Positions 1 through 64,000 of a stretch of DNA of 64,000 bases are shown piece after piece (the first letter of the stretch is position 1; each line of letters opens with the position of its first letter). Source of the DNA: Halothece sp. PCC 7418 (lineage in GTDB: Bacteria > Cyanobacteriota > Cyanobacteriia > Cyanobacteriales > Rubidibacteraceae); the NCBI RefSeq assembly GCF_000317635.1, contig NC_019779.1, positions 2,418,001 through 2,482,000 on the forward strand, given 5' to 3'. The notes under the pieces were generated by a model. That model made no database searches and was not told where the DNA came from. It saw only the letters and a program-made list of their open reading frames with translations. A program made the translations under genes and the position numbers.

Positions 1-795
1 AATCAACCGACTGTCCTCTATGTTGGTGTTGGCGGAGGGTTAGAAGCCCTGCAATTTGCTTATTTTTCTCCTCGTTCGGAAGCCATTATCGCCGTGGAAC
101 CGGTTGCAGAAATGCGTGAAGTGGCAAAACGGAATCTCAATCAAGCTGCTCAACAAAATGACTGGTTTGATCCCAGTTTTGTCAAAATTGTTGCTGGGGA
201 TGCTTTTAGTTTACCCGTTCCTGATGAATCCGTTGATGTGGTCGCGCAAAATTGTCTGTTTAATATCTTTGAACTGCAAGACTTAAAAACCGCTCTGCAA
301 GAAGTTTATCGCGTTCTCAAACCAGGCGGTCGTCTATTGATGAGTGACCCCATTGCGGTGCAGCCGATTCCAGAAAAACTCCGTCAAGATGAACGGTTAC
401 GGGCGATGTGTCTGTCTGGGGCGTTGACTTATACTGAGTATATGAATTGCTTGGTAGAAGCTGGGTTTGGTGAAATTGAAGTGCGGGCGCGTCGCCCTTA
501 CCGCCTACTCGATACCGCCACCTATGGCTTAAGTGAAGATTTACAGCTTGATAGTTTAGACTCCGTTGCGTTGAAAGTTCCCACACCCGCCGATGGTGCT
601 TGCATTTTTACTGGCAAAACAGCGATTTATCGAGGTTCAGAAGAAACTTGGGATGACGGGAAAGGACACACTTTCCAAAAAGGTGTTCCTTTAGGGGTTT
701 GTGATAAAACCGCTCATCAACTTGCCCAACAGTTTCCAGACAGCATTGTTGTCACTGCATCAACTTGGCATTATCAAGGGGATGGCTGTTGTTAA
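1..795 (+). CDS. arsM: Arsenite methyltransferase ArsM (5' truncated by window edge)
   Basis: SAM-dependent methyltransferase; the reading frame is open from base 1, so the true start lies to the left. It begins inside motif I (YVGVGGGLEALQFA) and carries the post-motif VYRVLKPGGRLLMSDP strand. Two cysteines match the As(III)-binding pair of the ArsM family: one in RAMCLSGALTYTEY and one in ADGACIFTGKTAIYRG. The C-terminus ends in a Cys pair (YQGDGCC), a feature I associate with cyanobacterial ArsM enzymes of arsenosugar synthesis. The expected activity is stepwise methylation of trivalent arsenic in the cytosol. The usual radical-SAM partner ArsS is not in view and would have to be upstream. 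Family assignment is confident; the arsenosugar role is inferred. Confidence 0.85.
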   Translation, partial: NQPTVLYVGVGGGLEALQFAYFSPRSEAIIAVEPVAEMREVAKRNLNQAAQQNDWFDPSFVKIVAGDAFSLPVPDESVDVVAQNCLFNIFELQDLKTALQEVYRVLKPGGRLLMSDPIAVQPIPEKLRQDERLRAMCLSGALTYTEYMNCLVEAGFGEIEVRARRPYRLLDTATYGLSEDLQLDSLDSVALKVPTPADGACIFTGKTAIYRGSEETWDDGKGHTFQKGVPLGVCDKTAHQLAQQFPDSIVVTASTWHYQGDGCC

Positions 796-1001
796 ATAGA
801 GCGTTCCTTAGTTCAGTTCGAGGCAAAAAAAGATTAATGTTTCTATTATCCAAAACTCAGTTTCTACTTAGAAAAACGAGTGAAGATAATAATTAAGGGA
901 AGGAAGATATAGGCAGATTCAACCCCTGAGGGATTAAGTTTTCCTTGATCCCTCTTTCTCCCCTCCCGAGAAAGCCAACAATTGAATTGGAGGGAAAGAT
1001 A

Positions 1002-1361
1002 ATGAAACGCTTTTTAACAGGTACTGTATTTACAATTTTCTTAGCCACAACTTCTACTGCTGCCTCTGCCGGAGAAGTCGCTGTTAATTCGGCAAATCGT
1101 TCAGTCAATCGAGATATTAAACCATTTAATTTAGTCCATCGCGCCTACAGTGGTCATTTTTCCGAACAAGGAGTTCCCGGTTTTAATGCCTTAGAGACGG
1201 CGTATCAAAGCGGTCAAATTGAAGCGGAAGATTTGGTGCAAACGGCGGTTGATCAAGGACGACTGTCTCCAGAGATGCTCGATGATGCAGGCTATGTCAA
1301 TGCGGTCGATTTTCAACTGCAAGACTTGCGCGATCGCGATAGTGGTGGTTTAAATGATTAA
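1002..1361 (+). CDS. Small exported protein of unknown function
   Basis: A 119-residue protein. The ATG at 1002 is preceded by a good ribosome site (GGAGGG, about 8 nt upstream), which decides the start over an upstream in-frame ATG at 945. Residues 1-23 form a classic signal peptide: MKRFLTG, a hydrophobic core, then a likely AxA cleavage at ASA. The mature part is polar and acidic, ending VDFQLQDLRDRDSGGLND, with no cysteines or transmembrane segment. It should be periplasmic or secreted. I do not recognise the family. It is transcribed alone, with a strong terminator about 50 nt downstream. Confidence 0.7.
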   Translation: MKRFLTGTVFTIFLATTSTAASAGEVAVNSANRSVNRDIKPFNLVHRAYSGHFSEQGVPGFNALETAYQSGQIEAEDLVQTAVDQGRLSPEMLDDAGYVNAVDFQLQDLRDRDSGGLND

Positions 1362-1412
1362 TCCAGTTTCCTATCATTGCTCAGCTTAAGCACTGATTAA
1401 ACATAGTCTTAG

Positions 1413-1440
1413 AAAATCCCGCACGCTTGTGGGATTTTTC
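1413..1440 (+). terminator. Rho-independent terminator
   Basis: An 11-bp stem (AAAATCCCGCA pairing with TGTGGGATTTT, one G-T wobble), a CGCT loop and a T-run directly follow the small exported-protein gene. Confidence 0.85.
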
Positions 1441-1526
1441 TTTGATGATATATTCTCTTTTCCAGCCCTTGAGGATGAATCAACGATTCTATATTAGAGG
1501 TTAGAGTGAAAATTAAACCCTAGCCT

Positions 1527-2699
1527 ATGTCTTCCTTCCTCCAATCAGCTAAAAATATCTCCTCTCGCGAAAACCAACTCCAACAACGGATTACCGAATT
1601 AGAAGAAGAGAATCAACAATTAAAACAGCAACTAGCAACTGAAGCAACCGCCAATGACCAACCCTTTCGCAAAATTTTCAATGCGTCCAACGATGCAATT
1701 TTAGTCATCGATCCCAGTGCTGATCAAATTTTAGAAGCCAATCCCCAAGCTGAAAAACTATTAGGCTATTCCCGCGATGAATTACTCAATTCAGTTTCCG
1801 TTTCTAAGATTCATCCAGAAGAAATGCCCCAACTTATGGCATTTACCCGTAATATTATCGCCGTTGGTCAAGGCTGGACGAATGAATTGAGTTGTTTAAC
1901 GAAGTCTGGAGAAAAACGCCCGTCGGAAATTTCTGCAACCGTCGTTTACTTTCAGAATCGTCCTTGCATTATTGCTCTCGTGCGAGATATTTCGGAACGA
2001 CTAAAAGCCCAAAAAGAAGCGATAGAAGCAACAGAAGCCCTCGCAGAATTGGGAGAATTAACCAGTATGATTGTTCACGAAATTCGGAATCCTTTAACGA
2101 CAGTTTTAATGGGTTTAGAAGCCCTACAAAAAATTGAATTGCCTCCGCGAGATAAGGCTCGTTTAGAATTAGCTTCCGAAGAAGCACAGCGTTTACAGTC
2201 TCTTTTAGAAGAAATTCGTTTATATACGAAACCCCAACTGGTTGAAAAAGAAACCATTGATTTGAATCAGTTAGCCCAAGATGTTTTAGAAATTATCTAT
2301 AACCAATTCTCAGTACAGCATGACATTCAATTGATAACGATGTCGGAACCCGTCAAAGTTTTAGGGGATCAATCCAAACTCAAACAAGTCTTCATTAATT
2401 TAATTACCAATGCTGGTGAAGCAGTGGAGACAGATGAGCCAATTACCTGGAAAATAGAGCGGGAAAAAGAGAAAGTTAAGGTGCAAGTGCATAACTATGG
2501 TTCGCCGATTCCACCAGAAATATTACCCAAGCTAACCAAACCATTTTTTACCACAAAATCTTCAGGAATGGGCTTAGGATTGCCCATTGCAAAACGCATT
2601 GTCGAGTCCCATCAAGGGAACTTTTCAATTGAATCTCATCAAATGGAAGGAACTACGATCACTCTGTCTTTTCCGGTTGCTTCTGCTGAAGAGAATTAG
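1527..2699 (+). CDS. PAS-domain sensor histidine kinase
   Basis: A soluble 390-residue kinase. Residues 1-45 form a Gln/Glu-rich coiled coil (QQRITELEEENQQLKQQL). A PAS/PAC sensor spans about 48-165 (FNASNDAILVIDPSADQI ... LVRDISERLKAQ). The dimerisation/phosphoacceptor helix follows with the H-box IVHEIRNPLTTVLMG near residue 190. The ATP-binding domain has an N box (NLITNAGEAVE) and a G box (SSGMGLGLPIAKRI). There are no transmembrane segments, so it should sense a cytosolic signal. No response regulator is adjacent, making it an orphan kinase. Its target is unknown. Confidence 0.85.
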   Translation: MSSFLQSAKNISSRENQLQQRITELEEENQQLKQQLATEATANDQPFRKIFNASNDAILVIDPSADQILEANPQAEKLLGYSRDELLNSVSVSKIHPEEMPQLMAFTRNIIAVGQGWTNELSCLTKSGEKRPSEISATVVYFQNRPCIIALVRDISERLKAQKEAIEATEALAELGELTSMIVHEIRNPLTTVLMGLEALQKIELPPRDKARLELASEEAQRLQSLLEEIRLYTKPQLVEKETIDLNQLAQDVLEIIYNQFSVQHDIQLITMSEPVKVLGDQSKLKQVFINLITNAGEAVETDEPITWKIEREKEKVKVQVHNYGSPIPPEILPKLTKPFFTTKSSGMGLGLPIAKRIVESHQGNFSIESHQMEGTTITLSFPVASAEEN

Positions 2700-2713
2700 C
2701 GTTGAACCACTAA

Positions 2714-3265
<552 letters not shown>

Positions 3266-3486
3266 CCAACAATCCGCTATCTCTTGCTTATCTTGTCAGG
3301 ATTGCGCTAGGTTACGCTAACTGAAGTCTTCTCTGGAAAAACTCCGATCAGCTTGAGAAGGCGGAGAAATCCTTTCTCACCGCTGACAACGAATTGCTAT
3401 ATTAAACATTAAGTATTTCTGTAATATCACTGATTTATCGGCGTAAGGCCAAACCTTGTTGTTCATCTGAACCCCATTAATCATTA

Positions 3487-4866
3487 ATGTCTAAACCTCA
3501 CTCCTCTTTTCCTCAGTGGCGATTAAAACCGAGCGATTTCAGCAGCAACGGCTCTGAGTTTGAGTCAATTCAGATTCTCCTGGGTAAATTTATCGCAGAC
3601 CATCATACTTCCTCCCCCTGGAAAGAATGTAGCCTCCTCGCGGAGAATTCTACCTTTGAATGGGGAAAAGGTTATCCTCTGGAAAAAGTGGTTAACGCTC
3701 AAGCGGATTTAGAAACGCTGTTAGCAAACCCGCAGTTGTTCCGCAATGCCGTAGCCATTATTGAGCCTTGGGAGCACGTTGGCTATAACCCTTTAGGAGA
3801 GCATGTCCGAGCTTCGGTGAATGTGGCTTACCTCCTGCAGAAAATTGCCGATTGCGATTCCGTTCTCTTTCCAGTTTGGTCTTCAGGCACACTGGATTTA
3901 GAGCGGTTAATGCCTGCTATTAGTAGCGGATTAGCCATTATTGTGGAAGGGGGCAATTCCTCGGCGCGCGATCCAGCCAGCTTTGCCGAATCGAATATTT
4001 CTCACGAAGAGATGATTCGCCTCACCGAAGCCATTCTCCTGTCTCGGAGTCCCACCAGCGCTCCCGCTTTGTTGATCTGTTTAGGACATCAACTGGCAGC
4101 CCATGCTCATATCACCTTGATTAAACGGGCTGTTCGAGAAGTGCTCGCTTTGGAAAATTTAGAGCGCGATCGCGGTGGAAAATTCTTAAAACTCCTGAAG
4201 CAGGTCTGTCAAGAAATTCAAGCAATGGGAGAATCCTTACCTATTCAAAAACGCGATGGTCGCATCGTTGCTCAAGGCTGGGATGACTGGGAATTTGCGG
4301 TTACGGAAAATGAAGCGAAGGAATTTGGGGCTCGCCACTTACTCCCTTATGAATCCCCAGACTCGGAAGAAACCTCAGGGATTCCAGATACTTTAATTTG
4401 GGCGCACGAAGTCACCGCCGACATTCATGAAGGGGTAATTGATACCTCAATGGCTTACGAAAAGAATCTCAATATTGCCATGTTTCATGCCGATGAAGTG
4501 AATGAAGAAGCCATTTTATTCGCAAACTGGGCTTATCGCCTGCTCCATGAAGCGTTGATTCCTTGTCGCCATATTGTGGCTAAAAGCTCCCTTTCCTGGT
4601 TAATTAAACTCCCCGACGCGATTGAAATTTTATGCTCAACGGAAGCAGATGGCGAGCTAGTGACCGAATGTTCAGCCACTTGCATTAACTATCTCGATTT
4701 TGAAAGCCGACAGATTCGGCGCTCATTTACCTGTCAGTTTCACCCGGAACTATTGGCTGATCTACGAGCCATCGGCATGAGAGAGCCTCCTTCCTATAGC
4801 GAACTCAAACAGGATGATGGAGCAAGGCTATTTGCACGGCTGTTGTATGCAGCAATGCAAGATTAA
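3487..4866 (+). CDS. Class I glutamine amidotransferase-like protein
   Basis: A 459-residue cytosolic protein. The nucleophile elbow is LLICLGHQLAAHAH (Cys near residue 196), and the second catalytic element is the QFHPELLADL block near residue 425. Together these match the Cys-His-Glu triad of class I GATase folds. The roughly 230 residues between them are far longer than in GuaA or HisH, so this is a divergent cyanobacterial GATase-like family rather than a known amidotransferase. No synthase partner is fused. The next gene is a MinD/SulP chimera 32 bp downstream on the same strand. Substrate unknown. Confidence 0.65.
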   Translation: MSKPHSSFPQWRLKPSDFSSNGSEFESIQILLGKFIADHHTSSPWKECSLLAENSTFEWGKGYPLEKVVNAQADLETLLANPQLFRNAVAIIEPWEHVGYNPLGEHVRASVNVAYLLQKIADCDSVLFPVWSSGTLDLERLMPAISSGLAIIVEGGNSSARDPASFAESNISHEEMIRLTEAILLSRSPTSAPALLICLGHQLAAHAHITLIKRAVREVLALENLERDRGGKFLKLLKQVCQEIQAMGESLPIQKRDGRIVAQGWDDWEFAVTENEAKEFGARHLLPYESPDSEETSGIPDTLIWAHEVTADIHEGVIDTSMAYEKNLNIAMFHADEVNEEAILFANWAYRLLHEALIPCRHIVAKSSLSWLIKLPDAIEILCSTEADGELVTECSATCINYLDFESRQIRRSFTCQFHPELLADLRAIGMREPPSYSELKQDDGARLFARLLYAAMQD

Positions 4867-4898
4867 CCCCAACTAAACTCAATTTCCCCCTTCAGACC

Positions 4899-5909
4899 AT
4901 GGCAACTGTAATCGCAATTCATTCTTATTCCGGACGAACCGGTCGCTCTACCTTAGCAGCGAATCTTGCCAGTCTGTTCGCACTCGCCGGAAACCGAGTG
5001 GGGGTTCTCGATGTCAGTTTGCAATCTCCAGGGATGACTATTTCCTACGGTTTAGAGTATGACCAAGCGGTGGCAACGGCTTTACCGTCAACCATCAGTG
5101 ATGAAACCAAGTTTGTGACCTTAGTCGCGCTTCTCGGATTGACCACAGTCCTAACAGGAGTTGTTTCTTGGCTGTTGGGTCAATGGAATTTGGGAAATTT
5201 GATGCAGTTTATCCCTTATCCAGGGGTGAGCGGATTTCTCGCTGGAACCGGTTGGCTGCTCCTGGCGGGGTCATTCAAAATTATGGCTGATCTTACCCTC
5301 AGTTGGGAAGGCTTATCTTTGCTCTGGAACAGCGATCGCGTACCGTTTTGGAGTGCTGGCATTACTTATGCGCTGATTTTACTGCTGATTTCGCGACGTT
5401 GGCAACATTGGGCCATTTTCCCCAGCAGTCTTATCATTACGATTGGTTTGTTCTATCTGGGGTTGGCACTGACTCAAACTTCCATACCAGAGGCAATCGA
5501 ACAAGGCTGGTTGATTGAGTTTCCCGCTTCCGCTCAAGGCTGGCATCCCCTTGCACCAACTGCGATCTTCCAAGTGGATTGGTCGGTTATTTTCCCTCAG
5601 TTCGGGGGGATGGTGATCATTGCCTTGCTCAGTGTGATCGCGGTTCTCCTAAACTGTAGCGGGTTAGAACTAGCCACTAAATCCGATATTGAACTGAATC
5701 AGGAATTAAAAAGTACTGGCATTGCGAACCTAATCGCAGGCTTGGGGGGAGGCTTGGTCGGCTATCACAGCTTCAGCGGTTCTTTACTCGTGTCCAAAAT
5801 TGGCTCACAAAGTCGGGTTCCCTATCTTCTCGCTGGCTTAATCGGGATGGTAGCCCTGATTCTCGGAACCTCTGCCATCAGCTTGGTTTCGAAGTTTTTT
5901 AAGTCGTAG
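4899..5909 (+). pseudogene. Chimeric ORF: MinD/ParA N-terminus fused to a SulP transporter middle
   Basis: Residues 1 to about 55 are a MinD/ParA-like ATPase start (MATVIAIHSYSGRTGRSTLA, then NRVGVLDVSLQSPGMTISYG). The Walker A reads GRTGRST, lacking the lysine expected in GGTGKST. From about residue 65 the sequence turns into the transmembrane core of a SulP/SLC26 anion transporter (ISDETKFVTLVALLGLTTVL, MQFIPYPGVSGFLAGTGWLL). It ends about 90 bases before a complete SulP core would, without a STAS domain. The first SulP helices and the rest of MinD are missing. The simplest reading is an in-frame deletion that fused two neighbouring genes. Neither activity is likely to survive. Confidence 0.65.
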
Positions 5910-6033
5910 AATCTTCCCACTGACTTTTCATGAAATTTTTTAATTCTTCTAATTTTTCGTTGGCAGCCCTTGTCTTTTGACCTTGGCTATCGCTTTTAAT
6001 TTCTGTCTCACCCTTGCCAGTTGTATAAACCAA
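5899..6033 (-). CDS. Possible small protein (44 residues), doubtful
   Basis: A short reading frame from a TTG codon gives a charged peptide, VYTTGKGETEIKSDSQGQ then EKLEELKNFMKSQWED. The composition looks protein-like, but there is no ATG or clear ribosome site and it overlaps the end of the MinD/SulP chimera. It may be the tail of a lost gene. Confidence 0.2.
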   Translation of the reverse strand: MVYTTGKGETEIKSDSQGQKTRAANEKLEELKNFMKSQWEDSTT

Positions 6034-6126
6034 ATCAGTGAAAGTCGCTTACAATCGCTTATCTTTCGATATCACACTTGTACTTCATCATCACCAAATA
6101 GGAAAGCCAAGCCCAACGGTTCAAAT

Positions 6127-7005
6127 CTAGAATAAAACCGATGTCGTTGCTTCCCGAAATACCACACCAGCCGATGACAGAAACACTCTTGTATTGCTGA
6201 TCAAACATACCACACTCGCTCTTTCCTTGATCTTGTTTTGCGGTTCGGCTTGATTGGAAGTTACTGTGATCGCGTTCTGTATTTTCTCTCCTTCAAGTTG
6301 AGCAAACAGCCGTTCCAAGAATAAATCCATTTCCTCTGGATCATGACTGGCAATGAGATAAGCGCGATCGTTCTGCTGATAATATTGATTGGGTTGAGCC
6401 TCAACTTCCAAATTCAGGAATTGACAAATGGCAACGTGAACATCGGGACGAATTTCTGGAATGACGGATTTTTTAGGATGGGATGGATGGGATGGTTCTT
6501 GCTTTTGCGATGCTTTCGTTTTCAAAGGGTTGCGCTGTCGTTGTTCATAAACTTGTTCGCCTCGTTTCACTTTACGAGTGTGATTATCTCCCATCTGGGC
6601 ATTTTCCCAGATAGAATTATCTTTGGTTAATTCACGATGAATTTTAGCAACAGTATGATGACTGACTTGGCACTGACGGGCGATCGCGCGATCGCTCCAC
6701 TGAGACCATTCTTCATCTTGCAGTAAAGTAACAACAGCCTTGCGTTTATCTTGCTTCAAAACAGTCGGATTAAAGGTGCGGTAAGCAAAAAGATTAACCA
6801 CTGCTAAGGAATCATATCCCCAATCTTGGGCAAATCCCAAATAACGGCGAATCGTAGGGTCATCAACTGTAGCATCGGCGCGACTGGGATTGAGCATGAT
6901 AAAGGTAATCCGAGAAGCGTTCGGCTTCCATTCTCGCCATAGTAAGTAGCGATAGCAGCCAGTTGGGTCAATAATTGCTCCTCGCTGCATTACTTTGATC
7001 ATCAC
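6127..7005 (-). CDS. DUF1643-HTH chimeric protein
   Basis: A 292-residue ORF with two unrelated parts. Residues about 8-75 match DUF1643 (GCYRYLLWREWKPNASRITF, MLNPSRADATVDDPTIRRYL, SLAVVNLFAYR), normally a roughly 160-residue stand-alone domain. It breaks at FAYRTFNPT and continues as a ParB-like helix-turn-helix region (EEWSQWSDRAIARQCQVSHH), followed by a basic linker and a poorly conserved tail (VCLISNTRVFLSSAGVVF) that looks like read-through. The join falls in the middle of the DUF1643 fold, which suggests an accidental fusion rather than a designed architecture. It lies next to another chimera. Function cannot be assigned. Confidence 0.5.
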   Translation of the reverse strand: MMIKVMQRGAIIDPTGCYRYLLWREWKPNASRITFIMLNPSRADATVDDPTIRRYLGFAQDWGYDSLAVVNLFAYRTFNPTVLKQDKRKAVVTLLQDEEWSQWSDRAIARQCQVSHHTVAKIHRELTKDNSIWENAQMGDNHTRKVKRGEQVYEQRQRNPLKTKASQKQEPSHPSHPKKSVIPEIRPDVHVAICQFLNLEVEAQPNQYYQQNDRAYLIASHDPEEMDLFLERLFAQLEGEKIQNAITVTSNQAEPQNKIKERASVVCLISNTRVFLSSAGVVFREATTSVLF

Positions 7006-7094
7006 TCCTAGAGAGCTGGTTCAGTAGAGCGGGTTGACAAGTGAATTATTTAGTGCATAGCTAGAAAAAGCTCCATCGATGAGGTTCAAATCAA

Positions 7095-7184
7095 ATGCGC
7101 CCACCCACCTGGAATCCCCCCATTAATCTTTCTCCAGCAGAACAATCCGTGATTCAAAAAATCCGTAAAGGTCAAATTAGCTGA
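7095..7184 (+). pseudogene. Possible vestige of a transposase N-terminus
   Basis: A 29-codon frame, MRPPTWNPPINLSPAEQSVI followed by QKIRKGQIS and a stop. It resembles the first residues of cyanobacterial transposases, but the match is from memory and the piece is short. Nothing else is recognisable between 7006 and 7299. Confidence 0.25.
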
Positions 7185-7299
7185 GATTTTTAAGGAGAGC
7201 ACAGTGGAAAAATGTCCAGTTTCACCAGCCTGATTAGCACTGGCTATTGCTATTTATTCATAATGAAGACTGACGGGGATCGCAGTTTTCAGGCAGCAG

Positions 7300-8781
7300 T
7301 TAATAGAATTGCGCCCCTTGATACTGAGCCGTTTTTTGTGCATTTGCAGCTTCTCCACAGGTGCGAGGGGTAGGAAATAACTTCGTGGGATTCGCCAAAC
7401 CTTTGGGGTTAAACGCAGCGCGAACATATTGCATCGTTTCGAGATCGATCGCGCTAAACATCTCACTCATATAACAGTTTTTATCAGCACCAATGCCATG
7501 TTCTCCAGAGATACTGCCCCCTGCTTCCACACAGCGTTTGAGAATCTTGCCACCAATTTCTTCCACTTTTTCCAAGTCACCTGGAACGGATTCATTGTAT
7601 AAAATCAATGGATGTAAATTGCCATCACCCGCATGAAACACATTGGCAATGCGATAACCAGATTCTTCGCTGAGGGCTTCAATATCTCGTAACACGGTGG
7701 CAAGTTGGGTGCGGGGAATGACCCCATCTTGCACAAAATAATCTGGGCTGAGGTGTCCTGCTGCTGCAAACGCTGCTTTTCTTCCTTTCCATAATTTAGC
7801 GCGTTTTTCAGCATCGTGCGCGATCGTTGTTCCCCTTGCGCCATTTTCCTCACAAATTCTCGCAGTGCGTTCAATATTACCGCTCACTTCTACTTCTGAG
7901 CCATCTAATTCCACTAATAAAATTGCTCCAGCATCGCGAGGATATAAACCCGCCCCCACGACATCTTCCACAGCATTAATCGTGAGATTATCCATCATTT
8001 CCATTCCCGCAGGAATAATCCCATCGCCAATAATGGCAGCAACCCCATCCGCAGCAGCTTCAATACTTTCAAAATCTGCTAATAAAACCGCAACAGATTC
8101 GGGCGTTTTCAAGATGCGAAGGGTAATTTCTGTAGCAATGCCCAATGTTCCCTCAGACCCCACAAATAAGCCCGTCAGGTCATACCCAGGCATTTCGGGA
8201 ACGGTCCCGCCAATATCGACAATCGAACCGTCTGGGGTGACAATTTTTAGTCCTAGAACATGATTTGTGGTCACACCATATTTCAGACAGTGAACGCCTC
8301 CTGAATTTTCTGCCACATTCCCGCCAATAGAACAAATAATTTGACTAGAAGGATCTGGAGCATAATAAAAGCCTTTCCCGCTAACGGCTTGCGTCACCCA
8401 ATTATTAATGACTCCTGGTTGCACCACCACGCGCTGGTTTTCTAAATCGGTTTCTAAAATTTCATTCATGCGGGCGGTGACAATCAAAACCCCGTTTTCT
8501 AAAGGAAGTGCACCTCCTGATAACCCTGTTCCCGCGCCTCTTGCAACCCAAGGCAAGTCATACTGATCACAAATTTGGACGACCTTAGCAACTTGTTCCG
8601 TGCTACGGGGAAGAACCACTATTTTTGGGCGTTGGCGATAACTCGCTAAACCATCACATTCGTAGGTGAGTAGTTCATCTTTACGCTGAACAATACCATC
8701 TTTTCCGACTACGTTTGTCAATGCTTTAACAATGGGTTGCCATGGGTCTTGGGGAGAGGAACGGAAAAGGCTTTTCAACAT
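7300..8781 (-). CDS. glcD: Glycolate dehydrogenase FAD-binding subunit GlcD
   Basis: A 493-residue flavoprotein of the FAD-binding type 4/GlcD family. It oxidises glycolate (or D-lactate) to glyoxylate (or pyruvate) in photorespiratory glycolate metabolism. The FAD-binding domain includes VVLPRSTEQVAKVVQICDQY and the PWVARGAGTGLSGGALP loop. The C-terminal oxidase domain ends with GGSISGEHGIGADKNCYM and AFNPKGLANPTKLFPTPRTC, which are diagnostic. Length is normal for the family. GlcE and GlcF are not adjacent, as is common in cyanobacteria. The ATG at 8781 is the only sensible start. Confidence 0.9.
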   Translation of the reverse strand: MLKSLFRSSPQDPWQPIVKALTNVVGKDGIVQRKDELLTYECDGLASYRQRPKIVVLPRSTEQVAKVVQICDQYDLPWVARGAGTGLSGGALPLENGVLIVTARMNEILETDLENQRVVVQPGVINNWVTQAVSGKGFYYAPDPSSQIICSIGGNVAENSGGVHCLKYGVTTNHVLGLKIVTPDGSIVDIGGTVPEMPGYDLTGLFVGSEGTLGIATEITLRILKTPESVAVLLADFESIEAAADGVAAIIGDGIIPAGMEMMDNLTINAVEDVVGAGLYPRDAGAILLVELDGSEVEVSGNIERTARICEENGARGTTIAHDAEKRAKLWKGRKAAFAAAGHLSPDYFVQDGVIPRTQLATVLRDIEALSEESGYRIANVFHAGDGNLHPLILYNESVPGDLEKVEEIGGKILKRCVEAGGSISGEHGIGADKNCYMSEMFSAIDLETMQYVRAAFNPKGLANPTKLFPTPRTCGEAANAQKTAQYQGAQFY

Positions 8782-8807
8782 AATCTGGGGATCAAAAAAT
8801 CAACTCA

Positions 8808-9311
8808 TTAAAATTGTAACCCGACCCCTCCTTGCAGGGAGAAAGCAGTGCTACTTCCTTTCTCATAAGCATCAAAGGCAACGATCGCGCTCCCAAATAA
8901 AACTGTGTTACTATTAGGAACAATAAAGTCAACTCCTGGTTGAATTGCAAAACTGGTTTGATCCCCAATCGGTGATGGAGACTCACCACTGGCAAAAGAA
9001 ACCCCTGCACCCACATAAGCATCGGTTTGCCAATTCAGAGGAAAATCATAAGAGACCGTAGGAACAACCGCCGTCCCTTGTCCAATCAGACCTTGTACCC
9101 TCAGAGAAACGGGAGTCTCTAGAAATTTATAACGGACACTGACAACAGCACCGAATTGATCGCCTTGACCCTGATCGTCTTCCGTTGGACTGTAGGTTGC
9201 ACCAACCCCGATATAACTCCCATAAGCAGCTTGTGCAGAAGCACGTTCTGTTGTTAGAGAGAATGTTGTGATTAACGTTACGGCAACGAATAAGGCTTTA
9301 AAATAATTCAT
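8808..9311 (-). CDS. Outer-membrane beta-barrel-like protein with signal peptide
   Basis: A 167-residue protein starting at MNYFKALF, where a GAGGAG ribosome site precedes the ATG. The frame is open for 69 codons further upstream, but that stretch is only the translated heptamer repeat and is rejected. Residues 1-28 form a signal peptide ending RASAQA. The mature protein alternates short beta-like strands (YGSYIGVGATYSPTE, AVVSVRYKFLETPVSLRVQG, YDFPLNWQTDAYVGAGVSFA) and ends in an aromatic residue (FSLQGGVGLQF). That is the pattern of a small OmpA/OprB-like barrel. It lies 26 bp from glcD on the same strand. Exact family unknown. Confidence 0.65.
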   Translation of the reverse strand: MNYFKALFVAVTLITTFSLTTERASAQAAYGSYIGVGATYSPTEDDQGQGDQFGAVVSVRYKFLETPVSLRVQGLIGQGTAVVPTVSYDFPLNWQTDAYVGAGVSFASGESPSPIGDQTSFAIQPGVDFIVPNSNTVLFGSAIVAFDAYEKGSSTAFSLQGGVGLQF

Positions 9312-9330
9312 TTTTCTCCTCAACACCACA

Positions 9331-9428
9331 ATGTTCTTTGTTCTTTGTTCTTCGTTCTTCGTTCTTCGTTCTTCGTTCTTTGTTCTTTGTTCTTTGGTCA
9401 CTGTCCTCAACCGACTAAGAAACGCTAT
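9331..9428. repeat. Heptamer repeat plus one arm of a long inverted repeat
   Basis: A run of 7-bp units (TTCTTTG / TTCTTCG) is followed by a unique arm reading GGTCACTGTCCTCAACCGAC and on through GCTATAG. The block from about 9376 to 9426 recurs as an exact inverted copy at about 11469-11520, on the far side of hisH and the DUF3370 gene. Confidence 0.85.
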
Positions 9429-9456
9429 AGAAATTTCTGGGCTGATGAGAGAAGTC

Positions 9457-10095
9457 TCAGGAAGCAACAACAGAACTAGGAATGAGGCTAACAAAATTGG
9501 CAAGCATTTGTAAGCCAACGTGAGAGGATTTTTCGGGATGGAATTGCACTGCCATAATATTATCTTGCGCGATCGCGCTTGTCACCTTCTGCGTTCCATG
9601 AGTGACCATAGCTGCGCGAACTTTAGGATCAATGGGATCAACATAATAAGAATGGACAAAATACACCATCGGATCAGGGGGTAAGTTTTCCCATAACGGG
9701 TGCTCAGGTTGCGTTAACTCTAAATGATTCCAGCCCATGTGGGGAATGGTTAAATCGGGTTCCGGTTGAAATAAACGAACGGTTCCAGGGATAATTCCTA
9801 AGCCTTCTTCCACCCCTTCCTCGGAATTGTCAAATAAGACTTGTAAGCCCAAACAAATGCCGAGAAAGGGCTTTCCTTGCGCGATCGCGCTTTTAATGGG
9901 GTCAATTAACTCTCGTTCCCGTAAATGCTTAATCGCGGGGTCAAATGCACCGTCACCTGGAATCACCACCGCATCCGCATCTGCAATCACCTGCGGGGAA
10001 TCAGTAATCTTCACCGTTGCGCCGACTTTTTGCAATCCCTTTTCCGCCGAGTGCAAATTTCCCATATCATAATCAATTAGCGCGATTAATGGCAT
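9457..10095 (-). CDS. hisH: Imidazole glycerol phosphate synthase, glutaminase subunit HisH
   Basis: A 212-residue class I glutamine amidotransferase. It releases ammonia from glutamine for HisF, which makes IGP and AICAR in histidine synthesis. The start IALIDYDMGNLHSAEKGL is typical. The catalytic Cys sits in PFLGICLGLQVLFDNSE, and the His-x-x-Glu pair in VQFHPEKSSHVG. Length is normal. hisF is not adjacent, consistent with dispersed his genes in cyanobacteria. It is divergently arranged with the DUF3370 gene, 25 bp apart, and the pair sits inside a long inverted repeat. Confidence 0.95.
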   Translation of the reverse strand: MPLIALIDYDMGNLHSAEKGLQKVGATVKITDSPQVIADADAVVIPGDGAFDPAIKHLRERELIDPIKSAIAQGKPFLGICLGLQVLFDNSEEGVEEGLGIIPGTVRLFQPEPDLTIPHMGWNHLELTQPEHPLWENLPPDPMVYFVHSYYVDPIDPKVRAAMVTHGTQKVTSAIAQDNIMAVQFHPEKSSHVGLQMLANFVSLIPSSVVAS

Positions 10096-10120
10096 TTTTT
10101 ATTGTTCCTCCTCAATCAAG

Positions 10121-11461
10121 ATGAGTTTTTTCTTTTCTCTACTGACATCAACACAACTCTTATTATCCTCTCTAGGGGAGGTAGCACAGCAACAACAGCT
10201 TGCACAACAAACGGTTAAGCCCCTCCCTGGAGAATTAAATCAAATTCCCGTTTTTAATAGTAACAGCCCTGAATTAATCGAAAGCGAAGGGATTTTACTC
10301 TCAACCTTTCCAGGACGCAAGAAGACGTTTCCCAATGCTCATCTCAACTTTCCGCTTACAGGGCGATTTGATATCTTTGCTCATCATGTAGCAAAACCAC
10401 CTACCCCAGGGGATTTACGAACCCTTTACTTAGGAATCTTACTCCATAATCCCAGTCTGGAAACGGTAACAGTTGACATTCTTTCGGGTGCAAGTTATTT
10501 ATCGCAGCCTGATGCACCCTTTATTGATCTCCCTTCTGTTTTAGCCAACCCTGACGGGAATGTTTATGCTGGTCCTGGAAGTCGGGTCATGAATGAACTG
10601 TTGCGCGATCGACATCAAGAAATCTTTCCCCAACAATTAACGATTCCCCCTCAAAGTAGCCGTTTAATCCTCAATCACCCGATCCCAGTTCGTCCCTTTG
10701 ATCCGCCCTTAAATGGACGTTCCACTTATATCCGCCTCAAAAGTAATGGAACAATTTATGCTGCGAGTTTAGCAAAATACGCGCCAAAAACAGCAACAGG
10801 AAAAGAACGTGCGCCCTACCTATCAGAATGGAAAGCAATATTGCAAAATGAAAACTTAGTCACGCCGAGAGATCAAGCCCCAACCCCACCTCAACAACAG
10901 CAAGGAATTATTTATGGACGAGTGGCTGGCGTTTCTGGCGGTAACGAATGGGAAACAACGATCCCTGTTAATCTTCCTTCTCCAGGAAAAGCGATTGCTT
11001 ATGGGATTAGTACCTTAACTGGGGGACGTTTGGGAACAGACCAAGTGCAAACTGCACCGATGTTAGTCCGCTATCCTGATACAGCATATCAAGCTCATGG
11101 GAATTATGGTGTTGAATATGATTTAACCTTTCAATTGCAAAACAGAAGTAATGAGGCGCGAGAGGTCAGTCTAAGTTTTGCGACACCTGTTAAACAAGAT
11201 CAATTAAACCCAGACTTGCAATTTTTAGATCCTCCAACTGATCAAGTTTTCTTTCGGGGAACTGTCAAAATTTCTGATCAAGATGAGGAAGGAAACTCAA
11301 AAACTCGTTATTTTCATCTGGTACAAAACCGTGGTGAAAAGGGAGAACCTCTGGTAAAGTTAACCGTACCCCCACAAAGCGAGCGTCAGGTAAAAGTGCA
11401 GTTTCTCTATCCCCCTGATGCGACACCACCTCAAGTTTTAATGATTCGCACTCAGAATTAA
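10121..11461 (+). CDS. DUF3370 family protein
   Basis: A 446-residue protein matching the cyanobacterial DUF3370 family: an N-terminal hydrophobic segment (probable signal peptide or anchor), a Gln-rich spacer, then [19 protein letters not shown] and [20 protein letters not shown]. The body is beta-rich ([36 protein letters not shown]). It is probably exported and faces the periplasm or cell surface. Function is unknown in the family. No cysteine or catalytic motif stands out. Confidence 0.75.
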
Positions 11462-11467
11462 GTTCTC

Positions 11468-11529
11468 TAGCGTTTCTTAGTCGGTTGAGGACAGTGACCA
11501 AAGAACAAAGAACAAAGAACAAAGAACAA
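11468..11529. repeat. Inverted copy of the heptamer/arm repeat, abutting anmK
   Basis: About 51 bp are the exact reverse complement of 9376-9426. The four AAAGAAC-type heptamers run directly into the ATG of anmK and occupy the ribosome-binding position. Confidence 0.85.
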
Positions 11530-12669
11530 ATGAAAGTCATTGGTTTAATGAGTGGTACTTCCGTGGATGGCGTAGATGCTGCTTTAGTTGAAATTTCAGG
11601 ACATCGGGAGAATTTAGACGTTACGTTACTTGCAGCCGAAACTTATCCTTATCCCGAATGGCTGCAGAGGGAAATTCTTGCAGTTTGTGCAGGCAAAGCC
11701 TTGACAATGAAAGAGTTTTGTGAATTAGATGACGCGATCGCGCAACAGTTTGCAAAACGCGCCCAACAACTCGAAAAAGATACGGGAACTGCTGCTGATC
11801 TCATTGGTTCTCACGGTCAAACGGTATTTCATCGTCCGCCACAAGACACCCTCGGCTACAGTTTACAACTGGGACGCGGTGCAGTGATCGCTCATCTCAG
11901 CCAACGCCCAACCGTGAGTAACTTTCGGGCTGCGGATATCGCCCAAAATGGACAGGGTGCGCCATTAGTTCCGAAAGTGGATGCGTGTTTACTCTCTCAT
12001 CCCAGTCAGACGCGCTGTGTACAGAATATTGGCGGGATTAGCAATGTCACCTATCTTCCCCCTCGCTCTCAACCCGACTGGGACAATAAAATTGTCGGTT
12101 GGGATAATGGGCCAGGGAATAGCTTATTAGATTTAGCAGTGCAATGTCTCACAGGGGGAGAACAATACTATGATGAGAATGGACAATGGGCTGCTCAAGG
12201 AACGCCGAACTTAAAATTGCTGGAAAACTGGCTAGAAACAGACTTTTTTCAGCAACCGCCCCCCAAATCAACGGGACGGGAGTTATTCGGCGCAGATTAC
12301 TTTGAGCGGGTGTGGAAACAAGCTCAAGATTATGATTTATCTCCTGCGGATTTGTTGGCGAGCTTAACGGAATTAACCGTCAGCGCGATCGCGCAAGATT
12401 ATCAACGGTTTCTCCCCCAACTTCCTGAAACCATCCTCTTGTGTGGAGGCGGAAGTCGCAACCACTATCTGAAACAGCGACTACAACAAACGTTTCCTGA
12501 AGTTGAAGTCACCACAACCGATGCAGTTGGTTTAGATAGTCACGCCAAAGAAGCGATCGCCTTTGCGGTCTTAGCTTACTGGCGTTACTGGGATCAGTTC
12601 CCCAGCAATCTTCCCCAAGTTACAGGGGCGAAAAAATCCGTTCTTTTAGGCGAAATTGCGCCACCTTAG
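11530..12669 (+). CDS. anmK: Anhydro-N-acetylmuramic acid kinase AnmK
   Basis: A 379-residue kinase. It phosphorylates and opens 1,6-anhydro-MurNAc from peptidoglycan turnover to give MurNAc-6-phosphate. The diagnostic N-terminal loop is [23 protein letters not shown] and sugar-binding blocks are [32 protein letters not shown] and [13 protein letters not shown], and a late GGGSRN turn follows. I start at MKVIGL rather than at an in-frame ATG 15 codons upstream, because those codons only translate the repeat. No purine-rich ribosome site precedes this start other than the repeat itself. Confidence 0.92.
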
Positions 12670-12758
12670 CAATCTGACTCAGCAGGAAGGCAAAAAACTG
12701 TTAAAGTAGGACTAAAGAATACTTTTTATTTAGAAAACTATCAATAGTAACTGAGATT

Positions 12759-13121
12759 ATGTTATTCAAATCAACCACTCGTCACGTTCGGATCTACACC
12801 GCAGAAATTCAAGAAAACGAGTTAGTAGAAAGTAACAATGTCCTGACGCTTGATGTTGATCCAGATAATGAATTTAACTGGACCGAAGAAACATTAAATC
12901 AAGTGTATCGTAAATTTGACGAACTGGTAGAATCCCACAGTGGCGAAGACTTAACCGAGTATAATCTTCGTCATATTGGCTCAGATCTCGAACATTTCAT
13001 TCGTCATCTCTTGGTCAGTGGAGAAATTAGCTATAACCTAAATAGTCGTGTTCTCAACTACAGTATGGGCGTTCCGAAAGTGGAAACGCCAGATTCTGAG
13101 GAAAAATATAAAATTAAATAA
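12759..13121 (+). CDS. ndhM: NAD(P)H-quinone oxidoreductase subunit M
   Basis: A 120-residue subunit of the NDH-1 complex specific to cyanobacteria and chloroplasts, on the cytoplasmic side of the thylakoid membrane. It works with the ferredoxin-dependent enzyme in cyclic electron flow and respiration. Characteristic stretches are LFKSTTRHVRIYTAEIQENE, LTLDVDPDNEFNWTEETL and YNLRHIGSDLEHFIRHLL. It is full length and transcribed alone between anmK and a phosphatase gene. Confidence 0.95.
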   Translation: MLFKSTTRHVRIYTAEIQENELVESNNVLTLDVDPDNEFNWTEETLNQVYRKFDELVESHSGEDLTEYNLRHIGSDLEHFIRHLLVSGEISYNLNSRVLNYSMGVPKVETPDSEEKYKIK

Positions 13122-13189
13122 ATCGACCAACCCCCGCTCTTCCTCTCTCCCGTCCAGTTTTCTTCTCATGGCATCGGAAAGTTTAATTG

Positions 13190-15052
13190 ATGGACGAAGC
13201 TCAAAAAATTCTGCGTTGTTCGCTGAAGTATTGTCAAACCCCTAATTCCCTCAGCAGCCAGTTTTGCTCTCGCTGCGAAAGTCCCCTGATCCAACGCTAT
13301 CTTTGGGTGGTGGGAACCCGTCTTGCACCAGCACAAATTCAGCAACTGATTGGTCAGCGCTATTTGGTCATCAGTGAGAAATTAGTCTTAGATACTCAGC
13401 CTGGGATTCCCCCCTATTTTCCAGAACGGATTCCACCTTGGCTGAAACCTTATTTAAGACTCAGTCCTTATCGCCTCCATATTCCGAAACTTTATGGACA
13501 AATACCAAGAGAAGACCCCACCCCTGATCACGACACGAAACCAGAACAGGGGAGTGAATCTGAGGTGTGGCTACTGGAATATGAAAACTTTTCTTCTTCG
13601 GTGCAAGAGAAGTTCGCTAAGGGAGAATTTCTACCCACCCTTGAAATAGCATGGTCATCCGCTTCTGGGATACGTCAGTTGAACTGGCTGTTGCAAATCA
13701 GTCAATTGTGGCAACCGATGGCAGCGCAAGGAGTGGTCAAAACCTTGCTGAGTCCTGAGTTACTGCGGGTGAATGGTTCTGTGGTGCAGCTACAAGAACT
13801 AGAAGCCGATCGCGCAACTGTAACTCTCAAAGATCTTGGAAAAATGTGGTCAAATTGGATCGCAGATGCGGATCAGACGATTGAGTCGTTCTTGCAAGAC
13901 ACTTGTCACCGTTTGCAAAAAGGAGAGTTAGACAACAGTGAAACTTTAACGGATTTACTGGAAGAAGGGTTAAGAGAAACCGCGCGATCGCAGCCGATTC
14001 ACTATCAAATTGCGACCACAACCGATTCGGGTCCCAGTCGTTCCCACAACGAAGATGCTTACTATCAAAAAGAAGAAACCTGTGAGTTTCCTCCCACTCA
14101 AAAAGCGCTAGCCATTGTTTGCGATGGGGTGGGAGGACATCAAGGGGGGGAAGTGGCTTCCCAATTAGCGATCGAGCACCTGCGCCAAGAATTCCAAAAT
14201 CTGCCAGAACTGTCTCCGAAACGGGAAGTGGTAACCGAACAGATTGAAAAAGCGATCAGCAAGGTCAACGATATCATTTGCGACCAAAATGATGTGGAAA
14301 ATCGCAAAGCCCAAGAACGCATGGGAACCACTTTGGTCATGGCGTTAGGGCATAATCATGAAATGTATGTTACTCATGTCGGAGATTCCAGAGTCTATTG
14401 GATTACTACTTCTGGTTGTTATCAGTTGACTCTTGATGATGATCTTGCCTCGCGTCAAACCCGTTTAGGTCATTTGTTATATCGCGAGGCTTTACAACAA
14501 CCTGCAGCAGGAAGTTTAATTCAGGCGTTGGGGATGAGTTCTTCTAAACTCCTCCATCCGACGACGCAACGTTTAGTTCTTGATGAAGATTGTGTTTTTC
14601 TCCTTTGTTCTGATGGACTCAGTGATAATGGCTTAGTTGAACAATATTGGGAAGTGGAAATTTTGCCAGTATTAGAGGCAGACAAAGATTTGGATACAGT
14701 CGCCCAACGACTGGTTGCATTAGCCAATAACTTGAATGGGCATGATAATGTTACGGTGTCTTTGCTCCAATGTTCCCTCTCGGAACTGCAAGATCACGGA
14801 GCGTTAACCCTTAATCTGGCTGAAGTAACCCAGATTCAAACGAGCAAGGAAAAGGGCTCAACCCTGGCATCCCCCACAAACAAACGACAGCAAGGGGTGA
14901 TGTTGCTGTTATTAATTTTAGCTTTGGTCATGGGTGGCATGGGAATGGCATATTGGTTATTCCCCGAGGTGCGACAATCTTTAGATCAATTTCAGGAACA
15001 GTTGAGATCGAAACCCATGCGCGATCCCTCTGATTTGCCCTCTCCTGATTAA
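13190..15052 (+). CDS. PP2C-type Ser/Thr phosphatase with zinc-ribbon N-terminus and C-terminal anchor
   Basis: A 620-residue protein; I prefer the ATG at 13190 over the TTG one codon earlier. Residues about 10-30 hold a four-Cys ribbon (CSLKYCQTPN ... FCSRCESP). Residues about 60-260 are a pseudokinase-like or unknown region. The PP2C catalytic domain runs from about 270 to 525 with all metal motifs: DSGPSRSHNEDAYYQ, VCDGVGGHQGGEVAS, VTHVGDSRVYWI, CSDGLSDNG and HDNVTVSLL. A single transmembrane helix near 560-580 (QGVMLLLLILALVMGGMGMA) anchors the C-terminus. It should reverse Ser/Thr phosphorylation by membrane-associated Hanks kinases. Partner kinase not in the window. Confidence 0.9.
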   Translation: MDEAQKILRCSLKYCQTPNSLSSQFCSRCESPLIQRYLWVVGTRLAPAQIQQLIGQRYLVISEKLVLDTQPGIPPYFPERIPPWLKPYLRLSPYRLHIPKLYGQIPREDPTPDHDTKPEQGSESEVWLLEYENFSSSVQEKFAKGEFLPTLEIAWSSASGIRQLNWLLQISQLWQPMAAQGVVKTLLSPELLRVNGSVVQLQELEADRATVTLKDLGKMWSNWIADADQTIESFLQDTCHRLQKGELDNSETLTDLLEEGLRETARSQPIHYQIATTTDSGPSRSHNEDAYYQKEETCEFPPTQKALAIVCDGVGGHQGGEVASQLAIEHLRQEFQNLPELSPKREVVTEQIEKAISKVNDIICDQNDVENRKAQERMGTTLVMALGHNHEMYVTHVGDSRVYWITTSGCYQLTLDDDLASRQTRLGHLLYREALQQPAAGSLIQALGMSSSKLLHPTTQRLVLDEDCVFLLCSDGLSDNGLVEQYWEVEILPVLEADKDLDTVAQRLVALANNLNGHDNVTVSLLQCSLSELQDHGALTLNLAEVTQIQTSKEKGSTLASPTNKRQQGVMLLLLILALVMGGMGMAYWLFPEVRQSLDQFQEQLRSKPMRDPSDLPSPD

Positions 15053-15068
15053 TGAGTCTGTTAAGGTC

Positions 15069-15115
15069 GGTGATTGTTATTTGGTCACTGCTCACTGCTC
15101 ACTGGTAACTGCTTT
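15069..15115. repeat. Degenerate GGTCACTG/CTCACTG repeat
   Basis: Short tandem CACTG-containing units between the PP2C gene and ndbB, of the same style as the segments that accompany the heptamers at 9390 and 21250. It creates a false N-terminal extension in the ndbB frame. Confidence 0.5.
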
Positions 15116-15164
15116 CGAGAACGTTACAATTGGTGCAAACGGGTCTGTCAGCATCAAAAAAGAA

Positions 15165-16361
15165 ATGAGTGAATCGAAACACCGCATCTGTATTTTAGGG
15201 GGGGGATTTGGTGGCTTGTACACCGCCTTACGCCTCAGCCAACTTCCTTGGGATCACCACGGTGTTCCAGAAATTACTTTAGTCGATCAGCGCGATCGAT
15301 TTTTATTTACGCCACTTCTTTATGAATTACTCACCGATGAGTTGCAAACTTGGGAAATTGCTCCGCCCTTTTCAGAAATTTTAGCGGATACGAGTATTGA
15401 GTTTGTGCAAGGTACGGTTACGGATCTTAATGTTAAGAGGCAACAAGTTCAAATTGCCGATCAGCCCTCGCTTAATTATGACTCGTTAGTATTGGCAATG
15501 GGGGGAAAAACGCCCATGGAAATGGTGCCTGGGGCGCAAGAATTTGCTTTTCCCTTTCATAGCTTAAAAGATGCTTATCAACTAGAGGAAAAACTGCGGA
15601 GTCTCGAAAACAGCGATCGCGAGAAAATTCGGATTGCGATTGTTGGTGGGGGCTACAGTGGCGTAGAATTAGCCTGTAAATTGCGCGATCGCGTGGGGGA
15701 TCGAGGTCGGATTCGGATTATTGAACGGGGAGAACTGATTCTGAAAACTTCCCCTGATTTTAACCGCGAGACCGCCCGCAAAGCCCTTGTGGATCGTGAC
15801 GTTTGGATGGATACGGAAACCAGTGTCGAACGCATAACTGCCGATGAAATCACCTTACTATATAAAGGTCAAAGTGACACCATACCAGTTGATATTGTTG
15901 CTTGGACAGTGGGAACAACTGTTCCAGAATTAGTAAAAAATTTAGATCTCCCTCACCATGAAACGGGTAAGATAAAAGTAGAGCCAACGCTGCAAGTAGA
16001 AGGACATCCTGCAATTTTTGCCTTAGGGGATCTTGCCTTTTGTCAAGATGGAAGCGGGAAAGTTGTTCCAGCAACGGCACAAGTGGCGTTTCAACAGTCC
16101 GATTACTGTGCTTGGAATCTTTGGGCTACTCTGACGGGTCGTCCTTTGCTTCCTTTCAAATATTACAATCTTGGTGAAATGCTTGTGCTGGGAACAGACA
16201 ATGCAAGTTTAACTTCCCAAGGGGTCAAGTTAGATGGAATAGTCGCTTATTTAGCCCGTCGTCTGGCTTATCTCTCGCGGATGCCGACACCAGAACATCA
16301 GTTAACGGTTGGCTCAAATTGGATTACACAACCACTCTCTAGGCTATTATCGAACGTTTAG
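15165..16361 (+). CDS. ndbB: Type II NAD(P)H dehydrogenase, NdbB-like (demethylphylloquinone reductase)
   Basis: A 398-residue two-dinucleotide-fold flavoprotein. The first Rossmann motif is ICILGGGFGGLYTALRL, which binds FAD; the second is IRIAIVGGGYSGVELACKL, which binds NAD(P)H. VDIVAWTVGTTVPEL and IFALGDLAFCQDGSG complete the FAD domain. From memory the nearest relative is Synechocystis NdbB, which reduces demethylphylloquinone before its last methylation. The start MSESKHR is chosen because the upstream 28 codons are repeat-derived. The HAD gene begins one base after its stop, so the two are likely cotranscribed. Confidence 0.8.
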   Translation: MSESKHRICILGGGFGGLYTALRLSQLPWDHHGVPEITLVDQRDRFLFTPLLYELLTDELQTWEIAPPFSEILADTSIEFVQGTVTDLNVKRQQVQIADQPSLNYDSLVLAMGGKTPMEMVPGAQEFAFPFHSLKDAYQLEEKLRSLENSDREKIRIAIVGGGYSGVELACKLRDRVGDRGRIRIIERGELILKTSPDFNRETARKALVDRDVWMDTETSVERITADEITLLYKGQSDTIPVDIVAWTVGTTVPELVKNLDLPHHETGKIKVEPTLQVEGHPAIFALGDLAFCQDGSGKVVPATAQVAFQQSDYCAWNLWATLTGRPLLPFKYYNLGEMLVLGTDNASLTSQGVKLDGIVAYLARRLAYLSRMPTPEHQLTVGSNWITQPLSRLLSNV

Positions 16362-16362
16362 T

Positions 16363-17022
16363 ATGTCAAAACCAGAGGTTATTTTTCTCGACGCGGTGGG
16401 AACATTATTTGGGGTCAAAGGAAGTGTGGGCGAAGTCTATAGCGCGATCGCGCGGAGTTTTGGCGTTCTCGCTTCCCCACAAGCCCTCGATACGGCTTTT
16501 GATCCAGTGTTTAAAAGTGCCCCGCCACCCGCGTTTCCCGATGTTTCCGCTTCTGATCTGCCAAAAGCAGAGTTTCAATGGTGGCGCGATATAACTTATC
16601 AAACATTTCAAGAAGTCGGTGTCGTCCATAAGTTTTTGGATTTCGACATTTTTTTTACCCGTCTCTATAATCATTTTGCAACCGCGAATCCATGGGAGTT
16701 ATATTCGGATGTGATTCCCTGTTTACAACATTGGCGCGATCAAGGAATTCAACTGGGGGTGATTTCTAATTTTGATTCCCGTCTCTATCGCGTCTTAAAT
16801 GCCCTTGATCTGAAGCGTTTTTTCACGACAATCACCATTTCTTCAGAAGTGGGGGCTGCTAAACCCGATCCGAAAATCTTCCAAAGCGCGATCGCGCAAT
16901 ATCACGTTTCACCTGAACAAACGTGGCATATTGGGGATAGTCGTCGGGAAGATTATGAAGCTGCAAAAGCACTGGGAATGCACGGATTTTTATTGAAACG
17001 CAAAAGTTTGGTTCTTAAATAA
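16363..17022 (+). CDS. HAD superfamily hydrolase (HDHD3-like)
   Basis: A 219-residue HAD-IA phosphatase. Motif I is IFLDAVGTLFG; in the usual DxDGT, the second Asp is replaced by Val, as seen in HDHD3-type proteins. Motif II is LGVISNFDSR, motif III the AAKPDPKIF lysine, and motif IV GDSRREDYEAAKALG. A helical cap occupies residues about 20-110. It starts one base after the ndbB stop and ends 8 bases inside the convergent NicO gene. Substrate unknown; a small phosphate ester is likely. Confidence 0.8.
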   Translation: MSKPEVIFLDAVGTLFGVKGSVGEVYSAIARSFGVLASPQALDTAFDPVFKSAPPPAFPDVSASDLPKAEFQWWRDITYQTFQEVGVVHKFLDFDIFFTRLYNHFATANPWELYSDVIPCLQHWRDQGIQLGVISNFDSRLYRVLNALDLKRFFTTITISSEVGAAKPDPKIFQSAIAQYHVSPEQTWHIGDSRREDYEAAKALGMHGFLLKRKSLVLK

Positions 17023-18304
17023 GCGTCCACACTGCATTTCCTGTAATCATTATCCCAATCAAAGTAATCGCGATCGCGCCGAGAATTGGCAGTTTTTGTA
17101 ACCCGATTTCGGCTTGAGGCAACTTTTGGAATTGTGTTTTTCCGTAAATAAATAAAGCCCCTAAACTAATTAAAGTAACGGCTAAGCCAATACTAAAGAC
17201 TAAAACTAACATCAAGCCATAGCCAATTTTTCCCAGCGCGATCGTGCTTAATAATAACACTAATGCAGCAGGACAAGGGACTAATCCCCCAGAGATTCCT
17301 AAAGCAAAAATATCTCGCCAAGAAGCAGATGTAGCTTCATGATGATGATGGTGATGATGGTGATGATGATGGTGATGTTTAGATTGGGGTAATCTTTTAC
17401 GAATTAAATTTAAACCAATCGTGAAAATAATGACTCCAGAAACTAAACTTAACCAAGGGGATAATTGTTCGGGTAAAATATATTGAGAAGCAAACCAAGC
17501 CATTAAACCAAACACAAAAACACCGATGGTATGAGTGATGGTTGTGGTTAATCCTAAGACCACGGCTTGTTTGAAAGTGGCTTTTGTTCCCGCTAAATAA
17601 GCACTAATCATGGTTTTACCATGTCCAGGAGAAAGAGCATGAAATCCCCCCCAAATCAAAGCCCCAAATATGGCAATGAGTCCCCCTTGTGCGCCTTGAA
17701 AAAAGGGTAAAGCGATCCCATTATTTTGAAAATTTAGAGCAAGGGTGAACTGTTTATTCGTCGCATTAAAAATATGCGTTTTTATATGATCTCCCCAACG
17801 AATCGTCGCGAGACAGTGGGCTGTGGGGAGACTTGGTAATCCCATTCCTAAGTTAGTGGGAAAGAGATTATATTTAATCTTAAGTTTTTCGAGAGACTCT
17901 CTCCAAGTATAATTCAAATTGAGAGTGGTATGAGTTTCGGTTGTAATTTCTGAACTAGAAGGAACAACTAATTCAGCATTAGGTGCAACAGTGAGCGTTC
18001 CTAGAGTATCATTTTGATTCAATAATTGAACGCGATCGCGCAAAAAAGTTTCTAAATCAGTTTCATTGTTTCTAACTTCTTCCGCTTCAATTTTGCCATT
18101 ATTATTCTCATCAGCAAAGCGAATAAAATCAATGGGTAAGGTAAACTGAATCACCGCTTGTTGGCTTGAAATCTTAATATTAGCGAGAGATAAATCATTG
18201 ATATGGGCGACTGTTTTGGCGGGAAAAATAACAGACATCAACAAAGTTAAGATAACCCCCAAACATCCCCAAATGAACCATTGAAATCGTTTCATTTTTC
18301 TCAT
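17015..18304 (-). CDS. NicO-family nickel/cobalt exporter with polyhistidine loop
   Basis: A 429-residue membrane protein. The N-terminus has a signal/anchor and a periplasmic domain of about 180 residues with an EF-hand-like loop (DENNNGKIEAEEV). Then come six hydrophobic helices of the NicO/RcnA type. The hallmark FHALSPGHGKTMISAYLAGT lies in the first helices. A run of 13 His (residues about 322-334) sits in the loop before the motif ISGGLVPCPAALVLL. It should move Ni2+ or Co2+ across the inner membrane, with the His loop binding metal. Export is more likely than uptake given the RcnA-like motifs. It overlaps the HAD gene by 8 bp, tail to tail. Confidence 0.8.
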   Translation of the reverse strand: MRKMKRFQWFIWGCLGVILTLLMSVIFPAKTVAHINDLSLANIKISSQQAVIQFTLPIDFIRFADENNNGKIEAEEVRNNETDLETFLRDRVQLLNQNDTLGTLTVAPNAELVVPSSSEITTETHTTLNLNYTWRESLEKLKIKYNLFPTNLGMGLPSLPTAHCLATIRWGDHIKTHIFNATNKQFTLALNFQNNGIALPFFQGAQGGLIAIFGALIWGGFHALSPGHGKTMISAYLAGTKATFKQAVVLGLTTTITHTIGVFVFGLMAWFASQYILPEQLSPWLSLVSGVIIFTIGLNLIRKRLPQSKHHHHHHHHHHHHHEATSASWRDIFALGISGGLVPCPAALVLLLSTIALGKIGYGLMLVLVFSIGLAVTLISLGALFIYGKTQFQKLPQAEIGLQKLPILGAIAITLIGIMITGNAVWTLI

Positions 18305-18468
18305 TTTTTAATCTATCAAGCGTACATCAATTATACATTTTCGCTAGAGTCAAGCACTCGCTCACCCCAATCAATTTGAGATAACACAGAGTTTTTCCAC
18401 TTCTTGAATGTCACTTGAGATTTCAGAGATTGTATAATAATTAATTATCATTTTTGTTAAACTGCAAC

Positions 18469-18581
18469 TATAGCAATATGATCTCATTACTAGCTCAACA
18501 TTACGATCCCCCTTACTAAGGGGGGAATTAAAGGGGGAATCCCAACTAAAAATTTATAACTGATTTAGGATTGCTCTAGTA
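18469..18581. mobile_element. Possible MITE-like element
   Basis: About 113 bp bounded by TATAGCAAT and the imperfect inverse ATTGCTCTA, enclosing a C-run/G-run palindrome (GATCCCCCTTACTAAGGGGG). Its size, TA ends and lack of coding fit a small non-autonomous IS630-type element. The rest of 18305-18618 is AT-rich; it includes a palindromic ATAATTAATTAT near 18435 that might be a metal-regulator site for the NicO gene, but this is weak. Confidence 0.35.
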
Positions 18582-18618
18582 ACTTAATCATAACTGATAA
18601 TTCGAGAAACAAGAATTG

Positions 18619-19983
18619 ATGAATCACTTAAAAACAACTTTAAAACAGCGTCGTCAAAAACTCGCCCAAACCTTTCCCGATCCAGTCTTATTATGGTCAG
18701 GTTGTGCGCCCTCGCGTAACTTTCCCGCCAATACCTTCCCCTTTCGCGCCAGCAGTCATTTCCTGTATTTTGCAGGATTAAATCTCGAAGATGCAGTCAT
18801 TGAATTAGACAATGGAAAATTAACCCTTTTCCTTAATAATCCTTCCGCAGAGAGCATTTTATGGGGGGGAGAAAAGCCCAACCGCGATGACATTGCAGAA
18901 ACGATTGGGGCTGATCGCGCTTATCCTTTATCAGAATTAACAACTTATCATTCGGAAGCAGCAACGATCGCGCTGTCGAATCCGATGATTGTCCAACAAC
19001 AAAAAGAGGTTTTAAAGCGAGACATTCCCCAACCGACACAAGCAACAGGAGAAGATCAAAAATTAATAGAAGCGATTATTAATCTCCGTTTATGTCATGA
19101 TGAAAGCGCGATCGCGCAAATTCGTCAAGCAGCAGCCGTTTCCATTCAAGCCCACCAAGCAGGGATGAAAGCAACCCAACCTGGAAAAACAGAAGCAGAC
19201 GTTCGCGCTGCCATGGAAAGCGTTATGATTGCTCATAATCAAACCTGTGCTTACGGTAGCATTGTCACCTGTCATGGTGAGGTTTTGCATAACGAAGATT
19301 ATTCCCACACCTTACAAGCGGGAGATTTAATCTTAGCCGATGTGGGTGCAGAAAGTCTGATGGGATGGGCTTCTGATATTACTCGCACCTTTCCCGTCAG
19401 TGGTCAATTTTCCGCCACGCAGCGAGAGATTTATGATTTAGTCTTATCCGCCCATGATGCTTGTATTGAAGCGGTTGCGCCTGGGGTAGAATATAAAGAC
19501 ATTCATTGGCAAGCAGCAAAAATCATTGCAGAAGGCTTAGTGGAGATCGGGATTTTGCGCGGGACGGTCTCTGATCTGCTAGAAAAAGATGCTCACGCCC
19601 TGTTTTTCCCTCACGGTGTCGGACACTTATTAGGCTTGGATGTTCATGACATGGAAGATCTTGGCGATCGCGCAGGATACGCCCCTGGAAGACAGCGCAG
19701 CCAACGCTTTGGTTTAGGGAATTTACGGCTCGATCGCGCTTTGCAACCTGGAATGACCGTCACCATCGAACCAGGTTTTTATCAAGTCCCTGCAATCTTA
19801 AACCAAACCAAAACCCGAGAACAGTATCAAGACATGATAGATTGGGAACGGCTTGCTCAGTTTGCTGATGTCCGAGGCATTCGCATTGAAGATGATGTTT
19901 TGGTGACATCGGAAGGAGCAGAGGTTTTAACCGCCAAGCTACCTTCTCAGCGCGATCGCGTCGAAGCCCTCACTCATGCTTAA
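18619..19983 (+). CDS. pepP: Xaa-Pro aminopeptidase (aminopeptidase P)
   Basis: A 454-residue M24 metallopeptidase that removes N-terminal residues preceding proline. The N-terminal AMP_N domain (PDPVLLWSGCAPSRNFPANT, FRASSHFLYFAGLN) spans about 1-130; the pita-bread catalytic domain follows. Metal ligands are visible: LADVGAESLMGWASDITRTF (two Asp), FFPHGVGHLLGLDVHD (His), TIEPGFYQ (Glu) and GIRIEDDVLV (Glu). The ATG at 18619 follows a TTG that could also be read as start. It is monocistronic. Confidence 0.9.
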   Translation: MNHLKTTLKQRRQKLAQTFPDPVLLWSGCAPSRNFPANTFPFRASSHFLYFAGLNLEDAVIELDNGKLTLFLNNPSAESILWGGEKPNRDDIAETIGADRAYPLSELTTYHSEAATIALSNPMIVQQQKEVLKRDIPQPTQATGEDQKLIEAIINLRLCHDESAIAQIRQAAAVSIQAHQAGMKATQPGKTEADVRAAMESVMIAHNQTCAYGSIVTCHGEVLHNEDYSHTLQAGDLILADVGAESLMGWASDITRTFPVSGQFSATQREIYDLVLSAHDACIEAVAPGVEYKDIHWQAAKIIAEGLVEIGILRGTVSDLLEKDAHALFFPHGVGHLLGLDVHDMEDLGDRAGYAPGRQRSQRFGLGNLRLDRALQPGMTVTIEPGFYQVPAILNQTKTREQYQDMIDWERLAQFADVRGIRIEDDVLVTSEGAEVLTAKLPSQRDRVEALTHA

Positions 19984-20088
19984 GACTGAAACTTTTTCAT
20001 CAAGACAGCAAGACAACTGTCCGATGATAAAATTAAGAATTGTTAAACTTATTCCTTGACTGTCACTCAAATAGGGACTTGTTGTGTT

Positions 20089-20448
20089 ATGAAAACCGCA
20101 TTAATCGTTGAAGATAGCCAAACTGACCAAAATTTCTTTAGTGGTCATTTACAGAAAGCAGGATTTTCTGTCACCGTGGTTTCGAGTGTGGAAGAAGCAG
20201 AAACCAAAGTTAAAGCCAGTCAACCAAACATCATTATTTTAGATGTTATCTTACCTGGTCAGAGCGGTTTTGAACTTTGTCGGACGCTCAAATCTCAAGA
20301 CGAAACCAAAAACATTCCCATCATTATTTGTTCCACTAAAGAAACCGATGTTGACAAAATGTGGGGTGATATGTTAGGTGCAAATGCTTATCTAGTGAAG
20401 CCCGTTGATCCCACCGAATTTATGAATACTGTGAACAAACTGGCTTAA
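20089..20448 (+). CDS. CheY-like single-domain response regulator (PilH type)
   Basis: 119 residues, receiver domain only. The acidic pocket is in ALIVEDSQTDQNFF, the phospho-acceptor Asp in NIIILDVILPGQSGFELC, the Thr/Ser in IIICSTKETD and the Lys in AYLVKPVDP. It resembles the PilH/TaxP CheY-like proteins of cyanobacterial phototaxis systems, though no pil or tax gene is adjacent. The start MKTALIVED is preferred over a TTG 11 codons upstream. purE begins 6 bp after its stop, so the two may share a transcript. Confidence 0.8.
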   Translation: MKTALIVEDSQTDQNFFSGHLQKAGFSVTVVSSVEEAETKVKASQPNIIILDVILPGQSGFELCRTLKSQDETKNIPIIICSTKETDVDKMWGDMLGANAYLVKPVDPTEFMNTVNKLA

Positions 20449-20454
20449 GTCGTC

Positions 20455-20985
20455 ATGTCAGAAAAAACCCCCTTAGTTGGAATTATTATGGGCAGTGATT
20501 CCGATTTGCCCACAATGCAAAGCGCGATCGCGCTGTGTGAAGACTTTGCCGTTCCCTATGAAGTCGCGATCGTTTCCGCTCACCGCACTCCCAAGCGGAT
20601 GGTGGATTATGCCCAAACAGCCGTTGATCGCGGGTTAAAAGTAATTATTGCGGGGGCTGGGGGGGCTGCCCACTTACCTGGGATGGTTGCTTCTCTCACG
20701 CCATTGCCTGTGATTGGTGTTCCCGTCAAAACTCGTCACTTACAAGGCGTTGACTCTCTCTACTCCATTGTGCAAATGCCTGGAGGAATTCCCGTCGCAA
20801 CCGTTGCCATTAATAACGCGAAAAATGCTGGTCTATTAGCGATACAAATGATTGCAGCATTTGATTCGGAATTATTGAAAAAAGTAGAAGATTATCGCCA
20901 AGAATTAAAAACCTCTGTCATGGACAAACAAAATCGACTCGATGAGGTTGGGTATCAGGAATATTTAAAAGACTTTGAGAATTGA
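20455..20985 (+). CDS. purE: N5-carboxyaminoimidazole ribonucleotide mutase PurE
   Basis: A 176-residue enzyme converting N5-CAIR to CAIR in purine synthesis. Signature blocks: [37 protein letters not shown] (catalytic His), [20 protein letters not shown] and [20 protein letters not shown]. It is full length. Its TGA stop lies exactly in the outer end (TTGACATCC) of an IS605-type remnant, so the present C-terminus may have been set by that insertion. Confidence 0.95.
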
Positions 20986-21226
20986 CATCCTCCCCTGCCT
21001 AAAGGCTAGGGGATTCAGATTCAGCAATTGCTTGCTAAAACCTCCTCTCTAAACGAGGGTTACTAGGCTGACCGCCTAACAGCTAGTCATACATCCATCT
21101 GGAAACCAGACATCCTGCCAGTTCAGGATTAGTCGTAACTTTCTGGGGGACCCCCAGTAGATGACCGTTAACGTCATTGTACGATTGTAGCACAAGAACG
21201 TCCTAAAGGACGGGGTTTTAAACCCG
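20982..21226 (-). mobile_element. IS200/IS605-type remnant lacking tnpA/tnpB
   Basis: About 245 bp. On the minus strand its right end carries a hairpin (CCCCTAGCCTTTAGGCAGGGG region, 20993-21013) followed by GGAGGATGTCAA, the usual outer end of cyanobacterial TnpB elements. Its left end has the subterminal hairpin CGTCCTTTAGGACG (21199-21212) beside a TTTAAAACCCC palindrome. The interior, ending in AGAGAGGAGG and the terminal hairpin, resembles the 3' region that gives rise to TnpB guide (omega) RNA. There is no transposase frame left, so this is a deleted or PATE-like element. It fills the 450-bp gap after purE. Confidence 0.7.
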
Positions 21227-21439
21227 TGATTTACTGATAATTTTTGTTCTTTGGTCACTGGTCACTGATCACTGGAAAGAGGGAAGGGGGGAAAAGTTGT
21301 TACTGCTGCTACTAGGGGGAATTACGCCTTTGTTAAAATGGGGATAACAGAAGGAGTAGTAAAATTAGCGACTAAAAACAAGTTAAGCTACTTTAACCAC
21401 TAGTCTAAAACTGACCCTCTTTGAAGGTCAATCAAAACC

Positions 21440-22714
21440 ATGAATACAGACCAAAATATGAGTGAAAATACAAATTCCCCGAAACCCAAAATTCGTGTGG
21501 AAAGTCTCGTCAAAATTTTTGGGGACAATCCGCGCGAAGGTCTCAAATTGATGCGAGAAGGTCATACCCGCGATGCCATCTTAGAAAAAACGGGCAATGT
21601 GGTCGGTGTCGGCGGTGTTTCCTTTGAGATTCAAGAGGGGGAACTCTTTGTCATTATGGGCTTGTCAGGGTCTGGAAAATCGACGCTCATTCGTTGTCTC
21701 AATCGTCTGATTGAACCCACTAGCGGTCAAGTGATTGTGGATGATGAAGATGTTGCCCACGTTGACCTCGAAAGACTCAGAGAAGTCCGACGCACGAAAA
21801 TGGCAATGGTGTTCCAAAAATTTGCCCTTTTCCCCCACCTGACAGTTGCTGAAAATACCGAATATGGCTTAAAAGTGCGTGGAATTGACGAACAGCAACG
21901 TCGCAATAAAGCCCTAGAAACCCTCGAAATTGTTGGACTCCATAAATGGGCGAACCGTTATCCGTCTGAGCTCAGTGGCGGGATGCAGCAACGGGTAGGA
22001 CTGGCGCGGGCTTTGGCAACCGATCCCGATATTCTCTTGATGGACGAAGCCTTTGGCGCACTTGACCCGTTGATTCGTAGGGATATGCAGGCGGAGTTGA
22101 TGCGCTTACAAGATGAACTGCACAAAACCGTTGTCTTTATTTCTCACGACATTCACGAAGCCCTTAAAATTGGCGATCGCGTTGCGGTGATGAAAGATGG
22201 TTACTTTGTGCAAGTGGGTACACCCGAAGAACTGGTGACGAATCCTGCTGATGATTACATCCGTGACTTTATGATGGATGTCAACCGCGCCCAAGTTCTC
22301 AAAACAGGCTCGATTACCCGCAAAACCATTCCCTTTATCCTTGGACATGGGTCTGTGCGTTCCGCATTAGAACAAATGCAACGACATCGACGAGAGGAAA
22401 TGTACGTGGTTGATCGCAACAATTCTCCCATTGGTGTCGTGACAACTCAGGCTTTAACAGAAGCGTTAGACGCAGGGAAAGACGATATTAAAGAGGTGAT
22501 GAACACTGACTTCCCGCAAGTGGAAGCAAGCACGACCATTGAAGAAGTTGCCCACCTGTGTCAACAGGATCTCCCTCTGGCGATTATTGATGACGAAGGT
22601 CAGTTCAAAGGCGTTGTTGAACATTCTGATATTCTGGCGAGTATCGGTCGCATTAAAGACGAAGATGACGACACGGTAGAAACCGAAAATCAACCCCAAC
22701 AAATTGCTGTTTAA
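21440..22714 (+). CDS. proV: Glycine betaine/proline ABC transporter ATPase ProV
   Basis: A 424-residue ATPase of the OpuAA/ProV family, energising osmoprotectant uptake. Order: a ProV-type N-terminal helix (SLVKIFGDNPREGLKLMREG), Walker A (MGLSGSGKSTLIRCLNRL), Q-loop (MVFQKFALFPHLTVAENTEY), signature (ELSGGMQQRVGLARALATD), Walker B (LLMDEAFGALDPLIRRDMQ) and switch His (FISHDIHEALKIGDRV). Two CBS domains (about 285-405) close the protein and usually sense ionic strength. proW follows after a 200-bp gap filled with heptamer repeats. Confidence 0.95.
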   Translation: MNTDQNMSENTNSPKPKIRVESLVKIFGDNPREGLKLMREGHTRDAILEKTGNVVGVGGVSFEIQEGELFVIMGLSGSGKSTLIRCLNRLIEPTSGQVIVDDEDVAHVDLERLREVRRTKMAMVFQKFALFPHLTVAENTEYGLKVRGIDEQQRRNKALETLEIVGLHKWANRYPSELSGGMQQRVGLARALATDPDILLMDEAFGALDPLIRRDMQAELMRLQDELHKTVVFISHDIHEALKIGDRVAVMKDGYFVQVGTPEELVTNPADDYIRDFMMDVNRAQVLKTGSITRKTIPFILGHGSVRSALEQMQRHRREEMYVVDRNNSPIGVVTTQALTEALDAGKDDIKEVMNTDFPQVEASTTIEEVAHLCQQDLPLAIIDDEGQFKGVVEHSDILASIGRIKDEDDDTVETENQPQQIAV

Positions 22715-22762
22715 CTAAGGTCTAGCAATTCTCGGATACGTGAGGGACATTCTAAATTTTGG

Positions 22763-22888
22763 TTCTTTGTTCTTTGTTCTTCGTTCTTTGTTCTTTGTTC
22801 TTTGTTCTTTGTTCTTTGTTCTTTGTTCTTTGTTCTTCGTTCTTTGTTCTTTGTTCTTTGTTCTTTGTTCTTTGTTCTTTGTTCTTTG
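22763..22888. repeat. 18 tandem copies of a heptamer (TTCTTTG)
   Basis: 126 bp made of 18 consecutive 7-bp units; units 3 and 11 read TTCTTCG, the rest TTCTTTG. It lies between proV and proW, ending 28 bp before the proW start. The preceding GAGGGACATTCT also precedes the related repeat at 56782. Confidence 0.95.
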
Positions 22889-22916
22889 GGAAATTAACTA
22901 ATAACTAATAATCATT

Positions 22917-23852
22917 ATGCTCGATCCATTTCAAGAGACAATCTGGCCCCTCGGTGATCAAATTGAAGCGATCATCGACTTCATTGTCGATAACTTTCGT
23001 TTTATTTTTAATGATTGGATTGGTCAACCGGTCGGGGTGGTTTTACGGGGGATTCAATCCTTTTTCCTCTTTCTCAATCCCATTGTTTTTTTAGTCATAC
23101 TCCTTGGTATTGCCTGGCAAATCGCCAATCGAAATCTCGCCATTTTCAGCGTTGTGGCGATGACAGTTGTCGGCTTAATTGGGGCATGGGATGAATCCAT
23201 GATTACCCTTGCCCTTGTTTTAACGGCGGTTTTCTTTTGTGTCATTATTGGCATTCCTTTGGGGATTTGGGCTGCCCGCAGCGATCGCTTTGCCAGTCTG
23301 ATTCGCCCCGTTTTAGATACCATGCAGACCCTTCCTGCGTTTGTTTATCTCGTCCCTGTCGTGATGTTATTTGGAACAGGAGAAGTACCTGGGGTGATTG
23401 TCACCTTTATTTTCGCCGTTCCGCCTTTAATTCGTTTAACTAATATTGGCATTCGCGGTGTCCCTGAAGACGTGGTAGAAGCGGCCAAAGCCTTCGGTTC
23501 AACCCCACAGCAAGTGTTATTACAAGTGCAAGTTCCCCTCGCGATGCCGACCATTTTAGCGGGCGTTAACCAATCGCTGATGCTTGCCCTATCGATGGTG
23601 GTTATCGCCTCCTTAATTGCGGTAGAAGGCTTAGGACAAATGGTTAACCGTGGGATTGGTCGCTTAGATGTGGGCTTAGCTGCAGTCGGCGGAATTGGCA
23701 TTGTTTTATTAGCCATTGTGCTCGATCGTATTACCCAAGCGGTGGGGAGTACCGACAAAGGACGACCCCATTGGAAACAACGCGGTCCCATTGGTTTTGT
23801 TCTGAACTTACTGAACAAAAATAAAGCTCAGAAAATTCCTCAAGAATCTTAG
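22917..23852 (+). CDS. proW: Glycine betaine/proline ABC transporter permease ProW
   Basis: A 311-residue inner-membrane permease. The N-terminal soluble stretch (residues 1-45) is followed by six or more helices. The binding-protein-dependent permease region includes LDTMQTLPAFVYLVPVVMLF and the EAA loop EAAKAFGSTPQQVLLQVQVP LAMPTI (contact with ProV). It imports betaine or proline with ProV. No ProX binding protein follows; the next gene is a short unrelated one on the other strand. The protein ends QKIPQES, so no binding domain is fused. Confidence 0.93.
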   Translation: MLDPFQETIWPLGDQIEAIIDFIVDNFRFIFNDWIGQPVGVVLRGIQSFFLFLNPIVFLVILLGIAWQIANRNLAIFSVVAMTVVGLIGAWDESMITLALVLTAVFFCVIIGIPLGIWAARSDRFASLIRPVLDTMQTLPAFVYLVPVVMLFGTGEVPGVIVTFIFAVPPLIRLTNIGIRGVPEDVVEAAKAFGSTPQQVLLQVQVPLAMPTILAGVNQSLMLALSMVVIASLIAVEGLGQMVNRGIGRLDVGLAAVGGIGIVLLAIVLDRITQAVGSTDKGRPHWKQRGPIGFVLNLLNKNKAQKIPQES

Positions 23853-23914
23853 TTTGATTGGCGCTCAAGCACAGCATTTGATCCCCCTTTAACAAAGAAG
23901 AACCTGCTTGGCTT

Positions 23915-23939
23915 GTAGGATGGGCAATGCCCACCCTAC
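23915..23939. repeat. Dispersed palindromic repeat (GTAGG...CCTAC)
   Basis: A perfect-looking hairpin around GGGCAATGCCC with GTAGG/CCTAC ends. Relatives occur at 39163-39186 and 51435-51462. It sits just after proW and could act as a transcription end. Confidence 0.75.
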
Positions 23940-23974
23940 CTTTTTACAAATGAGACCATATTGCTATATATTCA

Positions 23975-24202
23975 TTAATAATTATTTGATATTAGCTGCT
24001 CATAAGAGGTCTCTAAAGATTCCCAAAGGGCATGGGCCTCGGCATAGGCTTCCTTGGGTGAAATCTTTCCTGCTGTTTCTAAATTGGCGATGTAACCCAT
24101 GCGTTGGGCAAACTCTTGTAAGTTGGCATTAAAAACAAGGTTTTCGGGTTTCACGGTGCCATGGTAGGAGGCATGAGGATAGAGATACTGATTGAGTGTC
24201 AT
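23975..24202 (-). CDS. Conserved small cyanobacterial protein (DUF7219-like)
   Basis: 75 residues, cytosolic, acidic. MTLNQYLYPHASYHGTVKPE, NLVFNANLQEFAQRMGYIAN and GKISPKEAYAEAHALWESLE match a small conserved cyanobacterial family that I believe is DUF7219; the name is from memory. There are no signal peptide and no metal motif. It stands alone between proW and a large sensor kinase. Function unknown. Confidence 0.65.
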   Translation of the reverse strand: MTLNQYLYPHASYHGTVKPENLVFNANLQEFAQRMGYIANLETAGKISPKEAYAEAHALWESLETSYEQLISNNY

Positions 24203-24336
24203 AATTATTTTTGCCTAAATTTTATTTTCTATTAACCTAATTTTAACCTACTAAATACTAGTTGACTTCCGTAGCAACCACAGTTCTAAAGTGAGTTACT
24301 TTAGTAAGTATCACTTCCCAATTAACATAGCTAAAA

Positions 24337-27102
24337 ATGTTAGAAAAATTTACTAGCATCTCAGACAGTCGCACTAATCTCACAGAAGGCGATGCGATGA
24401 AAGTTGCTCAAATTCTGGAAGCCAGCCCCAACGAAGTTTATATTGTTGATCGGACGACGTTAACCATTGAATATGCCAACCCGAGGGCAACTCGTAACCT
24501 TGGGTATTCTCTAGAAACCTTACAGAAGATGACGGTGTTTGATATTGCTACGGACTTAAATGCCGTCGATTTCAATGAATTAGTCACTCCTTTAATTAAT
24601 CATGAAGTGACACAGATGAATTTAGAGACTATTCATCGTCGTGCTGATGGCAGTATCTATCCGATTGAGGTGTATTTACAATTAGTTGAAAAAGCAGAAA
24701 AACTCTCTTTTTTTGCGATTATTATTGATATAACAGAACGGAAAAATGTGGAGCAATCGTTACAAGATAAAAGTAAAGAATTAGCCAATGTAGCAAATAA
24801 TATTCCAGGGGCGATTTATCGATTACATTACTTTGGGGATGGAACAATTGATGTTGAATATGTCAGCGATCGCGCAGCAGAAATCTTAGAAGTTTCCCTC
24901 AGTGATCTTTATGCAGATTTTAATCATTTTATCAATTTAGTTCATGAAGCCGATCGCGATCGGTTTTCCCTCTTCCTACAAAATGGCTTCACTGATTTAA
25001 CCCCGTCTTGCTGGGAAGGGCGTTTAGTTACGCCATCTCAAGGTTTAATTTGGATTCAAGTTTGTTCACAAGCCCAACAACAGAGCGATGGATCCGTGAT
25101 GCGGTATGGTGTTTTATTGGATATTACTGCACAAAAACAAGCGGAATTAGCGTTACAAGAAAGTGAAGAAAAATTCCGTCAATTTGCAGAAAATATTGAT
25201 GATATTTTTTGGATGATTGATCCCCATTTAAAGCAGCTATTTTATGTTAGTCCCGCTTATGAAAAAATTTGGGGTTATCCTCCAGATGCTGTGCTGGAAA
25301 ATCCGCTAAATTTTCTCCAACGGATTCACCCTGACGATCGACCCACTGTGGAGAAAGTGATTAGCCAACCGATTTTAGAAAAACATGATACTGAATATCG
25401 GATTATTCGTTCTGATGGTGAAATTCGTTGGTTGCGCGATCGCGCTTTTCCAATTAAAAATCAAGCAGGAGAAATTGATCGAGTTGCGGGGATTGCCCAA
25501 GATATTACAGAAGAAAAACAAGCGCAAGCAGAAATTCATCATAACCGAGAATTAAAAGAAGTCATTTTTGATGAAGCAACAGACGCGCTATTTTTAATTA
25601 ATCCTGAAACCTTTACAATTGTCGATTGCAATCGCAGAGCAGTGGAGTTATCCCAAGCGGAAAGTAAAGAACAACTCTTGCATCAACCAGCCGATTACTT
25701 GTATAAAAAAACATTATCACAAGTTAAACAACTGATTCAAGAAGAAGGAACTTGGACAGAAGAAATTATTATTCGGACATTGCATGGACAGGAATTTTGG
25801 GGAGATGTTGCTTGGACAGAAATTCAGGTGAATCAAACGTCAATGTATTTAGTGCGTGTGACTGATATCAGTGATCAAAAAGCCTTTGAAGCCGAATTAA
25901 AAACCACTAATGAATGTTTAGAATTAACCAATCAGGAATTAGAACGAGCAACGAAGTTAAAAGACGAATTTCTGGCGAGTATGAGTCATGAAATTAGAAC
26001 CCCTCTCAATGCTATTTTAGGGATGTCAGAGGCTTTAAAAGAAGGGGCTTTTGCAGCCATTAATGAGCAACAACAACAAGCAGTAAAAACAATTGATACT
26101 AGTGCGAGACATTTATTAGCTTTAATCAATGACATTCTCGATTTAGCAAAAATACAATCGGGAACCGCCACCTTAAACTTTGAACAAGTTAATATTAAAG
26201 CCTTATGTGAAAGTAGTTTCACTTTTATTTCTCAACTGGCTTCTCGTAAAGGAATTGACTTAAAAATTCAAATTAATACTGCTGCAAATCGTCTGAATAC
26301 AGATGAATTACGGATGCGACAAATTCTGATTAATTTACTCAGTAATGCGGTTAAATTTACAGATAAAGGTGGAAAAGTTACCCTAACGGTAACGGAAGAT
26401 TATTATCGAGAAAATATTTTATTTAATGTTAGTGATACAGGAATCGGTATTCCCCAAAACGAAATCCCTCAATTATTTGAACCGTTTGTGCAATTAAATA
26501 GTGAATTCAATCGTAACCATGGCGGAACTGGACTCGGGTTATCTTTAGTGCGTCGCATTACAGAATTACTCGGTGGAAGCATTGGGGTTGAAAGTGAGGT
26601 GGGGAAAGGAAGCACGTTTTCTGTTAAGTTACCCTACACCGATGTCTATTGTATTTCTGGTGAAGTTTCTGGTGAAGTCAGTTCTCACTTATCAGATCAA
26701 CAGCTGAATCAGATCTATCCTTCTTCCCCAATCTTAGTCGCCAATTCCGATCAACCCACCCTTGATACCACCTGTAGTTATTTCGAGGCTTCTGGTTATG
26801 AAGTGCTGGCGATCAATACCATGGAACACTTGTTCTCAACATTGTCGGCGGTGACACCGCAAATCATTATCATTGATTTATCCAGTTTTGAAGTGACAGC
26901 AGAAAGCATTATCCCCTCCCTCAGACAAATCACTGAGTTAGAAAAAACACCAATTTTTCTTCTCATTACACAAATAGAATCGGTTGAGATAGAAGAGAAA
27001 CTGGGGGCTTTTGAAGCGAGTTATTATTTAGTGAAGCCTATTCGCTTACGGAACTTACTGAATCAGGTTCAGAAACATTTAATCGAGGAATTTCAATGGT
27101 AA
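24337..27102 (+). CDS. Multi-PAS sensor histidine kinase with degenerate C-terminal receiver
   Basis: A soluble 921-residue kinase. Four PAS/PAC units lie at about 20-140 (NEVYIVDRTTLTIEYANPRA), 150-265, 275-400 (FWMIDPHLKQLFYVSPAYEK) and 405-525 (LFLINPETFTIVDCNRRAVE). A coiled linker leads to HisKA with FLASMSHEIRTPLNAILGMS (phospho-His near 551), then HATPase_c (INLLSNAVKFTDKG, DTGIGIPQNEI, GGTGLGLSLVRRI). The last 120 residues are receiver-like: IIIIDLSSFEV keeps the Asp and YYLVKPI the Lys, but the N-terminal acidic pair is reduced to ANSDQ. It converges with the next kinase gene and overlaps it by 65 bp. Confidence 0.9.
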   Translation: MLEKFTSISDSRTNLTEGDAMKVAQILEASPNEVYIVDRTTLTIEYANPRATRNLGYSLETLQKMTVFDIATDLNAVDFNELVTPLINHEVTQMNLETIHRRADGSIYPIEVYLQLVEKAEKLSFFAIIIDITERKNVEQSLQDKSKELANVANNIPGAIYRLHYFGDGTIDVEYVSDRAAEILEVSLSDLYADFNHFINLVHEADRDRFSLFLQNGFTDLTPSCWEGRLVTPSQGLIWIQVCSQAQQQSDGSVMRYGVLLDITAQKQAELALQESEEKFRQFAENIDDIFWMIDPHLKQLFYVSPAYEKIWGYPPDAVLENPLNFLQRIHPDDRPTVEKVISQPILEKHDTEYRIIRSDGEIRWLRDRAFPIKNQAGEIDRVAGIAQDITEEKQAQAEIHHNRELKEVIFDEATDALFLINPETFTIVDCNRRAVELSQAESKEQLLHQPADYLYKKTLSQVKQLIQEEGTWTEEIIIRTLHGQEFWGDVAWTEIQVNQTSMYLVRVTDISDQKAFEAELKTTNECLELTNQELERATKLKDEFLASMSHEIRTPLNAILGMSEALKEGAFAAINEQQQQAVKTIDTSARHLLALINDILDLAKIQSGTATLNFEQVNIKALCESSFTFISQLASRKGIDLKIQINTAANRLNTDELRMRQILINLLSNAVKFTDKGGKVTLTVTEDYYRENILFNVSDTGIGIPQNEIPQLFEPFVQLNSEFNRNHGGTGLGLSLVRRITELLGGSIGVESEVGKGSTFSVKLPYTDVYCISGEVSGEVSSHLSDQQLNQIYPSSPILVANSDQPTLDTTCSYFEASGYEVLAINTMEHLFSTLSAVTPQIIIIDLSSFEVTAESIIPSLRQITELEKTPIFLLITQIESVEIEEKLGAFEASYYLVKPIRLRNLLNQVQKHLIEEFQW

Positions 27103-28153
27103 AAATTGCCCCTTGTGGTTCATTATCTTCAACATAAATTTTACCCCCATGGGCGAGAACTGCCATCTGACAAAAGGCTAGTCCTAACCCCGTTTGGTTA
27201 ACATCACTATGCTGAACGCCTGTTTCATATTTCTTAAATATTTTCTGCTTAAAGGAATCACTAACCCCTTTTCCTTGATCAAGCACTTTCAGGATCACTT
27301 TTTCGGATGTATCTAAAAGTTGAAGTTTAATTTCTTTGCCTCGGGGAGAATACTTTAAGGCATTGGATAATAAATTATTAATAATCCGTGAAAATAAATG
27401 GGAATCCACGGCTGCGAAATCATTTTCAGCTTTTAATTCGGGCGTAATGGTGATTGATTTTGCGGACGCGATCGCGCTAAATTCTTGAACCAGTTTTTCT
27501 AAAAAAGGCTTCAGGGAAGTGGAAGTTGGGTTTAAAACTAAACGCCCTGTTTCTAACTTCGCCATTGTCAGTAAGGTTTGAATTTGTTCTTCTAACCGTT
27601 TCCCCGCAACACTAATTTGTTCCACTTTCTTACTTTGTTTATCATCTAAGTTCGTAAACTTGAGCATTTCGCAAGATAAAACAATGCTGGTGACTGGATT
27701 TTGTAAGTCATGAACAATAATTTCCGCCATTTCTTCACGGCGTTGCAACAATAACTGAAGATTGTCATATTGTTGCTTAATTCGGATCATGGAATGCAAG
27801 CGCGATCGAAGCTCAATCCAGTTTAAAGGCTTACTAATAAAATCATCCGCCCCCGCTTCTAAACACCGTGCCAAATCTTCTTTTCCCGTTAATGCAGTGA
27901 CCATAATAATCGGGATATATTGATAATCAGGATTATTTTTTAAGTAAGAACAAAATGTAATCCCGTCAATTTCTGGCATCATCACATCCAGCAAAATCAC
28001 ATCAACTGGATTTTTTTCTAACCAGCGGAGGGCGCGAGAGGCATTCGCTGCGTAATAGAGTTTGTAATTTTCCCCTTCTAATAGAGCCTCAATAACATCA
28101 AAATTATTTGGTTCATCATCAACAATCAGTAAAGATGGGTAATTATTCATCAT
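27038..28153 (-). CDS. Response regulator-histidine kinase hybrid
   Basis: 371 residues. The N-terminal receiver (1-125) has LLIVDDEPNNFDVIEALLEG, the phospho-acceptor Asp in VDVILLDVMMPEIDGITF, and DDFISKPLNW. The kinase part has H-box EIIVHDLQNPVTSIVLSCEM and ATPase boxes NNLLSNALKYSPRGKE, VLDQGKGVSD and TGLGLAFCQMAV. It starts 19 bp after the DASH cryptochrome gene on the same strand, so a light- or DNA-damage-related circuit is possible but not shown. Its last 21 codons overlap, tail to tail, the end of the multi-PAS kinase. Confidence 0.88.
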   Translation of the reverse strand: MMNNYPSLLIVDDEPNNFDVIEALLEGENYKLYYAANASRALRWLEKNPVDVILLDVMMPEIDGITFCSYLKNNPDYQYIPIIMVTALTGKEDLARCLEAGADDFISKPLNWIELRSRLHSMIRIKQQYDNLQLLLQRREEMAEIIVHDLQNPVTSIVLSCEMLKFTNLDDKQSKKVEQISVAGKRLEEQIQTLLTMAKLETGRLVLNPTSTSLKPFLEKLVQEFSAIASAKSITITPELKAENDFAAVDSHLFSRIINNLLSNALKYSPRGKEIKLQLLDTSEKVILKVLDQGKGVSDSFKQKIFKKYETGVQHSDVNQTGLGLAFCQMAVLAHGGKIYVEDNEPQGAIFTIEIPRLNVSEPDSVSSVSE

Positions 28154-28172
28154 TTTTCTTGATTTATAACTC

Positions 28173-29624
28173 CTATTTCATTAACTTCTGGTTGGCTTGA
28201 ATTGACTTCATAAAATCAACAACGGGTCGAGGATAATCAACCCCTAGGGTGACCCCATACTCCTTTTGCTCATCAGACGAAAGTTTCCAAGGTTCATGAA
28301 TTAAATCCCCAGGGAGATTTCTTAATTCAGGAAGCCAATGTCGTAAATAATTTCCTTTGGGATCATACATTTTGGACTGCTTCGGAATATTGAAGTAACG
28401 AAACTCCCTTGCATCGTTTCCGACACCAGCCGTATAATTCCAGTTCCCCCAATTACTACTTACATCATAATCGATTAAGAGAGATTCAAACCATTCTGCA
28501 CCCATACGCCAATCAATTCCTAGATTTTTAGTGAGAAAACTAGCGACATTTTGACGACCACGATTAGACATAAAGCCAGTCGTTGCGATCTCTCGCATAT
28601 TGGCATCCACTAAAGGATATCCTGTTTTTCCCTCTTGCCAAAGAGTAAACTGTTGCCAATCTTCTTTCCAGGGAATTTTTACCCCCTGCAAACCTGTCTG
28701 ATAGAATACAGCATTGCCATATTTTAAGCAAACAAAGCGGAAATAGTCACGCCACATCAATTCAAAAATTAGCCAATAAGTGGAATCATTTTTGACACGG
28801 TTTTCTTCATAACTCTGCACTTCCTCGTAAACATAACGAGGGGATAAACACCCCCGCGCCAACCATGGCGAAAACTTAGAAGAATCATTTGTCCCTAACA
28901 TTCCATTACGGGTTTTTTTATAAACTTTCAGACAATCTTCTTGCCAAATATAGTCTTTTAAGCGATCAAGTCCAGCCCTTTCACCGCCAACAAATTTTAG
29001 AACTCCTCTTTCATCAGGAGACACCAACTTGACCCCTAATGTTTCCAGATTAGGCAAATCACCCGTTGCTATCTCTGAAGGTAAGGGCGGTAACTTCTCA
29101 GGTGTAGGAAAGCAAGACCGAATCTCAGATGTTTTTTCAATGCGCTTGCGATACTGAGTGAAAACATCAGGGAGATCATCAACTTTGATCGGTAAATCAT
29201 CAAGATGATGAAGGGTTGATCCCCAATAAGAGGTTAATGTTACTCCCAGTGATTGCAGTTGCTTGCTTAAGGCTTTTTCCACACGAATTTCTTCTGCGGT
29301 AACTTCAGCATGATAAACAAGATTTGTAAGATTTAATGCAGTCACTAACTCGGGAATAATGATTTCTGGTTGACCGACCCTAATCATTAAATTACTGCCC
29401 AGATTTTTTAAGGTTTCCCGTAAATTAGCAACACTTTCTTGTAAAAACTGAGCGCGAAAACTCCCTGTTTTCGGAAATCCAAATCCAGTGTGTCCAAACT
29501 CCCTTGTATCGAAACAATAAAACGGAATAATTTGTCCCTGAGTTTTACTCGCCCGAAATAAAGGTTCATGATCATGTACCCTTAAATCATTACGATACCA
29601 AATTAAAATTTTCTGTTGACTCAT
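28173..29624 (-). CDS. cryD: DASH-family cryptochrome
   Basis: A 483-residue cryptochrome/photolyase binding FAD and an antenna folate. DASH enzymes repair cyclobutane dimers mainly in single-stranded DNA and may signal. Photolyase domain: ILIWYRNDLRVHDHEPLFRA. FAD domain: LMWRDYFRFVCLKYGNAVFY, MREIATTGFMSNRGRQNVAS and the DASH-typical SNWGNWNYTAGVGNDAREFR with YFNIPKQSKMYDPKGNYLRH. Length is normal. It is divergent from the lipid kinase gene (23 bp) and is followed by a hybrid kinase in the same direction. Confidence 0.93.
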   Translation of the reverse strand: MSQQKILIWYRNDLRVHDHEPLFRASKTQGQIIPFYCFDTREFGHTGFGFPKTGSFRAQFLQESVANLRETLKNLGSNLMIRVGQPEIIIPELVTALNLTNLVYHAEVTAEEIRVEKALSKQLQSLGVTLTSYWGSTLHHLDDLPIKVDDLPDVFTQYRKRIEKTSEIRSCFPTPEKLPPLPSEIATGDLPNLETLGVKLVSPDERGVLKFVGGERAGLDRLKDYIWQEDCLKVYKKTRNGMLGTNDSSKFSPWLARGCLSPRYVYEEVQSYEENRVKNDSTYWLIFELMWRDYFRFVCLKYGNAVFYQTGLQGVKIPWKEDWQQFTLWQEGKTGYPLVDANMREIATTGFMSNRGRQNVASFLTKNLGIDWRMGAEWFESLLIDYDVSSNWGNWNYTAGVGNDAREFRYFNIPKQSKMYDPKGNYLRHWLPELRNLPGDLIHEPWKLSSDEQKEYGVTLGVDYPRPVVDFMKSIQANQKLMK

Positions 29625-29647
29625 TCTTCTTTACTGCTGATTGTTTT

Positions 29648-30511
29648 ATGCCTTCTGCTTTGCTATTAGTAAATCCCCATTCTCGTCAAGGAAAAAAAAG
29701 CCTCCCTATTATTAAACATCACCTAGAAGCGATGGGATTCACGTTGCTGCAAAGAAGCAGTGAACATCCTCATCAACTTCCTGAGTTAATCCGCAATTAT
29801 CAACATCAGGTCAATTTAGTGATTATTGGCGGTGGTGATGGCACACTCAACGCAGCAATTTCGGGCATTGTAGAAACCAAACTCCCCCTAGGTATTTTAC
29901 CACTGGGAACTGCAAATGATTTAGCCCGCACGTTAGATATTCCCCCAACTCTTGCTGAAGCGTGTCACGTAATTGCGCGAGGCAAACACCAAGCGATTGA
30001 TTTAGGAAAAGTCAATGAACAATATTTTTTTAATGTCGCCAGTTTGGGGTTAAGTGTCGATATTACCAATCAACTGACCAAGCAAGCAAAACGGCGTTGG
30101 GGAGTGTTGGCGTATGCAGTGACGGCTGTGAAAGTCTTATCAAAATCTCGTCCCTTTACAGCAAAAATTCATCATCGGGGAGAGGTCATTACTGTGAAAA
30201 CGGTTCAAATCGCCATTGGAAATGGTCGTCATTATGGGGGAGGAATGACCATTGTTCACGATGCCAAAATTCATGACCAACGCTTAGATTTATACAGTTT
30301 AGAAATTCGACATTGGTGGGAGATGATTAAATTACTTCCCAATTTATGGTTAGGGCGTTATCCCGCCAGAAAAGTTCGCTTGTTAGAAGGACAAGAATTT
30401 TTTATTGAAACGAAAAAACCTCGTCCCATTAATACTGATGGGGAAATTACAGTAGAAACTCCTGCTAAATTTGAAGTGGTTCCCCATGCCTTGAATGTCA
30501 TTATCCCCTAA
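29648..30511 (+). CDS. Diacylglycerol kinase-family lipid kinase (YegS/BmrU type)
   Basis: A 287-residue kinase of the DAGK catalytic fold. It opens with ALLLVNPHSRQGKKSLPIIK and carries the nucleotide-binding VIIGGGDGTLNAAISGIV and LPLGTANDLARTLDIPP. The C-terminal beta-sandwich includes VQIAIGNGRHYGGGM and PINTDGEITVETPAKFEVVP, which contribute metal ligands in YegS. It should phosphorylate diacylglycerol or a related lipid at the membrane face. It is full length; exact lipid unknown. Confidence 0.87.
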   Translation: MPSALLLVNPHSRQGKKSLPIIKHHLEAMGFTLLQRSSEHPHQLPELIRNYQHQVNLVIIGGGDGTLNAAISGIVETKLPLGILPLGTANDLARTLDIPPTLAEACHVIARGKHQAIDLGKVNEQYFFNVASLGLSVDITNQLTKQAKRRWGVLAYAVTAVKVLSKSRPFTAKIHHRGEVITVKTVQIAIGNGRHYGGGMTIVHDAKIHDQRLDLYSLEIRHWWEMIKLLPNLWLGRYPARKVRLLEGQEFFIETKKPRPINTDGEITVETPAKFEVVPHALNVIIP

Positions 30512-30521
30512 TTAACGCGAT

Positions 30522-30875
30522 ATGGAACTTTCAGAAGCATTACTTAAAATCCGCGAAGCCCAAACTGATGGGATTAACTGTGACGTGACAACGGAAGATA
30601 TTATTGCCAAGCTGGAGGAATAGAACAAACAATGCAAGTTTTCAATCGCCAGTGTTGGTAAAGATACGATTGATTTATACTTTCAATCGCTACCCACTGA
30701 TCTCGATGCGTTTTTTCAAGAGATTTATGAGTTTTGTCCTGATGTCATTGATCAAGGCTATGGGTGTATTCCTGAAATGATTGAGATGGTGGAAACTATG
30801 GGACAAGCAGTCAATGAGGACATTCGACAACTCATTGCTGGGGGGGGGTTGATCTCAACAATGAGAAAATCGGAA
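30522..30875 (+). pseudogene. Decayed DUF4253-like gene
   Basis: The frame starts MELSEALLKIREAQTDGINC, meets a TAG after KLEE, then resumes in the same frame with DTIDLYFQSLPTDLDAFFQE and IYEFCPDVIDQGYGCIPEMI, which I recognise as DUF4253-like. A run of nine G (30840-30848) shifts the frame; the expected continuation (GVDLNNEKIGI) is in another phase. It then runs into the truncated amylase gene from the opposite strand. Two lesions make it inactive. It fills the gap after the lipid kinase. Confidence 0.5.
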
Positions 30876-31197
30876 TCCAGTATAAATTTGCAGCTTGAAT
30901 TTCTTGAATCAGGCGATCATAATAACTCCAATTAAACTGTTGATCGCCTTGGGCTTCCACTTTTCCGCACCAAATATCAGTAACAATTGCATCGATCCCC
31001 ATTCCTTGCGCGATCGCGAGTTGATGTCTAAAATTGCGCCATTCCTGTTCATTTCTAATTTCTAAAGGCGCAAGGGCGTTAAAGTGTTTTTCTGGAGGAG
31101 AAGAAGTCATTCCGTGAAAAAAGAGATTAATCATCAGACCACTAATTAATCCTAAGAGAAAACTAATGACACCAACTCTTACTCTCATTCGATACAC
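30832..31197 (-). pseudogene. N-terminal fragment of a beta-amylase-like (GH14) gene
   Basis: 121 residues. After an N-terminal membrane helix (VISFLLGLISGLMINLFFHG) comes a GH14-like start: LAPLEIRNEQEWRNFRHQLA, AQGMGIDAIVTDIWCGKVEA and FNWSYYDRLIQEIQAANLYW. The strand IPI is the last family-like segment; the tail FSLLRSTPPQQ is read-through into the DUF4253 remnant. GH14 enzymes are about 450 residues or more, so nearly all of the barrel, including both catalytic Glu, is missing. A deletion joining two broken genes explains it. Confidence 0.6.
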
Positions 31198-31205
31198 ACT
31201 TAATT

Positions 31206-31308
31206 TTTGTTCTTGGTTCTTGGTTATTTGTTATTTGTTCACACTCTCACCCCAACTCCCCAACTCCCCTTCTCCTTATCCCTTTCCCCAGCGCGTAACG
31301 CTATAGCG
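31206..31308. repeat. Heptamer-like repeat plus CCCCAGCGCGTAAC element
   Basis: Degenerate TTGTTC/TTGGTTC units, then pyrimidine-rich CAACTCCC units, then CCCCAGCGCGTAACGCTATA. A similar order (GTTCGTT units, then CCCCAGCGCGTAACACTATC) occurs at 35268-35341. Confidence 0.6.
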
Positions 31309-31311
31309 ATA

Positions 31312-31788
31312 TTACTGAGGATTATTTCTAATTTCTGCTAATAACCCCCCACAAGCATCGAGAAGCAGATCAATCACATAATTAAATCCTTCTGTTCCAC
31401 CATAATAGGGATCAGGAACTTCTGTATCTTGATAATTTCGGGCATAGTCGCACATCATTTGAATTTTATCGCGATATTTTTTATGGGGATCAAGAGAAAT
31501 CAATGACCAATAATTATCCCGATCCATTGCTAAGATTAAATCATATTTTTCAAAATCATTGGGATGAAATTGACGCGCCCTTCCTTTTAATTTAATTCCT
31601 CTTGTTTCTGCTGCAATGGTCATTCGCCGATCTGGGGGGCTTCCGATATGATAGTCTGATGTTCCCGCAGAATCACAAATGATTTCATTGGTTAACCCTT
31701 CTGTTTCCAGCAAGTAGCGCATGATATTTTCCGCAGAAGGAGACCGACAAATATTTCCCAAACAAACAAAGAGAAGTTGGTAAGCCAT
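31312..31788 (-). CDS. Low-molecular-weight protein tyrosine phosphatase
   Basis: A 158-residue enzyme. The P-loop LLFVCLGNICRSPSAENIM lies at the N-terminus (CLGNICRS, nucleophilic first Cys, general Arg). The acid loop VPDPYYGGTEGFNYVIDLL supplies the catalytic Asp. It is cytosolic and full length. It would dephosphorylate tyrosine or act on polysaccharide-export kinases. No kinase partner is adjacent. It lies 43 bp downstream of the coiled-coil protein gene on the same strand. Confidence 0.9.
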   Translation of the reverse strand: MAYQLLFVCLGNICRSPSAENIMRYLLETEGLTNEIICDSAGTSDYHIGSPPDRRMTIAAETRGIKLKGRARQFHPNDFEKYDLILAMDRDNYWSLISLDPHKKYRDKIQMMCDYARNYQDTEVPDPYYGGTEGFNYVIDLLLDACGGLLAEIRNNPQ

Positions 31789-31831
31789 AACCGAAATTTT
31801 CCTAGACGATCGCGCTACAGTTTACCATATT

Positions 31832-32869
31832 TTATTGCTCTTCGTTGATAATTTTTAAGCGCACAACGCGATCGCTGCTGTCATCTAAAGGCACTTCAAT
31901 CGTATCATTACTCAATTTTTCTAAAGCAGTGAGTAACGATCGTAAATGAGGATTACTCGCCCCCGTTTCCACATACAATCGATCCGCCAAACTTCCCACC
32001 CGCTTCCAAGTAGTATAGAGTTTTCCCACCACTTGTTCTAAATTCGTAGCTTGTTTCACCAGATCCGCAGCCGTATTTAAACAATCCAAACGGAGGGCTT
32101 CTTCTAATGCCATTTCCATGTCAAGATTAGCATTATAAATGGCTTGCACTTGCGCTGCTGCATCCAAATATTTAGACAAATTCTTAGCAGAAGACGTTAA
32201 TTGCTTAACCGTATCCATATCAGGATTTTCTTCGACTTCTTGCTGAATGGACTTCAGATGTGACTCAGGAAGTTTTTCCATTTCTTTTACTAATGGTGCG
32301 AGATGACTGGGAGAAAGCGACCCACTTTCGGCTTTTTCTTTGACCGTTGGCGGAACTAAATCTGAACTCATCGCTGTCCATTGATCCGAAAGTTCCTTCA
32401 CTTCACGGCGCGTAATGCGATCGCCATTCTCTGCTGCTTCAGAAACCAGTTTTTGCACTTCTGGGTCAGATTTCGCCGTTTCCACAAACGCCCGCTTACT
32501 AAAATTATTGATAGAACTCGCCTGTAGTTGTCCATCTTCGAGGAGGGTATCCGCACTATTGGCTAACTGAATGAGAGAATAGGCTTGACTTTTACTAATT
32601 TCCCGTTGCTTCAGCCAGTTGAGAAAGCCACTTCCACGACCTTCTCCCCCAATCTTCTCGCGATCGCGCACTGCTCTTAAAATTCTCCCCCGCCAGATAT
32701 CCGTTTGCAAGTCGAAGCGTTCACAAACCAACCACGCTTCATCTAAACGCTGTTCAAATTCATTTTCCTCAATTTCCTCGTCTTCAGGATCAGGAAGTTG
32801 GAACTCTAGATCAGTGGGAGTTTCTAACGCAGCAGCGATTTCAGCGGTTGTTTCGGGGGTTTCAGCCAT
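31832..32869 (-). CDS. Conserved cyanobacterial coiled-coil protein of unknown function
   Basis: A 345-residue, highly acidic, helical, cytosolic protein. The N-terminal 40 residues are Glu/Pro-rich and likely disordered. Residues about 45-110 (EAWLVCERFDLQTDIWRGRI ... FLNWLKQREISKSQAYSLIQ) resemble the helical KSQAY-type segment of DUF3102/ParB-like proteins, which often bind DNA. The rest is a long helical region (SSAKNLSKYLDAAAQVQAIY, TNLEQVVGKLYTTWKRVG). There are no catalytic motifs. I cannot name a family with certainty. Confidence 0.65.
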   Translation of the reverse strand: MAETPETTAEIAAALETPTDLEFQLPDPEDEEIEENEFEQRLDEAWLVCERFDLQTDIWRGRILRAVRDREKIGGEGRGSGFLNWLKQREISKSQAYSLIQLANSADTLLEDGQLQASSINNFSKRAFVETAKSDPEVQKLVSEAAENGDRITRREVKELSDQWTAMSSDLVPPTVKEKAESGSLSPSHLAPLVKEMEKLPESHLKSIQQEVEENPDMDTVKQLTSSAKNLSKYLDAAAQVQAIYNANLDMEMALEEALRLDCLNTAADLVKQATNLEQVVGKLYTTWKRVGSLADRLYVETGASNPHLRSLLTALEKLSNDTIEVPLDDSSDRVVRLKIINEEQ

Positions 32870-32948
32870 AGTTGAGAAAGTTCTTGTCTGTTTTCAATGT
32901 CAGCAACATTATCAATGATAGTTTGAAACAGAGCACTGGTTAAGAGTA

Positions 32949-33152
32949 TGTAGGTTGGGTAGAGGTAACGAAACCCAACACTCTTCAGATGTTTTGTTGG
33001 ATGACATTTCATTTCACCCCACCTACGAAATCCGAGAAGGGAATCCAGGATGTAGGTGGGGTAGAGGTAACGAAACCCAACACTCTTCAGATGTTTTGTT
33101 GGATGACATTTCATTTCACCCCACCTACGAAATCCGAGAAGGGAATCCAGAC
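32949..33152. repeat. Two tandem copies of a 102-bp palindromic repeat
   Basis: Copies 32949-33050 and 33051-33152 are almost identical. Each contains TGTAGGTTGGGT (or TGTAGGTGGGGT), AACGAAACCCAACA and ACCCCACCTACGAA, which can fold on itself. A single related element is at 41053-41130. They fill the 330-bp gap before gdhA. Confidence 0.9.
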
Positions 33153-33204
33153 TGCATAGATCAATGATAATGTAAAGAGGGAATTAGAAACAGGAACATT
33201 GGTA

Positions 33205-34497
33205 ATGGCTGACTCCTCTCTGCTAGCAGATGCAAGTATTCGTTTAGAAACCGCCTTAAAATACGTCAACATTTCCGAGGATGCCATTGAGCGGTTACAA
33301 TATCCCAAAGCCAGTGTTACCGTTTCTATTCCCCTACGCTTAGATGATGGCTCTCTAAAAATCTTTCGCGGGTATCGAGTGCGCTATGATGACACCCGTG
33401 GTCCCGGAAAAGGAGGAGTGCGCTATCATCCCAACGTTTCCTTAGATGAAGTGGAATCCTTAGCCTTCTGGATGACCTTCAAATGTGCCTTGATGAACCT
33501 GCCTTATGGGGGCGCTAAAGGGGGAATTACCCTCAATCCGAAAGCATTATCCAAACATGAACTAGAACGCCTTTCTCGGGGCTATATTAGCGCGATCGCG
33601 GACTTTATCGGAACTGATGTGGATATTCTCGCACCCGATATGTACACCAATGCGACGGTTATGGGTTGGATGATGGATCAATACAGCATCATTCAACGAC
33701 GCATCACGCCTGGGGTGGTCACGGGAAAACCAATTAGCATGGGCGGAAGTCAAGGACGAGAAACCGCCACTTCTGTCGGTGCATTTCAAGTCATTAATAC
33801 ATTATTACCGAAATTTGATCAATCTCCCGAACGCACAACCGTTGCTGTGCAAGGCTTTGGGAATGTTGGTGCAATGTTAGCCCAACTCCTGTCGCAAGTG
33901 GGATATCGGGTGGTTGCGGTTAGTGACTCCCAAGGGGGAATCTACGCGCCACAAGGGTTAGATATCCCCAGTATTCGTCGTTATAAAATGTCCAGTCGCA
34001 GTTTACAAGCGGTTTATTGTGAAAGTAGCGTTTGCAATATTGTCGAACATGAAGTGATTAGTAATGCCGAGTTACTGAATCTGAAGGTTGATGTTTTAAT
34101 TCCTGCTGCATTGGAAAAACAAATTACCGTTGAAAATGCCGATCAAATCCAAGCAAAATATATTTTTGAGGTGGCCAATGGTCCCATTACTTCTGATGCA
34201 GATTCTATTTTAGAGAAGCAAGGGATTCGAGTTTTTCCTGATATTTTAGTCAATGCAGGGGGAGTCACGGTCAGTTATTTTGAGTGGGTCCAAAACCGCA
34301 GTGGACTCTATTGGACAAGCGAAGAAGTGAATCAAAGCTTAAAAGAACGGATGACGGTAGAAACGGAAAAAACATGGTCCATTGCTCAAGAATTTGGCGT
34401 TTCTATGCGAACCGCTGCTTATATTCACGCGCTAAATCGTCTGGGAGAAGCAATGGATGCGAAGGGAACAAGAGATTATTTTCAAAGTTCTCAATAA
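33205..34497 (+). CDS. gdhA: Glutamate dehydrogenase family protein (Glu/Leu/Phe/Val dehydrogenase)
   Basis: A 430-residue oxidoreductase interconverting glutamate and 2-oxoglutarate plus ammonia, or acting on a related amino acid. Substrate domain: YRVRYDDTRGPGKGGVRYHP, LPYGGAKGGITLNPKALSKH (catalytic Lys) and VDILAPDMYTNATVMGWMMD. The coenzyme domain starts VAVQGFGNVGAMLAQLLSQV. Length fits hexameric GDH. The ATG at 33205 is chosen over a TTG two codons earlier. Exact substrate and NAD/NADP preference cannot be read from the sequence. Confidence 0.88.
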   Translation: MADSSLLADASIRLETALKYVNISEDAIERLQYPKASVTVSIPLRLDDGSLKIFRGYRVRYDDTRGPGKGGVRYHPNVSLDEVESLAFWMTFKCALMNLPYGGAKGGITLNPKALSKHELERLSRGYISAIADFIGTDVDILAPDMYTNATVMGWMMDQYSIIQRRITPGVVTGKPISMGGSQGRETATSVGAFQVINTLLPKFDQSPERTTVAVQGFGNVGAMLAQLLSQVGYRVVAVSDSQGGIYAPQGLDIPSIRRYKMSSRSLQAVYCESSVCNIVEHEVISNAELLNLKVDVLIPAALEKQITVENADQIQAKYIFEVANGPITSDADSILEKQGIRVFPDILVNAGGVTVSYFEWVQNRSGLYWTSEEVNQSLKERMTVETEKTWSIAQEFGVSMRTAAYIHALNRLGEAMDAKGTRDYFQSSQ

Positions 34498-34545
34498 TGA
34501 GAACGATCGCGCCTAATTAACCAACTCAGCGCGATCAGATGATGA

Positions 34546-34944
34546 TTATTCTTTCGGTTCAAAGTCTAAAGCAGCAGAGTTCATGCAGTACCGCTTTCCT
34601 GTCGGTTTTGGACCATCATCAAACACATGACCCAAATGGGCATCACAAGCCGAACATAAGACTTCCGTGCGGGTCATAAACAGACTGCGATCCGTTTCAT
34701 AATCTACATTGTCTGCTTTAACGGGCGCGTAGAAACTAGGCCAACCGGTACCAGAATCATACTTGGTTTCCGAGTCAAATAAGGGTTGACCGCAGCAGAC
34801 ACACTTATAAGTTCCTGGGTCTTTCTGATCATGATACTCCCCCGTAAAGGCGGGTTCGGTTCCTTTTTGGCGCGTTACCCGAAACTGTTCTGGGGTGAGT
34901 TGTTGTTTCCATTCCTGTTCCGATTTTTGCACTTTTTCCACCAT
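34546..34944 (-). CDS. msrB: Peptide-methionine (R)-S-oxide reductase MsrB
   Basis: A 132-residue repair enzyme reducing methionine-R-sulfoxide in oxidised proteins. Two zinc CxxC pairs ([10 protein letters not shown] and [14 protein letters not shown]), the substrate loop [13 protein letters not shown], and the C-terminal [13 protein letters not shown] with the catalytic Cys are all present. Full length; probably transcribed alone after the psbK terminator. Confidence 0.95.
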
Positions 34945-35001
34945 GAGTTTAATTAATAATTCTTAACGTCTTTATTTTTAGTGTAACGCTTCTTACCCGC
35001 C

Positions 35002-35036
35002 AAAAAACACCACCTACTCTAGAGAAGCAGGTGGCG
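35002..35036 (-). terminator. Terminator downstream of psbK
   Basis: On the minus strand a stem CCACCT/AGGTGG with an internal CTCTAGAG-like loop is followed by a T-run, 37 bp after the psbK stop. Confidence 0.7.
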
Positions 35037-35072
35037 AGGATACAAGATTGGAAAATTAATAAAGATTGATTT

Positions 35073-35210
35073 TTATTTAAAGCCCACTGCTGCTTGCCAA
35101 ACAAAAGCGAGTAGGAGAAAAAACACAGGAATAATCGGGAGAACATCCACTAAAGGATCAAAAATGGAGTATGCTTCCGGTAATTTAGCGAATAATAAAG
35201 CGGTTTGCAT
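35073..35210 (-). CDS. psbK: Photosystem II protein K
   Basis: A 45-residue single-helix subunit of photosystem II in the thylakoid membrane. Translation starts [20 protein letters not shown]; the helix is [20 protein letters not shown] and the end is AVGFK. The first residues are the precursor segment removed before assembly; KLPEAYxxFDPxVDVLPxIP is the family signature. The gene is too short for many ORF callers. It lies 128 bp downstream of tgt on the same strand, an arrangement I know from other cyanobacteria. Confidence 0.95.
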
Positions 35211-35267
35211 ATGGGGTGATTCCTTACCAACGCAGTAACTTAAGATATCGCTATGTATCTTAACATG

Positions 35268-35341
35268 GTTCGTTGTTCGTTGTTCGTTGTTCGTTGTTCA
35301 CCCCCTATCTTTATCTTTTTCCCCAGCGCGTAACACTATCA
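35268..35341. repeat. GTTCGTT repeat plus CCCCAGCGCGTAAC element
   Basis: Tandem GTTCGTT units between psbK and tgt, then TTTTTCCCCAGCGCGTAACA running into the tgt stop region. Same composite layout as 31206-31308. Confidence 0.65.
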
Positions 35342-36460
35342 CGGGTCACTGATGTTGAGCCAACTGGCAAACTCGGTGGCAAAGCGATCTTCTAAAATGG
35401 CGGTGCGGATGCGTTGGGTAAATCGGATTAATTCTGTAACATTATGTAAAGAAAGTAAAAGGTATCCTAACATTTCGCGCGATCTTACCAGATGACTCAG
35501 ATAAGCGCGAGAAAAGCTCTGACAGCAATAGCAGGGACAATCAGGGTCAAGGGAAGTAAAATCTTCTCGGAAGCGGGCATTTTTTAAGTTCCAACGGTCT
35601 CCTTGCACTAAGGCGGTTCCATGTCGTCCGAGGCGGGTGGGAATGACACAATCAAATAAATCAATACCGTGCGCGATCGCGTTGACCATTTCTCGATACG
35701 TTCCCACGCCCATGAGATAACGAGGCTTGTGCCAAGGGAGTAACGGCGTTGAAACCGCAACAATCTCATGAATTAACTCAGCAGGTTCTCCGACACTCAC
35801 ACCGCCAATGGCATAACCAGGCAAATCAAATTCCACCAAACGTTTCGCTGCTTGCGTTCGTAAATCCCAATAGACTCCCCCTTGCACAATCCCAAATAAG
35901 GCTTGGTCTTGAGGACGAGCGTGGGCGGTAATACAGCGTTCTAACCAGCGTTCTGTCCGTTCCGTTGCCAAGCGGACAGCTTCATAATCCGCAGGATAAG
36001 GGGGACATTCATCAAACGCCATAATCACATCCGCACCGAGGGCGTTTTGCACGGCAATGGCTCGCTCAGGAGTAAAGTCAATGTAACGCCCATCCCGAGG
36101 CGAACGAAACGTGACCCCATTTTCGCTAATTTTTCGTAAATCACTAAGACTGAAAACCTGAAAACCACCAGAGTCGGTTAAAATTGGTTGCTTCCAACCC
36201 ATAAACGAATGCAACCCACCTGCGCGTTCAATAATGGCTTCTCCGGGCTGTAAATGCAGGTGATAAGTATTTGCCAGAATCATTTGGGCTTGTGCGGATT
36301 CCAACTGTGCTGGGGTTAAGCCCTTAACGGTGGCGACGGTTCCCACTGGCATAAAACGAGGCGTTTCTACCTGACCATGAGGCGTTTCAAAAATTCCTGC
36401 TCGCGCTTGTGTTTGAGGACAACTGTGTTGACAAGAAAACTTAAAAGAAATATTCGTCAT
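35339..36460 (-). CDS. tgt: tRNA-guanine transglycosylase
   Basis: A 373-residue enzyme inserting queuine precursor preQ1 into position 34 of GUN-anticodon tRNAs. Catalytic blocks: [20 protein letters not shown] (first Asp), [59 protein letters not shown] (nucleophile region) and the zinc site [18 protein letters not shown]. The start [11 protein letters not shown] is preferred to 14 extra codons upstream, which lie inside the preceding gene. Its start overlaps the end of that gene by 20 bp, indicating cotranscription. Confidence 0.94.
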
Positions 36461-36896
36461 CCTCATCATCCAAGCGCACATCATGACGGGCAGAAAGAAC
36501 ATCCGTCACCATTGCTTCTAAAGTAGCAGCATCTAAGTTCGAGTTCAATTCATTGTAGTTGAGAGGATTACTTAAAGGAACTAACCGTAAGGTCCGCTGT
36601 TCTTGCACTAAATCAAAGTAAGTTTGGTGACTTTGGGTTTGCAATTGCAGATAGTCAAAACTGGATAGGTTAAGATAGATGGTTTGATTAGCGATTAAGG
36701 TTGATTGTGAGGGGGCATCAAAGACCTCGACAATGTAGCCTTCCCCCTCTCCGCTACATTGGTTGTCTAAATAATGAAAATAGCGGACATGACCTAAATC
36801 ATTAAGCAAGCGATACATATCTTCTTTATTAACAACTAAGCCATCATCAATGATGCAGGGAGCAAGGACTTGTGGAGAAGGTTTATTATTACTCAT
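36441..36896 (-). CDS. Conserved protein of unknown function upstream of tgt
   Basis: 151 residues, cytosolic. It starts [20 protein letters not shown] and has a conserved-looking core ([40 protein letters not shown]) and a very acidic end ([13 protein letters not shown]). I chose the ATG at 36896 because the 23 upstream codons are not conserved-looking. It overlaps the tgt start by 20 bp, so translation is likely coupled. No motif points to an activity; the family appears restricted to cyanobacteria as far as I can recall. Confidence 0.65.
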
Positions 36897-37153
36897 GGGT
36901 TTGTTTAGATGCTGGATTAACACGAAAATTGAAATTAGCCATTCCCCAGAATTTGATGCGATCACTTTCCGCTAACCTTGCGTTAAGAAAAAGGAGGGCG
37001 ACTCTTTCCCCAGTCTTTGAAGTTGGGGATCAAAAATAAGAAAGCGGGGATCAAGGTCAGCACGGGTCTTTCCTTTACTCAAGCTCGAATCAAATTCAGT
37101 TTCTTTTAGCTACGACACAATCTTAGCCCAACTTTTTTGTTCTGTTCACCTCA

Positions 37154-37927
37154 ATGATGAAAAAATTTATGACTTTTCTCAACGAAACCGTAAAATCTTG
37201 GTGGGGCGCTGTTGCCTTTTATACTATGATTCCCTTGCCCCGTTCTTGGTCTCTCGATCTGGGTCAAATTGCTCGTTTTGCCCCTATCATCGGCATTTTG
37301 ATTGGGGCACTTTTAGGTTTTGAGGATTGGGTTTTCATGACTGCTCATGTGCCGATTTTAACTCGTTCTCTGTTGGTGATAGCAAGCGGTATTGCTTTAA
37401 CGGGAGGGTTACATCTTGATGGCGTGATTGATACTGCCGATGGTTTGGCGGTTCTTGATCCTCAAAAACGCTTAGATGTGATGAAAGATAGTACCACTGG
37501 CGCGTTTGGAGTGATGGCAGCGGTCATTGTTATTTTTCTTAAAGTGTGTGCTTTGAGTGAAATTAATCAGTCTCGCTGGCTTTTTTTAATCTTGACAACA
37601 GGCTGGGGACGATGGTCACAGGTCAGCGCGATCGCGCTGTTTCCTTATTTAAAGGCAGAAGGAAAGGGCAGTTTTCATAAAGAAGTGTTTCAGTTTCCCC
37701 AAGATTTATTATTGGGTTGGTTGGTTTTAGCATTACTTTCCATTGCTGGATCGCTGTTACTTGATTTAAGTTGGATGGTTCTTCTTTTATTAATCGCGGG
37801 AACAGTAATTCCGTTGATGGTTAGTGGTTGGTTTAATTGGCAGTTAGGGGGGCATACAGGCGATACTTACGGCGCAGTGGTGGAATGGAGTGAGGCGCTT
37901 TATCTATGTGTTTTAACCGTGATTTAA
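37154..37927 (+). CDS. cobS: Adenosylcobinamide-GDP ribazoletransferase CobS
   Basis: A 257-residue integral membrane enzyme joining adenosylcobinamide-GDP with alpha-ribazole in the last steps of B12 (here probably pseudocobalamin) synthesis. Family blocks: WGAVAFYTMIPLPRSWSLDL, the substrate motif TGGLHLDGVIDTADGLAVLD, and MKDSTTGAFGVMAAVIVIFL. Six or more hydrophobic helices. No other cob gene is adjacent and I see no cobalamin riboswitch in the 190 bp upstream. Confidence 0.93.
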   Translation: MMKKFMTFLNETVKSWWGAVAFYTMIPLPRSWSLDLGQIARFAPIIGILIGALLGFEDWVFMTAHVPILTRSLLVIASGIALTGGLHLDGVIDTADGLAVLDPQKRLDVMKDSTTGAFGVMAAVIVIFLKVCALSEINQSRWLFLILTTGWGRWSQVSAIALFPYLKAEGKGSFHKEVFQFPQDLLLGWLVLALLSIAGSLLLDLSWMVLLLLIAGTVIPLMVSGWFNWQLGGHTGDTYGAVVEWSEALYLCVLTVI

Positions 37928-38034
37928 ATCTGTCGTTTGAGAGAGAGCAATCCCTACAAGATGAAGGAAGTCGTTAGAGAAATGATTCATTTATGCTTGT
38001 TTTATAGGTAAAAAAACGACCGTTGGAGGTCGCG

Positions 38035-38436
38035 ATGAAACGATTGATTCCCTTTTTATTTGGTATTACTGTTCTCGTTACGCCTCAGTTAAGCGTGGTT
38101 GCTGATGAAGCCAAAAGAGAAATTGTTGATTCTAAAGATGAACAGTTGTTGTCACGAGGCGCACATTACAAGGCGTGGACGATGCGTGGCAATGAAGCCT
38201 TAAACCAAGGTAATTACGATCGCGCGATCGCCCTGTATGACCAAGCCATTGCAATTGACACCGACCAACCCTTAGCCTGGAAACAACGAGGGGATGCCCT
38301 CGTGCAAAAAGGTCAGTATCCAGCAGCGATCTCAGCCTACAATGAGGCCCTGAATTTATCCGAGGAAAAACAGCCTCAATTACAGGAAAAAATCGCAAAT
38401 CTTCAAGAAAAACGCGCCGAACAGCTATCTTTGTAA
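38035..38436 (+). CDS. Exported TPR-repeat protein
   Basis: 133 residues. The ATG at 38035 follows a strong GGAGGT site. Residues 1-23 are a signal peptide (MKRLIPFLFGITVLVTPQLS ... VADE). Two tetratricopeptide units follow (KAWTMRGNEALNQGNYDRAI, ALYDQAIAIDTDQPLAWKQR), then a helical tail. Probably a periplasmic or thylakoid-lumen scaffold. Its stop is one base from the convergent tmk stop. Confidence 0.75.
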   Translation: MKRLIPFLFGITVLVTPQLSVVADEAKREIVDSKDEQLLSRGAHYKAWTMRGNEALNQGNYDRAIALYDQAIAIDTDQPLAWKQRGDALVQKGQYPAAISAYNEALNLSEEKQPQLQEKIANLQEKRAEQLSL

Positions 38437-38437
38437 T

Positions 38438-39070
38438 CTAGCTCAAATGAGCCAACAGCGTCTTTTGAATTGCTGCTTGTACCTGTTGCGGGGATTCATT
38501 GGCATTAATGGGAATAATGCGTTGGGGAAATTGTTCCGCTAGTGCTGTATAGCCCTCTCTCACTCGCTGATGAAAAGCTAAATCCGATTCTTCCACGCGA
38601 TCGCGCTTTCCTCGTTCTTGTACTCGCTGCAAACCCGTTTCCACTTCCACATCCAACCACAAGGTTAAGTCGCTTTCTAGCCCATCTGATGCAATAGCAT
38701 TCAACTGTCGAATTAAATCTAAATCTAAGCCTCGCCCATAACCTTGATAAGCTGTTGTGGAGTCAATAAAGCGATCACAGAGAATGATTTTTCCTTCTTT
38801 TAATTGCGGTTTCAGAAATTGGTTAACGTGCTGAGCGCGATCAGCTGCATAAAGTAATAATTCACTACGATCATCAATATGCAAACTATGGTCATTTAGC
38901 AGCAGCGATCGTAATTTCTGACCTAACTCCGTTCCCCCCGGTTCTCTGGTTTGAATGACATCTAGTGGTTTCCCCAACCCTCCTTTTTGCAACCACTCTC
39001 GGGTTTGTTCAATCTGACTGGTTTTGCCACCGCCCTCAATCCCTTCAAAAACTATAAACTGACCTTTCAT
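38438..39070 (-). CDS. tmk: Thymidylate kinase
   Basis: A 210-residue P-loop kinase making dTDP from dTMP. P-loop FIVFEGIEGGGKTSQIEQTR, DR(E/Y)-like motif IQTREPGGTELGQKLRSLLL, CDRFIDSTTAYQGYGRGLDL and a LID region with ERGKRDRVEES. The start MKGQFIVFEG is preferred over six upstream codons. Full length. Confidence 0.94.
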   Translation of the reverse strand: MKGQFIVFEGIEGGGKTSQIEQTREWLQKGGLGKPLDVIQTREPGGTELGQKLRSLLLNDHSLHIDDRSELLLYAADRAQHVNQFLKPQLKEGKIILCDRFIDSTTAYQGYGRGLDLDLIRQLNAIASDGLESDLTLWLDVEVETGLQRVQERGKRDRVEESDLAFHQRVREGYTALAEQFPQRIIPINANESPQQVQAAIQKTLLAHLS

Positions 39071-39162
39071 GTGATGATGAGCTTCCAAATCTCTTAAGCA
39101 CTTATAACATAGGTCAGCCCAAAAAATTAATCATTGGGGGTCGCAGCACTTAACCCCACAAA

Positions 39163-39186
39163 TAGGGTAGGCAATGCCCACCCTAC
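39163..39186. repeat. Dispersed palindromic repeat (GTAGGG family)
   Basis: TAGGGTAGGCAATGCCCACC and the closing CTAC, related to the hairpin at 23915-23939; located between tmk and pgm. Confidence 0.65.
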
Positions 39187-39196
39187 ACTGTTCTGA

Positions 39197-40834
<1,638 letters not shown>

Positions 40835-40975
40835 TTAGCCCATAGCAGTCATCACTTAGCTTATCGCGATTTGCTCTAGTATAGGAGAGGGAGTGAGCGA
40901 GGGGTTGATAGTAGGACGCGCTGGGGAAAGGAGAAATGATCGCGCTTTGCTTGCTTTTCAATCGTTGCGGAATGT

Positions 40976-41015
40976 TTTGGGAAATCACTGATGTATCTAG
41001 AACCACCTTGATCAC
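40976..41015 (-). pseudogene. Trace of a PIN-domain toxin start
   Basis: The peptide MIKVVLDTSVISQ is the canonical first strand of PIN (VapC-like) RNases, with the first catalytic Asp. After about 12 codons the frame runs into repeat DNA (GGGGAAAGGAG, CCCAGCGCGTC) and loses similarity. An intact antitoxin-like gene lies upstream on the same strand. Confidence 0.4.
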
Positions 41016-41052
41016 TGGTTGACGGACAAAACTTCTGAAGCTCCTATTCTAT

Positions 41053-41130
41053 CGTAGGTTGGGAAGCGCGAAGTCTAACTCAACAAGACCCTTGCTGGTG
41101 TTGGGTTTCGTTCCCTCAACCCAACCTACG
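41053..41130. repeat. Palindromic GTAGGTTGGG element
   Basis: Begins CGTAGGTTGGG and ends CCCAACCTACG, with GTTGGGTTTCGTTCCCTCAA inside; same family as 32949-33152. It separates the antitoxin-like gene from the PIN trace. Confidence 0.8.
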
Positions 41131-41165
41131 TTTTGAATCTTTTGTCAGTCAATCAGCCTTGATCA

Positions 41166-41432
41166 TTAGCCTTGATTTTCATAATCTTCCGCGATTAGAG
41201 TCTTAATGCGGTTAAATTCTCCCCATAATTCCGTAGCGGGTTTAAGAGAGGCAGACTGGGCTTTTTCTTTAGCAGCGTTTAATGTTTTTCTCGCGTTTTG
41301 AACTTCTAAATTCGTTGGCGAATCTGATAAGCAACTTTCCATGAAATCTAATAAGTCTAAAATATCTTTTTGTTTTTCTACAGAGAGTTTACGAAACTTT
41401 TCTAAGACGGTTTGTTCAAGATTAGCAGTCAT
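41166..41432 (-). CDS. Antitoxin-like small protein (DUF2281-like)
   Basis: 88 residues from MTANLEQTVLEKFRKLSVEK; 31 upstream codons in frame lack conserved features and are left out. The QKDILDLLDFMESCL helix is typical of DUF2281-type antitoxins that neutralise PIN RNases. The Lys/Glu-rich C-terminal tail (LGxx-free, ATELWGEFNRIKTLIAEDY) would wrap the toxin. The expected toxin downstream survives only as a 12-codon trace after a repeat insertion. Assignment is from pattern and context. Confidence 0.6.
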   Translation of the reverse strand: MTANLEQTVLEKFRKLSVEKQKDILDLLDFMESCLSDSPTNLEVQNARKTLNAAKEKAQSASLKPATELWGEFNRIKTLIAEDYENQG

Positions 41433-41560
41433 TTTGGAATCCCTAACTGATCGGTAAGATGTTTGCTGAAATTTGTTTTCAGGCAACAGCATACTGGCTT
41501 TCCCTCTTCTACATAATAATACCATTTCTAAGAATTTAGGTTACAGTTTATCCCCCCAAC

Positions 41561-42821
41561 CCCCCCTTTGTAAGGCAGGGCTGTTTCATTCTCGGGGTAA
41601 AATTGTAAATGTAAAGCGCGATCGCGTAACTAAATCCACAGCGTGATTGCGCTCCGCGCACCAAATCGAAGATTTGATCGCGCATTTTTAGAAAAATTTC
41701 TAATATGTCTAGTTTAATCAGTTTCTTAAAACGAGTCAAGGACTGGCGGGATTCCAGTGGAAAAAGATATCCCCTATGGTGGATACTCCTAATTGTTATT
41801 TTAGGGCTAATGGTAGGTTGTTTAAGTTATAGAGACCTATCTGCTTTTGCTAAGAATCATCATGACTATCTTCTTCGCCTTGCCAAAAATACTCACCTTA
41901 AAGTTCCATCCTACTCCACCATTAGAAGAATCATGATGGGAATAGAAAATGATAATTTAATTCCAATTTTTAATCAATGGGCAACTCAATTATCTTCAAA
42001 AGAAGAAATTCCAGATTGGATCGCGATCAATGGCAAAAGTATTAAATCAACTTTAACTGATACCTACGGAAATAAACAGAATTTTGCTTCAATTGTCTCT
42101 TGGTTTTCTCAAGAAAATGGATTGGTTTTAGCCTTGGAAAAATTGGAGAATAAAAAGACTTCAGAAATTCACTGTGTTCGAGAAATGGTGGATAATACAC
42201 CTTTATTCAATAAAATTTTGACTCTAGATGCTGTCCACTGTCAAAAAGAAACAATTAGAACGATTAATCGCTCTCATAATGATTATGTAATTGCGGTTAA
42301 GAAAAATCAACCTAAGTTGTACAATAGTTTAGAAGAAATTGCTCACAATCAGATTCCTTTTCAAGAGAATATCTGCACCGACACGAGTCATGGACGACAA
42401 ATTACTCGCCAAGTCTCTGTTTTTGAAGTTCCAGAAAAAGTTCCTAAGATTTGGCAAGGAAGTCAGTATTTTATTAAAGTAGAAAGGAAAGGTTATCGAA
42501 AAGACAAGCCTTATCATCAAATCGTTTATTATTTAAGTAGTTGTGATCAAACAGCTAAAAAATTTAGTGAAAAAATTCAGGGACATTGGGGAATTGAAAA
42601 CCAACTACATTGGGTCAAAGATGTTATTTTTGCTGAAGATACTTCCCCAATACACCATCTTCAGTCAGCAGTCAACTTTTCAGTTTTAAAGACCATTTGT
42701 CTCAATCTTTTTAGATTATTAGGCTTTTTATCAATTACCGAAGGGCGAAGATGGCTTGGACAGAGGCTTTGGCTACTCCCCATTTTGATAGAATGAAACA
42801 GCCCTGCCTTTGAAAGGGGGG
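41561..42821 (+). mobile_element. ISAs1-family insertion sequence
   Basis: Outer inverted ends match over about 32 bp: 41561-41592 against 42790-42821, sharing AAGGCAGGGCTGTTTCATTC with CCCCCCTTT outside. It holds one transposase gene. The C/G runs outside the true ends may be a host palindrome split by insertion. Confidence 0.8.
41705..42796 (+). CDS. ISAs1 family transposase
   Basis: A 363-residue DDE transposase, apparently intact. N-terminal DUF4277/H-repeat-like segment: DWRDSSGKRYPLWWILLIVI, GCLSYRDLSAFAKNH. Catalytic region: DWIAINGKSIKSTLTDTYGN (first Asp), ILTLDAVHCQKETIRTINR (second Asp), YVIAVKKNQPKLYNSLEEI, and the Glu in HWGIENQLHWVKDVIFAED. The stop overlaps the right inverted repeat, as is usual. 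Confidence 0.9.
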   Translation: MSSLISFLKRVKDWRDSSGKRYPLWWILLIVILGLMVGCLSYRDLSAFAKNHHDYLLRLAKNTHLKVPSYSTIRRIMMGIENDNLIPIFNQWATQLSSKEEIPDWIAINGKSIKSTLTDTYGNKQNFASIVSWFSQENGLVLALEKLENKKTSEIHCVREMVDNTPLFNKILTLDAVHCQKETIRTINRSHNDYVIAVKKNQPKLYNSLEEIAHNQIPFQENICTDTSHGRQITRQVSVFEVPEKVPKIWQGSQYFIKVERKGYRKDKPYHQIVYYLSSCDQTAKKFSEKIQGHWGIENQLHWVKDVIFAEDTSPIHHLQSAVNFSVLKTICLNLFRLLGFLSITEGRRWLGQRLWLLPILIE

Positions 42822-42914
42822 CTTTAGTGGATCGGTGTGTAGCGCCAGTTGATCGAAATGGTATAACTAATCAATCTTCCAAACATAACTTAAATTGCTG
42901 ATTTTTCTAATTTT

Positions 42915-43101
42915 TTAAACCCATCTTCCCACAACAACTTTCACCGTTCCATCTTCTAACACTTCCTCTTCTTCCACATCAAACCCTTGTTCTTCTACGG
43001 TTTGCATCAAGGTTTGATGGGCATACTTTTGATTAATTTGATTGAGAAATTAGAATCTCTCCATTTTTGATTTGAATTTTAATCGTGCTAAAGTGTGACA
43101 T
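42915..43101 (-). pseudogene. Internally deleted copy of the DUF1257 (ycf35-like) gene
   Basis: Reads MSHFSTIKIQIKNGEI at the start and QINQKYAHQTLMQTVEEQGF to VKVVVGRWV at the end, almost identical to the intact gene at 47304-47678. The middle (about 60 codons) is gone and the join is out of frame, with a TAA soon after. Confidence 0.85.
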
Positions 43102-43132
43102 GATGTTTCCTCCTGATTTTCTGGTAACAAAA

Positions 43133-43299
43133 CTAATCAACTTGAATGGGATTAATCCCTGATGATTAAGTGGTTAAGGTTATTGGAATCCTATTATTGC
43201 TTTGAGAGTGGAATCGGCTATTTCGCGTACATCCTCATCTTCATACTGAGCGAGTTGTTGCAGGGTTTCTACAGGGGGTTGGGGATTTTCCGCGATCGC
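43133..43299 (-). pseudogene. Tail of the AAA ATPase gene joined to the end of an LRV-repeat gene
   Basis: 43133-43165 matches the last codons of the AAA ATPase at 47703 (SSGINPIQVD). 43180-43299 reads AENPQPPVETLQQLAQYEDE, DVREIADSTLKAIIGFQ then a stop, a C-terminal leucine-rich-repeat-variant unit like those of the 45.3-kb gene but divergent. Together with the DUF1257 remnant it is the debris of a second copy of the cassette. Confidence 0.7.
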
Positions 43300-43366
43300 G
43301 CTCCTCAAAGATATTATTAAATCACGCGATCGCGCTCCTCCCTCAACGAGACAGAAACCCGATCGC

Positions 43367-43480
43367 GCTTATTTCTCTTCGATTTCCGATCAGGGTTATT
43401 TAAAAGAAGTTGAAACAACTCTCACCGAATGGAACTCTGAAGCTAATGAAATCGCCTATGAAGATTATTACTATAAATGA
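43367..43480 (+). pseudogene. 3' fragment of an antitoxin gene
   Basis: AYFSSISDQGYLKEVETTLT, EWNSEANEIAYEDYYYK then TGA. It nearly duplicates the tail of the broken antitoxin at 44775-45018. It begins exactly after a CGATCGCGC site. Its stop overlaps the ATG of the DUF4258 gene. Confidence 0.65.
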
Positions 43481-43761
43481 TTATTCAGTTAACTGATTCT
43501 TTTCAAGTTTTTGTTAGTAATCATGGGGTTCAACAAATGGAGAAACGTCAAATCAAACAAACTTGGATTAGGGAAGTCTTAATTAATTCCATTGCCATTG
43601 AATCTGATCCTAAAGATGCTGATTTAAAGTGGGCTTTTGGAAAAGTTGATTGTCAGGATGGACTAACAAGAGTTTTGAAGGTTGTTTACAATGATCAAGT
43701 GACCCCATTTAAAATAGTGACGATTCATTTTGATAGAAAGGCAAAAAATAGGTTTTTATGA
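43477..43761 (+). CDS. DUF4258 family protein (putative toxin)
   Basis: 94 residues, compact alpha/beta, BrnT/RelE-like in feel. It has HGVQQMEKRQIKQTWIREVL (DUF4258 His and helix) and a C-terminal beta hairpin FKIVTIHFDRKAKNRFL. DUF4258 proteins are suspected RNase toxins of type II systems. The following DUF2283 gene overlaps by 4 bp (ATGA), the arrangement of a toxin-antitoxin pair. Activity not shown; the His near residue 16 and basic C-terminus would be the functional residues. Confidence 0.75.
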   Translation: MIIQLTDSFQVFVSNHGVQQMEKRQIKQTWIREVLINSIAIESDPKDADLKWAFGKVDCQDGLTRVLKVVYNDQVTPFKIVTIHFDRKAKNRFL

Positions 43762-44018
43762 AAATCAATTATGATTCTATAGAAAAAACAGCCTATATTG
43801 AATTATTCTCTTCAGAAATCATCGAATCGGAAGAAGTGACTTCAGGGATTGTTTATGATTTTGATGCTCAAGATAAAATTGTTGGCATTGAGTTATATCA
43901 TATTGAAAAACTGTCAATTGAAGAACTTAAGAGTCTTTATCAAGTGTTGGAAACTAGAGAGGAAAAGCAACAACTCAGTGATTTTCTAATATCTTTAATT
44001 GCTGTCCAAGCAGCTTAA
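43758..44018 (+). CDS. DUF2283 family protein (putative antitoxin)
   Basis: 86 residues. MKINYDSIEKTAYIELFSSE, then VTSGIVYDFDAQDKIVGIEL YHI is the DUF2283 signature, a small beta-rich domain that commonly pairs with DUF4258 toxins. The C-terminal helix (LKSLYQVLETREEKQQLSDF) is longer than usual. Start codon overlaps the toxin stop (ATGA), implying coupled translation. Confidence 0.8.
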   Translation: MKINYDSIEKTAYIELFSSEIIESEEVTSGIVYDFDAQDKIVGIELYHIEKLSIEELKSLYQVLETREEKQQLSDFLISLIAVQAA

Positions 44019-44041
44019 ATAGGGGTTGCTGAAAAAGTTAA

Positions 44042-44150
44042 TTCGTTATTTGTTCGTTGTTCTTCGTTCTTTGACCATTCGACAGGTTAATCAACCATGA
44101 ACATCCACCGACTCGCTTTGTACTTCAACCAACTAGGAAACGCTATATCA
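44042..44150. repeat. Heptamer-type repeat with CAACTAGGAAACGCTATA arm
   Basis: TTGTTCGTTGTTCTTCGTTC followed further on by CAACCAACTAGGAAACGCTA, a diverged relative of the arm at 9400-9428 (CAACCGACTAAGAAACGCTA). Confidence 0.65.
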
Positions 44151-44201
44151 GCAATTTGAAGTGGTTGTTGTTTCATTTCCACCAAACCCGATCGCGCTAT
44201 T

Positions 44202-44438
44202 TTATTCTTCAACGGCGGACAGTAATTTCTTTTGAACGGCTTCGGGCAATTCTACTAAGACAAATTGACTCTGCGGATAGAGATAATCTTCTCCAGATTC
44301 ATCAATCACTCGGAAACATTCTACTTCATTGGCTTTGCGATCGGATAAAACACGATAAAGTTTCCAAACTTCTAAATCTCCATCTTTTTCCTCTGAAATA
44401 CAGATAGCAAATTGAACGTTTAATTCTGCTTGATTCAT
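44202..44438 (-). CDS. Conserved small protein of unknown function
   Basis: 78 residues, acidic. MNQAELNVQFAICISEEKDG, DLEVWKLYRVLSDRKANEVE, then SGEDYLYPQSQFVLVELPEA. The layout (short beta strands, DYLYPxxxFV) recurs in small cyanobacterial proteins, but I know no function. It begins 5 bp after the stop of the next small gene on the same strand, so the two form a mini-operon. Confidence 0.6.
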   Translation of the reverse strand: MNQAELNVQFAICISEEKDGDLEVWKLYRVLSDRKANEVECFRVIDESGEDYLYPQSQFVLVELPEAVQKKLLSAVEE

Positions 44439-44443
44439 TGGTT

Positions 44444-44683
44444 TTAGTCCAAAATACGCTTAACTTTCATTTTGCGCCCACCGATTCCGTGCGCCTCGTA
44501 CCAATGCAACTCTGCTTGACGAACTTCTCCATTGGGAAAGCGTATGAGTCCAACCCCTTTAAGTTTCCGCCACCGCCTACCGCCAAAGCGATCCCTCAAT
44601 CGTCGCAACTCGCGGATTGACAAATTAACGGCAATGACCTCAACCTCTCTTAGATCGCCAATTAACTCAAAGTTACTCCCCAT
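44444..44683 (-). CDS. Conserved small basic protein of unknown function
   Basis: 79 residues, basic. The core LSIRELRRLRDRFGGRRWRK LKG and VGLIRFPNGEVRQAELHWYE, then HGIGGRKMKVKRILD, is a pattern seen repeatedly in cyanobacterial genomes. The Arg-rich helix suggests nucleic acid contact. It is the first gene of a two-gene unit with the 44202 gene. No domain name known to me. Confidence 0.6.
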   Translation of the reverse strand: MGSNFELIGDLREVEVIAVNLSIRELRRLRDRFGGRRWRKLKGVGLIRFPNGEVRQAELHWYEAHGIGGRKMKVKRILD

Positions 44684-44774
44684 ATCCTAAGAGTATAACA
44701 AGTTTGAAGGTTTTTCTAAAAAATAGCTGTAATCAGACGCGATCAATTATTTTGGTAGAGAGGCAGTTATTCTT

Positions 44775-45018
44775 ATGGACAAAAAATTAACCATGAATGC
44801 ACATAAAGTGTCCCTTACCTTAACAACAGATGGAGAAGTGACCTTAAAAGGATTACCTTTTCAAGCTGGGGAAACGGTTGAAGTCATTGTTTTAGAAAAG
44901 TCTGCGCGATCGCGCTTATTTCTCTTCGATTTCCGATCGAGGTTATTTAAAAGGAGTTGAAACAACTCTCACCGAATGGAACTCTGAAGCTGATGAAATC
45001 GCCTATGAAGATTTATGA
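44775..45018 (+). pseudogene. Frameshifted antitoxin gene
   Basis: The start MDKKLTMNAHKVSLTLTTDG, EVTLKGLPFQAGETVEVIVL EKS reads as an AbrB/swapped-hairpin-like small regulator. At GCGCGATCGCGC (about 44905-44916) the frame shifts; the other phase continues YFSSISDRGYLKGVETTLTE WNSEADEIAYEDL and ends TGA at 45016, overlapping the next start. The break coincides with a HIP1 site. Confidence 0.7.
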
Positions 45019-45137
45019 ATAGCAATGTGGTTATTGTTCCATTTCCACCAAACCCGATCGCGCTCCTCAAAGATATTATTAAATCACGCGATCGCGCTAC
45101 TGCCCAAGAGTCTTTGCAACAATTATTTAATTTCTAA
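45015..45137 (+). pseudogene. 40-codon chimera starting like a MazF-type toxin
   Basis: MNSNVVIVPFP is a MazF-like first strand placed, as in an intact pair, with its ATG overlapping the antitoxin stop. At CCGATCGCGC it switches to unrelated sequence (IALLKDIIKSRDRATAQESL) that also occurs, in another context, at 43300-43340. The toxin is lost. Confidence 0.5.
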
Positions 45138-45275
45138 TTTGACCGCGCTTCTGTCTCAACTCTCTAGGCTGTTTCCAGAATTAGGATTGCTCTTTTGTTG
45201 AATGATGCGCTCCCATTCCTCTAATGATCAAATTTTACCTTTGAGAGAGGTTTCTAATTTCTGAAAGAAAATGTC

Positions 45276-46928
45276 TCATGCTTGCTCGTCAAGAGCGAGA
45301 AGGGCTTTTGTGCTTACCAAGCAATCTTCATCCTGAGCCAGAGATTGGAGAGTTTCTACAGGAGTGTTAGGATTTTCCGCCACCTCTGAGCGTACTATCC
45401 AATCTTCATCCTGAGCCAGAGATTGGAGAATTTCTATGGGAGTGTTGGGATTACGAGCAATTTCTTCTAGCTTTTGTTCAGCTTCAAAAACACCATCCCG
45501 AGCTAACTCTCTTACGGTTTCTATACGAGCAATTTCTTCTTCTGTACGAGCAATTTCTTCTAGCTTGTCTTTAGCTTCAAAAACACCATCCCGAGCTAAC
45601 TCTCTTAAGGTTTCTAGGGGAGTGTTGGGATTACGAGCAATTTCTTCTCCTACTTCAGAATACTGCCGAGCCAGTTGCTTGAGGATTTCTACAGGAGTGT
45701 TGGGATTACGAGCAATTTCTTCTAGCTTATATTTAGCTTCAAAAACACCATTCCGAGCTAACTCTCTTACGGTTTCTAGGGGAGTGTTGGGATTACGAGC
45801 AATTTCTTCTAGCTTGTCTTTAGCTTCAAAAACACCATCACGAGCTAACTCTCTTACGGTTTCTAGGGGAGTGTTGGGATTACGAGCAATTTCTTCTAGC
45901 TTGTGTTCAGCTTCAAAAACACCATCACGAGCTAACTCTCTTACGGTTTCTAGGGGAGTGTTGGGATTACGAGCAACTGCTTCTCCTACTTCAGAATACT
46001 GCCGAGCCAGTTGCTTGAGGGTTTCTAGGGGAATATTAGGATTATAGGCAATTGCCTCACTTACCATCCAATTATTATCCTCAGCCAGTTGTTTAAGGAT
46101 TTCTACAGGAGTGTTGGGATTACGAGCAATTTCTTCTAGCTTTTGTTCAGCTTCAAAAACACCATCACGAGCTAACTCTCTTACGGTTTCTAGGGGAGTG
46201 TTGGGATTACGAACAATTTCTTCTAGCTTTTGTTCAGCTTCAAAAACACCATCACGAGCTAACTCTCTTACGGTTTCTAGGGGAGTGTTGGGATTACGAG
46301 CAACTGCTTCTCCTACTTCAGAATACTGCCGAGCCAGTTGCTTGAGGGTTTCTAGGGGAATATTAGGATTATAGGCAATTGCCTCACTTACCATCCAATT
46401 ATTATCCTCAGCCAGTTGTTTAAGGATTTCTACAGGAGTGTTGGGATTACGAGCAATTTCTTCTAGCTTTTGTTCAGCTTCAAAAACACCATCACGCGCT
46501 AACTCTCTTACGGTTTCTAGGGGAGTGTTGGGATTACGAGCAATTTCTTCTAGCTTTTGTTCAGCTTGAAAAACACCATCACGCGCTAACTCTCTTACGA
46601 TTTCTAGGGGAGTGTTGGGATTTTCTACCACATTGTCGCATACTTCCTGATTCTGATCTTGAGCAAGAAGATAGAGAACTTTTACTGGAGTATTCCTACT
46701 TTTTGCCAGAGCTAATTTATCTTTAATTGAAGCAGTCTTGACGAGCTTTAACCCTTCCCTCCCATAATTATCTGCTTGCTGTAAAGCAATTAAACGCTCT
46801 TGTGAATTAGAAGTTTCTAACCGTTTTTTTAACCCTTCAAGTCCTCCTAAAACTAACCCTCGTTTCGGTGCTGTTTGTCCACCTAAGACTGCATCTGTCT
46901 GTTTGGGCTGCTTTTGTTCTTCACTCAT
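45276..46928 (-). CDS. Leucine-rich-repeat-variant (LRV) protein with DAVLGG leader
   Basis: 550 residues. It starts MSEEQKQPKQTDAVLGG, then KRGLVLGGLEGLKKRLETS and a helical cap. Residues about 75-545 are some 18 units of 22-27 residues on the theme NPNTPLETVRELARDGVFEA, alternating with NPNTPVEILKQLAEDNNWMV. LRV arrays are curved helical solenoids used for protein or nucleic-acid binding. There are no catalytic motif and no signal peptide. DNA repeats are nearly identical, including a duplicated block of about 320 bp, so the array has expanded recently. It is the last gene of a minus-strand set headed by the AAA ATPase. Confidence 0.85.
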   Translation of the reverse strand: MSEEQKQPKQTDAVLGGQTAPKRGLVLGGLEGLKKRLETSNSQERLIALQQADNYGREGLKLVKTASIKDKLALAKSRNTPVKVLYLLAQDQNQEVCDNVVENPNTPLEIVRELARDGVFQAEQKLEEIARNPNTPLETVRELARDGVFEAEQKLEEIARNPNTPVEILKQLAEDNNWMVSEAIAYNPNIPLETLKQLARQYSEVGEAVARNPNTPLETVRELARDGVFEAEQKLEEIVRNPNTPLETVRELARDGVFEAEQKLEEIARNPNTPVEILKQLAEDNNWMVSEAIAYNPNIPLETLKQLARQYSEVGEAVARNPNTPLETVRELARDGVFEAEHKLEEIARNPNTPLETVRELARDGVFEAKDKLEEIARNPNTPLETVRELARNGVFEAKYKLEEIARNPNTPVEILKQLARQYSEVGEEIARNPNTPLETLRELARDGVFEAKDKLEEIARTEEEIARIETVRELARDGVFEAEQKLEEIARNPNTPIEILQSLAQDEDWIVRSEVAENPNTPVETLQSLAQDEDCLVSTKALLALDEQA

Positions 46929-46955
46929 TCCCTTACTCCTCCTGTCTAAACTTTA

Positions 46956-47300
46956 TTATTCCCCTGATTCTTCTGGAATGAATGTTAATTCACACTCGAT
47001 TTTCAACTTTAATTTTCCTTTACGCCAAGGCTGATGAGGGGATAAAACCTCAACTTCAATTCCTTCTTTCAGTTGTTTGATTTCAGAATTTTGAAGGATT
47101 TTTGGCAGCACTTGTTCTTCAATTTCTGAAAACTTAAAGGTATTGTGATGGGGAATCAAGCCACGTCTAACATTAGAACCAGTCACTGAAATAACATCAT
47201 CAGCTTGTAACTTTGGGTCACGTCTAAATTTATTTTGTTTTCCCAATTCTCCGCCTAAAACGGCATCTTTGCTTTGATTATTGCCTTGAGAATCACTCAT
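46956..47300 (-). CDS. KGK-domain-like small protein with DAVLGG leader
   Basis: 114 residues. The leader MSDSQGNNQSKDAVLGG matches that of the LRV and FGE proteins. The body (FKFSEIEEQVLPKILQNSEI, LKEGIEVEVLSPHQPWRKGK LKLKIECEL) ends with the KGK motif and an acidic tail, resembling the cyanobacterial KGK family (PF08872, from memory). Cytosolic; function unknown. It sits 3 bp after the DUF1257 gene and 27 bp before the LRV gene, so it is surely cotranscribed. Confidence 0.7.
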   Translation of the reverse strand: MSDSQGNNQSKDAVLGGELGKQNKFRRDPKLQADDVISVTGSNVRRGLIPHHNTFKFSEIEEQVLPKILQNSEIKQLKEGIEVEVLSPHQPWRKGKLKLKIECELTFIPEESGE

Positions 47301-47303
47301 GAC

Positions 47304-47678
47304 TTACACCCATCTCCCGACAACTACTTTCACCGTTCCATCTTCTAACACTTCCTCCTCTTCCACATCAAAGCCTTGTTCCTCTACCGTTTGCATCAAG
47401 GTTTGATGGGCATACTTTTGATTAATTTGATTCAGAAATTCCTGTTGATTAATGCTTGTACCCCAAAAATCGGCAACTAATTCATAACTCTCCCCATTGC
47501 GACGAAAGCCTAAATCATAACCATTCTTTTGCCGAATCACATATTCTGCATTGGTTTGATTTCCTTGATACCCTCTAACTTTGGTGTTGCTTTCTACTTC
47601 ATAACCCAGTTCGGTTAAGACTTGTTGGAGAATCTCTCCGTTTTTAATTTGAATTTTAATTGTGCTAAAGTGTGACAT
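47304..47678 (-). CDS. DUF1257 (Ycf35-like) protein
   Basis: 124 residues. MSHFSTIKIQIKNGEILQQV, LTELGYEVESNTKVRGYQGN, GYDLGFRRNGESYELVADFW and FLNQINQKYAHQTLMQTVEE match Ycf35/DUF1257, known from algal plastids and cyanobacteria. Function unresolved. In cyanobacteria it is usually found beside DUF2997 and a Ycf46-like AAA ATPase, as here. It lies 24 bp downstream of the ATPase gene. A deleted copy exists at 42915. Confidence 0.88.
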   Translation of the reverse strand: MSHFSTIKIQIKNGEILQQVLTELGYEVESNTKVRGYQGNQTNAEYVIRQKNGYDLGFRRNGESYELVADFWGTSINQQEFLNQINQKYAHQTLMQTVEEQGFDVEEEEVLEDGTVKVVVGRWV

Positions 47679-47702
47679 GGCGTTTCCTCCGAATAAAAAA
47701 AA

Positions 47703-49250
47703 CTAATCAACTTGAATGGGATTAATCCCTGATGAAGATTGATAATCTTGCAACTCTTTTAACAGTCCATCGTCTTTAGAAGCAGTTCTTGCGCCTGCTT
47801 CGGCTGCCCATTGTTTTAGGGCTTTGATTTGTTGGTGCGCGATCGCGCTCAGTGGTACAGTTTCCTCTAACGCTGCTAAGATATCTTGGGTATTAAAATC
47901 TCGCCGTTTGCCACTTTCTCCCTGTCCAAAGGCTAAGTGCATCCCATCAATAATTGCTTGCTGAATCTCCGCACCACTGAAGTTTTCCGATGATTTTGCC
48001 AGTAAATCCAAGTTAAACTCTTGTAAGCGCGATCCTCTCACTTGCTGTAAATGCACCCGAAAGATAGCTTTGCGTTCTTTTTCCGTGGGAAGATTGATAA
48101 AGAAGGTTTCATCAAAGCGCCCTTTCCGCAACAACTCGGCGGGTAACACTTCCACATTGTTCGCGGTGGCGACAATAAACACAGGCTGGGTTTTCTCCTG
48201 CATCCACGTAATCAACGACCCAAACACCCGTTGCGACGTTCCTGAATCCCCACTCACGCCACTGTTAATACTGCCAAATGCCTTATCAATCTCATCAATC
48301 CACAGAATGCAGGGAGACATCGCTTCCGATAACTGAATCATTTGACGGACACGGCTTTCACTTTCTCCCACAATCCCCCCAAATAAGCGTCCTGTATCCA
48401 ATTTTAAGAGGGGAACCCGCCATTCATGGGCAATGGTCTTCGCCGAGAGAGACTTTCCTGTTCCCTGTATCCCCACTAACAACAATCCTTTCGGGGTGGG
48501 GATTCCATAGCGTTTCGCCTCATCACTAAAGGCATCTTTCCGCATCCGTACCCACTGTTTGAGGTTTTCTAAGCCTCCTACCATTTTTAAGGAATCGGGT
48601 GCTGGAGAAAACTCTAAAATGCCTGTTTGACGAATCGTTTGCCGTTTCTCCTCTAAAACCACATCAATATCGGTTTCATTGATTTCCTGTTTCGCAGCAA
48701 GGGCTTTGGCTAATACCCGTCTGATTCTCGCGCGACTCAACCCCTGACAGGCTTTGAGGAATTGTTCTTTTGCTAAGCCTTCCAGTTTCAGTTTCTCTGG
48801 TGTCACCAGTTGCGAGACGAGATAATCAATCTCGGAGAAAGTGGGGAGAGGAAAATCTAACACCGTCATTTCTTCTGAGAGTTCAGGGGGAATTTCTAAA
48901 CGGTGGGATAATAGGAGGATGGTTTTGCGACTGGTTTTGAGTTCTCGGGTGAGATTTTTGAGTTCACGGATAATTGGGGCGTTTTTATCGGTTTCGGGGT
49001 GTTTGAGAACGCCATGTAAGTCGCGAATCACAAAGAGGGTTGCATCCTCTTCTTTGGTGGTACGGATGCGGTTTAACGCAGGCATTAACGACCCTTTATC
49101 CTTGTTATTATCACTCCAACCGCGCACAATATCCCAGTAGAGGAGTTGACGTTGCGGGTTTCCTCGTTGGGAAACTTCGCTGAGGACTTGTTCAACAGGG
49201 TCTTCTTCTACTGCCACCAGATATATTAAAGGGTAGCGCGATCGCAGCAT
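47703..49250 (-). CDS. Ycf46-like AAA+ ATPase
   Basis: 515 residues. The N-terminal half (about 1-215) is the Ycf46-type domain (YPLIYLVAVEEDPVEQVL, ILLLSHRLEIPPELSEEMTV). The AAA module follows: Walker A LLVGIQGTGKSLSAKTIA, Walker B CILWIDEIDKAFG, sensor-1 FIVATANNVEVLPAELLRKG, Arg-finger region GRFDETFFINLPTEKERKAI, and lid SGAEIQQAIIDGM. It should remodel a protein partner in the cytosol. The frame is open upstream of 49250 back to a TAG at 49287-49289, and beyond that TAG to a DAVLGH leader starting at 49340. The true start is therefore uncertain; the helix EIIQQLDL before residue 1 belongs to the family fold. Confidence 0.88.
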   Translation of the reverse strand: MLRSRYPLIYLVAVEEDPVEQVLSEVSQRGNPQRQLLYWDIVRGWSDNNKDKGSLMPALNRIRTTKEEDATLFVIRDLHGVLKHPETDKNAPIIRELKNLTRELKTSRKTILLLSHRLEIPPELSEEMTVLDFPLPTFSEIDYLVSQLVTPEKLKLEGLAKEQFLKACQGLSRARIRRVLAKALAAKQEINETDIDVVLEEKRQTIRQTGILEFSPAPDSLKMVGGLENLKQWVRMRKDAFSDEAKRYGIPTPKGLLLVGIQGTGKSLSAKTIAHEWRVPLLKLDTGRLFGGIVGESESRVRQMIQLSEAMSPCILWIDEIDKAFGSINSGVSGDSGTSQRVFGSLITWMQEKTQPVFIVATANNVEVLPAELLRKGRFDETFFINLPTEKERKAIFRVHLQQVRGSRLQEFNLDLLAKSSENFSGAEIQQAIIDGMHLAFGQGESGKRRDFNTQDILAALEETVPLSAIAHQQIKALKQWAAEAGARTASKDDGLLKELQDYQSSSGINPIQVD

Positions 49251-49286
49251 TAAATCCAGTTGTTGGATTATTTCTTGGTGCGGATG

Positions 49287-49340
49287 CTAATGACCCAAAA
49301 CAGCATCTTTGTTTCTAGGTGAAGAGACTGAGGAAGTCAT
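49287..49340 (-). CDS. 17-codon leader ORF (DAVLGH) in frame with the AAA ATPase
   Basis: MTSSVSSPRNKDAVLGH then TAG. It is the same N-terminal peptide as in the LRV, KGK and FGE proteins. After the TAG the frame continues HPHQEIIQQLDL into the ATPase Met at 49250 without interruption. Either a nonsense mutation cut the leader off, or this is a short upstream ORF. Start codon and leader are seen; the interpretation is inference. Confidence 0.5.
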   Translation of the reverse strand: MTSSVSSPRNKDAVLGH

Positions 49341-49494
49341 AACTTTTTTTAAATACTTGATTTTCACATTACCATCATTTTTCTGCGGTGAGTAAAAACA
49401 ATCTTTAAATTGAATTAAAATAACACAAGTCTTGCATCAATATCACTAACAATGAGGCGTAGAATAAGAGCGAGATCGTAGGAATTAGAGAATC

Positions 49495-49716
49495 ATGGCA
49501 GAATATCAGCGTGTCGAATACCGCATCGGAAAAGATGGGAAAATCAAAGAAACGGTCATTGAAGGATCGGGAGAAAGTTGCTTGGAAACTACGTCCGACA
49601 TTGAATCTGCGTTAGGGGAAGTGGAGTCCCAAGAATTGCTTCCTGAATATTACCAAGGACAAGAAATGCTTATCCATGAAGAAACGCAAACCTTAGAACA
49701 GGGGAATAACGGATGA
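49495..49716 (+). CDS. DUF2997 protein
   Basis: 73 residues. EYRIGKDGKIKETVIEGSGE and SCLETTSDIESALGEVESQE match DUF2997, a small alpha/beta domain normally encoded next to DUF1257 genes. The acidic C-terminus is unusually extended. It is divergent from the ATPase gene (about 150 bp) and overlaps the next gene by 4 bp (ATGA), so translation is coupled. Function unknown; likely a small partner of the Ycf35/Ycf46 set. Confidence 0.82.
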   Translation: MAEYQRVEYRIGKDGKIKETVIEGSGESCLETTSDIESALGEVESQELLPEYYQGQEMLIHEETQTLEQGNNG

Positions 49717-50255
49717 GTAGTGAACAGGAACTGTTTTGGTTTAGTGTGGTCTTATTTATCGCAGCCGTTATCGGGATTCTGTGGTTGCAGGATCAAGGGT
49801 CAAAATCGTCTGAAGTGGATTCCCCTGTGGCATCGGTTGAAGCCACAGGGGAATCCTTACAACAAGAATGTGAACGGTTACGCCAACAGTTAGCACAACA
49901 AAAAGCAAGTCTCCATGAGGAGTTTCAAGAGGCAACCTTTGAACAATTACAATCGTTGTTAACACAGTTTCCCAGTGCGCGAAAAATGGCAGCAGCAAAG
50001 CCAGACCTCCCTGCAAAAAACTTTTCTGCTTTGTTTACGCCATTAGAAAATGTCTTAGAAGAATGGGGGATCACTCCCATCGGAGAAGTTTGGGAAACGG
50101 TAGCATTTAACCCGCAGTATCATCAAGCTGATAGTGATGAGATTGCAGAAGGGGAAACGGTTTATGTGCGCTTTGTAGGCTATCGTCAAGGGGAGAAAAT
50201 TCTCGTTCCTGCGAAAGTGAGTCGGACTTTACCTGCAGGAGTGGTTGGGGATTAA
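49713..50255 (+). CDS. Membrane-anchored GrpE-like protein
   Basis: 180 residues. One N-terminal transmembrane helix (FWFSVVLFIAAVIGILWL), an acidic/serine linker, a coiled coil (LQQECERLRQQLAQQKASLH EEF), then a GrpE-like C-terminal region with LFTPLENVLEEWGITPIGEV, AFNPQYHQADSD and VYVRFVGYRQGEKILVPAKV SRT. GrpE proteins exchange nucleotide on Hsp70; the NPxYHQ and late beta-sheet match. Orthodox GrpE is soluble, so this is a specialised version. The likely partner is the Hsp70-like protein at 55179. Confidence 0.82.
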   Translation: MSSEQELFWFSVVLFIAAVIGILWLQDQGSKSSEVDSPVASVEATGESLQQECERLRQQLAQQKASLHEEFQEATFEQLQSLLTQFPSARKMAAAKPDLPAKNFSALFTPLENVLEEWGITPIGEVWETVAFNPQYHQADSDEIAEGETVYVRFVGYRQGEKILVPAKVSRTLPAGVVGD

Positions 50256-50286
50256 CTCAACTTAATCTTAGCTGAGAATTAAGGAG

Positions 50287-50496
50287 ATGCCTCGAAAAAT
50301 CAGGGAATTAAAAAAATGCTTGAAAAAGCTGGCTTTGAAGAGAAAAAAGGTAAAGGAAGTCACACCAACTGGATTCATCCTATAATATCCTGGTAAAATT
50401 ACGTTCGCGGGTAACGATGGGAATGATGCCAAACCCTATCAGGAAAAAGATGTTTTCAATGCAATTAGGATTATAGACAATGCTGGAGACTCTTAA
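50287..50496 (+). pseudogene. hicA: Frameshifted hicA toxin gene
   Basis: MPRKIRELKKMLEKAGFEEK and KGKGSHTNWIHPII are a HicA mRNA interferase, including the catalytic His in GSHTNW. A one-base shift near 50388-50392 brings a stop (SW*); the other phase continues PGKITFAGNDGNDAKPYQEK DVFNAIRIIDN. The toxin is dead unless frameshifting occurs. hicB overlaps its end. Confidence 0.8.
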
Positions 50497-50698
50497 GTAC
50501 AAAATGGTGATCGAGTGGTCAGACAAAGATGAGTGTTTTTTAGTCGCTTTCCCAGATTTTCCAGGTAACTACTGGCGGACTCATGGTGATACTTATGAGG
50601 AAGCATTAGCTAATGGGAAGGAAGCTCTAGAATCATTAGTGCTTTGCTATAAAGATTTAGGAGAAGCACTCCCGACTCCTTCAGTTGTTAGCACTTAA
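50480..50698 (+). CDS. hicB: HicB-type antitoxin
   Basis: 72 residues. YKMVIEWSDKDECFLVAFPD FPGNYW and GDTYEEALANGKEALESLVL are the HicB partial RNase-H fold. No C-terminal DNA-binding helix-turn-helix is attached, typical of short HicB forms. It overlaps the end of the broken hicA by 17 bp. With hicA inactivated it is an orphan antitoxin. Confidence 0.85.
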   Translation: MLETLKYKMVIEWSDKDECFLVAFPDFPGNYWRTHGDTYEEALANGKEALESLVLCYKDLGEALPTPSVVST

Positions 50699-50745
50699 TC
50701 TGATTAAAATTGAAACGCAAGACAAACTGATTTCTAGCTAAGAAA

Positions 50746-51372
50746 ATGAGTTTAATTACTCCCGATAAATTACAGCATTTTCAAGCAATGATTGAGTTAG
50801 CGAAATCTAAAGAAAGTGATGCTGAACAAATTTTTATCATTAATAATGTCACTTGGCAAGACTATGAGAACTTATTAGAAATCACCAGTGAGGAAGCAGG
50901 AATCTTATTAAAATATTGGCAAGGAAACTTAGAACTAATGTCGCCTAGCAGTCGCCATGAAATCTATAAAGAAAATATTGGCACTTTATTAGAATGTTAT
51001 TTTTTCGCCAAGAAGATTCGATTTTATTCTCTCGGCTCAACAACCTTTCGTTCTCAATCCCTTTCTCGCGGAATTGAACCTGATAAAAGTTATTGCATTA
51101 ATACTCGAAAAGAATTTCCTGATCTAGCGATTGAAGTAGTAATTACTCATGGCGGAATTGATGCTTTAGAAATATACAAAGCGTTAGAAGTGACTGAAGT
51201 TTGGTTTTGGGAAGAAGAAAAACTGAGCGTTTATATTTTACAAAATCAAGACTATATTAAGGTGAATCAAAGTTCTTTATTTCCAGATTTACCGCTAGAA
51301 TTGTTAGCCAAATATATTCCCAGTGACGAACCGTTTGATGCTGTCTTAGAATTTAGAAATCAAATCAAATAG
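50746..51372 (+). CDS. Uma2-family (DUF820) endonuclease-like protein
   Basis: 208 residues. PD-(D/E)xK nuclease fold: ITSEEAGILLKYWQGNLELM SPSSRHE, then SQSLSRGIEPDKSYCI, FPDLAIEVVITHGGIDALEI YKALEVTEVWFWEEEKLSVY. The Glu/Asp of EPD and the ExV-x(n) pattern are as in the family, but the usual second-motif Lys is absent (VITH). Uma2 genes are amplified in cyanobacteria and their function is unknown. Full length. Confidence 0.85.
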   Translation: MSLITPDKLQHFQAMIELAKSKESDAEQIFIINNVTWQDYENLLEITSEEAGILLKYWQGNLELMSPSSRHEIYKENIGTLLECYFFAKKIRFYSLGSTTFRSQSLSRGIEPDKSYCINTRKEFPDLAIEVVITHGGIDALEIYKALEVTEVWFWEEEKLSVYILQNQDYIKVNQSSLFPDLPLELLAKYIPSDEPFDAVLEFRNQIK

Positions 51373-51434
51373 AGTCTTCTAAAGTAGTCACGAAAATTGA
51401 TCAACAATACCACTTAAAAAAGAAGGACTACATT

Positions 51435-51462
51435 GTAGTAGGGTTTGCCTTGCCCACCCTAC
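51435..51462. repeat. Dispersed palindromic repeat (GTAGGG family)
   Basis: GTAGTAGGGTTTGCCTTGCC then CACCCTAC, related to 23915-23939 and 39163-39186. Confidence 0.6.
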
Positions 51463-51506
51463 GATAACTTCATGCTGTTTACTATCTTTTGAGATTGCTT
51501 TTTATT

Positions 51507-51580
51507 AGGACATCCCACGAACTCCCGTGCAACACACGAAGTTTGTGATATTCTCCTGTTAACCCAGAACTTCCATCAAA
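51507..51580 (-). pseudogene. Short fragment of the FGE-like gene ending at its variable region
   Basis: On the minus strand it reads DGSSGLTGEYHKLRVLHGSS then WDV, parallel to DGSPWLTGGDHKLRVLRGGS WDV of the intact gene at 52214. Similarity stops two or three codons into the variable block. The block GGGATGTCC is identical in both, so it was probably copied from this gene. Confidence 0.7.
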
Positions 51581-51587
51581 TGAAGAA

Positions 51588-51950
51588 TTAGTTGGATTGA
51601 TCTAGAGTTTCCTTGATAATATCTTCAATTTCTGATGCAGTGATATTCGTTTGTTCTGATTTCGCATAAATGACTAAAAGTAAGATAATTTCATTGCCAA
51701 AAACTTGATAAATAATCCGATATCCTCCGCTTTTTCCTGTGGGAATATCACTATTTTTTGCCCGTACCTTAAAGACGGTTTGTGAAACACCAATAATTTG
51801 AGTTCCGACAAGATTGCCAGCCTTTATTGCTTCGAGTACAGGGTTAATGTCTTCTCGGATTTGACGATAACGTTTGCTTAGTTTTTTGAGACGACGCTTA
51901 AAGGGCTCAGTAAAGCGAATTCTTTCATTTATTCTTCGATTCCTTCCCAA
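51588..51950 (-). CDS. RelE/ParE-type toxin
   Basis: 120 residues from a TTG codon; the first 10 residues are uncertain. FTEPFKRRLKKLSKRYRQIR, DIPTGKSGGYRIIYQVFGNE and IILLLVIYAKSEQTNITASE IEDII are a RelE-superfamily mRNA interferase, with Arg/Lys-rich helix 1 and the beta hairpin with GGYRIIY. It overlaps the upstream antitoxin gene by 22 bp. Probably intact. Confidence 0.8.
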   Translation of the reverse strand: MGRNRRINERIRFTEPFKRRLKKLSKRYRQIREDINPVLEAIKAGNLVGTQIIGVSQTVFKVRAKNSDIPTGKSGGYRIIYQVFGNEIILLLVIYAKSEQTNITASEIEDIIKETLDQSN

Positions 51951-52165
51951 AGTTCTTCCAGAGGAAAGGTTTTTCCTTGTTTCGCGTCGATTAGGCTTTG
52001 CTTAAAGTCTGCAATTAATTCAGCTTTGCTGTCTATGGGGTGGGTTTCTGCGGTTAATGCTTGTAGAATAGTTTCCCAAGTGTCTAAGGGAATTAATACA
52101 TCTGTGGTTTTTCCTTCTTGGTTGGTCAGATAACGAACCTGTTGTTGGATATGTTCTAAATTCAT
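51929..52165 (-). CDS. Antitoxin partner of the RelE-type toxin
   Basis: 78 residues. MNLEHIQQQVRYLTNQEGKT TDVLIPLDTWETIL is a Phd/prevent-host-death-like start, followed by a helical toxin-binding tail (ADFKQSLIDAKQGKTFPLEE LWEGIEE). It precedes and overlaps the toxin gene. Such antitoxins usually repress their own promoter. Confidence 0.75.
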   Translation of the reverse strand: MNLEHIQQQVRYLTNQEGKTTDVLIPLDTWETILQALTAETHPIDSKAELIADFKQSLIDAKQGKTFPLEELWEGIEE

Positions 52166-52213
52166 GTTTTTTGTATCTGAATCGCGCGATCGATTTCCTT
52201 AAAATAACAAGGG

Positions 52214-53218
52214 CTAGAGAGTCCTTGCGACTGAGGAGACAACCCGAAAACCGAGGTTGAAGTAGCCGATATCGGGGACGTACCCGTAACGGTTGGCGCA
52301 ACGGCAGAGCCACGGAAGGACATCCCATGAACCCCCGCGCAACACACGAAGTTTATGATCTCCTCCTGTTAACCAAGGACTTCCATCATTGGGCGCTCCC
52401 TCATAATTCTCATGCCATACATCTTCGCACCACTCCCAGATATTCCCGTGCATATCGTATAAACCAAACGCATTGGGTGGAAATGACCCCACTGGTGTTG
52501 TTTTCTCTCGATAAATTCCTTCTTTCCCGTTGCCATAAGTATAATTGCCATTATAGTTTGCTTGGTCAGTGCTGATGGTTTCCCCAAAGTAAAATGGGGT
52601 GGTTGTTCCCGCACGACAGGCGTATTCCCATTGGGCTTCTGATGGCAGTTGATAGATTTTCCTTGTTTGTTCGGATAACTTCTGACAAAATTCTTTTGCT
52701 TTGTACCAAATAACACCCTCTACTGGATTATTTTCTCCCTTAAATGAAGAAGGGTTCTCCCCCATTACGGCTTTATATTGTCTTTGAGTGACGGGATATC
52801 TCCCCATATAAAAAGGGGCAATTTCTACTCGATGTTGCGGTCTTTCCCAGTCATAACTGTCTTTTTCTGTCTTTGGTGCGCCCATGATAAAACTTCCCCC
52901 TGAAATATAGACCATTTGGGGTAACTTTTTATAGTTTTCTATGGCAACTTTTAACTCTTTTGATGGGTTAGGTTGCTTTAACAGCAACTCATAAGCTGTG
53001 TTGCTTACTCTCAGGCTTTCATCTTCCAAGGAAGCAATCACTAACGCTAATCCTTCCTCACCATAGTTTAAGGCTTGATAGAGGGCATCTTCTCTCACTT
53101 CCTCTTCTGGGGCTTGTAACCGTTGCTTGACCCCTTGTATTCCCCCTAAAACCAGCGATCGCTGCGGGGTTTTCTTTCCCCCTAAAACCGCATCGGTGTC
53201 TTTTGGTTGTTGTGCCAT
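52214..53218 (-). CDS. FGE/SUMF1-like (CLec fold) protein with DAVLGG leader; candidate DGR target
   Basis: 334 residues. Leader MAQQPKDTDAVLGGKKTPQR, then SLVLGGIQGVKQRL and a HEAT-like cap (about 30-100), both shared with the LRV protein. From about 108 the formylglycine-generating-enzyme domain follows: MVYISGGSFIMGAPKTEKD, YPVTQRQYKAVMGENPSSF, LPSEAQWEYACRAGTTTPFY and MHGNIWEWCEDVWHENYEG. The end LRVLRGGSW ... CRCANR ... NLGFRVVSS is the region diversified in DGR target proteins. It contains many NNC codons consistent with an AAC-rich template. A catalytic Cys pair is not obvious, so ligand binding rather than sulfatase maturation is more likely. Confidence 0.88.
   Translation of the reverse strand: MAQQPKDTDAVLGGKKTPQRSLVLGGIQGVKQRLQAPEEEVREDALYQALNYGEEGLALVIASLEDESLRVSNTAYELLLKQPNPSKELKVAIENYKKLPQMVYISGGSFIMGAPKTEKDSYDWERPQHRVEIAPFYMGRYPVTQRQYKAVMGENPSSFKGENNPVEGVIWYKAKEFCQKLSEQTRKIYQLPSEAQWEYACRAGTTTPFYFGETISTDQANYNGNYTYGNGKEGIYREKTTPVGSFPPNAFGLYDMHGNIWEWCEDVWHENYEGAPNDGSPWLTGGDHKLRVLRGGSWDVLPWLCRCANRYGYVPDIGYFNLGFRVVSSVARTL
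52256..52327 (-). other. Candidate DGR variable region (VR) in the FGE gene
   Basis: 24 codons, from Trp of GGSW to Asn of NLGF. Against the pseudogene copy at 54086-54157, 24 of 72 bases differ; 22 of these are at first or second codon positions, and the invariant codons are TGC, CGT, TGC, GCC, CGT and CCC. The adjoining 3' sequence CTCGGTTTTCGGGTTGTC is identical and could be the IMH. Confidence 0.75.
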
Positions 53219-53303
53219 ACTCTTTAATCGCTCTCACTCCCCCTTAATTTATCACTGCGGAACATTTAAAATTAAGATGAGATCAAGAGGTGATTGAAAA
53301 ACA

Positions 53304-53549
53304 ATGAGTCTAACGATTTCAGATGACATTCTGCAAACTGTAAACATGACAGAAAGGGAACTCCTGATTGAAATTGCTATCTTGCTATTCCAACAGGAAC
53401 GATTTACCCTTGGACAAGCCAGTCATTTTGCTAAAATGAATCAACTTCATTTTCAAAGATTGCTTGCGAGTCGTCAAATTCCCCTTCATTATGATGTTGA
53501 GGAACTGCAAGAAGATGTTCGTACTTTAGAGGCTAATGGTTGGCAATGA
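53304..53549 (+). CDS. UPF0175 family antitoxin
   Basis: 81 residues. ISDDILQTVNMTERELLIEI AILLFQQERFTLGQASHFAK MNQLHFQRLLASRQIPLHY is the UPF0175 ribbon-helix-helix/HTH family, partner of DUF3368 PIN-like toxins. The toxin gene starts 4 bp before its stop (ATGA). Intact. Confidence 0.88.
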   Translation: MSLTISDDILQTVNMTERELLIEIAILLFQQERFTLGQASHFAKMNQLHFQRLLASRQIPLHYDVEELQEDVRTLEANGWQ

Positions 53550-54028
53550 GTATTGTAAGTAACACTTCTCCCATTAGCAATCTTGTTGCCATTCAAAATT
53601 TAAAATTATTGCAACAACTCTATGACAAAATTATCATTCCCCCTGCTGTTTTTAGGGAATTGACAAATGCTGGAAATCAAGAACCAGCATCGATCGCGGT
53701 GAGAACATTAGATTGGATAGAAGTCAAAGCGATTTCTGACCAAAGTCTGATCTTAACTTTACAGGCTAATTTAGATAGAGGAGAAGCAGAAGCCATTGCA
53801 CTTGCGGTTGAAATTGGAGCAAAACGTTTAATTATTGACGAACGAAGGGGAAGAAATGAAGCAATTCAATTAGGTTTATCAGTGACGGGCGTTTTAGGAA
53901 TTTTACTAGCAGCTAAACAGCGAAAACTTATCCCTTTCGTCAAACCTCTCTTGGATGAATTAAGAGCTAAAAGTTTTTGGGTTCATGACACTTTATACAG
54001 TGAAGTGATTCGATTAGCTAAAGAATGA
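53546..54028 (+). CDS. DUF3368 PIN-like toxin
   Basis: 160 residues from MSIVSNTSPISNLVAIQNLK. The family Asp is replaced by Asn in SNTSP, as is common in DUF3368. LLQQLYDKIIIPPAVFRELT, LDRGEAEAIALAVEIGAKRL IIDERRGR and GVLGILLAAKQRKLIPFVKP complete the PIN-like core with Glu/Asp metal ligands. Coupled to the UPF0175 antitoxin. The only PIN-type toxin in the region that appears complete. Confidence 0.85.
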   Translation: MSIVSNTSPISNLVAIQNLKLLQQLYDKIIIPPAVFRELTNAGNQEPASIAVRTLDWIEVKAISDQSLILTLQANLDRGEAEAIALAVEIGAKRLIIDERRGRNEAIQLGLSVTGVLGILLAAKQRKLIPFVKPLLDELRAKSFWVHDTLYSEVIRLAKE

Positions 54029-54043
54029 AAAAAAGGCATTGGG

Positions 54044-54304
54044 CTAGAGAGTCGTCACGGATGACGAGACAACCCGAAAACCGAGGTTGCTGTAGTCGTC
54101 GTCGGGGTTGACCCTGTTACGGTAGGCGCAACGGCAGTTCCTCAGATCGCTGAGCCAAGAACCCCGCGCAACACACCCCCTTTGTGATATCCTCCTGTTA
54201 ACCAAGGACTTCCATCATTTTGAATGCCTCCTAAAACCAGCTGATCGCTGCGGGGTTTTCTTTCCCCCTAAAACCGCATCTGTGTCTTTTGGTTGCTGTG
54301 CCAT
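54044..54304 (-). pseudogene. Internally deleted FGE-like paralogue retaining leader and variable region
   Basis: It keeps the leader MAQQPKDTDAVLGGKKTPQR S, then jumps to the C-terminal part (NDGSPWLTGGYHKGGVLRG). A one-base deletion in a G-run shifts the frame; restored, the end reads GSWLSDLRNCRCAYRNRVNP, DDDYSNLGFRVVSS. The variable block (54086-54157) has a different residue set from the intact gene while flanks are unchanged. The middle 200 or so codons are missing, so it is non-functional. Confidence 0.8.
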
Positions 54305-54351
54305 ACTTTGATTAATCTCACTACTCATTACTTTATCACTTGCAACTTTGA

Positions 54352-54567
54352 TCAAAGTTCAGGGACTTGTTCATCTTCATAGCGTTCAATTAAAATACCA
54401 ATAATCTCCATGAGAGAGGCGAGAGGGTGTTGTTCATCTTCACCGACTTCATCAATGAGTTGATCTAACCAATCTACAAGCTGCTGATATGTTGTTTCAT
54501 CGTGAGGCGTGACTAATTGATGAGAAAGCGGTTGCCACAATTTTTTAGTTTCATCAACACTTAACAT
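54352..54567 (-). CDS. HigA-like small protein
   Basis: 71 residues from MLSVDETKKLWQPLSHQLVT; GGAG sits 8 nt before this ATG and decides it. TTYQQLVDWLDQLIDEVGED EQHPLASLMEIIGILIERYE DEQVPEL matches the N-terminal helical half of HigA-type antitoxins. The helix-turn-helix that normally follows is absent; the gene stops at VPEL, which may be natural or a truncation. No HigB toxin is adjacent. Confidence 0.65.
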   Translation of the reverse strand: MLSVDETKKLWQPLSHQLVTPHDETTYQQLVDWLDQLIDEVGEDEQHPLASLMEIIGILIERYEDEQVPEL

Positions 54568-54707
54568 TTTTACTCCTTCCATTTTCCTTGGTCGTATTCC
54601 CCATGAGTTAATAAGGTTTTAGTTTTATTCAGCAAACTCTAACTTAACATCTAAAGGCTAACAGGTTAGAATGGAGTGGACTAATCTGAACGATCGAAAG
54701 AGAAGAG

Positions 54708-54953
54708 ATGAACCGTCAAGAACTTTTATCTCGAATTACTATCAGTCCTGATATTTATTTTGGGAAACCTTGCATCCGAGGACATCGAATTTGGGTTTCT
54801 TTAATTTTAGATTTTCTTGCGAGTGGGATGAATTTTCAGGAAATTTTAGAAGAGTATCCCCAACTAGAATCAGAAGATATTTTGGCTTGTATTGCTTATG
54901 GGGCAGAACTATCAAGAGAGTATTTTTTTGAAATTCCGATTGAATCTAAATGA
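54708..54953 (+). CDS. DUF433 antitoxin-like protein
   Basis: 81 residues. ITISPDIYFGKPCIRGHRIW VSLILDFLASGMNFQEILEE YPQLESEDILACIAYGAELS is the DUF433 helix-turn-helix family, which pairs with DUF5615 PIN-like toxins. The next ATG overlaps its stop (ATGA), as in intact pairs, but the toxin is truncated. Confidence 0.88.
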   Translation: MNRQELLSRITISPDIYFGKPCIRGHRIWVSLILDFLASGMNFQEILEEYPQLESEDILACIAYGAELSREYFFEIPIESK

Positions 54954-55027
54954 AAATCAAGTTAGATGAAAATATTGGGAATCAAGGGAGATTATTATTT
55001 CTAGTTCGTGTTTATAAACCAGATTAG
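54950..55027 (+). pseudogene. Truncated DUF5615 PIN-like toxin
   Basis: MKIKLDENIGNQGRLLFLVR then VYKPD and TAG. MKIxLDENIGxxG is the DUF5615 start with the first catalytic Asp. Intact toxins are about 110-120 residues, so only the first quarter remains. Confidence 0.7.
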
Positions 55028-55178
55028 GGGGGAGGTCAGAATGAGCACTCTGACAATACAGGGATTAAAATAATTAGAAAAACTTAATGATCTCAATCAT
55101 GATTAAAATTCATAAATTTGCTCATTTCAGAAGTGTCTTTATCATTAAAACAAGTTCTGCTTTAAAAATACACGCCCG

Positions 55179-56750
55179 ATGACCATTATCGCAGTTGACT
55201 TTGGAACTACAAACACGGTTATCAGTTACCTCCCCCCCGACTCGGAAACTCCCACTACCCTGAAGTTAGGGAACTTATCTCGCCTGTTCCGTTTACGAAA
55301 TAACAAAGGAGAAATCAAAGAAGTTCCTGTAATTCCATCCCTTGTATTTATTGATGAGAAGCATCAGTATCAAGTGGGAGAAGTGGTTAGATCGCGTCGT
55401 TTAGGGTTGAGTCAACCGCATCACTTTTTTAAGGGCTTTAAACGGGATTTAGCCGCCGACTTTCAACCACCACCGAGAGAAATTGATGGCGTTCACTACA
55501 CACCCGAACAGATTTGTCAACAGTTTCTAGAAATTATCTGGACAGCAATCCAACAGGAGAATCTGCAACCAACCCAAGCGGTGTTTACCGTTCCCGTGGG
55601 GGCGTTTGAACGGTATCGAGATTGGTTTTGGCAATTAGCGCAGGAACTGAAGATTCCGCAATTGCAGTTAGTGGATGAATCAACCGCTGCTGCGTTGGGA
55701 TACGCCCAAAACCGCCCTGGTTCATTGGTGTTGGTGATTGATTTTGGCGGGGGAACGCTGGATTTAAGTTTGGTGCGAACGGCGTTTGGCGAGAATGAAC
55801 AGGAATTGAAAGGGGAAGTGGTCGCAAAAGCCGATGCTTATGTGGGTGGTGGAGATATTGATGCGTGGATTGTTGAGGATTATCTCACCTCCATGGGTCA
55901 ACAGCGAGAGGATACGGATGAAACCACCTGGCAAAACTTATTAGAAATTGCGGAACGGTTGAAAATTCGCTTGTCGGGGAAGGAGGAAGCAAAGGAGAGT
56001 TGGTTGAATGAGGAGACGTTTGAGTCTTATGAGATTCAGTTACAGCGCGATCGCGTGGAGGAAATTTTAGAAGCCCGACAGCTTCTAGATGAACTACGAG
56101 AGGCTTTAGATGATATTATCTCAACGGCGCTACGGAAGGGAATCCAAAAAAGTGAGATTGAACAAGTATTTCTCACAGGGGGAAGTTCCCTGATTCCTGC
56201 GGTACAACAGTTGGTGGTCTCCTTTTTTGGACGGAAGCGAGTCCACTTTTCCAACCCGTTTGAAGCGGTATCTCATGGGGCGTTACGGGCTGCGCGTTTA
56301 CATTCGGTTGATGATTATTTACGCCATAGTTACGCAATCCGTCTCTGGGAACCTGCTTTGCAACAGTATCAGTATCATCCTTTGTTTGAAAAAGGAACCG
56401 CTTACCCCTGTGCAGGAGAACCCTTTACCTTACAAGTCGCAGTGGATGGACAACGGGAGATTGAGTTAGATATTGGGGAACTGGCGGATGTCTCACAAGT
56501 GGGAGAAGTGAGTTATGATGCCCAAGGGCGGATGACCACGGGAACAGTGAATCGGGAAACACGGTTTAGTTCTTTGGGAGAGGAAGCGAAAGTCTGTGTG
56601 GCGCATCTAGATCCCCCAGGGAAAGTGGGGCGCGATCGCGTTACGGTAAAGTTTGCGGTGAATGAACAACGAGTATTAGTGGGAACCGTTACCGATTTGT
56701 TAACCCAAAGGGTATTAGTGGATGACACGGAAGTTATAAAATTGACTTAG
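55179..56750 (+). CDS. Hsp70-like ATPase
   Basis: 523 residues. Hsp70 nucleotide-binding domain: phosphate-1 IIAVDFGTTNTVISYLPP, connector and phosphate-2 LVLVIDFGGGTLDLSLVRTA, and adenosine motif IEQVFLTGGSSLIPAVQQLV. Between them QAVFTVPVGAFERYRDWFWQ and LQLVDESTAAALGYAQNR are conserved. The C-terminal 130 residues form a short beta substrate-binding-like domain (KGTAYPCAGEPFTLQVAVDG) without the helical lid of DnaK. So it is a specialised Hsp70, not the housekeeping DnaK. The GrpE-like protein at 49713 would be its exchange factor. Confidence 0.9.
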   Translation: MTIIAVDFGTTNTVISYLPPDSETPTTLKLGNLSRLFRLRNNKGEIKEVPVIPSLVFIDEKHQYQVGEVVRSRRLGLSQPHHFFKGFKRDLAADFQPPPREIDGVHYTPEQICQQFLEIIWTAIQQENLQPTQAVFTVPVGAFERYRDWFWQLAQELKIPQLQLVDESTAAALGYAQNRPGSLVLVIDFGGGTLDLSLVRTAFGENEQELKGEVVAKADAYVGGGDIDAWIVEDYLTSMGQQREDTDETTWQNLLEIAERLKIRLSGKEEAKESWLNEETFESYEIQLQRDRVEEILEARQLLDELREALDDIISTALRKGIQKSEIEQVFLTGGSSLIPAVQQLVVSFFGRKRVHFSNPFEAVSHGALRAARLHSVDDYLRHSYAIRLWEPALQQYQYHPLFEKGTAYPCAGEPFTLQVAVDGQREIELDIGELADVSQVGEVSYDAQGRMTTGTVNRETRFSSLGEEAKVCVAHLDPPGKVGRDRVTVKFAVNEQRVLVGTVTDLLTQRVLVDDTEVIKLT

Positions 56751-56781
56751 TTCTGAATCGACTATAAGAGTTTTCACTTTC

Positions 56782-56820
56782 ATGAGGGACATTCTCAATT
56801 TTTGTTCTTTTTTATTCTGT
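56782..56820. repeat. GAGGGACATTCT repeat with degenerate heptamers
   Basis: GAGGGACATTCTCAATTTTT then GTTCTTTTTTATTCTGTTC. The same lead-in precedes the 18-unit array at 22741-22763. Confidence 0.65.
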
Positions 56821-56870
56821 TCGAGGCAATCCCCCTTCAGGGACTGATAACTGATAACTCCCCTTTTCTT

Positions 56871-58823
56871 CTACTGGCTAACGGTAGATTTAACGCGGGC
56901 TTCTTTAGCGATGGGAATCGTAAAGTGAAACTGTGTCCCTTGGTTTTTACCTGTCGATTCTGCCCAAATCTCTCCACCCCATTTTTCGACGATTTGACGG
57001 CAGATGGCTAACCCGAGACCTGTTCCTCCCGTTGTCCGTTGCAAAGCCCCTTCTTCTTGATAAAAACGGTCGAAGACGGTTTCTAAGCGGGAAGGTTCAA
57101 TTCCTCGTCCCGTATCCGAGACAGTAACTTTCACTTGATGTTGGTTTTGGGGTTCTGCGGAAAGGATAATTTTGCCAGTGTTGTCGGTAAACTTACAAGC
57201 ATTATCTAACAGTTTGGCTAACACTTCCACTAACCACTCTCCATCCACATAAGTGAGAGGAAGGTCTGTTTTTGCCTGATTTTCAATTTCGGGTAAGGGG
57301 GTTTCGGTATTTTTTCCGCGAATATTACTGAGGGATAACTCAATACATTCTTCTACAGACATTGGTTCTGGATTCCACTCAATACGTCCACTTTCTAAAC
57401 GGGAAAGGGTGAGGAAATCTTGCACCAGACGACGCATTCGTTCCGCATCATTAAGGGCGGTAGATAACATCACCTGTCGCAGTTCTTCGGACATATCGGG
57501 TTCACTGACTAGGCTTTCTAAGCACACTTGAATGGTGGAGAGGGGGGTGCGGAGTTCGTGTCCCGTGATGGCGACAAGGTTAGATCGCGTTTGTTCGAGG
57601 GCTTCGAGTTGTTCGTTGAGGGTTTCCAGATTAGTATAGGCTTCGGCTTGGGTAAGGGCGAGTCCGATTTGGGGCGCGATCGCTTCGACGAGTTCAATAT
57701 CTTCCTCTGTCCACGCGGTTTCTCGACGATAGCAATGATGCAGTTCGATCATGCCAATGACTTGTCCCTGATATAACAAGGGAATAAAGAGCCAACTATA
57801 AATTTGATGCTCGTCAACCAGTGAGGATAAGAGGGAATTATTCTGAATGGTCGGTTCTGATCCTGTGTCTTTAATATAGATGGGTGTCCCTTTTTCACGG
57901 ACGTTTTGCAATAGCGGATTATTTTTAACGGGCCAAATTTCGTTTTCAACAGAGGTAATATTATCTCGTAAAAACTCGTGTTCAATGGTTGCAGTCGTGG
58001 TATCAGGGCGACAGCGATAAACTAAACACCGACAAGCAGCAAGGGCTTCTCCTACTTCCTGAACGGTAATTTCGAGAATTTCTTGTAAGTCTAGTGATTG
58101 ACGAATGGCATTGGTTAAAGACCGCAAGAGTCGTTCTTTTTCTTCTTTTTTCGCGATCGCGCTGTAAGCCCGAATTACCCGATATTGTCCCGCCTGTAAA
58201 TGCGTTACCAACCGTTCCACAAACGCATCTGGATTCACCCATTCTGAGGAAGATTCGGGTTGTGGGGGATTGCTTAGATAATATTGCTGGGCTGCTTCAA
58301 TTTGAGATTGCAATTCGGGGCGGTAAGATAAAATCTTTTGAAACAGGAGAGCGGTTGCGGTTTTTGTCACTTCCGCATCAAATGTCCAGATTCCTTCAAA
58401 CCGTCGCGCTGAATCTAAAGTGACCGCTTCATCATTATCATGAGCAGCACATTCCCGACAAATTAGACAACTGGTAAAAGTTTTGCTAATAACAGTTAAA
58501 TGCCATTCTTGAGCAAGGACATCATCGGGAGCAAAATTAATGGTGGTGCAAGTTTGCTCATTCTCTTCAAAGGAGGTATTTCCCCCACAAAAAATGTAGA
58601 TGTGATCGCTTTTTTCGCCTAAGCGTCGATAACGATGGGCTTCTTGTCGATAAAACCGTTCCTGTTGAAAACTTGCAATCACCAGTGGGGGATCTGCCGT
58701 TGCAAAAACTTGATCCTCCATGGCGTGGGAAAGAGCAGTCAAGGAGGATTTGAAATAAATTTGGGTTCGTAAGTGCGGAAGTTGTCCCAATAACTCCGTC
58801 ACTAAAGAAGTCGATCTGTGCAT
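56871..58823 (-). CDS. DICT-GAF sensor histidine kinase
   Basis: 650 residues from ATG at 58823; a TTG 13 codons upstream is less likely. The DICT domain covers about 1-240 (STSLVTELLGQLPHLRTQIY, LVIASFQQERFYRQEAHRYR). A GAF domain follows (EILEITVQEVGEALAACRCL ... IYSWLFIPLLYQGQVIGMIE). HisKA has VAITGHELRTPLSTIQVCLE (phospho-His) and the ATPase boxes are LLDNACKFTDNTG, VSDTGRGIEPSR and TGGTGLGLAICRQIV. DICT domains accompany light- and GAF-type sensing in cyanobacteria. No transmembrane helix. It converges with the Hsp70 gene. Confidence 0.9.
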   Translation of the reverse strand: MHRSTSLVTELLGQLPHLRTQIYFKSSLTALSHAMEDQVFATADPPLVIASFQQERFYRQEAHRYRRLGEKSDHIYIFCGGNTSFEENEQTCTTINFAPDDVLAQEWHLTVISKTFTSCLICRECAAHDNDEAVTLDSARRFEGIWTFDAEVTKTATALLFQKILSYRPELQSQIEAAQQYYLSNPPQPESSSEWVNPDAFVERLVTHLQAGQYRVIRAYSAIAKKEEKERLLRSLTNAIRQSLDLQEILEITVQEVGEALAACRCLVYRCRPDTTTATIEHEFLRDNITSVENEIWPVKNNPLLQNVREKGTPIYIKDTGSEPTIQNNSLLSSLVDEHQIYSWLFIPLLYQGQVIGMIELHHCYRRETAWTEEDIELVEAIAPQIGLALTQAEAYTNLETLNEQLEALEQTRSNLVAITGHELRTPLSTIQVCLESLVSEPDMSEELRQVMLSTALNDAERMRRLVQDFLTLSRLESGRIEWNPEPMSVEECIELSLSNIRGKNTETPLPEIENQAKTDLPLTYVDGEWLVEVLAKLLDNACKFTDNTGKIILSAEPQNQHQVKVTVSDTGRGIEPSRLETVFDRFYQEEGALQRTTGGTGLGLAICRQIVEKWGGEIWAESTGKNQGTQFHFTIPIAKEARVKSTVSQ

Positions 58824-58978
58824 TAACAGGGTCGATATGGTTTCTCCATCACAATCACGCAACTTCCCACTTTGGGGAGAGCCTCTCCATCTATCCTACA
58901 AAAAAGCGGGGTCAGCAACACAAATTACGGTTCAATGCTACCGAAATAAGCGTGAAAACTGCTATAAATATTTTTTGA

Positions 58979-61210
58979 TTACCGAAAAATAGACCGCATA
59001 TAGTTACCCCAGAGTTGGGCTGCTTGGCTGCTACTCCCTCGGGTGGGAGAAGGTTGATCATTTCCTAACCAAACCCCTGTGGTCAAATCTTGACGGGGAG
59101 CATAACCAATAAACCATAAATCAACCGCATCGTTGGTTGTCCCAGTTTTTCCTGCTGCGTTGCGACCGATATTTGCTGCACGTCCCGTTCCCTGTTGAAC
59201 TACCTGTTGTAACCATTGGTTCATGGTTTGAGCGATACGAGGAGAAACGACTGCGCGATCGCGCTCAGCATTGTTTTTATAATCATAAATCACCCGACAA
59301 GTTTCATAATCATCAGGATTAGGACAATCACCGCCATCAAAAATCCGCCTAATGGCGTGCGGGCGATTCTTAATCCCATTATTGGCAAAAACCGTATAAG
59401 TCCCCGTCATTTCCAAGAGATTAACTTCACTTTGTCCTAACACTAAACCTGGTACAGGATTTAAATCTGACTCTACGCCTAATCGTTGCGCCATTTGTAC
59501 GACGTTATTTAAACCCACATCTCTCGCCACCCGCAAGGCGACCACATTTTCCGATTGCGCTAACCCTCGCGCTGGACTAATATTCCCCGCACTCCTTTCA
59601 CAGCCTGTGTAGCGTTGTCCTTTCCACCTTAACGGAGAACAAGAATAACTCCGAGAAATCCCTTGTTCTAACGCTGCTGCATAAGCAAAGACTTTAAATG
59701 TGGAACCAGGTTGACGTTGGGCTTGCGTTACCCGATTAAACTGGCTTTCCTGATAACTTTTTCCTCCAACTAATGCTCGAATCCCACCAGTGTTACTTTC
59801 AAGGGTTACCATTGCACCTTGGTTATAGCCATAGTAAGCCCCCTGATTCTTAAGATTTTCACGGAGGCTGGTTTCTGCTTGCTGCTGTAAGTCGAGATCA
59901 AGGGCGGTTTCAACAATAAAATTTCCTTCGGCTGCGAGTTCAGATCCCAAGAGCTCCCTTAACTCTACTAAAACATGATTGTAGAAATAAGGGGCACGAA
60001 TTTGAGAGAAATTTTGTTTGGCTTTTGGGCTGACTTCGATGCGCGATCGGCGGGCGCGTTGGGCTTCTTCTGCGCTGACCAGGCCTAAGTTTGCCATGCG
60101 ATTAATCACGCGATCGCGCAACTGAACGGCGGTTTCATAATCTCGCACAGGGTTATAAGCATTCGGAGCAGGTAAAATCGCGACTAAAGTAGCTGCTTCA
60201 GATAAATTCACATCACTCGCTGATTTATTAAAGTAAAATTGGGCAGCATCTTCAAAACCGTAACTTCCCACCCCTAAATACACCCGATTCAAATAGGTCA
60301 ACAACAGCCGATCTTTGCTGTAAAATGTCTCCAACTTCAAGGCGACAATCATCTCATTGATTTTTCGTTTCACAGTATTTTCTCGTCCCACATAATCAGG
60401 ATACAGACTACGGGCTAACTGCTGGGTGAGCGTGCTTGCACCTTGACGGACATCATTAGCCGTTAAATTAACAACGATCGCGCGTAAAATTCCAATCGGA
60501 TCAACGCCAAAATGCCAATAGAAACGAGTATCTTCGGAAGCAATCACCGCATCAGGAAGATAAGGAGAGAAGTCAGATAAATTTTTTAATTCTCGATGCG
60601 TCCCACTTTGCAACGGACGTAATGGCGTTTGTCCATCCCGAGAATAGACAACCACGGGGCCTTGCACACCAACAGGTAGCGGTTGCACAGAAAATTTTGT
60701 CCATTCTAAGCCAATCACAAGGGCGAAAAGAATCGCTAGTCCACCTATCCCATAGAAAATATAAGAAAAGCCTCTGAGTAATAATGGTGGCGGGTCATAG
60801 TAGGTAATTTCCACGGCATCCGCCAGATCCCGAGGACCGAGAGTGAAGCGATCCCCATGGCGGAGGACAAAAGAAGACTGTTTCCGTTTTCCGATATAAA
60901 TGCCGTTGAGTGAGTCCTCATCTTTGATCGTATAATTTCCAGACTGAGTGCGGTTAATCGAAAGATGCACTTGCGAGATCAGGGAATTCCGCACCACAAT
61001 GTCACAACTACGAGAACTGCGTCCTAATAAATAGCGATCGCCAATCAGGGGATGTTTGGTAATCTTTTTTTCTTTACCATTTTTAATCCGTAATTCTGGA
61101 ACGTTCGCACTGGGTTTTAAGGTCAAGGCTTGGGCTTGTACCGTTTGTATGGCTTGGGTAACAAATTGATTAATTGTTTGGGGTTGATCGCGCTTTGAAC
61201 GATTATTCAT
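58979..61210 (-). CDS. FHA-containing class A penicillin-binding protein (PBP1A)
   Basis: 743 residues. An N-terminal cytosolic FHA domain (about 50-135; YLLGRSSRSCDIVVRNSLIS QVHLSI, LRHGDRFTLGP) binds phospho-Thr. A transmembrane helix follows (YIFYGIGGLAILFALVIGLE). The glycosyltransferase domain has SEDTRFYWHFGVDPIGI, QGASTLTQQLARSLYPD and KRKINEMIVALKLE. The transpeptidase has RQPGSTFKVFAYAAALEQG (SxxK), AQSENVVALR (SxN) and GKTGTTNDAVD (KTG). It builds peptidoglycan in the periplasm, with control possibly through Ser/Thr kinases via FHA. It overlaps lspA by 8 bp. Confidence 0.94.
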   Translation of the reverse strand: MNNRSKRDQPQTINQFVTQAIQTVQAQALTLKPSANVPELRIKNGKEKKITKHPLIGDRYLLGRSSRSCDIVVRNSLISQVHLSINRTQSGNYTIKDEDSLNGIYIGKRKQSSFVLRHGDRFTLGPRDLADAVEITYYDPPPLLLRGFSYIFYGIGGLAILFALVIGLEWTKFSVQPLPVGVQGPVVVYSRDGQTPLRPLQSGTHRELKNLSDFSPYLPDAVIASEDTRFYWHFGVDPIGILRAIVVNLTANDVRQGASTLTQQLARSLYPDYVGRENTVKRKINEMIVALKLETFYSKDRLLLTYLNRVYLGVGSYGFEDAAQFYFNKSASDVNLSEAATLVAILPAPNAYNPVRDYETAVQLRDRVINRMANLGLVSAEEAQRARRSRIEVSPKAKQNFSQIRAPYFYNHVLVELRELLGSELAAEGNFIVETALDLDLQQQAETSLRENLKNQGAYYGYNQGAMVTLESNTGGIRALVGGKSYQESQFNRVTQAQRQPGSTFKVFAYAAALEQGISRSYSCSPLRWKGQRYTGCERSAGNISPARGLAQSENVVALRVARDVGLNNVVQMAQRLGVESDLNPVPGLVLGQSEVNLLEMTGTYTVFANNGIKNRPHAIRRIFDGGDCPNPDDYETCRVIYDYKNNAERDRAVVSPRIAQTMNQWLQQVVQQGTGRAANIGRNAAGKTGTTNDAVDLWFIGYAPRQDLTTGVWLGNDQPSPTRGSSSQAAQLWGNYMRSIFR

Positions 61211-61700
61211 TTTTATTTTGTTCTCCGTTTCTTGGGCGGTGAGAACGTTGAAAAGCGGGTAAATTAATGAGAATCAAACAAACAATTCCGATATTAATAC
61301 AAATATCTGCAAGATTAAAAACGGGAAATTGAATCAACCGAAAGTCTAAAAAATCGACCACATAACCAAATAAAAATCGGTCTAAGCCATTTCCCGCAGC
61401 ACCCGCTAAGACGAAACCATAGCCCAGTTGTTCCAGTTTGGGTAAGCGAGGACTAAACCAAGCATAGGTCATTAAACCAATGGTAACGATTAATGATAAC
61501 CAACGCAGCCAAGAGCCATTTTCGGCAAATAAACTAAACGCTGCGCCCCGATTAATCACATAAGTTAAATGAAAGACATCTTCCCACAGCGCGATCGTTT
61601 TTCCAATTTCAACAAAAGATTCAACAACGATTAATTTTGTTGCTTGATCTAAAATAAAACCAATGATGGCGACGAGCCAAAATAAACGATTTTTCTTCAT
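61203..61700 (-). CDS. lspA: Lipoprotein signal peptidase
   Basis: 165 residues, four transmembrane helices. Catalytic Asp pair in GNGLDRFLFGYVVDFLDFRL and FPVFNLADICINIGI; upstream RGAAFSLFAENGSWLRWLSL is conserved. It removes signal peptides from lipoproteins in the inner membrane. Its ATG overlaps the bioY stop by one base and its end overlaps the PBP gene, so bioY-lspA-PBP is one operon. Confidence 0.95.
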   Translation of the reverse strand: MKKNRLFWLVAIIGFILDQATKLIVVESFVEIGKTIALWEDVFHLTYVINRGAAFSLFAENGSWLRWLSLIVTIGLMTYAWFSPRLPKLEQLGYGFVLAGAAGNGLDRFLFGYVVDFLDFRLIQFPVFNLADICINIGIVCLILINLPAFQRSHRPRNGEQNKNE

Positions 61701-62290
61701 TAATAAAATAAAATATTACGTAAACCATAGGCTAAAACAGCAACAGCACAAACCAAGGCTAATTGTCCGTCTAAGGGTTGCCAAGAATATTGGAGAATTG
61801 TGGGGAATAACAGCAAGGGTGAATCTAAAACGAATAACTGAAAATAATGCAATCCCACTAAATAAATAATGCCAAAACTATGAATAATTGCTAATCCAAA
61901 TAAACAACTGATCGCTAACCATTCCAGTTGTTTATCTCGACGAAACGCTAGAATTCCACAAAACCAAGCCCCAGGCACAAAGCCAATAATATAACCAAAC
62001 GTTGGTTCTGTGAGATAGTCCATTCCCCCACCGCTACCGAAGACAGGTAACCAGACTAAACCGAGGGTGACATAAGCCAGTTGTGATAAAGCCCCCGCCC
62101 GTTTCCCCCCCAGACATCCAGTGAGTAAGACCGCCCCGATTTGATACGTTACCCCCAAAGAATGGATCTCAAGACCTTTTTCCGTCCAAGACCAAGGAAA
62201 ATTAGTGGTGAAGGCTTCCACAAATGTCCCGCCAATGGTCAAGATTAAACCAATAATTGTCCAGAATAATTCATTGCTTGGAGACGACAC
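61700..62290 (-). CDS. bioY: Biotin transporter substrate-binding protein BioY
   Basis: 196 residues, six hydrophobic helices. The S-component signature lies in QIGAVLLTGCLGGKRAGALS QLAYVTLGLVWLPVFGSGGG and PTFGYIIGFVPGAWFCGILA. It imports biotin alone or with an ECF energising module encoded elsewhere. First gene of the bioY-lspA-PBP operon. Confidence 0.92.
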   Translation of the reverse strand: MSSPSNELFWTIIGLILTIGGTFVEAFTTNFPWSWTEKGLEIHSLGVTYQIGAVLLTGCLGGKRAGALSQLAYVTLGLVWLPVFGSGGGMDYLTEPTFGYIIGFVPGAWFCGILAFRRDKQLEWLAISCLFGLAIIHSFGIIYLVGLHYFQLFVLDSPLLLFPTILQYSWQPLDGQLALVCAVAVLAYGLRNILFY

Positions 62291-62292
62291 GG

Positions 62293-62350
62293 GCTCAGAT
62301 TTGTTATTCGTTCTTTGTTATTTGTTCTTTGTTATCTGTTCTCTATTTTT
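62293..62350. repeat. Degenerate heptamer repeat
   Basis: TTATTCGTTCTTTGTTATTT, GTTCTTTGTTATCTGTTCTC upstream of bioY, of the same family as 22763-22888. Confidence 0.6.
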
Positions 62351-62420
62351 CGAGATGAATCAGTAACAAGACTTAACCATAACAGATAGGGAGTGGAAAG
62401 CCAACAGCATAAGAGATGAC

Positions 62421-63263
62421 TTAAACCTGAGCGCGATCGGTTAAAATTTCATAGCCGTCTGGGGTAACCAAAACGGTATGTTCAAATTGAGCGGAGAGAG
62501 ATTTATCGACGGTGACCACTGTCCAGCGATCGCGCAAGGTACGAGTAAATTTTGATCCCGCATTCACAATCGGTTCAATCGCAAGCACCATCCCCGCTTT
62601 TAACTTCACATTGGGGAGTTGATTGGTTCGTATATTAAACACCGCAGGGGCTTCGTGGAGATTCCGCCCCACGCCATGACCCGTAAAGCCTTCGACAACA
62701 CTATAACCGCGACTAGTGACATAATCCTCGATCGCGCCAGCAATGTCTAATAATTCTGTTCCTGCTTTCACTTGTTTCACCCCTTCATACAGGGCAGTTT
62801 CCGCCACTTCCATCAACTCTTGGGCTTTCGGTTTAATTTTACCAATCGGGATCGTAATACAAGAATCCCCATGAAACCCATTTTTATACGCCCCTGTATC
62901 CACCTTTAAGAGATCCCCCTTACGAATGACTTTTTTCGCGCTAGGAATCCCATGCACCACTTCATTATTAATACAAATACAAATCGAACCTGGAAAGCCA
63001 TGATACCCCTTAAAACTTGGCGTTGCACCCATTTCTCGAATCCGCTTTTCCGCATAGGCATCGAGGTCGGCGGTGGTCATTCCCGCTTCTGCAATCTCAG
63101 AAATTTCCTTTAAAACCGTGGCAACAATTCGCCCTGATTCCCGCATATACTCAATTTCTTGAGCATTTTTAATTTCAATTCCGCGATGACGTTTCCGTCG
63201 TCGAGAGGGTTTTGGTTGTGCTTGCGATGTTTTCGGAGAGAGGAGTTGAGTGAAGAAATTCAT
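62421..63263 (-). CDS. map: Methionine aminopeptidase type I
   Basis: 280 residues; a basic N-terminal extension of about 28 residues ([18 protein letters not shown]) precedes the catalytic domain. Metal ligands: [20 protein letters not shown] (two Asp), [14 protein letters not shown] (His), [14 protein letters not shown] (Glu) and [11 protein letters not shown] (Glu). It removes initiator Met from new proteins. Cyanobacteria have several map genes; this is a soluble one. Confidence 0.94.
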
Positions 63264-63373
63264 AAATTAAATTAAGACTGTATCATCAGGACACTGCTCA
63301 ACCATTATAGTTTTTCAGACTGGTTGGCTCAGGTTTCTGACCCTTACTGATTCCCTTTCTCCCGACTTCACCC

Positions 63374-64000
63374 TTAAAGATATTTGCCTAAAAACACTTT
63401 TAACTTCTCTTTTGTTTCTGTAGGGGCTTTATCCAAAGGGGTGATAATTGAATTTTTCAGAGCCGAATGTGCTTCTGAACTTGGCGGATTTTCATTAATG
63501 CGACGCACTGCTTCTTGAATTACTTTTTGAGCATTCACCGCATTTTTTTTCAAATATTCAATGACCATTTCTACCGTGACACTATCATGATCATCGTGCC
63601 AACAATCATAATCGGTCACTAAGGCTAAAGTTGCATAAGCAATCTCTGCTTCTCGCGCCAGTTTGGCTTCAGGTAAATTAGTCATTCCCACCACAGCAGC
63701 CCCCCAACTGCGATAAAGATAAGATTCTGCTTTAGTGGAGAAAGCAGGTCCCTCCATACAAACATAAGTTCCACCGCGATGAGACGTGACTTCTTCTAAT
63801 TCCAAATGCGAGATGGAATCATATAGAATATCTCCTAGCTTTTCACATACTGGATCACCAAAGCCAATATGTGCAACAATGCCATCTCCAAAAAAAGTAT
63901 TGACTCGGTTGCGGGTGCGATCAATAAATTGATCGGGAATTACCATATCTAATGGTTTAATCTGTTCCTGAAGAGAGCCGACAGCAGACGCAGAAATGAT
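63374..64000 (-). CDS. mtnP: S-methyl-5'-thioadenosine phosphorylase MtnP (5' truncated by window edge)
   Basis: The frame is open to base 64000, so the start is to the right. Visible: [61 protein letters not shown] and [19 protein letters not shown] (base and ribose site), then [16 protein letters not shown]. It cleaves methylthioadenosine in the methionine salvage pathway. The C-terminal extension to FLGKYL is normal. Confidence 0.93.

Follow-up and report, generated by a model that had tools for sequence, protein, structure and literature searches.

Probable orphan targets of a diversity-generating retroelement in the cyanobacterium Halothece sp. PCC 7418

Halothece sp. PCC 7418 carries a short array of genes related to the formylglycine-generating enzyme (FGE), consisting of the intact gene A and its broken copies B and C. 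Together with a further copy, D, in a congener (genome G003), these genes are very probably former targets of a cyanobacterial CLec-type diversity-generating retroelement (DGR) whose machinery is gone and whose variants are frozen. The targets can be classed as DGR variable proteins; the locus itself cannot be classed as a DGR. The array lies in the window, i.e. the whole stretch of 64,000 nucleotides that was analysed, and window positions are used below unless a locus or contig is named. Its features are as follows, with VR denoting a variable region, TR a template repeat and R1 our model of the TR.

52214..53218, minus strand: gene A, intact, 334 amino acids, FGE-sulfatase/C-type-lectin-like, probable orphan DGR target
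52244..52327, minus strand: VR of gene A, WDVLPWLCRCANRYGYVPDIGYFNLGFR; R1 matches 52239-52339 with 38.4 bits
52214..52243, minus strand: conserved tail 3' of the VR of gene A, GGTTTTCGGGTTGTCTC, common to A, B, D and the C copy of the congener
54044..54304, minus strand: copy B, a pseudogene that keeps both the start-codon and the C-terminal end, lacks the middle and has single-base indels
54074..54157, minus strand: VR of copy B, WLSDLRNCRCAYRNRVNPDDDYSNLGFR; R1 matches 54069-54165 with 61.2 bits
51507..51578, minus strand: copy C, a third FGE gene remnant that ends 8 nt into the VR; TGGGATGTCCT at 51507-51517 is identical to A
51588-51950, minus strand: ParE-like toxin gene between A and C; Pfam ParE_toxin 23.9 bits, cut-off 23
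51929-52165, minus strand: small ORF upstream of the ParE-like toxin gene, between A and C
53304..54028, plus strand: pair of genes in the A-B interval, UPF0175 (Pfam E=8.6e-23) and DUF3368 (Pfam E=1.4e-18)

Copy B retains approximately 85 bases from the start and 175 bases from the end of an FGE gene, and the loss of one base directly upstream of its VR has put this VR in a different frame from the preceding bases. Copy C is an addition to the first-pass annotation, which had described A and B from the sequence alone. Small toxin-antitoxin-like genes occupy both the A-C and the A-B spacer, and the array is flanked by the same neighbour genes in two species, Halothece sp. PCC 7418 and G003. 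In G003, the corresponding neighbourhood (L083) holds copy D and a different C remnant, and the 5' part of D is replaced by sequence that, judged by eye, resembles a transposase gene. The conserved tail of gene A occupies the site at which DGR targets carry their homing-initiation sequence, and it may have had this role. The toxin-antitoxin-like block at 51540-52225 is 98.7% identical to G003, compared with 75-94% for the other long matches, which possibly reflects either a recent exchange with the congener or strong constraint.

Gene A belongs to the Pfam family PF03781 (E=6.6e-58), and its top match in the PDB is PvdO (E=1.5e-39). Variable protein 1 of Treponema denticola (PDB 2y3c), a DGR variable protein of related fold, matches gene A with E=3.1e-22, and the C-terminal stretch of 2y3c is aligned to gene A through the VR. 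Thus, Pfam, R1 and the PDB alignment place a 3'-terminal VR in a C-type-lectin/FGE domain, as is typical of DGR targets. Structures of formylglycine-generating enzymes match with E=6.2e-21 and weaker, including PDB 1y1e (E=6.6e-21), which we take to be the human enzyme with Cys336 and Cys341 as its catalytic cysteines, and gene A falls into the same sequence family. In the alignment to 1y1e, gene A has three residues fewer from GGS to RCA; one of the two catalytic cysteines has a cysteine opposite in gene A and the other is replaced. Because of this missing cysteine, we infer a ligand-binding rather than an enzymatic role for the gene A product, and sulfatase modification is unlikely. The genome contains two further FGE-sulfatase genes, which we rejected as carriers of a VR or TR, as R1 has no match there at E<=10. 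The nearest relatives of gene A from named genomes include those of Thiotrichaceae and Thiomargarita metagenome-assembled genomes (L108, L109, L110, L115), with 52-58% identity, and at L115 a DGR-type reverse transcriptase (RT) motif lies about 2.4 kb away.

The evidence for a DGR origin starts with the codon positions at which the copies differ. The VRs were compared over 28 codons, from TGG to CGG, on the minus strand (A, 52327..52244; B, 54157..54074). A and B differ at 24 of the 84 bases, distributed as 12, 10 and 2 over codon positions 1, 2 and 3, which reproduces over 28 codons the first-pass count of 24 differences with 22 at first or second positions and two at third positions. The flanks, which had been described as unchanged, are indeed the same in A and B (TGCCGTTGCGCC and CTCGGTTTTCGGGTTGTC), and the variable codons, described as mostly NNC, end in C or T except at three sites that have G in every copy. 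Between A and D, positions 1 and 2 differ at 22/56 sites in the VR versus 23/278 upstream (two-sided P=4.4e-8), whereas position 3 is at background, with 7/28 in the VR versus 25/139 upstream (two-sided P=0.43); the upstream reference in both cases consists of 139 homologous codons. When the same test was run over 540 upstream bases, it gave P=0.20, with a span that crossed the transposase junction into unrelated sequence. The excess lies at positions 1 and 2, and the template codons AAC and AAT have their adenines there.

To locate adenines in the template, we gathered 17 template-like repeats with at least nine Asn codons each from other genomes of the order. Eight of them come from loci picked for a DGR RT, and the other nine were taken without an RT check nearby; 14 of the 17 match the VRs here in length, six of these from RT loci. 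TRs elsewhere share the VR layout, e.g. WNNNPRNCRSANRNRNEPDNSNNNIGFR and WNNNPRNCRCANRNNNTRDNKNNNLGFR. With the six RT-locus TRs, the A-B differences fall on 18 of the 28 columns with adenine in at least three of the six, versus 6 of the 56 other columns (P=7e-7). In the test with 14 TRs, a column was called an adenine column if at least 90% of the TRs have adenine there (18 columns) and a non-adenine column if at most 10% do (50 columns). The differences then occupy 13/18 adenine versus 3/50 non-adenine columns for A-B (P=1.2e-7), 13/18 versus 7/50 for A-D (P=1.1e-5) and 11/18 versus 6/50 for B-D (P=1.2e-4; all one-sided). Five control comparisons within DGR loci, whose TRs are among the 14, gave 5-9/18 versus 0-1/50. 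The seven (A-D) and six (B-D) differences in non-adenine columns are therefore above the control loci, which counts against a DGR origin. Relative to a reconstructed template, the leftover changes are C/T exchanges at third positions and one second-position C-to-T change in B, and one further site has no clear template base. Variation is thus found at template adenines, with the third position at background, as expected for DGR targets, together with some non-adenine changes in A, B and D that we read as later ordinary mutation.

The third bases of the variable codons point in the same direction. Ten codon sites could be fixed from outside templates, and all ten end in C or T in each of A, B and D. 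Over 14 inferred-template sites, 42/42 codons are pyrimidine-ending (log10P=-7.06 from local codon usage, if independent), a count that omits the three variable sites ending in G in all copies and that comes from related copies which are not quite independent. For comparison, we surveyed 19 FGE genes with a standard-length VR out of 30 loci examined, in which the pyrimidine share upstream is 0.35-0.72. At degenerate template-Asn codons, pyrimidine ends were found in 22/23 cases for six genes from genomes with a strong hit to Brt, the RT of the Bordetella phage DGR, and in 43/49 cases for 13 genes without such a hit, or in 32/38 cases for 10 genes when A, B and D are left out. The high share without a strong Brt hit means either that there are further orphans or that the third-base test has its limits. 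Adenine-directed mutagenesis from AAC to NNC, which had been proposed in the first-pass annotation, is supported by the columns of outside TRs and by third-position divergence at background. On the basis of this imprint on codon positions and adenine columns, a DGR most likely wrote the VRs of A, B and D.

Neither an RT, an Avd gene nor a TR had been seen in the window, and searches across the whole genome (a single contig, 4,179,170 bases, completeness rating 100%) likewise found none of these parts of a complete DGR (a DGR-type RT, a matching TR and Avd). Seven RVT_1 matches occur in the genome. With Brt as query, its best match has 24.7 bits (E=1.8e-5) and lies at a UG35-type defence RT, compared with 93-125 bits (E=1.8e-26 to 3.3e-36) in 11/60 related genomes. 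A cyanobacterial profile built from 10 DGR RTs also has its best match in this genome at the UG35-type RT, with 44.1 bits; controls gave 668.4 bits in G005 and 656.5 bits in G007, both members of the profile, and 228 bits for a G005 fragment outside it. As DGR RTs we rejected all seven RVT_1 matches: L001, which scores as group II, L006, which scores as retron-like, L085, which scores as UG35-type, and L002-L005, which reach 38-42 bits with the DGR profile. Avd (PF22296) has no match in this genome; among the 11 genomes searched, it is above cut-off in G005, G007, G017 and G022 and weak, below cut-off, in G003 and G006. In the congener G003, no DGR RT at control strength was found, and R1 gives only the VR of D.

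Two of the rejected RTs lie in settings of their own. At L085:1807-7739 (contig positions ~1822306-1828238), the UG35-type RT (1196.6 bits) is adjacent to an RTasHel helicase (1030.5 bits), and the two are a candidate DRT defence system. At L006:1276-3151 (contig positions ~2740132-2742007), a retron-like RT of 374 amino acids is followed by an ORF of 244 amino acids; this RT is under the NCBIfam cut-offs, and its best PADLOC models are types XI and XII.

The search for a template gave a similar picture. Among the best 150 of 1925 candidates in this genome, R1 has the VR of B at 61.2 bits, the VR of A at 38.4 bits and the next candidate at 19.6 bits, compared with 77-93 bits for templates in G005, G007, G017 and G034, of which the G007 TR (77.5 bits) is outside the model. 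Blastn and a degenerate pattern with three mismatches also detected no TR in the genome, and a 24-base template piece, searched with up to three mismatches, matched in 14/388 other genomes, never exactly. A score cut between TR and VR was rejected, as real TRs fall to 61.1 bits (G041) and 64.7 bits (G044); the score alone does not separate B from these. We nevertheless call B a VR because gene sequence continues upstream: its match to A extends over 63 columns of gene sequence upstream of the VR, and it also retains the start-codon end of the gene, which excluded B as a TR. The first-pass annotation had regarded a genome lacking both RT and TR as evidence against its proposal. This lack is what we found; it counts against a present-day DGR in this genome and not against a DGR origin of the VRs.

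Copy C provides information on when rewriting stopped. The VR pieces kept by C, GATGTCCT here and TCGGCTACTTCAACCTC in G003, both equal A exactly, an identity that spans 25 VR bases only. Just before the VR, A and C differ at 8/64 bases and A and B at 7/63, yet within the VR A and B differ as described above. So A and C have one VR allele in common, through duplication or conversion. Because the VR pieces of C are identical to A, there seems to have been no rewriting of the gene A VR after A split from C, with the proviso that conversion between A and C would give the same identity. As a recent exchange of 51540-52225 with G003 is possible, this freezing carries no date relative to the species split. 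The annotation had left the source to act in trans or to be lost; the absence of RT, Avd and TR from a complete genome, in combination with copy C, favours the second part in the wider form of lost or left behind and disfavours action in trans.

DGRs are present in relatives. In G005, a member of the genus, the RT of one DGR locus contains an in-frame TGA, and on G005 contig 89 (L087:1000-2000) a second DGR has Avd above cut-off and an RT that ends after about 190 profile positions, followed by other sequence. Decay of DGRs is thus visible in this genus. The TR of G005 has the wording CRSAIR, compared with CRCANR here, and is one residue longer, and it was therefore rejected as the direct source of A, B, C and D. 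In G007, a shortened template-like stretch, SWNDNSRKCRSTYRNNNIGFR, starts at L088:13323, apart from a DGR RT with an open frame.

Phage DGR targets are described, in the available part of PMC3240598, as having a hairpin or cruciform downstream of the VR with a GC-rich stem of 7-10 bp and a GRNA loop. Downstream of the VR of B (54041-54074), a 6-bp stem TCGTCA/TGACGA encloses a TCCG loop, and the C copy of G003 (L083:4105-4130, partly by eye) has the 6-bp stem TCCTCA/TGAGGA with the same loop; between the two stems, one base pair is altered on both sides, and the stems are weaker in A and D. The TCCG loop of B is not GRNA, A and D have no stem of at least 5 bp with a loop of 3-5 nt downstream of the VR, and none of nine variable-protein rows at RT loci has the hairpin within 70 nt. 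A hairpin 3' of the VR thus gave an uneven signal among A, B, C, D and these rows. On the template side, 9/18 TR rows have a hairpin with a GGGA or GGAA loop just 3' of the TR, at the following positions.

L055, L056, L057, L058, L062, L091, L094, L095 and L096: TR-side hairpins, 37-49 nt past the GFR codons of the TR

These loops match GRNA, the rule given in PMC3240598 for hairpins on the VR side in phage DGRs.

The most probable course of events would begin with a template of approximately the wording W-NNN-PRN-CRCANR-N-R-NN-PD-N-D-NNNN-GFRVV, whose adenines would have been read at random during reverse transcription. The resulting cDNA would have homed, by a mechanism presumably like that of other DGRs, into the 3' end of each gene, and the copies would thereby have received different binding surfaces. 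RT, Avd and template would then have disappeared from this lineage, or the targets would have been acquired without them. As all three are absent, the VRs would now be inherited as ordinary sequence, with A persisting as a single fixed variant while B and C decay.

A variant of this course, compatible with it, is that diversification of the copies took place in a donor before their transfer, so that this lineage never had a DGR. The 98.7% identity of 51540-52225 to the congener, against 75-94% in other long matches, agrees with such a transfer, as does the lack of a close gene A orthologue in the congeners G001, G002 and G004 (best E 1e-15 to 1e-12). However, the array lies between the same neighbour genes in two species, and DGR loci are present in G005; we consider diversification in a donor rather unlikely, though it keeps a real share of the probability. 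A second possibility is that a DGR outside the sequenced genome, on a plasmid, a phage or a strain-specific island, still occasionally rewrites these targets in trans. Such service to remote targets has been proposed for genomes with DGRs (available parts of PMC10907252 and PMC7517822), and the two DGR loci of G005, the second of them broken, show that the machinery occurs in the genus. Nevertheless, the genome of Halothece sp. PCC 7418 is a single, 100% complete contig; copy B has no blastn match among 50,697 phage records and, among 72,556 plasmids, three with 70-74% identity; the 24-base template piece has no exact match in viral contigs; and the TR of G005 reads CRSAIR instead of CRCANR. 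As the VR of A also seems unaltered since its split from C, continuing action in trans is improbable.

The proposal with the least credit is that no template was involved and that FGE paralogues diverged at the binding loop by diversifying selection. In its favour, FGE genes without a strong Brt hit are also largely pyrimidine-ending (43/49, or 32/38 without A, B and D), but the genomes in question are equally readable as further orphans. Moreover, a pyrimidine at the third base is not dictated by selection on amino acids, and such selection would not spare the columns that are non-adenine in the templates of other genomes. We therefore regard this explanation as highly improbable and retain a DGR origin followed by loss or abandonment of the machinery as the preferred reading.

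Several known systems resemble these genes in part. As in the cyanobacterial CLec-targeting DGRs described in the available text of PMC7517822, the C-terminal module is CLec-like and the VR is close to the 3' end of the gene; in contrast to those genomes, which were chosen for having a DGR, no RT, Avd or TR was found here genome-wide. T. denticola, the source of 2y3c, is likewise described there as DGR-bearing with surface targets, which differs from the situation here. The target of DGR 1 in Thiohalocapsa PB-PSB1 resembles our case in that its VR matches the template at non-adenine sites and is non-varying today, but template and RT are found elsewhere in that genome (PMC10907252, available text). 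For all3226 of Nostoc PCC 7120, Vallota-Eastman 2020 (PMC7517822, available text) report remnant TR-VR homology without a proximal RT and propose removal of the machinery after selection. The idea of an orphan target is therefore already in print; what is new here is that no DGR is detectable genome-wide and that the VR is placed relative to a duplication. In the literature searched we found no report of the Halothece sp. PCC 7418 case, and the name Halothece is absent from the available text of PMC7517822 and PMC10907252.

In a survey of the order, covering 194 genomes of at least 95% completeness with 20 candidates scored per genome, R1 matched at E<=1e-6 in 130 genomes and with at least 71.9 bits in 29. 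Since real TRs can score as low as those of G041 (61.1 bits) and G044 (64.7 bits), and since a conserved, plain FGE motif is also recognised by R1, the remaining 101 genomes set an upper bound for orphans and do not count them. A hit-and-run mode, in which DGRs are transient and, in many members of the order, the receptor variants persist after the machinery has gone, is a tentative extension that we hold to be possible, with the chances somewhat against it.

If it is true, the FGE-type receptor genes of these members would be alleles once written from a template and since passed on, duplicated and selected in the absence of a DGR. The present case indicates that the product of a DGR may be recognised without a detectable DGR, by using codon positions and borrowed templates alone. 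Should orphans be common, surveys based on RTs would undercount DGR-shaped genes, and the question would arise whether the hypervariation machinery is dropped once a useful receptor has been found.
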